Source: Ectothiorhodospiraceae bacterium
Lineage (GTDB): Bacteria > Pseudomonadota > Gammaproteobacteria > Nitrococcales > Aquisalimonadaceae
Length of the DNA: 32,686 nucleotides
Direction of reading: 5' to 3'
Assembly: GCA_007125985.1 (NCBI GenBank)
Contig: SLCE01000192.1
Coordinates: forward strand, 1 to 32,686
The translations under genes were made by a program, and so were the position numbers. A model generated the notes under the pieces. That model did not search any database and was not told the DNA's origin. It was given only the letters and a program-made list of their open reading frames with translations. Every line of letters starts with the position of its first letter. The stretch's first letter is position 1. Positions 1 to 32,686 of this stretch are shown in pieces.

Positions 1-33
1 CGGGAATACGGCAATGCGGGCTTGCGCCCCCAT
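1..33 (-). CDS. 5' end of a gene downstream of moxR (partial, uncertain)
   Basis: A minus-strand ATG shares one base with the moxR stop (TGATG) and stays open to the window edge, giving only MGAQARIAVFP. MoxR ATPase genes are usually followed by a von Willebrand A (CoxE-like) gene, and a 1-nt overlap fits an operon. The eleven residues do not resemble the usual start of that family, so the true downstream gene may begin outside the window. Confidence 0.2.
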   Translation of the reverse strand, partial: MGAQARIAVFP

Positions 34-878
34 CAGGCATCCTTACGACGGGACATGAACATCAGGCGCTCAAACAGGTGCACGTCCTGCTCGTTCTTCA
101 GGAGTGCGCCGTACAGGGGCGGCAGCAGCTTGCGCTTGGTGTTCTCGCGCAGGGCCTCGGGACTGACGTCTTCCGCCATCAGCAACTTCAGCCAGTCGAG
201 CAGTTCCGAGGTGGAGGGCTTCTTCTTCAGCCCGGGAACCTCGCGCAGGTCGAAAAACAGCTCCAGCGCTTCCTTGAGCAATTCCTTCTTCAGCCCCGGG
301 AAGTGCACATCCACGATCTGCGTCATGGTTTCCTTTTCGGGGAAGCGGATGTAGTGGAAGAAGCAACGCCGCAGGAAGGCGTCCGGCAGCTCCTTCTCAT
401 TGTTACTGGTGATAATGATGATCGGGCGGTGCGTCGCCTTCACCACCTGCTGGGTCTCGTAGACAAAGAACTCCATGCGGTCGAGTTCGCGCAACAGGTC
501 ATTGGGGAATTCGATATCCGCCTTGTCGATCTCGTCGATCAGCAGAACCGGCTGCGTATCGCTATCAAAACAGTGCCACAACGGGCCCTTCACGATGTAA
601 TTGGAGATATCGTGAACTTTCGGGTCGCCCAGTTGGGAATCACGCAGACGGGATACGGCATCGTATTCGTACAGGCCCTGCTGCGCCTTGGTGGTGGACT
701 TGATATGCCACTCGTAGAACGGCAGCCCCAGACCACGGGCAACCTCTTCCGCCAACAGGGTCTTGCCGGTGCCCGGCTCACCCTTGATGAGCAACGGACG
801 GCGCAGGGAGGCCGCCGCATTGACAGCCATGTTCAGGTCGTCAGTGGCTACGTAACTCTCGGTACCTTCGAAACGCAT
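33..878 (-). CDS. MoxR-family AAA+ ATPase
   Basis: A 281-residue AAA+ ATPase of the MoxR type. MoxR proteins are chaperone-like ATPases that usually work with a von Willebrand A partner to mature or insert cofactors into enzyme complexes; the client here is unknown. The Walker A motif GEPGTGKT lies near residues 32-39, Walker B is LLIDEIDKAD, and a sensor-type segment reads IITSNNEKELPDAFLRRC, all in normal order. The ORF-track version starts 36 codons earlier, but that extension has no family character. MRFEGTESYV is a typical MoxR start and has AGGA about nine bases upstream. The family assignment is secure. The exact pathway is not, because the expected partner gene lies off the left edge. 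Confidence 0.93.
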   Translation of the reverse strand: MRFEGTESYVATDDLNMAVNAAASLRRPLLIKGEPGTGKTLLAEEVARGLGLPFYEWHIKSTTKAQQGLYEYDAVSRLRDSQLGDPKVHDISNYIVKGPLWHCFDSDTQPVLLIDEIDKADIEFPNDLLRELDRMEFFVYETQQVVKATHRPIIIITSNNEKELPDAFLRRCFFHYIRFPEKETMTQIVDVHFPGLKKELLKEALELFFDLREVPGLKKKPSTSELLDWLKLLMAEDVSPEALRENTKRKLLPPLYGALLKNEQDVHLFERLMFMSRRKDA

Positions 879-971
879 GGATGAATTCCTGTAACGGGTT
901 GCAGCCGGCGGCTGCAACGATAACAAATGGTTCGGTTTGCGGATCACGACACCGGTCCGATCAGGAGGGGC

Positions 972-1000
972 AGTATAACACTGCATTCGCAGGCTAATAA
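972..1000 (-). promoter_or_regulatory. Candidate sigma-70 promoter for moxR
   Basis: On the minus strand TTATTA and TATACT are separated by 17 bases. The -10 matches consensus at 5 of 6 and the -35 at 3 of 6. Transcription would begin near 965, leaving a leader of about 87 nt before the moxR ATG. Predicted by eye only. Confidence 0.35.
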
Positions 1001-1023
1001 GTTACAGATAAGCAAACCAGTCG

Positions 1024-1680
1024 TCAGTCCGGATCAGTCGAACTTTCCGGAGGAAGCAGCCCGTTGTCAACGGCATAACGCACCAGGGCAGCCACGCTGC
1101 CCAGTTCCATCTTTTCAAGAATACGCGCCTTGTGGGTGCTCACCGTCTTGACCGAAACCTGCAGCTGCCCAGCAATCTCGCTCACCGAGCGCCCTGCGAT
1201 CAACTCCTGAAACACCGCGCGCTCCCTCGACGACAGGCGGGTGTGCGGCTCCGGCGCATCATCCAGCAGGAGGTGCAGTGCCAGATCCTGTGCCAGGTCC
1301 GGATTGAGATACAACTGACCCTGGGCAACGCAGCGTATTGCCTCGCGCAGTTCCCCCGCCGCACCGGTCTTCGGCAGGTAGCCCAGCGCTCCCGCGCGCA
1401 CCGCCCGCACTGCATAATCCCGCTCTGCGTGCATGCTCAACACCAGTGTGGCTAGTTCCGGGCGCGCCGCACGCACCGCACGGATCAGTTCAGTACCTCC
1501 CAGATGCGGCATGCTCAGATCAAGAACCAGCACATCACAGGCGGTCTGTTCCACCACACTGAGTGTCGAGGGGCCGTCCGCGGCTTCAGCCACGACCGTC
1601 ATATCCTCCTCGGCAGCCAGCAATTGGCGAAGGCCATCCCGCACGATGGTGTGATCATCTGCAAGCACAACCCGGATCAT
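1024..1680 (-). CDS. NarL/FixJ-family response regulator (orphan)
   Basis: A 218-residue two-component response regulator. The N-terminal receiver domain has the acidic pair D8-D9, phospho-acceptor D54 in LVLDLSMP, S82 and K104 (YLPK), so all phosphorylation residues are present. The C-terminal LuxR-type helix-turn-helix reads LSSRERAVFQELIAGRSVSEIA followed by VSVKTVSTHKARILEKM. The start at 1680 has GGAGG about seven bases upstream; the longer track ORF adds 15 non-family residues. Phosphorylation would normally allow dimer binding and transcriptional control. No histidine kinase lies beside it in the window, so its partner kinase must be elsewhere or outside. The target genes are unknown. 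Confidence 0.92.
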   Translation of the reverse strand: MIRVVLADDHTIVRDGLRQLLAAEEDMTVVAEAADGPSTLSVVEQTACDVLVLDLSMPHLGGTELIRAVRAARPELATLVLSMHAERDYAVRAVRAGALGYLPKTGAAGELREAIRCVAQGQLYLNPDLAQDLALHLLLDDAPEPHTRLSSRERAVFQELIAGRSVSEIAGQLQVSVKTVSTHKARILEKMELGSVAALVRYAVDNGLLPPESSTDPD

Positions 1681-1759
1681 TCCGGCCCCTCCAGCCAAGG
1701 TGATTTCATGACACCTTAGACGCATGCACCCAAGCTGACAATGTCCCCGGCACCAGGAC

Positions 1760-1781
1760 GACCGGTCCGGACGGCCCGGTC
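1760..1781. repeat. Inverted repeat GACCGG-N10-CCGGTC between divergent genes
   Basis: Six-base arms GACCGG (1760-1765) and CCGGTC (1776-1781) flank ten bases. It lies between the divergently read response regulator and the small helix-turn-helix gene, where an operator would be expected. In GC-rich DNA such an arm pair can arise by chance. Confidence 0.3.
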
Positions 1782-1817
1782 ATCATCTCGTCACACACCT
1801 GCCATATCCCTGCCATC

Positions 1818-1823
1818 TACAAT
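1818..1823 (+). promoter_or_regulatory. Candidate -10 box for the small HTH gene
   Basis: TACAAT (5 of 6 to consensus) lies 48 bases before the ATG at 1871. No convincing -35 was found at 16-18 bases upstream, so the promoter would need an activator or may not be real. Confidence 0.3.
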
Positions 1824-1855
1824 GCCTAGGGTGTGCCCTATCGCCAACGGCAGTC

Positions 1856-1862
1856 AGGAGGT
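1856..1862 (+). promoter_or_regulatory. Perfect Shine-Dalgarno AGGAGGT
   Basis: AGGAGGT is a full anti-16S match placed eight bases before the ATG at 1871. It is the strongest ribosome-binding site noticed in the window and supports real translation of the 62-residue gene over the overlapping long frame on the same strand. Confidence 0.8.
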
Positions 1863-1870
1863 GGAACAAC

Positions 1871-2059
1871 ATGGCACGCAAAAGCCCGGTGGAACTTCAC
1901 CGAATTGCGCTGCATCTGCACCGCAATGGTTTCCCCGCCGCCCGGATCGCGGATGACCTGGGCCTGCATCCGGGCAGTCTCAGTCACTGGCTGTCCAGTC
2001 ATGGCTCCCCCGCACAGTGGCCCGGCAACCAACCTGCGCCGATGCGCACCCGCCGCTAG
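1871..2059 (+). CDS. Small helix-turn-helix protein (62 aa), function unknown
   Basis: A 62-residue protein consisting almost wholly of one helix-turn-helix. Residues about 8-42 (ALHLHRNGFPAARIADDLGL then HPGSLSHWLSSH) have the pattern of the IS3/IS911 OrfA or Tc3-type DNA-binding head: a first helix, the turn at GL, and a recognition helix ending in W. No leucine zipper, catalytic domain or OrfB follows; the tail is a short Pro/Arg-rich stretch. A perfect AGGAGGT ribosome-binding site makes it likely to be expressed. It sits 127 bases before cydD and diverges from the response regulator. It could be a small repressor, a domesticated transposase head, or the decayed start of an insertion-sequence gene. 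The function is unknown. Confidence 0.65.
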   Translation: MARKSPVELHRIALHLHRNGFPAARIADDLGLHPGSLSHWLSSHGSPAQWPGNQPAPMRTRR

Positions 2060-2063
2060 GGCA

Positions 2064-2096
2064 GCACTGACCCATTCGAAGGAGGCACTGACCCAT
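2064..2096. repeat. Two copies of GCACTGACCCAT, 21-bp period, upstream of cydD
   Basis: The 12-mer GCACTGACCCAT occurs at 2064-2075 and again at 2085-2096, exactly 21 bases apart, or two helical turns. Both copies lie in the gap between the small HTH gene and cydD. Same-face spacing of identical sites is what a cooperatively binding regulator would use. Binding is an inference from the pattern only. Confidence 0.5.
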
Positions 2097-2186
2097 CCAG
2101 CCCCATCCTGCGATACCATGACGCGAACCGCGCCGCCCCGGCGCGGTCAATGTTCCGGACACCCACAGCCAACCGGAAACGGCAGG

Positions 2187-3935
2187 ATGACCAGACCGAC
2201 GGAGACCGAAGCAGACGCCACAGTGCTAGCCGGCACCGAGCCACCGGTGGATGGGCAGGCCATCAACCGATGGCTGCACGACTGGATCGCTCCGGCGAGA
2301 CGGTCTTTGCGCGTGGCCACCGTGCTGGGCACGCTGCATGGCTTGCTGCTTATCCCCCAGGCCTGGCTCATTGCCGCTCTGGTGAGCAGCCTCATTGTCG
2401 GCACATCCGAGAGAGACGGTCTGGGTGGTTCACTCCTCCTGCTGGCACTGGTGATGCTGCTGCGCGTGGCCACCGGCACAGCGCGTGATTGGTGCGCCAG
2501 CCAGGCCGGCTTAATGGCCACCCACCACCTCCGCCATCGCCTGATTCATCATCTTTATTCCCTGGGCCCGGCAGGACTCAGGCAACGGGATAGCGGCACA
2601 CTGAGCAGCGCGGCTCTCGACCAGACCGAAGCCATAGGAAATTATGCTGGGCGCTACCTGCCCCAACGGACCGTCGCGGTCCTGGTCCCCCTGGGCCTGC
2701 TGCTGGCCATCCTCAGTCAGGACTGGCTGGCGGCGTCACTCCTATTTTTCGCAGCCCCGCTGATCCCAGGCTTCATGGCACTGGTGGGCATGGGCGCAGC
2801 CGGCGCAAACCAGCGTCAGTTTCAGGCGCTGGCACGGCTGAGCGGCCAGTTCCTGGACCGGCTCCAGGGGCTGGATACGCTGAAGCATTTTGGCCGCGGC
2901 GAAGCCGTTGCGCAGGAGCTGCGCACAGGTGCCGATGAGTATCGGCGCCGAACCATGCAAGTGCTCCGCATCGCTTTCCTGTCATCGGCCGTACTGGAGT
3001 TCTTCAGTTCTGTCGCCATCGCCATGCTGGCGATATACATCGGGCTTGGCCTGCTGGGCTACTTCACCCTGGGCCCGGCACCGGAGCTGACACTGCAAAC
3101 GGGCCTGTTCATGCTCCTGCTTGCCCCGGACTTCTTCGCCCCGCTGCGGGATCTGGCCACGCACTACCATGACCGGGCAGGCGCGCGGGGGGCTGCCTCG
3201 GAACTGGCCCCCGTGTTACAGGAACCCTCCTCCATGGCCGTGCGCGGCACGGAGCCGGCCCCCTCCATGGGCACGTTAGACATACAGGCAGACCAGCTTT
3301 GCCTAGGTTACGGTGACGAGGCCTCGATCCTGCGGAACGTGACCCTGCATCTGCGGCCGGCAGAGGCAATCTTGCTGGAGGGTCCAAGCGGCAGCGGCAA
3401 GACCACCCTGCTGTACGCCTTGATGGGTCTGCTGCAACCACAGGCCGGAACCGTGCGCGTCAATGGCACGCCTTTGGAAAAGCTGGCCCCCGGCGCGCTG
3501 GAGCAACAGATCGGATGGCTGGGTCAGAACCCCCAGCTGCTACCCGGCCGTATCCGGGACAACATCCTGCTCGGAGCGCCGGATGCGACCGAGGCACAGC
3601 TCCAGGCGGCGGCATCCCGCGCCGGCGTCATGCGCTTCAGCGACAAGCTGCCCGACGGGCTGGACAGCCTGGTGGGGGAACGGGGCGTGGGGCTGTCCGG
3701 CGGTGAAGCGCAACGGGTGGCCCTGGCCCGTGCCCTGATACGGGAGCCCGCCCTGCTGCTTCTGGACGAACCCACGGCGAGCCTGGACCCGGAAAGCCGT
3801 GAGCTGATACTGGAGGCGCTGCGATCCCTGCGCCAGGAAGGGGTCGGCCTGCTGATCGCCAGCCACCAGGCGGAGCAGTTCAGCTGGGTCGATCACCGCC
3901 TGCAGGTGGTTTCCGGGGGTGTCCGCGATGCGTGA
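2187..3935 (+). CDS. cydD: Thiol reductant ABC exporter subunit CydD
   Basis: One half of the CydDC heterodimeric ABC transporter, which moves cysteine and glutathione from cytoplasm to periplasm and is needed to assemble cytochrome bd and periplasmic cytochromes. The 582 residues hold an N-terminal six-helix membrane domain and a C-terminal nucleotide-binding domain. The latter has Walker A GPSGSGKTT, Q-loop WLGQNPQLLPGRIRDNI, signature LSGGEAQR, Walker B LLLLDEPTASLD and switch His in IASH. The track ORF begins 118 codons earlier at 1833, but that part overlaps the HTH gene and has no family likeness. The ATG at 2187 (MTRPTETEADA) gives the normal length, although its ribosome-binding site is weak and close. 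cydC follows with an overlap. cydAB is not in the window. Confidence 0.93.
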   Translation: MTRPTETEADATVLAGTEPPVDGQAINRWLHDWIAPARRSLRVATVLGTLHGLLLIPQAWLIAALVSSLIVGTSERDGLGGSLLLLALVMLLRVATGTARDWCASQAGLMATHHLRHRLIHHLYSLGPAGLRQRDSGTLSSAALDQTEAIGNYAGRYLPQRTVAVLVPLGLLLAILSQDWLAASLLFFAAPLIPGFMALVGMGAAGANQRQFQALARLSGQFLDRLQGLDTLKHFGRGEAVAQELRTGADEYRRRTMQVLRIAFLSSAVLEFFSSVAIAMLAIYIGLGLLGYFTLGPAPELTLQTGLFMLLLAPDFFAPLRDLATHYHDRAGARGAASELAPVLQEPSSMAVRGTEPAPSMGTLDIQADQLCLGYGDEASILRNVTLHLRPAEAILLEGPSGSGKTTLLYALMGLLQPQAGTVRVNGTPLEKLAPGALEQQIGWLGQNPQLLPGRIRDNILLGAPDATEAQLQAAASRAGVMRFSDKLPDGLDSLVGERGVGLSGGEAQRVALARALIREPALLLLDEPTASLDPESRELILEALRSLRQEGVGLLIASHQAEQFSWVDHRLQVVSGGVRDA

Positions 3936-5616
3936 GCTCCGGCCTTTCCTACAGCTTTTGGGTATGCGCCGTTACTGGCTGCTGGGCGGCGCCGCGCTGA
4001 TGCTGCTCACCGCCGCCGCTAACCTGGGGCTGCTGGCGCTCAGCGGCTGGTTCATCACCGCCACGGCGCTGGCGGGCCTGGCCCTGGCGGCGGGGGCTGG
4101 CATGCAGCTGGACATTTACACCCCCGGAGCGGGCATCCGGCTGTTCGCCGTGGGCCGCGCCGTCACCCGCTACCTGGAGCGGCTGGTCAACCACGAAGCG
4201 GTATTCCGCATCCTTGCTGATCTGCGCGTATGGCTGTTCCGCAAGCTGCTGCCATTGGACACCGGCACCCTGGCGGGGCTGCGCAATGGCGAGTTGCTGA
4301 ACCGTCTCACCACCGATATCGACACCCTGGATCACCTCTACCTACGGGTACTCGGCCCGGTGGCCGTCGCGGCACTGGGACTCCTGGGCGGGCTGCTTTT
4401 CCTGGGCTGGCTGGCGCCGTCCATGGCGCTGGCAATGGGGCTGGTGCTGCTCCCCGCAGCCCTGCTTGCGAGCTGGCTCACTGGCCATCAGGCGTCCGCC
4501 GCCGCCGCCAGGCTGGGCGAACTGGACAGCCGTATGCGCGAGCACCTGGTCGGTGATCTCCAGGCCCAGGCAGAACTGCATGTCTTCGGCGCGGCCCGCC
4601 GCCGGCAGGAGAGTCTGCTGGCGCTGGACACGCAGCGCCTGAGCGCCCGCCAGCGACTTGCCGGCATCCAGGCACTGAGTCAGGGAATTCTCATCGCCGG
4701 CATGCTTGCCGCCCTCTGGCTGGCGCTGCAGAACGGAATCGGTGCGGTGCAGCAGGAGGCGATCACGGGGCCGGTCATGGTGGCTGCGCTGCTGGCCGTG
4801 TTCGCGTTGGGTGAATTGCTTATGCCGCTCACCCAGGCTTTCCTTCTGCTGGGCCGGGTGCGCTGGTCCGCACGCCGCCTCACGGAACTCGCTGCCACGC
4901 CGGCCGCGATTCAGCCCCCTGCCCGACCAGCCCCGGCTCCAGCGGAGCACGCGTTGAATTTCAGTCACGTCGGTTTCCGCCATCGCCCGGACCAGCCTGC
5001 CTGCCTCTCCGGGCTGGATCTGAGTTTGCGTCCAGGTGAACGTGTCGCGATTCTTGGCCCCAGCGGCAGCGGCAAAAGCACCCTGCTGCGCCTGGCCCTG
5101 CGTGAAGCGGACCCGGAACAAGGCATGGTTACCCTGGGCGGTGTGGACCTGCGCGAACTCTCCCCGCAGAGTATTCATTCCCGCATCAGCTGGCTGGGAC
5201 AACGCACGACACTGTTCGCCGGCACCCTCGCCATGAATCTGCGGCTGGGCACGCCCGAGGCAACCGACGCGGACCTGTGGCGGGTACTGGATGCCGTTGC
5301 CCTGGCAGATGCAGTGGCCGCTCTCCCCCAAGGCCTGGACACTTGGCTTGGGGAGGGAGGAAGCGGCCTGTCCGGAGGGCAGTCACGGCGGGTGGCCCTG
5401 GCACGCACCCTGTTGAAACCCGCGCCCGTCGTCCTGCTGGATGAGCCTACGGAGGGACTGGACCGCGCCACTGAGAAAGCTGTCCTGCAGGGTATCGAGC
5501 CCTGGCTGCAGCACCGCAGCGTGCTCATCATCGCCCACGACCCGTGGCGCCTGCCCCGGATGGACCGCTGCTTCACACTCACAGCCGGCCGTCTGCAGGA
5601 AACCGCCTGCGCCTGA
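3928..5616 (+). CDS. cydC: Thiol reductant ABC exporter subunit CydC
   Basis: Partner of CydD in the heterodimeric cysteine/glutathione exporter. The 562 residues open with a membrane domain (the helix [18 protein letters not shown] is typical of CydC) and end in an ATPase domain. This has Walker [12 protein letters not shown]-loop [11 protein letters not shown], signature LSGGQSRR, Walker [13 protein letters not shown] and switch His in IIAHD. The ATG at 3928 overlaps the cydD stop by eight bases, so translation is probably coupled. A GTG at 3919 in the same frame is the alternative start. Both ATPase sites look complete. Confidence 0.93.
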
Positions 5617-5640
5617 CACCCTCGGCGTTTCACGCTAGTA

Positions 5641-5660
5641 TACTGTACATACAAACAGTA
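5641..5660. promoter_or_regulatory. LexA (SOS) box
   Basis: TACTGTACATACAAACAGTA has the invariant CTG-N10-CAG core with TA flanks on both sides, a near-perfect match to the gammaproteobacterial LexA operator. A TATACT -10 element (5639-5644) overlaps its left end, so bound LexA would cover the promoter. The box ends 13 bases before the ATG of the radical SAM gene. Confidence 0.88.
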
Positions 5661-5673
5661 AACCGAGTGCGTC

Positions 5674-6735
5674 ATGACCATGCGGAAAGGGCGCGGCGCC
5701 GTCAACAACATGCCGGGCCGCTTTGAACAACGGGTGACGGAAGCCGTGGATGACGGCTGGCCGCAGGCGGACGAAACACCGTCGCTCCAGACCCGGGCCG
5801 AAGCCGAACAGGCCCGACGCATCATCAGTCGCAACCGCTCGCCGGATGTGCCATTCGACCGTTCCATCAACCCGTATCGGGGCTGTGAACATGGCTGCAT
5901 CTACTGCTTTGCCCGGCCGACGCATAGCTATTTGAACCTCTCCCCCGGCCTGGATTTCGAAACGCGCCTTTACTATAAAGCCAACGCGGCGGAAGCACTG
6001 GAACGGGAATTGCGGCAAGCGGCCTACCGCTGTGCTCCGATCGTGCTGGGCACCAACACCGACCCCTACCAACCTCTCGACCGTCGCCTGGGCATCACCC
6101 GCCAGCTATTACGCGTACTGCTGGAATTCCGTCACCCGGTGAGCATCATCACCAAAGGCCATCACCTGGACCGGGATCTGGATCTGCTCAAGGCACTGGC
6201 ATCAGACAACCTGGTTTCCGTCTGTGTCAGCCTCACCAGCCTGGATCCCGCATTGAAGCGCCGACTGGAACCGCGAGCCACAGGGCCGGCCAGACGTCTG
6301 GAACTGATCCGGCTGCTACACGAGGCAGGCGTTCCGGTCACCGTGCTGATCGCCCCGGTGATTCCGGTACTGACCGATCCGGAACTGGAGCGCCTGGTCG
6401 CCGCGGCGGCGCATGCAGGCGCGGACGCCGCCGGCTATGTACTGCTCCGTCTTCCCCATGAGGTCGCGCCGCTGTTCCGCGATTGGCTGGCAACGCATTA
6501 TCCGGGCCAGGCTGGGCGGGTCATGGCACAGCTTCAGGGTGCCCGCGGCGGGAAGGATTACGACAGCCGCTTTGGGCATCGCATGCGCGGTGGCGGCCCA
6601 TTTGCCGACCTGATCCAACAGCGCTTCCGCGTTGCCTGCCGTCGTCACGGTCTGCAGACACGCGATCTTCGCGGGCTGGATACCAGCCGCTTCCGCCCTC
6701 CGCCAGCGCCCGGCGATCAACTTGCGCTCTGGTAA
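5674..6735 (+). CDS. PA0069-family radical SAM protein, SOS-controlled
   Basis: A 353-residue radical SAM enzyme of the PA0069 family, related in its core to SplB-type (spore photoproduct lyase) proteins. The iron-sulfur motif CEHGCIYC (CxxxCxxC) lies around residues 72-79, after YRG, and is followed by FARPTHSYLNLSPGLDFE, characteristic of this family. Its substrate is not known to me. It begins just after cydC but has its own LexA box overlapping the promoter, so it is probably induced by DNA damage and may act in DNA repair or nucleotide salvage. ATGs at 5674 and 5680 are both possible starts; neither has a strong ribosome-binding site, and the leader would be only about 20 nt. Confidence 0.88.
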   Translation: MTMRKGRGAVNNMPGRFEQRVTEAVDDGWPQADETPSLQTRAEAEQARRIISRNRSPDVPFDRSINPYRGCEHGCIYCFARPTHSYLNLSPGLDFETRLYYKANAAEALERELRQAAYRCAPIVLGTNTDPYQPLDRRLGITRQLLRVLLEFRHPVSIITKGHHLDRDLDLLKALASDNLVSVCVSLTSLDPALKRRLEPRATGPARRLELIRLLHEAGVPVTVLIAPVIPVLTDPELERLVAAAAHAGADAAGYVLLRLPHEVAPLFRDWLATHYPGQAGRVMAQLQGARGGKDYDSRFGHRMRGGGPFADLIQQRFRVACRRHGLQTRDLRGLDTSRFRPPPAPGDQLALW

Positions 6736-6797
6736 GCCGGGATAACGCTCGGTATCCTCTCGAATGGCTTTCGATCAGTGCCGATACGGACGCGATA

Positions 6798-7541
6798 ATG
6801 GTGGATACCCGGAAAATCGAGACAGTCGCCGACCTGTTGGCCCGCTCCCAGCGCACCCTGTTCATCACCGGTGCCGGCATTTCCGTGGCCTCAGGGCTCC
6901 CGACCTACCGCGGCAGCACCGGGGTGTACCAGGGCGGGGTCAATCAGGAAGGGCTACCCTATGAACTGGTGCTTTCCGGTGACATGCTGCGCAGCCGGCC
7001 CGAGGTCACCTGGCGGGAACTCATGCGTATGGCGGAGAAACGGGTGACCAATGCGGCGGTCAACCCGGGGCATGAGGCCATCGCCGCGGTGCCCAACGCA
7101 GTCGTGCTTACGCAGAACGTGGACGGCCTGCACCGCAAGGCGGGCAGCGAGAACGTGATCGAGATTCACGGGAACCTGGGCAAACTGCTGTGTACCGAGT
7201 GCACCTATGAGCGGGAAGCGGATGGGTGGAAACACCTCACCATCCCGCCGCGCTGCCCGGCCTGTGCCGGAGTGCTGCGGCCGGGCGTGGTGTTGTTCGG
7301 CGAAGCCCTGCCCCAGGAGGCCCTGGACCGGCTCGACGCGGAACTGAACCAGGGCTTCGACCTTGTGTTCAGTATCGGGACCAGCAGCCTGTTCCCGTAC
7401 ATTGTGGAGCCCGTCATCCTGGCAGCGGAAGCCGGCATACCCACCGTGGAGATCAACCCCGAGGAAACCGAGATCTCCCATGTGGTGGAGTATCGTCTCG
7501 CCGGCAACGCCGCCGAGGTGCTGCCGGCGCTGCTACGCTAG
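6798..7541 (+). CDS. SIR2-family NAD-dependent protein deacylase
   Basis: A 247-residue sirtuin that would remove acyl groups from lysine using NAD+. It has the NAD motif TGAGISVASGLP (residues 24-35), TQNVDGLH, the catalytic His in EIHGNLG, and a four-cysteine zinc site made of LCTEC and CPAC. Late motifs are GTSSLFPY and INPE. The usual PDFR after SGI/SGL is PTYRG here. I do not see the YxxR pair that marks desuccinylase-type (class III) enzymes, so plain deacetylase or another acyl preference is likelier. The track start at 6483 lies inside the previous gene in another frame; MVDTRKIETVADLL at 6798 is the natural start, with a poor ribosome-binding site. Confidence 0.9.
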   Translation: MVDTRKIETVADLLARSQRTLFITGAGISVASGLPTYRGSTGVYQGGVNQEGLPYELVLSGDMLRSRPEVTWRELMRMAEKRVTNAAVNPGHEAIAAVPNAVVLTQNVDGLHRKAGSENVIEIHGNLGKLLCTECTYEREADGWKHLTIPPRCPACAGVLRPGVVLFGEALPQEALDRLDAELNQGFDLVFSIGTSSLFPYIVEPVILAAEAGIPTVEINPEETEISHVVEYRLAGNAAEVLPALLR

Positions 7542-7627
7542 CACGCACCAGCGGCAGACGGCTCAAGCCGCAATCACATCACGATATCGATAACAATCAC
7601 ACATGAACTGGCAGGAGAAATGAGGTC

Positions 7628-8395
7628 ATGCCCTACGTCGACGTCGCGGGAAACAACATGCATTACACGGTCATGGACCAGGATGCCGACTGGAACCTGG
7701 TCTGCATTCACGGCGCAGCCGGAGACACGCGCATCTGGCCCGCGTCGTTGGGAGAAATCCGCAGCTGCAACACCTACTGCATCGACTTGCCAGGGCACGG
7801 CCGTTCCGATGGGGAGGTCTCCAGCACCATCCCGGATTACGCCGCGGCAGTCCGCGGCTTTGTTGAGGCACTGGGCCTGAAGAACGTGGTTCTGGCAGGC
7901 CACTCCATGGGCGGCGCCATTGCCCAGCAACTGGCGGCGGATGGGGTCGAGTGGCTGAAGGGCATGATCCTGGTGGCCACCGGCGCCCGCCTGCGCGCCG
8001 CGCCGGAATTCATGGACATCAGTGACGAGCAGTTGCCCGATGTCATCGAGAAGATGGCGGCCGCCATGTTCGGGCCGAATACACCGGCCGCCGTGATCGA
8101 AGACGAAAAGGCGCGGATCGCTGCGCAGGCGCCCAAGGTGCTGGCCAGTGACTTCACCGCCTGCAACGGCTTCGACCTGACCGATCAGCTGCATCGCATG
8201 GATGTGCCAGTGCTGATCATCAGTGGCGACATCGACCACATGACACCGCTCAAGTTCTCCCAGTTCCTGGAGGACAAGCTGCCCAACGCCGAACTGGCGG
8301 TGATCGCGCCCGCTGGTCACATGCTGCCGCTGGAGCAGCCGGCTGAACTCTCCCGGCTGATCCGGGAATTCATGGACGCGCGCGCCCGGCAATGA
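7628..8395 (+). CDS. Alpha/beta-hydrolase
   Basis: A 255-residue alpha/beta-hydrolase of the soluble esterase/lactonase kind. The nucleophile elbow is GHSMGG with Ser93. The oxyanion region is IHGAAGD (residues 27-33), the acid is probably in SGDIDHMTP, and the catalytic His is in PAGHMLPLEQP near the end, so the triad is complete. No signal peptide is seen. A clear ribosome-binding site (AGGAG) lies upstream in GGCAGGAGAAATGAGGTC. The next gene overlaps it by four bases (ATGA), so the two are co-translated. The substrate cannot be told from sequence. Confidence 0.87.
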   Translation: MPYVDVAGNNMHYTVMDQDADWNLVCIHGAAGDTRIWPASLGEIRSCNTYCIDLPGHGRSDGEVSSTIPDYAAAVRGFVEALGLKNVVLAGHSMGGAIAQQLAADGVEWLKGMILVATGARLRAAPEFMDISDEQLPDVIEKMAAAMFGPNTPAAVIEDEKARIAAQAPKVLASDFTACNGFDLTDQLHRMDVPVLIISGDIDHMTPLKFSQFLEDKLPNAELAVIAPAGHMLPLEQPAELSRLIREFMDARARQ

Positions 8396-9258
8396 GCCGC
8401 TGGCACCTGGGCACAACCGGCTTCAGTCACGGCGACTGGCAGCGCAGCTTCTATCCGTCCCGGATCCGCGCCGCCGGCCGTCTGGGCTGGTATGCCACCC
8501 AGTTCAATGCGGTGGAACTGGAATCCACCGCGCGGGCCCTGCCCACGGCGGACCAGGTGCGCTACTGGCTGAATGCGGTTCCGGCGGGATTCCGTTTCTC
8601 CGCAGTTGCACCACAGAGCATCACCCGCAGTCCCGGGCGGCTGGACTCCGCACCACGGCTGCGGCAATTGGAACGCCTGGCGGAAAGTCTGGCACCACTG
8701 GGCGGCAAGCTCGGGGCTATCCTCATCCGTCTGGGGCCTGACATCCGCCATCAGCGGTTCGGCGAACTCCAGGGGCTCCTGGCCACCGCTGCCGCCACCG
8801 GCCGCCGGTTTGCACTGGAAATCGCTCATCCCAGCTGGTGGCAGGCCGAGACCGCGGAACTGTTGGCGGAGCACAATGTGGCCTGGGCCTACGTGGATGC
8901 CGCCGATCACAGCATCGCGGGCCTGCCGGGTGACCGGCTCCCCCAGGGGGCGTACCGGCCGCGCCTGCCGCCGCGCACGGCTGACTTCCTCTATGTGCGC
9001 TGGTTGGGCCAACCCCGCCAGTTCGGCGATCTGGGGCGGGAACACCTGAATCCGGATCCTCGGCTCACCTGGTGGTTGCAGCTACTGCACCGGGAGTTGG
9101 AATCACGGCCCGCCCCCGCCGGTGTATTCGGCTTCTTCAGCAATGATTACGCGGGGCATGCGCCGGCAACCTGCAGGCGCTTCCGCCAGTTGCTGCGTGG
9201 CGAGCCGGTTCGGGAAGTGCCGCTGGCCCAGGGTTCGCTGTTCCAGGACACGCCCTGA
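8392..9258 (+). CDS. DUF72 (YecE-like) protein
   Basis: A 288-residue DUF72 protein. The family adopts a TIM-barrel-like fold and has no firmly assigned reaction. Typical features seen are the start WHLGTTGFSHGDWQRSFYP, the segment FNAVELESTARALPTADQVRYW, FALEIAHPSWW, and a late FGFFSNDYAGHAPATCRRF. It overlaps the alpha/beta-hydrolase gene by four bases (ATGA), so a shared pathway is possible but unproven. Length is normal and the ORF intact. Confidence 0.87.
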   Translation: MSRWHLGTTGFSHGDWQRSFYPSRIRAAGRLGWYATQFNAVELESTARALPTADQVRYWLNAVPAGFRFSAVAPQSITRSPGRLDSAPRLRQLERLAESLAPLGGKLGAILIRLGPDIRHQRFGELQGLLATAAATGRRFALEIAHPSWWQAETAELLAEHNVAWAYVDAADHSIAGLPGDRLPQGAYRPRLPPRTADFLYVRWLGQPRQFGDLGREHLNPDPRLTWWLQLLHRELESRPAPAGVFGFFSNDYAGHAPATCRRFRQLLRGEPVREVPLAQGSLFQDTP

Positions 9259-9296
9259 GCGCTTCATCCTGTCAGTTTGCCGCCACCTGATCCATA

Positions 9297-9314
9297 GTTG
9301 GACTGAACACCAAC
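9297..9314. promoter_or_regulatory. Candidate MarR operator GTTGG-N8-CCAAC
   Basis: A perfect five-base inverted repeat with an eight-base spacer ends 16 bases before the marR start. MarR proteins usually repress themselves by binding such palindromes next to their start codon. The arms are short, so chance is possible. Confidence 0.4.
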
Positions 9315-9330
9315 AAACCATCGGGAATTC

Positions 9331-9774
9331 ATGAGCAAGGACACTGCCGACCCTTCCGTCTTCATGCCGCTGCTACGGGAACTGGTCACCGCCTACCAGG
9401 CCTTCGAGGGCTACGCCATCCCGCACATCAAGCAGCAAGGCCTGACGCCGGCGCAGTTCGATGTGATTGCCACCCTGGGCAACACCGAAGGTATGACGTT
9501 CAAGCGACTGGGCCAACGCACGTTGCTCTACAAAACCACCCTCACCAGCGTGGTGGACCGGCTGGAGGACATGGGATACGTGCAGCGCCTGCCCTGCCCC
9601 GACGATCGCCGCAGCACCATTGCCCGCCTGACCGACGCCGGCACAGCCCTTTTCAATCAGGTATTCCCGAAGCACCGGGATCATCTGGCAAAACGCTTCG
9701 GCCGGCTCAGCGAGGAGGATATCGAGAGCGGTATCCGCTTTCTGCGTCGCATGCGCGACGCATTCGGCGATTGA
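9331..9774 (+). CDS. MarR-family transcriptional regulator
   Basis: A 147-residue winged helix-turn-helix regulator of the MarR family. The DNA-binding core runs from about LTPAQFDVIATLGNTEGMTFKRLGQ through the recognition helix YKTTLTSVVDRLEDMGYVQRL to the wing PDDRRSTIARLTDAG. These proteins act as dimers and often respond to phenolic or oxidising ligands. The ligand and targets here are unknown; the only nearby candidates are itself and the upstream hydrolase/DUF72 pair. It ends 16 bases before the convergent rimO stop. A small inverted repeat immediately upstream suggests autoregulation. Confidence 0.9.
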   Translation: MSKDTADPSVFMPLLRELVTAYQAFEGYAIPHIKQQGLTPAQFDVIATLGNTEGMTFKRLGQRTLLYKTTLTSVVDRLEDMGYVQRLPCPDDRRSTIARLTDAGTALFNQVFPKHRDHLAKRFGRLSEEDIESGIRFLRRMRDAFGD

Positions 9775-9790
9775 TCAGGCGGGCTCAGTC

Positions 9791-11131
9791 TCAGTCAGCC
9801 GGGCTGCCATAGAGATCGTGTTCGTCGGAACTCTTGATGACCACGTCCACAAACTCTCCGGGGAGCAGGCCTTCCGCACCGTGCAAGTGCACCAGACCGT
9901 CCACGTCCGGCGCATCCGCGTAGCTACGTGCAATGGCGGCGTCACCGTCCACCGCATCCACCAGCACCTGCACAGTCTGACCCACAAAGCCGGCCAGCTT
10001 CTCTGCACTGATCCGCGCCTGCAAGGCCATCAACCGCTGCTTTCGCTCTTCGGCCACCTCGGGGTCCACGGCATCCGGCAGGGCGTTCGCCCGGGCGCCG
10101 TCCACCGGTGAATAGGTGAAACAGCCCACGCGATCCAGCCGCGCCTGTTCGAGGAAATCCAGCAACTGCTGGAAGTCGTCCTCGGTTTCTCCCGGGAAGC
10201 CGACGATGAAGGTGGAGCGCACCACCAATTCCGGGCAGATTTCACGCCAGCGCTGCAAGCGCTCCAATACCTGCTCTCCACCGGCCGGTCGGCGCATGGC
10301 CTTCAGGATGCGCGGGCTCGCATGCTGCAGCGGCATATCCAGATACGGCAGAATGCGCCCTTCGGCCATGAGAGGGATCAGCGCATCCACATGGGGATAC
10401 GGATAGACATAGTGCAGGCGCACCCATACGCCCAATTCGCCCAGCGCGTCAGCCAGGGCAGCCACCTCCGTGCGCCATTCCTGGCCGTTCCACTGGGCGG
10501 CCTCATATCTCAGGTCCACGCCGTAGGCCGAGGTGTCCTGGGAAACCACGAGCAGTTCCCGCACCCCGTCCCGCACCAGGCGTTGGGCCTCCCCGAGCAC
10601 CGAATCGATGCGCCGGCTACGCAGCCGGCCGCGCAGATCCGGAATAATGCAAAACGTGCATTTATGGTTGCAACCTTCTGATATTTTTAAATAAGCATAA
10701 TGCCGTGGCGTGAGCTTCACGCCACTATCCGGCAGCAGATCAAGAAACGGGCTGCGCGGCGGCGGTGGCAACTGGGCATGCACCGCCTCCATCACCGCCT
10801 CATAATCCTGCGGCCCGGTGATCGCCAGCACATCCGGAAAACGGTCCCGCACCACGGAACCACGGTTACCCAGACAACCGGTGACGACAACCTTGCCGTT
10901 CTCCGTCAACGCCTCATCGATGGCATCCAGGGATTCCTCCTGCGCCGCCTCAATGAACGCACAGGTGTTCACCACGACCAGATCCGCCTCATCGTATCCC
11001 CCGACCACGTCGTAGCCCTCCACCCGCAGCTGCGTAAGGATGCGCTCTGAATCAACCAGGGCCTTGGGGCAACCAAGGCTGACAAAACCAATGCGAGGCA
11101 CGGCAATCTGTTGATCGACAGGGGTGAACAT
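9791..11131 (-). CDS. rimO: Ribosomal protein S12 methylthiotransferase RimO
   Basis: A 446-residue radical SAM methylthiotransferase that adds a methylthio group to an aspartate of ribosomal protein S12. The N-terminal domain has its three cluster cysteines in [19 protein letters not shown] and GCLGN. The radical SAM cluster motif is CNHKCTFC, and the C-terminal TRAM domain includes [15 protein letters not shown]. Start chosen at 11131 ([23 protein letters not shown]); the track ORF adds 20 unrelated residues. It is convergent with marR and divergent from the FAD oxidoreductase 65 bases away. Confidence 0.96.
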
Positions 11132-11196
11132 GGCGTTACCTGAATGAATTGACGGATGCGGTATGCTACTGGGCCAGCGCAGGCAGGGCAAACGCG

Positions 11197-12270
11197 ATGA
11201 CCATGAGGTCCACTCCCCCCTTTCTCATTGTTGGCCAAGGACTTGCCGGCAGTTTGCTAGCACACGGGCTGGACCGGCTTGGCGCCGACTTCCGCGTCAT
11301 CGATCCGGGTGGTGCCACGCCCTGCGCCAGTCGGGCGGCGGCCGGACTGCTGAATCCGTACACCGGCCCACGCTACAAGGCACCGCAACCGGCGGAGGTC
11401 TGGTTCCGTGCGGCTGTGAGACATTGGCGATTACTGGAACAGCGGCTGACCACTCCCCTGCTGCATCTGGGCACGCTGTACAGGCTGTTCCGGGATTCCC
11501 AGGAACGGGATCGCGCCATGGCAAGAACTCGGGAGACGGTCCGGCCGCAGATCCGGGTTCAGGCCGCCCCGGCCGCCGCCAGGCTGCGGGCGCCGTTGGG
11601 CTGCGCAGCGGTGGAAGCCGGACAGGTGGACCTGCCTGCCTTTGTCGATGCAACACGCCACTGGCTGCGCCAAAGCGACCGATTGATTGAGGAAGCCTTC
11701 AATCCAGAAGATATGGACGCGGATACCACGGCAAGGCCGCAGTGGCGTGGGCACCCGATACGGGCGCTTGTGCTCTGTGCCGGTCATCGTGCACGGGACT
11801 GGCCCTGGTTCCACCCCCTTCCGTGGCGTATGTCCCACGGGCAGGCGCTGATCCTGGAGCGCACCACGGGACTTGGCCCGCATATGCTGAGCCGTGGCAA
11901 AAATCTTGTTCCGATCGATGAGCAGCGGGCCTGGTTCGGGGCCACCTATGATCGGTATTCGGAACCCACCCGGGACGAAGGAGGTCGCAATCAATTGCTG
12001 GAGGCATTGCGCGACTGCTTCGAGACAGCCCCGGACATCCGGATCCTGGAGCAGGTGGCCGGCGTGCGGGCCGGCAACCGGGAAGGGCTGCTGTTCTGCG
12101 GTGCGCACCCGACCCATCCCCGGCTCTATCTATTCGGCGGCCTCGGATCCCGGGGAACCCTGATAGCACCGCCCGCGGCCACCGCCCTGGCCTCGCATCT
12201 GGTATCCGGCACCCCATTGCCAAGGCGCTGGAGCCTAGCCGGATACTTCGCTGGAGACGGAAAACCATGA
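11197..12270 (+). CDS. FAD-dependent oxidoreductase (DAO fold), possible MnmC(o)-type tRNA enzyme
   Basis: A 357-residue flavoprotein with an N-terminal FAD-binding motif ([20 protein letters not shown], then VIDPGG) and the stretch [19 protein letters not shown]. That stretch is typical of the D-amino-acid-oxidase-fold group that includes the oxidase half of MnmC. The C-terminal FAD segment is [19 protein letters not shown]. It ends in a four-base ATGA overlap with an MnmM/YtqB-type tRNA methyltransferase. Because of this coupling I infer it may cleave the carboxymethyl group of cmnm5U34 in tRNA to give nm5U34, the substrate of MnmM. An unrelated amino-acid or amine oxidase role remains possible. 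ATGs at 11197 and 11203 are alternative starts; an AGGG lies about nine bases before the first. Confidence 0.7.
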
Positions 12271-12836
12271 CACGGCGCCGACACCTGACCGGATTAGCGC
12301 ACACATTGATCGCCGAGATTGCCGGCCCTGGCGACACCGTGCTGGACGCCACCATGGGCAATGGTCACGACACGGCCTTTCTCGCAACGCAGGTCAGCCC
12401 TGGCGGCACCGTTTGGGCACTGGATGTACAATCAGGTGCCCTGGAGGCCACTCAACGGCGCCTAGAAACGGCGACAGAATGTCGGATGGAACTCCGCCTG
12501 CTGGCCCATGAGCGCTTGCAGGAACTGGACACCGGCGCACTGAAGGCCGCGATGTTCAATCTGGGGTATCTGCCCGGCAGCAACCACTTGACCACAACAC
12601 GCCCTATCACCACCTGTGCTGCACTGGATGTGGTCCGTGACCGACTGCTTCCGGGCGGTCGCTGCACGGTACTGGCCTATATCGGCCACCCGGGAGGTAT
12701 GGAAGAAGCGCAAGCGGTGGAGACCTGGTGCCAGCGGCTTGATCCCGCATTGTGGCACTGGACACTGGCAAACCCGCCGGGGACGTCAGCCACCGCACCC
12801 AGGCTGTTCGTGATCAATCGTTACCCAACTGCATGA
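12267..12836 (+). CDS. mnmM: MnmM/YtqB-family SAM-dependent tRNA methyltransferase
   Basis: A 189-residue class I SAM methyltransferase of the former 'rRNA methylase' family that includes B. subtilis YtqB (MnmM), which methylates nm5s2U34 of tRNA to mnm5s2U34. Seen here are the SAM motif VLDATMGNGHDTAFLA (residues about 26-41), the acidic end of the second strand WALDVQ, and the family hallmark FNLGYLPGSNH (about residues 91-101). A late ANPPGTSATAPRLFVI also fits. It overlaps the FAD oxidoreductase by four bases. Its 3' end overlaps a convergent small membrane-protein gene by 23 bases. In gammaproteobacteria this step is normally done by the methylase half of fused MnmC, so an MnmM here is notable. 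Confidence 0.8.
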   Translation: MTRRRHLTGLAHTLIAEIAGPGDTVLDATMGNGHDTAFLATQVSPGGTVWALDVQSGALEATQRRLETATECRMELRLLAHERLQELDTGALKAAMFNLGYLPGSNHLTTTRPITTCAALDVVRDRLLPGGRCTVLAYIGHPGGMEEAQAVETWCQRLDPALWHWTLANPPGTSATAPRLFVINRYPTA

Positions 12837-12963
12837 GCCGGCCCACGAACAGCAGCGTGAGCACCAACATGCCCACGGGATAGGTCAGCCAACCCAGGGC
12901 ATAAGCCGCAACCGTGCCCACCAGCAGGGCGCCGATGATCAATAGAGGAATATCCAGTTTCAT
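12814..12963 (-). CDS. 49-residue membrane protein at the end of the Mrp cluster
   Basis: A 49-residue protein with two predicted membrane helices (IPLLIIGALLVGTVAAYALG and YPVGMLVLTLLFVGRLM) and a short polar tail LGND. The start at 12963 has a strong GGAGGG ribosome-binding site and lies 14 bases after the third D-type antiporter gene, so it belongs to that operon. I do not recognise the family. An accessory or assembly subunit of the antiporter is a reasonable inference. The stop overlaps the convergent mnmM gene. Confidence 0.65.
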   Translation of the reverse strand: MKLDIPLLIIGALLVGTVAAYALGWLTYPVGMLVLTLLFVGRLMQLGND

Positions 12964-12977
12964 GCGCCCTCCGTCGC

Positions 12978-14624
12978 TCAGGCTCCGCCCAGAAAAGTGA
13001 CCAGCGCCGTGAGCGCCAGCACCAGCCCCAACATCAGCAGCACGGCCACACCAAACCGTGGCTCGGCCACCGGCTCCCGCTCCCGGGGCCAAACCGGTGT
13101 TTCAGCCTGGGAGTCCGAGCCAGGTAGGCCACGCCGGACCAATGCACGCAGTCGGGTCGCCGCGCGCTCAAAGGGGCCAATCAGATCACCTTCCGGGATC
13201 AGCGGCCAGGTCCGCAAGCCGCGCATGGCCGCCAGCGCGATAACCACCGCTGCCACCAATGGCCAGCTGGCATCCAGCAGGTTGGCCGGGCGCAGGATAT
13301 AGGCCATCCAATCCGATCCCGCCAGCCACCAGGGCACCCAAAGCGCGGCGAACAGCGCCAAACCCCAGGCGACCAACGCGCTTCGGGCCGGCACCTCCGG
13401 CCGGGATTTCCGCGGCCAGGTCAGAGCCATGAAGCGCAGCATGATCAGGCCGGTTGTAATGGAACTGAGGCTGACCCAGACCACCAGACTATCCGGCACC
13501 GCGTCCTTGTAGACGGCCTTGGCCACGGCACCGGTCGTCAGCGGTGCCCCAATCAGCGCCAGCGCCGGCAACAGACTCAGGACAGCCAGCCCTCGGTGAC
13601 CCGCTTTCAGCACGGGGACGGCGAAAAACAATGCTGCTTTCGCCAGACCATGATGCACGGCAAACAGGGCGATGGCACCGACCAGCACCTCAGCCTCACC
13701 AAAGCCGGCCAGCAGCAACCCGACCAGTAGCGTCAGCAACCCCATCTGGCTGACGCTGGAATAAGCCAGCACCGTCTTCGGCCTTGCCTGCAAACAGCCC
13801 ATCAATGCCGCCAGATAGGCGCCGGCCAACCCCAGACCGACAAGTATCAGCCCGGGCTCAAGCGGGACAGATGCCTCCGATGGCACTAGCCGCAGCCATC
13901 CCAGCAGACCGGCCTTGAGCATGACACCCGAGAGCACTGCGCTGGCCGGCACGGGTGCAGCCGGATGCGCCAACGGCAGCCACACATGCAACGGCACCAC
14001 CCCCATTTTCACGGCAAAGCCGGCCAGAATCAGGGATGCGGTGACCAAGGGATATTCCAGGCCAGCATAGACGGCGGGCAGATCCATCATCAGAGGGTTG
14101 CCGGCCTGCGCGGCGAGTGTGAACAGCCCCGCCAACAACAGCAGTTCCCCACCCACGGCCAATGCCAGGTAGGCACGGCCTGCGCGTCGCGCCTCCGCCG
14201 TTCCCTCGTGTAACACCAGGCCGTAGGCGGCAAAGGTCATCAGGGCGAACCAGCAGTAGAAACCGGCGATGTCCTGCGACACCACCAACCCCAGATTGCC
14301 GGCCAGGGTGAGTAAAAAGGAGACGGCATAGCGTCGGCCGTTGTCACCATCCAGCAATGGCAGCGAACCCAGCGCAGCGGCCAGCCATAGCGTACCCGCA
14401 AGGCCCAGCACCGCGCTGCCCAGCGGATCGAGCCCAAAGGTCATGCCCAGCAGCAGCCAGTCCAACTGCAGCGGTTCCTGCGGGCCGGCGATCGCCGCCA
14501 TGATGGCCAGCAGTGCCGGCGCCACCGATCCCGCCACGAACGCCGATCGCAACCACCCAGGCCGTACCAACGCCAGGGCGGCGAGCAGGGGCAGGAACGG
14601 GATCAGCGGCAACAACCCGTTCAT
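12978..14624 (-). CDS. Mrp/complex-I-like antiporter D-type subunit 3 (membrane Glu replaced by Ala)
   Basis: A 548-residue polytopic membrane protein of the MrpD/NuoL/M/N (proton-conducting transporter) family. The helix-7 region KMGVVPLHVWLPLAHPAAPVP and a later Lys (VMLKAGLLG) are present. In the conserved helix-5 segment the usual Glu is missing: FYCWFALMTFAAYGLV aligns with FFVFYELLTLATWPLV of the neighbouring subunit, giving Ala127 (codon GCC at 14246-14244) for the key Glu. That Glu is needed for proton transfer in MrpD and complex I homologues, so this copy may be structural or use another route. The C-terminal third carries a soluble Arg/Glu-rich loop before a last helix. The gene overlaps the previous one by four bases. 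Confidence 0.88.
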   Translation of the reverse strand: MNGLLPLIPFLPLLAALALVRPGWLRSAFVAGSVAPALLAIMAAIAGPQEPLQLDWLLLGMTFGLDPLGSAVLGLAGTLWLAAALGSLPLLDGDNGRRYAVSFLLTLAGNLGLVVSQDIAGFYCWFALMTFAAYGLVLHEGTAEARRAGRAYLALAVGGELLLLAGLFTLAAQAGNPLMMDLPAVYAGLEYPLVTASLILAGFAVKMGVVPLHVWLPLAHPAAPVPASAVLSGVMLKAGLLGWLRLVPSEASVPLEPGLILVGLGLAGAYLAALMGCLQARPKTVLAYSSVSQMGLLTLLVGLLLAGFGEAEVLVGAIALFAVHHGLAKAALFFAVPVLKAGHRGLAVLSLLPALALIGAPLTTGAVAKAVYKDAVPDSLVVWVSLSSITTGLIMLRFMALTWPRKSRPEVPARSALVAWGLALFAALWVPWWLAGSDWMAYILRPANLLDASWPLVAAVVIALAAMRGLRTWPLIPEGDLIGPFERAATRLRALVRRGLPGSDSQAETPVWPREREPVAEPRFGVAVLLMLGLVLALTALVTFLGGA

Positions 14625-16105
14625 CCGCCGTACTCCTGACCCACAATGAAGGTCACCCAGGACAGCGGGCTGAGGGGCATGCCGGCCAACACCCCGGCAC
14701 CCAGCGCCGCCAGCCCGGTACACAGCGTGGGCACCAGCAGGCCAGGCCGCGCCTCCGCCATCCCGGCCGGCTCATGCTCGGCGGCAGGTCGCCCGAACCA
14801 GGCCCGGTACAGCAAGGGCAGGAAGTAGATGGCGTTCAGGGCGGTGCTGGCCAGCAATACCGGAATAACCCAGTACGCCTCGGCTTGCAGCGCGCCCATA
14901 CCCAAGTACCATTTGCTGATGAACCCTGCCATGGGCGGAGCGCCCATCATGCCGAACGCCCCGAGCGTGAACATGGCCGTGGTCCAGGGCATGCGTCGGC
15001 CTATGCCGTTCAACTCGCTGATCTTGTGGACTCCATGGGTTTCCGCGAAATTGCCGGCACAGAAGAACAGGGTGATCTTCATCAGCCCCTGATGCACCAG
15101 ATGGACCAGGCCGCCAATCGTGGCATAGGGGCTGCCAAGCCCCACCCCGAGCGCGATGTACGACACCTGACTCACCGTGGAATAGGCCAGTCGCCGTTTG
15201 ATGTCGGTTTGCGCGATGGCCTTCAGCGAGCCGTAGATGATGGTGATGCTCGCAACCACCGCCAGCAGCGAACCCAGATGAAGTTCCGCCATGACCTCCA
15301 GGCCATACACGTCATAGACCACCCGCACGATACCGAAGGCGCCCGCCTTCACCACCGCGACGGCATGCAGCAAGGCGCTCACCGGCGCCGGTGCCACCAT
15401 GGCATTGGGCAGCCAGACATGCAGTGGCACCACCGCCGCCTTGACCCCAAGCCCGAGCAACAGCAACAGGAAGATCCCGTACACCAAACCAGGATGCGTT
15501 TTCTCCAATCCATCCAGGCTGCCACCAGCCAGAAAATCCCCGGGCACGCCCAGGGCATTCAGCGCCACGATGCCCAGTAGCAACACCGCACCGCCACCCA
15601 GCGTGTAGCGAAGGTACAGGCGGCCCACGGCCATGGCCTTGGGCCAACCGTTGTGCACAACCAGTGGCCATGTCGCCAGCGTCAGCAGTTCATAGAAGAC
15701 AAAGAACGTGAACAGATTGCCGGCTGTGGCAATCCCCATAGTGGCGGCCACGCAAAGACTGAAGAAGCCGAAAAAACGGGCCCGGTTGGGCCTCTGCTCC
15801 AGGTAACTCACGGCATAGACCGTGGTCACCAGCCAGAGCACGGCGGAAAGCGTGGTGAACAACAGGGTCAGCGCATCCGCATGAAAAACCAGGTCCAGCC
15901 CTGGCAGGATGGTGAAACTCACCAGGAAGAGATCACCACGCAACACACCCAGCAACATGACGCCGACCAGCACAAGCTTGAAGACGGCCGCCGCGAGGTT
16001 CACGGTGATCCGGAGCCGGTGACGCGACTCGCCGGCCGCGAATACCACCAGGGCGGCGACCAGCGAGGTCATTAGCGTCCACAGCGGGAGGGCCTGGTAG
16101 ATCAT
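14621..16105 (-). CDS. mnhD: Mrp-type antiporter D subunit 2
   Basis: A 494-residue polytopic membrane protein of the MrpD/complex-I antiporter family. Both functional marks are present: the helix-5 Glu in FFVFYELLTLATWPLV and the helix-7 Lys in GVKAAVVPLHVWLPNAMVAPAPVSALLHAVAVVKAG. It would form one of the proton or cation channels of the complex. It overlaps the upstream D subunit by four bases and the downstream one by four, so the three D-type genes are translationally coupled. Start ATG at 16105 (MIYQALPLWTLM) follows directly from the overlap. Confidence 0.92.
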   Translation of the reverse strand: MIYQALPLWTLMTSLVAALVVFAAGESRHRLRITVNLAAAVFKLVLVGVMLLGVLRGDLFLVSFTILPGLDLVFHADALTLLFTTLSAVLWLVTTVYAVSYLEQRPNRARFFGFFSLCVAATMGIATAGNLFTFFVFYELLTLATWPLVVHNGWPKAMAVGRLYLRYTLGGGAVLLLGIVALNALGVPGDFLAGGSLDGLEKTHPGLVYGIFLLLLLGLGVKAAVVPLHVWLPNAMVAPAPVSALLHAVAVVKAGAFGIVRVVYDVYGLEVMAELHLGSLLAVVASITIIYGSLKAIAQTDIKRRLAYSTVSQVSYIALGVGLGSPYATIGGLVHLVHQGLMKITLFFCAGNFAETHGVHKISELNGIGRRMPWTTAMFTLGAFGMMGAPPMAGFISKWYLGMGALQAEAYWVIPVLLASTALNAIYFLPLLYRAWFGRPAAEHEPAGMAEARPGLLVPTLCTGLAALGAGVLAGMPLSPLSWVTFIVGQEYGG

Positions 16106-17556
16106 CCAAGCCTCCCCGGCACATCGCCCAGCAGCGTCAGCAGCGGCTCGCCGGCAAACCCCAGACCGATGGCCGTCAAGGCCAGCAGCAACATCGGCCA
16201 GCGCATCATGGCGCCGATGTGGCGGACCTCGGGTAATTTCTCTTCCGCATCCGGATCAGGTACCTGAAACGCCGCGCGCAGCACACGAAACACGTAGCCG
16301 GCGGCCAGCAGGCCACCCGCCAGGATGACCAGAGCCAGCCACCAGGCCCCTGCCTGCAGGCTGCCCTGCAGCAGCAGCCACTTGGCCAGGAATCCGCCGC
16401 TGGGTGGCAAACCCATGATGCTGACGCCGGCCAGGGCAAAACACCCGAAGCTGATGGCCAGCACCGAACCGCTACCCCGCATATCGACAATGCGATCATG
16501 GCCCAGCTGGTAAAGGATGTTTCCCGCCGCCAAGAACAATGCGGCCTTGGCCACCCCATGGGCGACTCCGTGGTAGATCACGCCTTGCCAGGCCAGAAGC
16601 CCGGCCATGGGAAACAACAGCAGCATGTAGCCCAACTGCGCAACCGTGGAATACGCCACCACGAGTTTCAACCGGCGTTGACGCAAGGCCTGCACAGACC
16701 CGTAGAGGATGGCCGCCACCCCAAGCCCTGCCAGCAGCCAGGCCGCGGCCGGCTGCGACAAGGGCTCGAACAGCGGCCCACTCCACAGCCGCAGCAGCAG
16801 ATAGACGGCGGCCTTGACCACCAGCGCAGACAACAGCGCACTCACCGGCGCCGGGGCACCGCCGTGGGCATCCGGCAACCAGAGATGGAAAGGCACAATT
16901 GCGGCCTTGACCAGCAGCCCTGTGACCATCAGGGCTGCTGCCAGGTCCAGTACCCAGCCGGCACCGCTCAGGCGTTCCGCTGCCAGCTGCATGTCCAGCG
17001 TACCGATCAGCCCGTACACCAGGGCGACGCCGGCTAGGTAAAGCATCGAGCCGAACAGGGCCAGGATCAGATAACGCAGTGCCGCATTGACCGCCTGGGC
17101 GCTGCCGGCCAGCAACACCAGCGGGATTGCCGCCAGAGTCACCAGTTCCAGGGTCACATAGGCATTGAACAGGTCTGCCGACAGGAACAGGGCGTTGAGC
17201 GAGCCCCAGAGCAAGGGCCACAGCACCCAGAAATTCCTGGCCGCATTGGCGCGCTCCGCGAAATGCCCCAGTGCATGCATCGAGACCAGACCACCCACCA
17301 CAGCGGTCAGCAAAATCATCAGCGCGCTCAGGCCGTCGGCCATCAGCCGGATCCCCAACGGCGGCGCCCAACCACCGAGGTGGTGCTCCACGGTGCCGAC
17401 AGCCGCCACTTGCTGCACCAGCAGCAAGGAGGGCGTGAGAGACAGCATCACCGTGAGAACGGACCAGGCGTTCCTGGGCCCACAACCGAGCAGGAAGACC
17501 AGGACTCCGCCCAGCATCGGAAGGAAGACCGCCAGCACCGGGAGCATCTCAGTCAT
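16102..17556 (-). CDS. mnhD: Mrp-type antiporter D subunit 1
   Basis: A 484-residue member of the same proton-conducting family. The helix-5 Glu is in FNAYVTLELVTLAAIPLVLL and the helix-7 Lys in LLVKAAIVPFHLWLPDAHGGAPAPVSALLSALVVKAAV, so the ion path looks intact. The track ORF starts 20 codons early; ATG at 17556 (MTEMLPVLAVFLPMLGG) begins at the first membrane helix and overlaps mnhC by eight bases, as expected in Mrp operons. This is the copy directly after MnhC and so occupies the usual place of MrpD. Confidence 0.92.
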   Translation of the reverse strand: MTEMLPVLAVFLPMLGGVLVFLLGCGPRNAWSVLTVMLSLTPSLLLVQQVAAVGTVEHHLGGWAPPLGIRLMADGLSALMILLTAVVGGLVSMHALGHFAERANAARNFWVLWPLLWGSLNALFLSADLFNAYVTLELVTLAAIPLVLLAGSAQAVNAALRYLILALFGSMLYLAGVALVYGLIGTLDMQLAAERLSGAGWVLDLAAALMVTGLLVKAAIVPFHLWLPDAHGGAPAPVSALLSALVVKAAVYLLLRLWSGPLFEPLSQPAAAWLLAGLGVAAILYGSVQALRQRRLKLVVAYSTVAQLGYMLLLFPMAGLLAWQGVIYHGVAHGVAKAALFLAAGNILYQLGHDRIVDMRGSGSVLAISFGCFALAGVSIMGLPPSGGFLAKWLLLQGSLQAGAWWLALVILAGGLLAAGYVFRVLRAAFQVPDPDAEEKLPEVRHIGAMMRWPMLLLALTAIGLGFAGEPLLTLLGDVPGRLG

Positions 17557-17836
17557 CGCCCCGCTCCCTGTCCTGCGCCTGGCGCCGCACCAGCGCGAGC
17601 CCGAATGCGGTTGCACTGACCGCGATCACAATCCCGGTGAGCACCATGGCATGAGGAATGGGGTCAGGGCCGTCCGGCAGCCGACGGGCCAGCACGATCA
17701 GCGCCAGGAAGACACCGTTGCCAAACACGTTCACGGCCAACAGCCGCTTCAAGGGGTGTGGCTGGGTGACGAGACCATGGAACCCCAGGCCCATCAGTAC
17801 GGCTGCTGCCAGGGCGTACACATCCAGCCCCGCCAT
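17549..17836 (-). CDS. mnhC: Mrp-type antiporter subunit C (NuoK-like)
   Basis: A 95-residue three-helix membrane protein homologous to MrpC and NuoK. The family mark DPIPHAMVLTGIVIAVSATAFGLAL is clear at the C-terminal half, after FHGLVTQPHPLKRLLAVNVFGNGVFL. ATG at 17836 overlaps the stop of the preceding MbhD/E-MnhB gene by one base (TGATG); the track's longer version is not family-like. It is a small structural subunit of the cation/proton antiporter. Confidence 0.9.
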   Translation of the reverse strand: MAGLDVYALAAAVLMGLGFHGLVTQPHPLKRLLAVNVFGNGVFLALIVLARRLPDGPDPIPHAMVLTGIVIAVSATAFGLALVRRQAQDRERGDD

Positions 17837-18777
17837 CAGCCCAGCCTCCGCAGGCCAGGAGCACCGGTGAACAGCAGCAGCAGCGACAGCGCGATGGACA
17901 AGGCCAGGGCGTATTCCACGAGATGCATGATGAGACCCGCCCAACGCTCCGGGTAGGCCATAAAGCTACCCTCTGTAGGCATCAGCAGCAGACCCGCGCT
18001 GATGAACACCAGCAAACCGAGCACCATCAGCAGGCGCAGCAGCCAGCCCACGTTGGGCGCTGTGCCCAGCACCCGGCCCAACGCCATCAACACACCCGCG
18101 GCAGCCAGCACGGCACCGCCCTGAAAGGCGCCCCCGGGACTATGCGCGCCGGCCCAGACCAGGTAAGCCCCCACCACCAGCAATACCGGCGCAAACAGCC
18201 GCACCAGGGCGGGAACCACCGGCGTATCGGTGGTGGCATCGTTCCCGGCAATGGCGTCCAGCAAGGAACTGCGCGCAAGCCAGCTGCCCACCACTGCCAT
18301 GAGCAGCACGGCCGTCTCCAGCAGGGTGTCGTAACTGCGGAAATCCAGCAATACGGCGGTGACCGGCTGTCCGGTGGCAGGCAAAGGCAGTTCTTCCACG
18401 GCCAGCGTGCCGGCCCCCCCTTCACTACCGGGCACCAGATGCAGCGCCCAGGCCACGAGCCCTGCCAGGAGCGCCGAGCCCAGCCCGGAGGCAATTTGCA
18501 GCCATCGGGATAGACTGGAAGCGGGTGTCTCGCCGCTCCGCGGACTGCCCAGGGCGCGCCAGGTGCCCAGTAGCAATACCCCGAGAATCCCTGCGCCTAT
18601 GGCGGCTTCCGCCAGGGCGAGATCCGGCGCGTCCAGTCGCGCCCAGGTCAGGGCCAACAGCAGACCGAACACAACGAAGAGGACGATGCCCCGGAACAGA
18701 TCCGGCACCACCAGGCAGCGCCAGGCGAGAATCACGAGCAGCAATGCTGTCAGGCCATCGAACAGCGACAGGGTCAC
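17836..18777 (-). CDS. mnhB: Fused MbhD/MbhE (MrpA C-terminal) + MnhB antiporter subunit
   Basis: A 313-residue fusion. Residues 1 to about 75 are an MbhD (DUF4040) module with LDAPDLALAEAAIGAGILG. Residues about 90-170 carry the MbhE-like part with VTAVLLDFRSYDTLLETAVLL, which corresponds to the C-terminal tail of MrpA. Residues about 190-313 are MnhB proper, with YLVWAGAHSPGGAFQGGAVLAA. Classical MrpA carries the first two parts at its own C-terminus; here no MrpA gene is present and those parts are joined to MnhB. The acidic residue in LAEAA, thought to matter for ion passage in this module, is kept. Four-base overlap with mnhG upstream. Confidence 0.9.
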   Translation of the reverse strand: MTLSLFDGLTALLLVILAWRCLVVPDLFRGIVLFVVFGLLLALTWARLDAPDLALAEAAIGAGILGVLLLGTWRALGSPRSGETPASSLSRWLQIASGLGSALLAGLVAWALHLVPGSEGGAGTLAVEELPLPATGQPVTAVLLDFRSYDTLLETAVLLMAVVGSWLARSSLLDAIAGNDATTDTPVVPALVRLFAPVLLVVGAYLVWAGAHSPGGAFQGGAVLAAAGVLMALGRVLGTAPNVGWLLRLLMVLGLLVFISAGLLLMPTEGSFMAYPERWAGLIMHLVEYALALSIALSLLLLFTGAPGLRRLG

Positions 18778-19058
18778 TCCGCATCGTCTCCCTGTTGCAG
18801 GCGATTACGGGCGATCAGGTGACAGCCCACGGTGGCCGCCGTCACGGCCAGAAGCCAGATCACCAGTAGCAGGGCTGCCTTGCTCCAAGACTGGAACAAC
18901 AGGCCGCAACCCAGGCAGAGCAAGCCCAGCCCGACATTGTCCGCCTTCGTTACAGCATGCAGCCGGGAATAGACGTCCGGGAAGCGGAGCATGCCCACCG
19001 TGCCCGCCAGATAGAAGAACAAGCCGCAAACGATGATCAGGGCGCCCAGCAGACTCAT
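18774..19058 (-). CDS. mnhG: Mrp-type antiporter subunit G
   Basis: A 94-residue MnhG/MrpG protein with three short membrane segments. The family signature GTVGMLRFPDVYSRLHAVTKADNVGLGL is complete. It overlaps mnhF by four bases on one side and the mnhB fusion by four on the other. It is required for a working complex in characterised Mrp systems, although its exact role is unclear. Confidence 0.93.
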   Translation of the reverse strand: MSLLGALIIVCGLFFYLAGTVGMLRFPDVYSRLHAVTKADNVGLGLLCLGCGLLFQSWSKAALLLVIWLLAVTAATVGCHLIARNRLQQGDDAE

Positions 19059-19327
19059 TGCTGTGTTCCCCGCTCACGATCATCACCACGCCGCACAAAG
19101 GCCACAGCTACTAAGACGGCAAGCAGGGCGAACAACAACGCCACCACCAGCAAGGCCGGCAGGTTCAGCAGCGTGGCCAGCAGCACGAGAATACCCACAG
19201 TGGTGCTGCCGAGCAGTTGCACGGCCAGCATGCGATCCGCCTCACCTGGCCCCAGATACACCCGCCACAGGCCCAACGCCAGCAGCAGGACAAGGATAAA
19301 AACCGTGGCAGCGAGAAAGCCCGTCAT
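19055..19327 (-). CDS. mnhF: Mrp-type antiporter subunit F
   Basis: A 90-residue MnhF/MrpF protein with three membrane helices. The family pattern WRVYLGPGEADRMLAVQLLGSTTVGILVLLA is present, as is the late helix AVLVAVAFVRRG. Four-base overlaps with mnhE and mnhG. In other Mrp systems the conserved Asp in the DRM(V/L)A stretch is important for function, and it is kept here. Confidence 0.92.
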   Translation of the reverse strand: MTGFLAATVFILVLLLALGLWRVYLGPGEADRMLAVQLLGSTTVGILVLLATLLNLPALLVVALLFALLAVLVAVAFVRRGDDRERGTQQ

Positions 19328-19803
19328 GCCTTATCCGTCCGTTCGCCGAACAAAGCCGCAATAAGGGCCTCCAGGCGGCGCAGATCCGGCTCCACACGCT
19401 CCAGGATGCTGTGCACCCGCACCCGGTCATCGCGGATGTCGGCGCCCAGGGTTCCCGGGGTCAGGCTGACCGTACCGAGAAACAGCGCGCGGGCGCCGGG
19501 GTGGCGCAGACGCAGCGGATAATCGAGCCAGCCGACATGCAGGGGCATGCGTGGGTGAAGCGCGCGCCAGGCCACATCCACCCCACCGGCCAGCGAACGA
19601 TGCAGAAAAAACAACAGAAAACGCAGCACGGCAACCGGTCGTAGCCGCCGGGGACCGCGCAGCCCGATACGCATGCCGAGGAGTGTGGCTGCCAGCGCCA
19701 CCACGGCGCCCGAAAGCCAGGCCTCTCCGCCGCTTAACAGCAGCCAAAGCAGCAGCAGCGCGAAAAACCAGAACAGAAACGTGAACCCCGCGCGCAGAGC
19801 CAT
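19324..19803 (-). CDS. mnhE: Mrp-type antiporter subunit E
   Basis: A 159-residue MnhE/MrpE protein, the first gene of the antiporter set. Two N-terminal membrane helices are followed by a cytoplasmic domain with the family stretch LGTVSLTPGTLGADIRDDRVRVHSI. The order E-F-G-B-C-D differs from the A-B-C-D-E-F-G order of classical Mrp operons and resembles Mbh-like or 'group 3' arrangements. The gene begins 40 bases after the HIT gene, so read-through from hpf-HIT is possible. Confidence 0.9.
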   Translation of the reverse strand: MALRAGFTFLFWFFALLLLWLLLSGGEAWLSGAVVALAATLLGMRIGLRGPRRLRPVAVLRFLLFFLHRSLAGGVDVAWRALHPRMPLHVGWLDYPLRLRHPGARALFLGTVSLTPGTLGADIRDDRVRVHSILERVEPDLRRLEALIAALFGERTDKA

Positions 19804-19842
19804 GCCCCTTCGCTCACCCCGATACGGTGCATTTGCGGATGG

Positions 19843-20292
19843 TCATCCGCCCTCGGCCAGCCAGCCCTGTAGCGATTGCGCCAGTTGTGCCGCCTCGGCC
19901 TCCCCATAGCCCGGCCCTGCCGGAAGCCTGCCCCAAACCGGCTCCGGCCAGCATGGATCATCGCGACGCCGGCCGATCACGTGCAGATGCAGCTGCGGCA
20001 CCACATTACCAATCGCCGCCACGTTGATCTTGTGGCAGCCGCACTGGCGGTGCAGAAAGGCAGCGACGCCATCGGCCAGCGCATCCAGGCTGCGTCGCTG
20101 AGGCTCGGGGAGTTGGTAGAGTTCACGGCATTCAGTGTGCGGGACGAGAATGAACCAGAGCACCCCGGCATTGCGGTGCAGCAGCACCGAGCAGCCATCC
20201 CTGTGGAACAGCTGCCTTGTGTCCGCTTCCAGCCGCGAATCCAATCGGAAGCCGGGGGCTGGCCCGGCTTCCCGGTCATGGGACGAGGGCAA
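19843..20292 (-). CDS. HIT-domain nucleotide hydrolase/transferase
   Basis: A 149-residue HIT-superfamily protein. The active-site segment is NVVPQLHLHVIGRRRDDPCWP: the HxH core (LHLHV) with catalytic His is kept and the first His of the classic triad is Gln, as is common in this bacterial branch. Such enzymes hydrolyse nucleotide phosphoramidates or dinucleoside polyphosphates. No ATG exists near the start; the likely start is TTG at 20292, five bases after the hpf stop, with GAGG from the hpf 3' end as ribosome-binding site, so translation is probably coupled to hpf. Confidence 0.85.
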   Translation of the reverse strand: MPSSHDREAGPAPGFRLDSRLEADTRQLFHRDGCSVLLHRNAGVLWFILVPHTECRELYQLPEPQRRSLDALADGVAAFLHRQCGCHKINVAAIGNVVPQLHLHVIGRRRDDPCWPEPVWGRLPAGPGYGEAEAAQLAQSLQGWLAEGG

Positions 20293-20297
20293 GCCGA

Positions 20298-20666
20298 TCA
20301 GCCCTCGTCACCTTCCCCTTCACCTTCCGCTACTGGTGACTGCCGTCCGGCACCGGTGCGGCGCTCCAGCTTGCCGAAACGACTGCCGAGCACGGTTTCA
20401 AGGCGCTTGGCGGCCCCGTTGACCGCATCATAGGCGTTCTCATGCAGCGATTCCGCCATCACGGGATCACCGCCGCGGGGTCGCGCCTCCAGCTTGCACT
20501 TCTTGTTCACGCCGCCCTTCGGGCCGTTGACGTCGGTGAGGTAAACCTCAATGCGGGTCAGCTTCTCGCCAAAACGCTTCTCCACGCTCTCCAGCTTGTT
20601 ATGAATGTGTTCCTCCAGAGCCGGGGACATTGCAACGCCTTGGGCCGCGTTCAGTTGTATTTGCAT
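20298..20666 (-). CDS. hpf: Ribosome hibernation factor, HPF/RaiA family
   Basis: A 122-residue S30AE-domain protein. It would bind the 30S subunit across the mRNA channel and tRNA sites when growth slows. Seen are MQIQLNAAQGVAMSPALEEHIHNKLESVEKRF, the strand VYLTDVNGPKGGVNKKCKLEARP, and the helix HENAYDAVNGAAKRLETVL. The extra tail of about 20 residues is acidic (EGEGEGDEG), making it longer than short HPF and nearer RaiA/YfiA, but without the C-terminal dimer domain of long HPF. Start 20666 has GGAG six bases upstream; the track ORF adds 21 residues. Confidence 0.88.
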   Translation of the reverse strand: MQIQLNAAQGVAMSPALEEHIHNKLESVEKRFGEKLTRIEVYLTDVNGPKGGVNKKCKLEARPRGGDPVMAESLHENAYDAVNGAAKRLETVLGSRFGKLERRTGAGRQSPVAEGEGEGDEG

Positions 20667-20752
20667 GGCATCTCCATGTGCTTCCGCGATGAAAAAAGTA
20701 ATGAGGCCGTGGCCCCTAGTAGTGTACATGGCTACGTGCCCCCCGCCCTTTC

Positions 20753-20769
20753 AAGACCGGGCCGGTCTT
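20753..20769. promoter_or_regulatory. 17-bp palindrome between hpf and the CBS gene
   Basis: AAGACCGG-G-CCGGTCTT is a perfect palindrome with eight-base arms in the 213-base gap between the divergent hpf and CBS genes. It may be a dimer-binding operator. It is not followed by a T-run, so it is not a terminator. Confidence 0.4.
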
Positions 20770-20879
20770 CAGTCCGGACGGACACGCCCTGCGCGGGACA
20801 ATTGTTTCATGGCAGCTATGCTTGGGAAAGCATGGGCCGCTCGCACGCGGCCGCGGGCAGGCGTGGGAGGACATGGAAC

Positions 20880-21335
20880 ATGGACACGAAACTGGGACCA
20901 CTTCTGAAGGAGAAGAAGCAGGCCCTCTACACCGTCCCACCGGACGCGACCGTGGCGGACGCGGTGAAAGTGATGGTGGACGGTGGCGTGGGCTGCGTGC
21001 TGATTATGAACCGGGGTGGAATCCACGGCTTGTTCACCGAACGCGATCTCATGCGGCGTATCATATACAAGGGGCTGAGCCCGGAGAATGAGCCCATCAA
21101 AACCCATATGACACGCGAGCTGATCGTGGCTTCACCGGACATGACTGTGGGGGAAACCATGCACATGTGCACTGAATACAGAATCCGCCATGTTCCGGTG
21201 TTCGATGGCGACACCCTGATGGGCATGGTCTCCGCCGGCGACCTGACCAAGTGGGCCGTACAGGATCAGCAGCACACCATCGAAGACCTGACCCGCTACA
21301 TTTACGGGCCAGTGGATTCCGCCGCCGGGGGTTGA
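20880..21335 (+). CDS. CBS-domain pair protein
   Basis: A 151-residue stand-alone Bateman module: first CBS repeat about residues 8-65 (VPPDATVADAVKVMVDGGVGCVLIM to LFTERDLMRRII), second about 75-135 (MTRELIVASPDMTVGETMHMCTEYRIRHVPVF to MVSAGDLTKWAV). Such proteins sense adenosine nucleotides or SAM and regulate other proteins; the partner is unknown. ATG at 20880 is chosen because GGGAGG stands nine bases upstream and MDTKLGPLLKEKKQ is the family start; the track ORF is much longer without likeness. Confidence 0.88.
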   Translation: MDTKLGPLLKEKKQALYTVPPDATVADAVKVMVDGGVGCVLIMNRGGIHGLFTERDLMRRIIYKGLSPENEPIKTHMTRELIVASPDMTVGETMHMCTEYRIRHVPVFDGDTLMGMVSAGDLTKWAVQDQQHTIEDLTRYIYGPVDSAAGG

Positions 21336-21361
21336 GCCCTCCCGACGGCGCGGTTGGCCGT

Positions 21362-22495
21362 TCAGAACTTCAGGTCTTCGAAAAACTTCTTGGCCTTGTC
21401 CAGCCATGACTGGCTCTGCGGGCTGTGGCGGTCACCGCCCTTGTCCAGCGTCTTCGCCAGTTGCTTCAGCAAGTCTTTCTGCTCCCGGGTCAGGTTGACC
21501 GGGGTTTCCACCACCACGCGGCACAGCAGATCTCCCTGCGGCCCACCACGGACGGGCTTCACGCCCTTGCCGCGGACCCGGAATACCTTACCGCTCTGCG
21601 TGCCTTCCGGGATACGCAAGGTCACGCGACCATCCAGCGTGGGCACCTCCAGTTCGCCACCCAAGGCAGCGGTCACCATGCTGATGGGAACCTGGCAGCG
21701 CAGGTGCTCCCCGTCACGCACGAAAATCGGGTGCTCCCGCACCATGACCTGCACATACAGATCCCCCGGCGGGCCGCCTCGCTCGCCCGGTTCGCCTTCG
21801 CCACTGAGACGGATGCGATCCCCCGTGTCCACGCCCGGCGGAATCTCAATGGACAATTCCCGGGTATGATGTACGCGCCCTTGCCCGCCACAGGCGTTGC
21901 AGGGGTCGGTGACCACGGCGCCAGTACCGCCGCAGCGGGGGCAGGTCTGCTGCACGGAGAAGAAGCCCTGCTGCATGCGCACGTCGCCATGGCCATGGCA
22001 GGTGGGGCAGGTTTCCGGCTCACTGCCGTCTCGCGTGCCCTTGCCGTCGCAGGGTTCACACGGTTTCCAACTCGGCACCTGGATGGTCTGGCTGGTGCCG
22101 TGGACCGCTTCCTCCAGGCTCAGCTCCATGTTGTAGCGCAGGTCGGCGCCGCGATAGACCCGCTGGCCCCGGCCGCCGCCACCGAAAATGTCCCCGAACA
22201 CGTCGGAGAAAATATCCGAGAAGCTGGCTCCGCCCGGGCCGCCCCGGGCGCCGCCGCCCATACCCGCTCCGTCGACGCCGGCATGGCCAAACTGGTCATA
22301 GGCCGCGCGTTTCTGCGGGTCGGACAACACCTCGTAGGCGTTCTTGGCTTCCTTGAACTTCTGCTCGGCCTCTTCGTCCCCGGGATTGCGGTCCGGGTGG
22401 TACTTCATGGCCAGCCGTCGGTAGGCCTTTTTCAGGTCTGACTCGGTGGCATTCTTCTGTACCCCGAGCACCTCATAGAGATCGCGTTTCGCCAT
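21362..22495 (-). CDS. dnaJ: Chaperone protein DnaJ
   Basis: A 377-residue type I DnaJ (Hsp40) co-chaperone that delivers unfolded substrates to DnaK and stimulates its ATPase. The J domain has the HPD motif in KYHPDRN (about residues 31-37), followed by a Gly/Phe-rich linker ([15 protein letters not shown]). Four zinc-binding CxxCxGxG repeats follow: [24 protein letters not shown] and CNACGGQG. The C-terminal substrate-binding domain is complete. Last gene of the hrcA operon, with a strong hairpin between it and dnaK. Confidence 0.98.
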
Positions 22496-22555
22496 AACTC
22501 GTCTGTATCCGCCATGTGCCCTGCTCGGCCCGCTAACCCGTTGCCGGGAAACAGG

Positions 22556-22582
22556 CGGGCGCAGGGGGATGCCCTGCGCCCG
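22556..22582. repeat. dnaK-dnaJ intercistronic hairpin
   Basis: CGGGCGCAGGG-GGATG-CCCTGCGCCCG gives a perfect 11-bp GC-rich stem and five-base loop, 25 bases after the dnaK stop. On the minus strand only a short TTT follows, so it is probably a leaky terminator or a processing/stability element that lowers dnaJ relative to dnaK. Confidence 0.7.
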
Positions 22583-22607
22583 GATTCACACCTTACATGA
22601 AGGCGAC

Positions 22608-24533
22608 TTATTTCTTGTCGTCGTCCTTCACTTCCTCGAACTCGGCGTCGACCACGTCGTCGTCGGTCGAGGAGGAGGCGGACTCCGCACCGGCTTCGCC
22701 GCCAGCCTCACCACCCTGCTGGGCGTAGGCCTTCTCGGCCAGTTTGCCGGCATGCTCGGCCAGGGCCTGGGTCTTGGCTTCGATGGCATCCTTGTCGTCG
22801 CCCTTGACTGCCTCTTCCAGCTCGCCGACCGCCTTCTCCACGGTTTCCTTTTCCCCGGCGTCCACCCTATCACCCAAGTCGGACAGCGACTTGCGAACAC
22901 TGTGGATCAGATTGTCCGCCTGATTGCGGGCATCCACCAGTTCGCGCATCTTGCGGTCTTCCTCGGCATGCGCCTCGGCATCCTTGACCATGCGCTCGAT
23001 CTCTTCATCGTTCAGGCCACTGGAGGCCTTGATGACGATGGACTGCTCCTTGCCGGTGGCCTTGTCCTTGGCGGACACGTGCAGGATGCCGTTGGCGTCG
23101 ATGTCGAAGTTGACCTCAATCTGCGGCACGCCGCGCGGAGCCGGCGGAATGTCGCTGAGGTCGAACCGGCCCAGGGACTTGTTGCCGCTGGCCATTTCGC
23201 GCTCACCCTGCAGCACATGCACGGTCACTGCGGTCTGGTTGTCATCAGCGGTGGAGAAGATCTGCGACGCCTTGGTGGGGATCGTCGTGTTCTTCTCGAT
23301 GAGCTTGGTCATCACGCCGCCCATGGTCTCGATACCCAGCGACAGCGGGGTCACGTCCAGCAGCAGCACGTCCTTCACGTCACCGCCCAGCACACCACCC
23401 TGGATGGCGGCACCGATGGCCACGGCTTCATCCGGGTTAACGTCCTTGCGGGCATCCTTGCCGAAGAACTGCTTCACGGCCTCCTGCACCTTGGGCATGC
23501 GGGTCTGACCACCCACCAGGATGACTTCATCCACTTCCGAGGCCTTCAGGCCGGCGTCCTTCAGTGCCACCTTGCAGGGTTCGATGGTGCGCTGCACCAG
23601 CCCATCCACCAGCGACTCCAGCTTGGCGCGGGTCAGCTTGATGGCCAGGTGCTTCGGACCGCTCTGGTCCGCCGTGATATACGGCAGGTTGATCTCGGTC
23701 TGCTGGCTGGAGGACAGCTCGATCTTGGCCTTCTCAGCTGCTTCCTTCAGGCGCTGCATGGCCAGCTTGTCGCCACCCAGGTCCATGCCCTGATCCTTCT
23801 TGAACTCGGCAATCAGATAGTCGATCACCGCGCGGTCGAAGTCTTCGCCGCCCAGGAAAGTGTCGCCATTGGTGGAGAGCACCTCGAACTGCTTCTCGCC
23901 ATCCACGTCGGCGATTTCGATGATCGAGATGTCGAAAGTACCGCCACCGAGGTCGTACACGGCCACCTTGCGATCACCACCTTCCTTGTCCAACCCGTAG
24001 GCCAGCGCAGCGGCGGTGGGTTCGTTAATGATGCGCTTGACATCAAGACCGGCAATCTTGCCGGCATCCTTGGTGGCCTGACGCTGGGAGTCGTTGAAGT
24101 ATGCGGGCACGGTGATCACCGCCTCGGTGATCTCCTCACCCAGGTAGTCTTCCACCGTCTTCTTCATCTTCTGCAGCACGCGTGCGGAGACTTCCGGCGG
24201 CGCCATCTTCTTGCCGCGTGCTTCCACCCAGGCATCACCATTGTCCGCCTGGACAATGTGATAGGGCATTTCCTTCACGTCGCGCTGCACAACCTTTTCG
24301 TCGAAACGGCGGCCAATCAGCCGTTTGACGGCGTACAGGGTGTTTTCAGGATTGGTGACGGCCTGGCGTTTTGCCGGCGAGCCGACAATCACTTCTCCGT
24401 CTTCGGCAAACGCCACGACGGACGGCGTGGTGCGCTCGCCCTCGCTGTTCTCGATGACGCGCGCCTTACCACCTTCCATGACCGCCACACACGAGTTCGT
24501 GGTGCCCAGGTCAATACCGATAATCTTTCCCAT
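22608..24533 (-). CDS. dnaK: Chaperone protein DnaK (Hsp70)
   Basis: A 641-residue Hsp70. The N-terminal ATPase domain opens with [19 protein letters not shown] and has the signature strands [13 protein letters not shown] and [14 protein letters not shown]. The linker [19 protein letters not shown] precedes the peptide-binding domain, and the lid ends in a typical acidic tail ([18 protein letters not shown]). Ribosome-binding site AAGGAG lies ten bases before the ATG. It works with DnaJ and GrpE encoded on either side. A 662-residue ORF on the opposite strand is a coding shadow. Confidence 0.99.
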
Positions 24534-24613
24534 GTCTGTGAGCTCCTTGATGCTTAGCCTGTTCGACGGGCTGAATTGCTGTTGATCCCTAGATTAGGGC
24601 GTGGCCACCGATT

Positions 24614-25240
24614 TCAAGCCTTGTTGTCGTCTTCGCCGCCCTGCTGGTTCTCCGCCTCGCGGGATACCACCACCATGGCGGGGCGTAGCAGCCGGTCGCT
24701 GAGCTTGTAACCCTTCTGCACCACGTGAATCACCGTGTTCGGCGCATGTTCCGCCGAGGGTTGCATCGCCATTGCCTCGTGCTCGTCCGGATTGAACTTC
24801 TGTCCCAGCGGATGCACTTCGGCAATATCGAATTTCTCCATGGCCTGGGAGAGCATTTTCAGCGTGAGTTCCGTGCCTTCGGTGAGTTTCGCCACATCGG
24901 CGTTGGCCTCACGCGCGGCGGACAGCCCCATTTCCAGGCTGTCACGCACGGCCAGCAACTCGGCAGCCAGTTTCTCAACGCCGTACTTGCGGGCATGGGC
25001 CACATCGCGCTCCATGCGGCGTCGGACGTTTTCCAGCTCGGCGCGGGCGCGCAGAAACTCGTTCCAGTTTTCCTCGGCCCTGGCCTTCGCAGCCTCCAAC
25101 TCGGCCTCCAGTTCACCGACGCGAGCCTGTGTGCCGGATTCCTCCGGCTGGGGTTCCACTTCCGCCTGCTCGGCAGGCTGATCCCCGACCACGTCCTGTT
25201 CCACTTCCTGATCCTGCGGCTTCTGATCCTTGTCGGACAT
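24614..25240 (-). CDS. grpE: Nucleotide exchange factor GrpE
   Basis: A 208-residue GrpE, which releases ADP from DnaK. An acidic, Gln/Glu-rich N-terminal tail leads into the long dimer coiled coil (VGELEAELEAAKARAEENWNEFLRARAELENVRRRMERD). The C-terminal beta domain has FNPDEHEAMAMQPS and HVVQKGYKLSDRLLRPAMVVVS. GGAG lies nine bases before the ATG. A sigma-32-like promoter and a hairpin lie in the gap after hrcA. Confidence 0.97.
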   Translation of the reverse strand: MSDKDQKPQDQEVEQDVVGDQPAEQAEVEPQPEESGTQARVGELEAELEAAKARAEENWNEFLRARAELENVRRRMERDVAHARKYGVEKLAAELLAVRDSLEMGLSAAREANADVAKLTEGTELTLKMLSQAMEKFDIAEVHPLGQKFNPDEHEAMAMQPSAEHAPNTVIHVVQKGYKLSDRLLRPAMVVVSREAENQQGGEDDNKA

Positions 25241-25275
25241 CTGCTCACTCCAAACTGATGTAAACGCGGGAACGA

Positions 25276-25299
25276 GGCATGCGCCGGAGGCGCATTGCC
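25276..25299. repeat. Hairpin in the hrcA-grpE gap
   Basis: GGC-ATGCGCC-GGA-GGCGCAT-T-GCC forms a seven-bp stem with a three-base loop, extended by three more pairs across one bulged T. It lies 36 bases upstream of the grpE start, with no T-run, so it is more likely an RNA stability or processing element than a terminator. Confidence 0.5.
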
Positions 25300-25335
25300 C
25301 GGCCCACTCACCGAACCAATGCCAATCGCTTGTGT

Positions 25336-25364
25336 ATGTGGGGAACTATTGCTTCTGATTCAAG
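25336..25364 (-). promoter_or_regulatory. Sigma-32 (heat-shock) promoter candidate for grpE-dnaK-dnaJ
   Basis: On the minus strand CTTGAA (25364-25359) and CCCCACAT (25343-25336) are 15 bases apart, against the E. coli RpoH consensus CTTGAA-N13/14-CCCCATNT. The -35 matches fully; the -10 has one mismatch. It overlaps the last codons and stop of hrcA and would start transcripts about 90 nt before grpE. Confidence 0.6.
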
Positions 25365-26410
25365 GCCGCACCGAGCAAACGGGCCGTCATGTCCACGATG
25401 GGAATCACGCGATCGTACTGCATACGGGTGGGGCCGATGACGCCAAGCACGCCCAGCACGCGACCTTCCGCCGAATACGGAGCCGTAACCAGGCTGCAGC
25501 CGTCGAAAACCTCGTAACCCGATTCTTGGCCGATGAAGATCTGGATCCCGTCGGCGACCAGGCATTGATCCAGCAGGTGAAGAATGTCGCGCTTCTCGGA
25601 AAAGGCATCGAACAGACTGCGCAGCTTCTCCACGTTGGCAGCCAACTCGTCGAAATCCATGAGATTGGTCTGGCCGGCCACCACGTAGCGGTCATCCTGC
25701 TCCTCGGTTTCGGAGAAAACCCGGGAGCCCACATCCACCACGGTATTCATCAACGAATCCATGCGCGCCCGCTCGTCCTCCAGATGCCGGAGGATGGTCT
25801 CACGCACGTTCTCGATGGCCTGACCGATGAAATGCCGGTTCAGGTAGTTGGATACCCGTTGCAATTCCTGCTGGGTGTAATCGCGGTCAACGTGGATGAC
25901 GCGGTTCTGCACCTCATGCTCATTGAGCACAAGGATGGCCAGCACGCGGCGGTCTGCCAATGGCAGGAACTCCACGTGGCGCAGCGCCCCAGCCTGCCGA
26001 CGCGGCAGCGTGACCACGCCCGCCAGATGGGTCAGGCCGGAGAGCAGATTGGATGCGGTGCCCACCAGCGCGGATGGGTCGCCACTATCACCCAGCTCCA
26101 GCCTGAGATCGGCACCCACCGCCTCCTGCAGTTTGTCGGGTTGGACCGTCAGCAGGCTGTCAACGAAAAACCGGTAGCCCTTGTCGGTGGGCACGCGGCC
26201 GGCAGACGTATGAGGCGAGCGGACGTAACCCAGATCCTCGAGGTCCGCCATGACGTTACGGATGGTGGCCGGACTGAGATCCAGCCCCGACTCCCGAGTC
26301 AGCGTACGGGAACCCTCCGGCTGACCATCACGGATATGCCGCTGCACCACCAGCTTCAGCAGGTGCTGCGCCCGTTCAGAAAGCATGGTGTCAGAGTGCT
26401 TGGAAGTCAT
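25346..26410 (-). CDS. hrcA: Heat-inducible transcription repressor HrcA
   Basis: A 354-residue HrcA, the repressor that binds CIRCE and is kept active by GroEL. The N-terminal winged helix includes ERAQHLLKLVVQRHIRDGQPEGSRTL and LSPATIRNVMADLEDLGYV, then SPHTSAGRVPTDKGYRFFVDSL. The late GPTRMQYDRVIPIVDMTARLL is also typical. The track start (GTG at 26440) lies inside the CIRCE element. ATG at 26410 is more likely, directly after a TATAAT box, which would make the mRNA nearly leaderless; ATG at 26386 is the other option. No ribosome-binding site precedes either, which suits weak, self-limited synthesis. Confidence 0.96.
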   Translation of the reverse strand: MTSKHSDTMLSERAQHLLKLVVQRHIRDGQPEGSRTLTRESGLDLSPATIRNVMADLEDLGYVRSPHTSAGRVPTDKGYRFFVDSLLTVQPDKLQEAVGADLRLELGDSGDPSALVGTASNLLSGLTHLAGVVTLPRRQAGALRHVEFLPLADRRVLAILVLNEHEVQNRVIHVDRDYTQQELQRVSNYLNRHFIGQAIENVRETILRHLEDERARMDSLMNTVVDVGSRVFSETEEQDDRYVVAGQTNLMDFDELAANVEKLRSLFDAFSEKRDILHLLDQCLVADGIQIFIGQESGYEVFDGCSLVTAPYSAEGRVLGVLGVIGPTRMQYDRVIPIVDMTARLLGAALNQKQ

Positions 26411-26417
26411 GGCCTTG

Positions 26418-26447
26418 ATTATACGCGCTCGGTTTAGCACTCGTCAC
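26418..26447 (-). promoter_or_regulatory. hrcA sigma-70 promoter
   Basis: On the minus strand a perfect TATAAT (26423-26418) is preceded at 18 bases by GTGACG (4 of 6 to TTGACA). The predicted start falls at about 26411, at or next to the hrcA ATG. The CIRCE element covers the -35 and spacer. Confidence 0.6.
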
Positions 26448-26460
26448 GCGGGAGTGCCAG
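26434..26460. promoter_or_regulatory. CIRCE element (HrcA operator)
   Basis: TTAGCACTC-N9-GAGTGCCAG. The left arm is identical to the CIRCE consensus and the right arm (consensus GAGTGCTAA) differs at two positions. It overlaps the hrcA promoter, so HrcA would repress its own operon. It also lies upstream of the divergent recN gene. Confidence 0.9.
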
Positions 26461-26636
26461 AGCACCATGGGAATCGGTCAGTGCTTCCCTGTCAACCGCC
26501 TCTCCCGGGGTCGATTCGCGAGCGGAGCCATCGCGCGGCCCTTCTAAGCCTCGGCGGCTGCGGCTACACTCCGATACTCGAATTCCATTCGCGGGCACGC
26601 TTCAGGGACGCAGCGCAGGAGAATAATCAGGAGTCT

Positions 26637-28310
26637 ATGCTCACCGATCTGCATATACGCGACTTCACCATCGTCGACCGGCTGACCCTGGAGTTCGGTT
26701 CCGGCATGACCGCGCTCACCGGGGAAACCGGCGCGGGAAAATCCATACTACTGGATGCGCTGGGCCTGGCTCTGGGTGACCGTGCCGCCGCTGACACTGT
26801 GCGCCAGGGAGCCGACAAGGCGGAAATCAGCGTCAGCTTCGACCTCACTGGCACCGAATCGGCAAGTGAGTGGCTGGCGGACCATGACCTGGAAGCCGAC
26901 GGGGAGTGCCTGATCCGCCGCGTGATTCAGGCAAGCGGTCGCTCCCGTGGTTACATCAACGGCAGTCCCGTGCCACTGACCCTGCTTCGCGAGCTCGGCG
27001 AGCAACTGGTGGACATTCACGGGCAGCACGAACACCAATCGTTGATGCGGAAGGACATCCAGCGATCCATTCTGGACAATTTCGCGGATAACGCCTCCCT
27101 GCTGGTCCAGCTGGGAGAACTAAACCGCAAGGCGCGCGCACTTCAGGACGAGCGCCTTGCGTTGACCGGCGATACCGGCGACCAGGAGGCCCGCAAGGAC
27201 CTACTGCGCTACCAGCTGCAGGAGCTGGAGCCATTGCAGCTCGCACCCGAGGCCATTGAGGCGCTGGATGCCGAACACCGCCGTCTGGCCAACGCCGGCA
27301 GCCTGACCCAGACCTCACAGCAACTGGTTGGCATGTTGTATGAGGATGAGGGTTCCGCACAGAACATGCTGGGTCAGGCCCAGCGCATGCTGGAGGAAGC
27401 CTTAGCGCTGGACCCGTCCCTGGCCGAAGCCCACGAACTCCTTACCGGCGCCCTGGTGCAGCTGGAGGAAGGCGTGGATGCCCTGCGCCGTCACGGTGAG
27501 GCGATGGAACTGGATCCCGCGCGGCTGGATGAACTGGAACAACAGATCGGTACCCTCTCCGATCTGGCCCGCAAGCACAAAGTGCGGCCGGAAGCCCTGC
27601 ACACCGTGCGCGAGGCGCTGACGGACGAACTGGATCGGCTGGAGAACGCCGAAGAACGCCTACAGGCCCTGGACCGGGAACTGGACGCGCTGGGGCAGCA
27701 GTACGCCGCTGCCTGTCAGAAGCTGCGAAAGCGCCGGCAGTCCGCCGCGGGCACCCTGGGCAAGCAGGTAACCGACTCCCTGAAACAACTGGGAATGGCG
27801 GGTGCCAGCTTCCGCATCGCGGTTTCCGCCCAGGAGCCCAAGGACTTCAGTCCCCACGGCGCGGACCAGATCAGTTTTGAGGTGAAAACGAACGCAGGGC
27901 AGAATTTCGGCCCGCTCAGCCGTATCGCCTCCGGCGGGGAGTTGTCCCGCATCAGCCTGGCCATTCAGGTGGCGGCGGCGGACAGCACCGATATCCCCAC
28001 CCTGGTGTTCGACGAGGCGGACGTGGGTATTGGAGGCGGTGTCGCCGAAGTGGTGGGCATGCAGCTGCGCACCCTCGGCGCCAGCCATCAGGTGCTCTGC
28101 GTGACCCACCTCCCCCAGGTGGCCTCACAGGCACACAATCACCTACAGGTCAGCAAAACCAGCAAGGCGACAAGCACATCCACCACCGTGGCAGAACTGG
28201 ACCGTGGCGCGCGTATTCAGGAAATCGCCCGGATGCTGGGCGGCGTGGAGATCACCGAAGCCACGCTGAATCATGCCGAGGAGATGGTCTCCCGGGCCGA
28301 GGCAAGCTAG
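26637..28310 (+). CDS. recN: DNA repair protein RecN
   Basis: A 557-residue SMC-like ATPase acting in double-strand-break repair. Walker A is TGETGAGKS (about residues 29-37), the central part is a long coiled coil, the ABC signature is SRIASGGELSRISLAIQ, and Walker B is TLVFDEADVGIGG, followed by VLCVTHLPQVASQAH. Start ATG at 26637 has AGGAG about five bases upstream; the track ORF adds 84 non-family residues. No LexA box was found in the upstream gap, although recN is an SOS gene in many gammaproteobacteria. Its stop codon lies in a palindrome shared with bamE. Confidence 0.97.
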   Translation: MLTDLHIRDFTIVDRLTLEFGSGMTALTGETGAGKSILLDALGLALGDRAAADTVRQGADKAEISVSFDLTGTESASEWLADHDLEADGECLIRRVIQASGRSRGYINGSPVPLTLLRELGEQLVDIHGQHEHQSLMRKDIQRSILDNFADNASLLVQLGELNRKARALQDERLALTGDTGDQEARKDLLRYQLQELEPLQLAPEAIEALDAEHRRLANAGSLTQTSQQLVGMLYEDEGSAQNMLGQAQRMLEEALALDPSLAEAHELLTGALVQLEEGVDALRRHGEAMELDPARLDELEQQIGTLSDLARKHKVRPEALHTVREALTDELDRLENAEERLQALDRELDALGQQYAAACQKLRKRRQSAAGTLGKQVTDSLKQLGMAGASFRIAVSAQEPKDFSPHGADQISFEVKTNAGQNFGPLSRIASGGELSRISLAIQVAAADSTDIPTLVFDEADVGIGGGVAEVVGMQLRTLGASHQVLCVTHLPQVASQAHNHLQVSKTSKATSTSTTVAELDRGARIQEIARMLGGVEITEATLNHAEEMVSRAEAS

Positions 28311-28328
28311 GGAGCGCTTCCCTAGCTT
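28304..28328. terminator. Palindrome between convergent recN and bamE, holding both stops
   Basis: AAGCTAGGGA-GCGCT-TCCCTAGCTT is a perfect 10-bp inverted repeat with a five-base loop. The TAG of recN (28308-28310) and the TAG of bamE (28324-28322, minus) lie in opposite arms. It may end both transcripts, although no T-run follows on either side. Confidence 0.55.
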
Positions 28329-28669
28329 CCCCAGTCCTCCGGGGCCAGATCACCCTCCAGCGCCTGCAGGCGCCCGGAATCATCGAAGCGCACCGTCAGG
28401 CGCTTGGGCTCGCCACCCCCGCCGGCCTGCTGCGTGTGGACGTAATCCCAGCGGTTATCGCGGAACATATCCTCGATCGCCGGCGAACCGAGCACGAACC
28501 GCACCTGTCGTTTGGTCATACCAGGCCGCAATTCTGCCAGCATGTCATCAGTGATGATGTTGCCCTGCTGAACATCAGGCTGGTAGGCAAACGGCAGATT
28601 GGAAATCGAGCACCCTGAAAGGGAGACGCTGCCGGCCGCAAGTATTAGAATGACAATCAATCGCAACAT
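28322..28669 (-). CDS. bamE: Outer membrane assembly lipoprotein BamE
   Basis: A 115-residue lipoprotein of the beta-barrel assembly (BAM) complex. The signal peptide MLRLIVILILAAGSVSLSGC ends in a lipobox with Cys20 as the lipidated residue. The mature part has the family pattern QPDVQQGNIITDDMLAELRPGMTKRQVRFVLGSP, then DNRWDYVHT and LTVRFDDSGRLQ. It is divergent from fur and convergent with recN. Confidence 0.96.
   Translation of the reverse strand: MLRLIVILILAAGSVSLSGCSISNLPFAYQPDVQQGNIITDDMLAELRPGMTKRQVRFVLGSPAIEDMFRDNRWDYVHTQQAGGGGEPKRLTVRFDDSGRLQALEGDLAPEDWGS
28646..28664. promoter_or_regulatory. Weak Fur-box-like sequence upstream of fur
   Basis: TAGAATGACAATCAATCGC agrees with the 19-bp Fur consensus GATAATGATAATCATTATC at 13 positions by eye. 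It lies in the first codons of bamE and about 90 bases before the fur start, where an autoregulatory site could act on both genes. Confidence 0.35.
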
Positions 28670-28754
28670 GTCCGTCTCTATCGAGATCCCGCGAGCTGTG
28701 CCGGGCGATCATACCGCATCAGCCGCCGGATTGGCACGAACAACGGGGGAACAC

Positions 28755-29171
28755 GTGCAGAACAAGGACCTCAGGAAAGCAGGCCTCAAGGTCACTCTAC
28801 CGCGGATGAAGATTCTGGAGATGCTGGAGAACAGCCAGAACCGGCATCTGTCGGCCGAGGACGTCTACAAGGGCCTGATGGAATCCGGGGAGGACATCGG
28901 ACTGGCCACCGTATATCGCGTGCTGACCCAGTTCGAATCCGCCGGACTGGTCCAGCGTCACCACTTCGAGGGTGGGCAATCGGTCTTTGAACTGGACGAA
29001 GGCGAGCACCATGACCACATGGTGTGCCTCAACTGCGGCGGCATCGAAGAGTTCTTCGACGAAATCATTGAAAACCGTCAGGACACCGTTGCCGCAGAGC
29101 GCGGTTTCAAAATCACCGACCACTCGCTGATTCTCTACGGCCGCTGCAAGGCGTGCCAGGCCGAGGATTAA
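28755..29171 (+). CDS. fur: Ferric uptake regulator Fur
   Basis: A 138-residue iron-sensing repressor. The winged helix includes LRKAGLKVTLPRMKILEML and the recognition region IGLATVYRVLTQFESAGLV. The metal-binding part has HHFEGGQSVFEL, the HHDHMVCLNCGGIEEF stretch and a second cysteine pair CKAC near the end. The start is taken as GTG at 28755 (VQNKDLRKAG) because GGGGGA lies four to five bases upstream; the track's ATG start adds 52 residues and overlaps bamE. Confidence 0.96.
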   Translation: MQNKDLRKAGLKVTLPRMKILEMLENSQNRHLSAEDVYKGLMESGEDIGLATVYRVLTQFESAGLVQRHHFEGGQSVFELDEGEHHDHMVCLNCGGIEEFFDEIIENRQDTVAAERGFKITDHSLILYGRCKACQAED

Positions 29172-29175
29172 AAAA

Positions 29176-29475
29176 TTAACGACGCCGCTGCGACTTGGCC
29201 CGCTGCTTGCGGATCTCCTTGGGGTCGGCAAGCAGCGGGCGGTAGACCTCCACCCGGTCACCTTCCCGCACACGCTCGGACGCATCGATCAACCGGCCGA
29301 AGATGCCAATGGCCTGGCGGGCAAGGTCGATCTCCGGAAAATACCCAAGGATGCCGGACATCTGGATGGCATCACCGGCTGTCGTGCCCTCCGGCACGTC
29401 CAGGTCCAACACGCGCTGCTCATCCGGTGTGGCATAGGCCACCTGCACCCGAATTGTGGCCTTAGCGTTGCCCAT
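29176..29475 (-). CDS. rnfH: RnfH-family protein (UPF0125)
   Basis: A 99-residue protein with a ubiquitin/ThiS-like beta-grasp fold. Seen are VQVAYATPDEQRVLDLDVPEGTTAGDAIQMSG and the end part VREGDRVEVYRPLLADPKEIRKQRA. The role is not firmly known; the gene classically pairs with ratA. The ATG at 29475 lies inside ratA's 3' end, a 14-base overlap, so the two are co-translated. The longer track ORF is in ratA's shadow. Confidence 0.92.
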   Translation of the reverse strand: MGNAKATIRVQVAYATPDEQRVLDLDVPEGTTAGDAIQMSGILGYFPEIDLARQAIGIFGRLIDASERVREGDRVEVYRPLLADPKEIRKQRAKSQRRR

Positions 29476-29899
29476 AAACGCTGGCCGCCCGCTGTACAAA
29501 GGCATCCACCAGACGGTTCGCCAGCTGGTCGAACACCCGGCCAAACGCCATCCGGACCAGTGAACTCGAGAACTCGAATTCCAGGTCCAGCGACACCTTG
29601 CTTGCGTTCTCTGCCAGATCCTGAAACCGCCAGTAGCCGTCCAGCCGGCGAAACGGGCCTTCCACCAGGCGCATTTCCAGCATTTTCCCCAACTGCACCC
29701 GGTTGATGGTGGAGAAGGACTTGCTGATACCGCCCTTGCTGATGGTGATGAACGCCTTCCGCTCATCGCCTTCCTGCCACAGGATGCCGCTGTCCGAGCA
29801 CCAGGGCAGAAATTCCTTGTAGCGGTCCACGTCATCCACCAGATCGAACATTTCCCTGGCGGAGTAATGCACCAGGGCATTTCTGGAAATCGTCGCCAT
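29462..29899 (-). CDS. ratA: RatA-family (COQ10/START-fold) protein
   Basis: A 145-residue START-domain protein of the RatA/COQ10 family. E. coli RatA was described as a toxin that blocks 70S assembly, while COQ10 homologues bind ubiquinone; which applies here is not shown by the sequence. Typical motifs are ALVHYSAREMFDLVDDVDRYKEFLPWC and FGRVFDQLANRLVDAFVQRA. It is followed by an overlapping rnfH, the usual pairing. In many gammaproteobacteria ratA lies next to smpB; here an NSS transporter gene separates them. Confidence 0.92.
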   Translation of the reverse strand: MATISRNALVHYSAREMFDLVDDVDRYKEFLPWCSDSGILWQEGDERKAFITISKGGISKSFSTINRVQLGKMLEMRLVEGPFRRLDGYWRFQDLAENASKVSLDLEFEFSSSLVRMAFGRVFDQLANRLVDAFVQRAASVYGQR

Positions 29900-29943
29900 G
29901 CCTACTTCCGTGATTCCGAATGCGAACGGCTGCCCCCTAGGCT

Positions 29944-29968
29944 TAGGGAAGCACTGGTAGATTCCCTA
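29944..29968. repeat. Inverted repeat TAGGGAA-N11-TTCCCTA after the NSS gene
   Basis: Seven-base perfect arms lie between the NSS transporter and ratA, both read on the minus strand. The TAG stop of the NSS gene (29968-29966) is in one arm. The arms share TAGGGA/TCCCTA with the recN-bamE palindrome. It could be a weak terminator or a small dispersed repeat. Confidence 0.45.
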
Positions 29969-31321
29969 GTCCAGCAGGCCTAAATTGGCTGCAATCACAA
30001 GCAATACCAGCACCGGGGCACACCAGCGGAGCAAACCATACCACAAGTGGAAGCCCCACCCAGCGGGATAGCCCAGGCTGAAGCGCACGGTCTCAGACGA
30101 CAACAACCACCCGGCATATAAAACGGCCAGCAGTGCCGACAGAGGCAGCAACAGTCGGGCCGCCACCAGATTCACCACATCCAGCGCCGATGCGCCGCCC
30201 GGAACATCCCAGCCCATGGCCTGGGACAACACCAGCAGCAGAGCCAGAAACCACATCATCAGACCTATACTGATGGCCGCCTGACCGCGACGCACCCCGT
30301 GGCGCTCCACCACCGCCACGGTTGCTGCCTCCAGAATCGCGACTCCGGAGGACAACGCGACAACAGCCAGCACCAGGTAGAACAGTGTGCCGAGCAACAT
30401 GCTGTTCCCCAGCCCGCCGATCGCGACCGGCAGCACCTGGAACACCAACGTCGGCCCGGTGACCACCGGCAGCCCGGCCTGTTGCAGCAGTGACAGCACC
30501 ACCGCCGTACCAAGCAAAGCAGCGATCAGGTCCGCCACCAGCACCAGTAACCCGGCCTGCACCACCGAGACGCGATCCGGCAGATACGCGGTCAGGGTTA
30601 CCACCACCCCCGTTCCCACTGCCAGGGTGTAGAACGCATGCCGCAGCGCAGCCAACCAGGCCTCCCGGGTCAACTGGCTGTAATCCATCTGCAACAGAAA
30701 GGCGAACTGTCCGGACTCTGCCCCCGGCCCCAGCAGCACCAGCAGAACCAGGCCCGTGAACAGCAGCATTGCCAGCACCAACATGCCCGGCACCAGCCCC
30801 CGGGATAGGCCCTGGGACACCACCGCCACCGCCGTTGCAGCGAACACCGTCACCCAGAGCAGCGAACGCTCCACATCTCCCTGAAGCCCCCGCAACAACG
30901 CTGCGGCGTCAATGGCATCCAGCTGCCCCAGGGCGCCCGTGGTGGCGCGAAACACGTAACCCATGGCCCAGCCGCCGAACACCATCAGCACCAGCAGCAA
31001 GGCCAGGCCGGAGAACAGCATCAACCGCCCAACCCAGGCCCAGTGATCGGATTGCCCATGCAACTGCGCCAGATCCCCGTAACTGTTCACCACGTTCTGG
31101 CGTCCGGCGCGGCCAACCACCATTTCCGCCAGCTGCAGCGGCAATGCCAGCAGCAGCACACAGGCCGCATAGGCCAGCAAAAACACACCGCCGCCATGGG
31201 CTTCCACCAATGCGGGGAAGCGCCACAGGCTGCCCAGGCCAATGGAGGCTCCGGCCATGGCAAAGACAAAAGTAAACAAGCCAGGCCATTCGCCTTGGAG
31301 GGATCGTCTGGGAACGGGCAA
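29966..31321 (-). CDS. Sodium-dependent transporter, NSS (neurotransmitter:sodium symporter) family
   Basis: A membrane protein of the LeuT-fold NSS family, about 451 residues with 11-12 predicted helices. The hallmark first helix is [23 protein letters not shown], which forms the sodium and substrate site. Later family stretches are [35 protein letters not shown] and [21 protein letters not shown]. It would import an amino acid or related solute with Na+, which fits an Mrp antiporter elsewhere in the window that could maintain the sodium gradient. The track ORF (594 aa) runs through smpB and cannot be right. TTG at 31321 with AGGA six bases upstream is preferred; ATG at 31393 is the alternative. 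Confidence 0.85.
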
Positions 31322-31433
31322 GGAAATCCTCGTTATTGTTGCCCCTGCGTTGCCCCCATTCTCCGAGACGCGCCCAGGCGCGGCAAGCATCATCCCGCAC
31401 GCCGGCTGGCCGAAGCAGCCCTCGACCGTTACA

Positions 31434-31919
31434 ATGCGCGCCGTGAGCAAGAAGAAGCCGAAAATTCCAAGCAACGTCATTGCCGTCAACCGCAAGGCTC
31501 GGCACGACTTCGCCCTGGAAGACACCTTCGAGGCCGGACTGGCGCTACAGGGCTGGGAAGTTAAGAGCCTGCGCGCCGGCCGACTCAGCCTGCAGGAAGC
31601 GTACGTAGTGGTCCGCCGCGGCCAGGCGTGGCTGATCGGCGCCAACATCCCGCCCCTCCCGTCCGCTTCCACCCATGTGCAGGCAGATCCGGTTCGCACC
31701 CGGAAGCTGCTGTTGCACAAGGCCGAGATCAACCGCCTTACCGGCGCCACCGAACGCGAAGGCTACACACTGATTCCGCTGCAGATGTACTGGAAGCGTG
31801 GCCGCGCCAAACTGCAAATCGGCCTGGGCAAGGGCAAGAAGAAGCACGACAAGCGAGAGACGAAGAAACAGCAGGACTGGAACCGCCAGAAGGAACGTTT
31901 GCTCAAGCACAAGGTCTGA
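31434..31919 (+). CDS. smpB: SsrA-binding protein SmpB
   Basis: A 161-residue RNA-binding protein that brings tmRNA to stalled ribosomes. It has the OB-fold segments [37 protein letters not shown], and [15 protein letters not shown], and the basic C-terminal tail [17 protein letters not shown] that enters the mRNA channel. The start is ATG at 31434 or GTG at 31443; both fit the family length. ssrA follows 103 bases downstream. Confidence 0.97.
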
Positions 31920-31949
31920 GTAGGTGAGGCAGGAAGATGCAGCGGGTTG

Positions 31950-31978
31950 GTGACACAGCCCTTGAACTTTTCTAGACT
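31950..31978 (+). promoter_or_regulatory. ssrA promoter
   Basis: GTGACA (5 of 6 to -35 consensus) and TAGACT (4 of 6 to -10) are 17 bases apart. The predicted start near 31985 would give a precursor with about 38 nt to be trimmed at the mature 5' end (32023). Confidence 0.55.
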
Positions 31979-32022
31979 GCCCACATCCAAGGAAGGGAGT
32001 ACGGAAGGATCCCCGATTTTCA

Positions 32023-32386
32023 GGGGGCGACATGGTTTCGACGCAGTTCGTGAATCCTGAGGTGCATGCCGAGGATGTCATCTACCCTCGTAAAAAATGA
32101 TGGCCAACTTAAAATAGTTGCCAACGACGAAAACTACGCTCTAGCGGCCTAAATCCCGCTAGCCGTTGATCAGTAGGTGCCTGTGCCTCTGTCCCAACGG
32201 TCGTAGATCACAGGACCGCAGTTGATGGGTACCGCCTGCACCCGCTTCTGTTAAATCAATCAGGCTAGTTGAACGTGATCCGTTGTCTGCCGGGAAGCGT
32301 TCGGCGAATGTAATAGGCGGGCTAAGCATGTAGATCCAAGGGTGGATCATCTGCGGACGCGGGTTCGATCCCCGCCGCCTCCACCA
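32023..32386 (+). ncRNA. ssrA: Transfer-messenger RNA (tmRNA)
   Basis: A one-piece tmRNA of about 364 nt. The 5' end GGGGGCGACATGGTTTCGACG is characteristic. The 3' end CGGGTTCGATCCCCGCCGCCTCCACCA gives a T-arm with TTCGA loop and an encoded CCA. The 5' GGGGGCG pairs with 3' CGCCTCC (one G-U) to form the acceptor stem. The tag frame lies inside and encodes ANDENYALAA then TAA. The RNA rescues stalled ribosomes together with SmpB, encoded just upstream. The 114-residue ORF on the other strand here is a shadow. Confidence 0.98.
32120..32152 (+). other. tmRNA tag-peptide reading frame
   Basis: The resume codon is GCC at 32120, then codons for A-N-D-E-N-Y-A-L-A-A and TAA. With the alanine carried by tmRNA the degradation tag is AANDENYALAA, identical to the E. 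coli tag, so ClpXP/SspB-type recognition should be the same. Confidence 0.95.
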
Positions 32387-32402
32387 ACACCGTTTAAGAA
32401 TC

Positions 32403-32428
32403 AGGCACCTACGGGTGCCTTTTTCTTT
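32403..32428 (+). terminator. Rho-independent terminator of ssrA
   Basis: AGGCACC-TACG-GGTGCCT forms a seven-bp stem with a tetraloop, followed by TTTTCTTT. It begins 17 bases after the mature tmRNA end, on the correct strand. Confidence 0.92.
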
Positions 32429-32578
32429 CACCCAACAAACAACCCAACATCCGAAAAACCCTTCAGATACATTCTCACGCACCACTAAAATCGCATATCC
32501 CAACGGGGAGGACTAGACTGCGTCGCGCCGATGGAACATCCTTCTCAAAGCATCTGCTGACTCAAACTTCCAGCTCAT

Positions 32579-32686
32579 CGGTAATCCCCCCATTTTTGGC
32601 AGCCGCTAAAAGTAGATGGTTATGCGGCCATGGTTAGCTTCTGCTGCGGGGTGATCCCGCCCAGTGCCATGTTCGGCCGGGTTCTA
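32579..32686 (-). mobile_element. IS3-family insertion sequence, end only
   Basis: The window's last bases hold the 3' end of an IS3-type transposase gene followed by a short non-coding end (TTTTTGGCAGCCGCTAAAAGTAG on the plus strand; GGTAATCCCCCCATTTTTGG is the probable outer end). The exact terminus near 32579-32582 is inferred, because the opposite inverted repeat and target duplication are outside the window. It lies about 150 bases after the ssrA terminator. Confidence 0.65.
32620..32686 (-). CDS. IS3-family transposase (OrfB), C-terminal fragment
   Basis: Read on the minus strand the last 21 codons give RTRPNMALGGITPQQKLTMAA and a TAA stop. RPNMALGGITPQQ is the well-known C-terminal signature of IS3-family DDE transposases (usually NRPHMALGG.TP). 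The rest of the gene lies beyond the right edge, so its integrity cannot be judged. Confidence 0.85.
   Translation of the reverse strand, partial: RTRPNMALGGITPQQKLTMAA

Follow-up and report, generated by a model that had tools for sequence, protein, structure and literature searches.

In Escherichia coli, the bifunctional enzyme MnmC combines an oxidase (MnmC1) with a methylase (MnmC2). In Bacillus subtilis, the methylation reaction of MnmM is established and requires nm5U as substrate (PMC9976899). In this regard, an MnmC(o)-like oxidase was stated to be unknown in MnmM organisms, and Bacteroides were described as having MnmC(m) but lacking MnmC(o) (Cho et al. 2023, PMC9976899). The locus studied here, within a 32,686-nucleotide stretch of contig SLCE01000192.1 from an Ectothiorhodospiraceae bacterium (the window, hereafter), raises the question of whether a flavoprotein encoded together with MnmM could be such an oxidase. 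Our analysis leads us to propose, with a probability of about 0.84, that the two genes constitute a unit that would replace bifunctional MnmC, the flavoprotein being the putative cmnm5(s2)U34 oxidase and MnmM the methylase.

Results

The first gene of the pair (11,197–12,270, forward strand) is an open reading frame for a DAO-fold FAD oxidoreductase of 357 amino acids (Pfam DAO PF01266 at 9.6e-29). The second, mnmM (12,267–12,836, forward strand), encodes a predicted nm5(s2)U34 methyltransferase of 189 amino acids (NF053511) that contains the motif FNLGYLPGSNH. Stop and start codons share an ATGA (12,267–12,270, forward strand), confirming the overlap noted in the original prediction and pointing to translational coupling; a possible ribosome-binding site for mnmM, GGAGACGG, was recognized by inspection only within the flavoprotein gene (12,253–12,260, forward strand). 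Upstream, the border is formed by a divergent gene outside the pair, encoding a RimO-like methylthiotransferase (UPF0004, radical SAM, TRAM; 9,791–11,131, reverse strand), whose start codon lies 65 bases from the flavoprotein gene. Downstream of mnmM come genes of the other strand, so that the two genes appear to stand alone as a unit.

The identity of the methylase as an MnmM-type enzyme is borne out by its score of 166.6 bits against the NCBIfam model NF053511 (tRNA_U34_MnmM), above the curated cut-off of 135, and the protein also matches solved MnmM/YtqB structures. Mutants of B. subtilis MnmM and its essential residues have been described (PMC9976899). Out of seven such residues (K11, D34, N101, Y104, K110, Y141 and H144), five are identical in the alignment, D34, N101, Y104, Y141 and H144 corresponding to D35, N98, Y101, Y138 and H141 of the window protein. 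The positions of K11 and K110 are occupied by H12 and H107, as they are in part of the class set.

In the rest of the genome, which is 98.9% complete and in 248 contigs, no Methyltransf_30 (MnmC2) domain was found, and no further MnmC1 or ThiO is present among the PF01266 proteins. According to family models, the remaining full-length DAO proteins are similar to AmaA, DadA and SoxB, and two further ones resemble GlpD, as judged from their sequences only. No protein of the genome passes the radical-SAM model TIGR01212 (best score 29.7 bits, cut-off 180), which we take to be the family covering MnmL, a radical-SAM protein. MnmG (914 bits) and MnmE (327 bits) are encoded next to each other, and therefore the precursor cmnm5U can be made. 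The flavoprotein–MnmM unit is the only finishing system found in this genome, although the missing 1% may contain a few more genes. A complete MnmC elsewhere in the genome, which the original prediction had named as evidence against it, was not found.

Other features of the window were recorded along the way. A PA0069-family radical SAM protein is encoded at 5,674–6,735 (forward strand; 481 bits, cut-off 360) and a tmRNA gene, with the tag peptide ANDENYALAA, at 32,023–32,386 (forward strand). In addition, a 662-codon frame at 22,569–24,557 (forward strand) matches the Pfam family 'NAD-specific glutamate dehydrogenase' at 5e-210 and lies antisense to dnaK (22,608–24,533, reverse strand); very likely, this Pfam family is spurious and was built on antisense dnaK frames.

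The flavoprotein family fits no NCBIfam equivalog. The window protein scores 77.3 bits against the MnmC1 model TIGR03197, still its best NCBIfam match though under the cut-off of 174, and 60.3 bits against the ThiO model TIGR02352, under the cut-off of 251. In a tree of 63 proteins, whose bootstrap was almost but not fully settled and which did not include IdaA, the family forms its own clade (100/99) beside MnmC1 (100/100) and ThiO (99/97), and the window flavoprotein lies inside neither of the latter two. The flavoprotein does not group with the amino-acid dehydrogenases, a placement that had been regarded beforehand as speaking against an oxidase of this pathway. As the family profile is slightly nearer to ThiO than to MnmC1 (hhalign scores of 272 and 241, respectively), we do not call the family a member of MnmC1.

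MnmC residues G271, G273, G518, R567, G578 and G619 are more than 98% conserved (PMC3648344). All six are kept in the flavoprotein, as G13, G15, G248, R291, G302 and G320, while a counterpart of R653 is absent and a seventh glycine, G287, was outside the comparison. Near the C-terminus, the family carries G-F/L-G-S/A-K/R-G (GS[KR]G), like the ALGSRG of MnmC1, where ThiO has GHFRNG (FRNG). The predicted structure (pLDDT 90.4, pTM 0.91) retrieved iminodiacetate oxidase, glycine oxidases and MnmC in Foldseek, with glycine oxidases among the top matches. The name of iminodiacetate oxidase implies the removal of an N-carboxymethyl group. MnmC1 and glycine oxidase have been noted to have their fold and probable chemistry in common (PMC3648344).

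Were the flavoprotein a glycine oxidase (ThiO), or some other amine oxidase with a small-molecule substrate, that shares an operon with MnmM by coincidence, this would account for the common fold, for the slightly nearer ThiO profile, for the top Foldseek matches and for the lack of any other ThiO among the PF01266 proteins of this genome. We nevertheless consider this explanation very improbable, given that the score of 60 bits stands against a cut-off of 251 and the clade is separate from ThiO. Moreover, most other genomes with MnmM and the flavoprotein encode a second, lower-scoring DAO protein, which fell in the ThiO clade in all eight cases placed in the tree, and the distribution of the flavoprotein follows that of the nm5U methylases, as described below.

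Joint inheritance was surveyed in 276 genomes of the window's class, where MnmM was counted over the NF053511 cut-off and MnmC2 at 45 bits or more, leaving uncounted weak matches to the MnmC2 model in G001 and G226 (23–25 bits). MnmM is present in 22 genomes and the family flavoprotein in 21, its profile scores being bimodal (at least 363 bits in these 21 genomes and no more than 126 bits in all others). Both occur in 20, always adjacent and overlapping, that is, in 20 of the 22 MnmM genomes and 20 of the 21 flavoprotein genomes (Fisher 3.6e-27, uncorrected for kinship, related genomes not being independent). Of the 276 genomes, 63 have MnmC2, and not one of these carries MnmM or the flavoprotein, a zero overlap with a chance of about 0.003, likewise uncorrected for kinship. 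The survey called for in the original prediction thus gives the flavoprotein in 20 and MnmC2 in 0 of the 22 MnmM genomes. Within the order to which the window belongs, one genome (G062) has instead a long MnmC-type frame of 711 amino acids. In addition, four sample families (f60, f4, f71 and f79) include some members with both genes and others with neither, suggesting repeated joint gain or loss.

Three genomes depart from this pattern. In G031 (L086), the gene of the family flavoprotein lies on one contig of 3.4 Mb, with MnmM and MnmC2 absent genome-wide, and G138 (L087) and G236 (L088), which belong to one family, have MnmM without the family flavoprotein and without MnmC2. In these last two, the ammonium route of MnmEG, which has been described (PMC3648344), could supply nm5U.

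The two genes overlap in all 20 class-level pairs, that of the window among them, and therefore the arrangement cannot be ascribed to chance. The mnmM start lies 1 to 35 bases inside the end of the flavoprotein gene, individual lengths being possibly off as start codons were picked by rule, and the type of overlap varies among the pairs. A fusion of both proteins was sought through the reading frames, and no class-level pair shares one; a frame of 680 amino acids in L075 was rejected as a fusion, since no gene is evident in this open frame ahead of the flavoprotein.

A scan of a species-genome collection with a 7-row subset of the flavoprotein alignment returned 80 relatives, an uneven sample in which Methylococcales dominate. 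They come from Methylococcales, Mariprofundus, Nitrosomonas, Opitutales, Cerasicoccus and Bacteroidota, many from uncultured assemblies and some from cultured genera (e.g., Methylomonas, Nitrosomonas and Mariprofundus). The pairing, first noted in a single gammaproteobacterium, is thus a wider partnership seen across other bacteria. MnmM is directly adjacent in 55 of the 80 loci, overlapping in 50 of them; it lies 0.6–2.7 kb away, with genes inserted between, in four, and the order is reversed in one (L147). In the remaining 20 loci MnmM is not nearby, and their genomes have MnmM elsewhere (8), MnmC2 instead (7) or neither (5). None of 25 genomes searched has both methylases together, G296 showing one weak 24-bit match to the MnmC2 model and no MnmM. 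Since the link between flavoprotein and MnmM outlasts the loss of adjacency, through insertion, inversion or relocation of MnmM (the eight genomes above), we count it in favor of a shared pathway.

In Bacteroidota, 40 of 148 genomes carry the family flavoprotein (225 bits or more). MnmC2/MnmD is present in 25 of these 40 and in 30 of the 108 without it (Fisher 2e-4, uncorrected). Among the 15 carriers in which no MnmC2 was found, at least two (G405 and G401) have an MnmM gene overlapping that of the flavoprotein, which the tree places inside the family clade. The notion of the flavoprotein as a partner of MnmM alone has to be corrected accordingly, as the family occurs also with MnmD, although no family-clade member examined adjoins MnmD. 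That family members are found with one or the other of two unrelated nm5U methylases is, in our opinion, what argues most strongly for placing the flavoprotein in the pathway.

These findings also bear on whether the pair could be a mere horizontally transferred cassette with no shared function. The patchy distribution, with f60, f4, f71 and f79 each mixing pair-bearing and pair-less members, would agree with such a cassette. A passive cassette would predict neither that both genes persist in the same genomes after separation, insertion and inversion, nor that Bacteroidota members go with the non-homologous MnmD, and we give this explanation very little credence.

Different DAO flavoproteins were also encountered in Bacteroidota. 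In G373 (L274) and G318 (L275), a stand-alone MnmC2 gene overlaps the gene of one that the tree places outside the family clade, near MnmC1 with low support, and it was rejected as proof for the family; with MnmC2, it is another candidate split MnmC. Several genomes (L276–L284) encode middle-scoring flavoproteins (about 120–180 bits), often with MnmC2, that lie outside the family clade and possibly constitute yet another MnmC(o)-like group. The middle score tier of Bacteroidota (134–183 bits) was left out of the evidence on account of this position in the tree.

Discussion

Together, our findings support well, at the level of sequence, the split MnmC pathway put forward in the original prediction for the predicted oxidase and MnmM, on the basis of joint inheritance, conserved coupling and the lack of MnmC2. 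With its occurrence following that of either nm5U methylase, the flavoprotein would be best explained as the oxidase removing the carboxymethyl group from cmnm5(s2)U34. We infer its reaction and its tRNA substrate as follows. MnmE and MnmG would put the carboxymethylaminomethyl group onto tRNA U34, and the FAD of the flavoprotein would oxidize the C–N bond of the glycine-like N-carboxymethyl side chain. Hydrolysis of the resulting imine would yield glyoxylate and nm5(s2)U34, which MnmM, with SAM, would convert into mnm5(s2)U34.

The flavoprotein might instead act on the same U34 group at another step or in another direction, leading to a different xm5U end product or to a reversal. Indeed, co-occurrence ties it to the pathway and not to the step, and G031 has the flavoprotein with no methylase found. 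This is very unlikely in our view, as the fold of glycine oxidase and iminodiacetate oxidase fits C–N oxidation of an N-carboxymethyl amine and MnmM requires nm5U as substrate (PMC9976899). Weighing against removal of the carboxymethyl group by the flavoprotein are the profile nearer to ThiO, the failed MnmC1 cut-off, the absent R653 counterpart, the exceptions G031, G138 and G236, and the 15 of 40 family-carrying Bacteroidota in which no MnmC2 was found.

The balance of the evidence leans toward the clade being a third, previously unassigned cmnm5U34 oxidase family, interchangeable between two unrelated methylases: MnmM would be the partner in Proteobacteria, Verrucomicrobia and some Bacteroidota, and MnmD in most family-carrying Bacteroidota. 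Such pairs may already be mentioned in Jaroch 2024. If true, the family would fill part of the missing-MnmC(o) gap noted by Cho et al. 2023, a function would be given to a flavoprotein family outside all NCBIfam equivalogs, and a tRNA pathway would turn out to be built from swappable, non-homologous parts. The modified U34 base helps accurate reading of the genetic code, and the flavin enzyme is a strong candidate for the missing step.

With ThiO and the iminodiacetate oxidase IdaA, the flavoprotein shares the fold and the proposed C–N oxidation beside a carboxylate, whereas their substrates are small molecules, ThiO has FRNG where the family has GS[KR]G, and the clade stands apart from ThiO. 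With respect to E. coli MnmC, the same two steps are proposed and the flavoprotein has the MnmC1 fold, the FAD-site glycines, the R567 equivalent and GS[KR]G; here, in contrast, two separate genes are involved, the methylase is unrelated to MnmC2, and the oxidase clade is separate and under the MnmC1 cut-off. Bacilli reportedly use an MnmL–MnmM route (YtqA/YtqB in B. subtilis; Jaroch 2024), in which the step before that of MnmM likewise falls to a separate enzyme; in the present unit, the partner of MnmM is an FAD oxidase in place of a radical-SAM protein. A review lists MnmL beside MnmC for the nm5 step (PMC12548931). Finally, the stand-alone MnmD of Bacteroidota without a known MnmC(o) differs from the present case in that this methylase is of the MnmC2 type and is not adjoined by the family-clade members examined. 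Both cases have in common a split pathway, and the family flavoproteins that co-occur with MnmD may be its missing oxidase.
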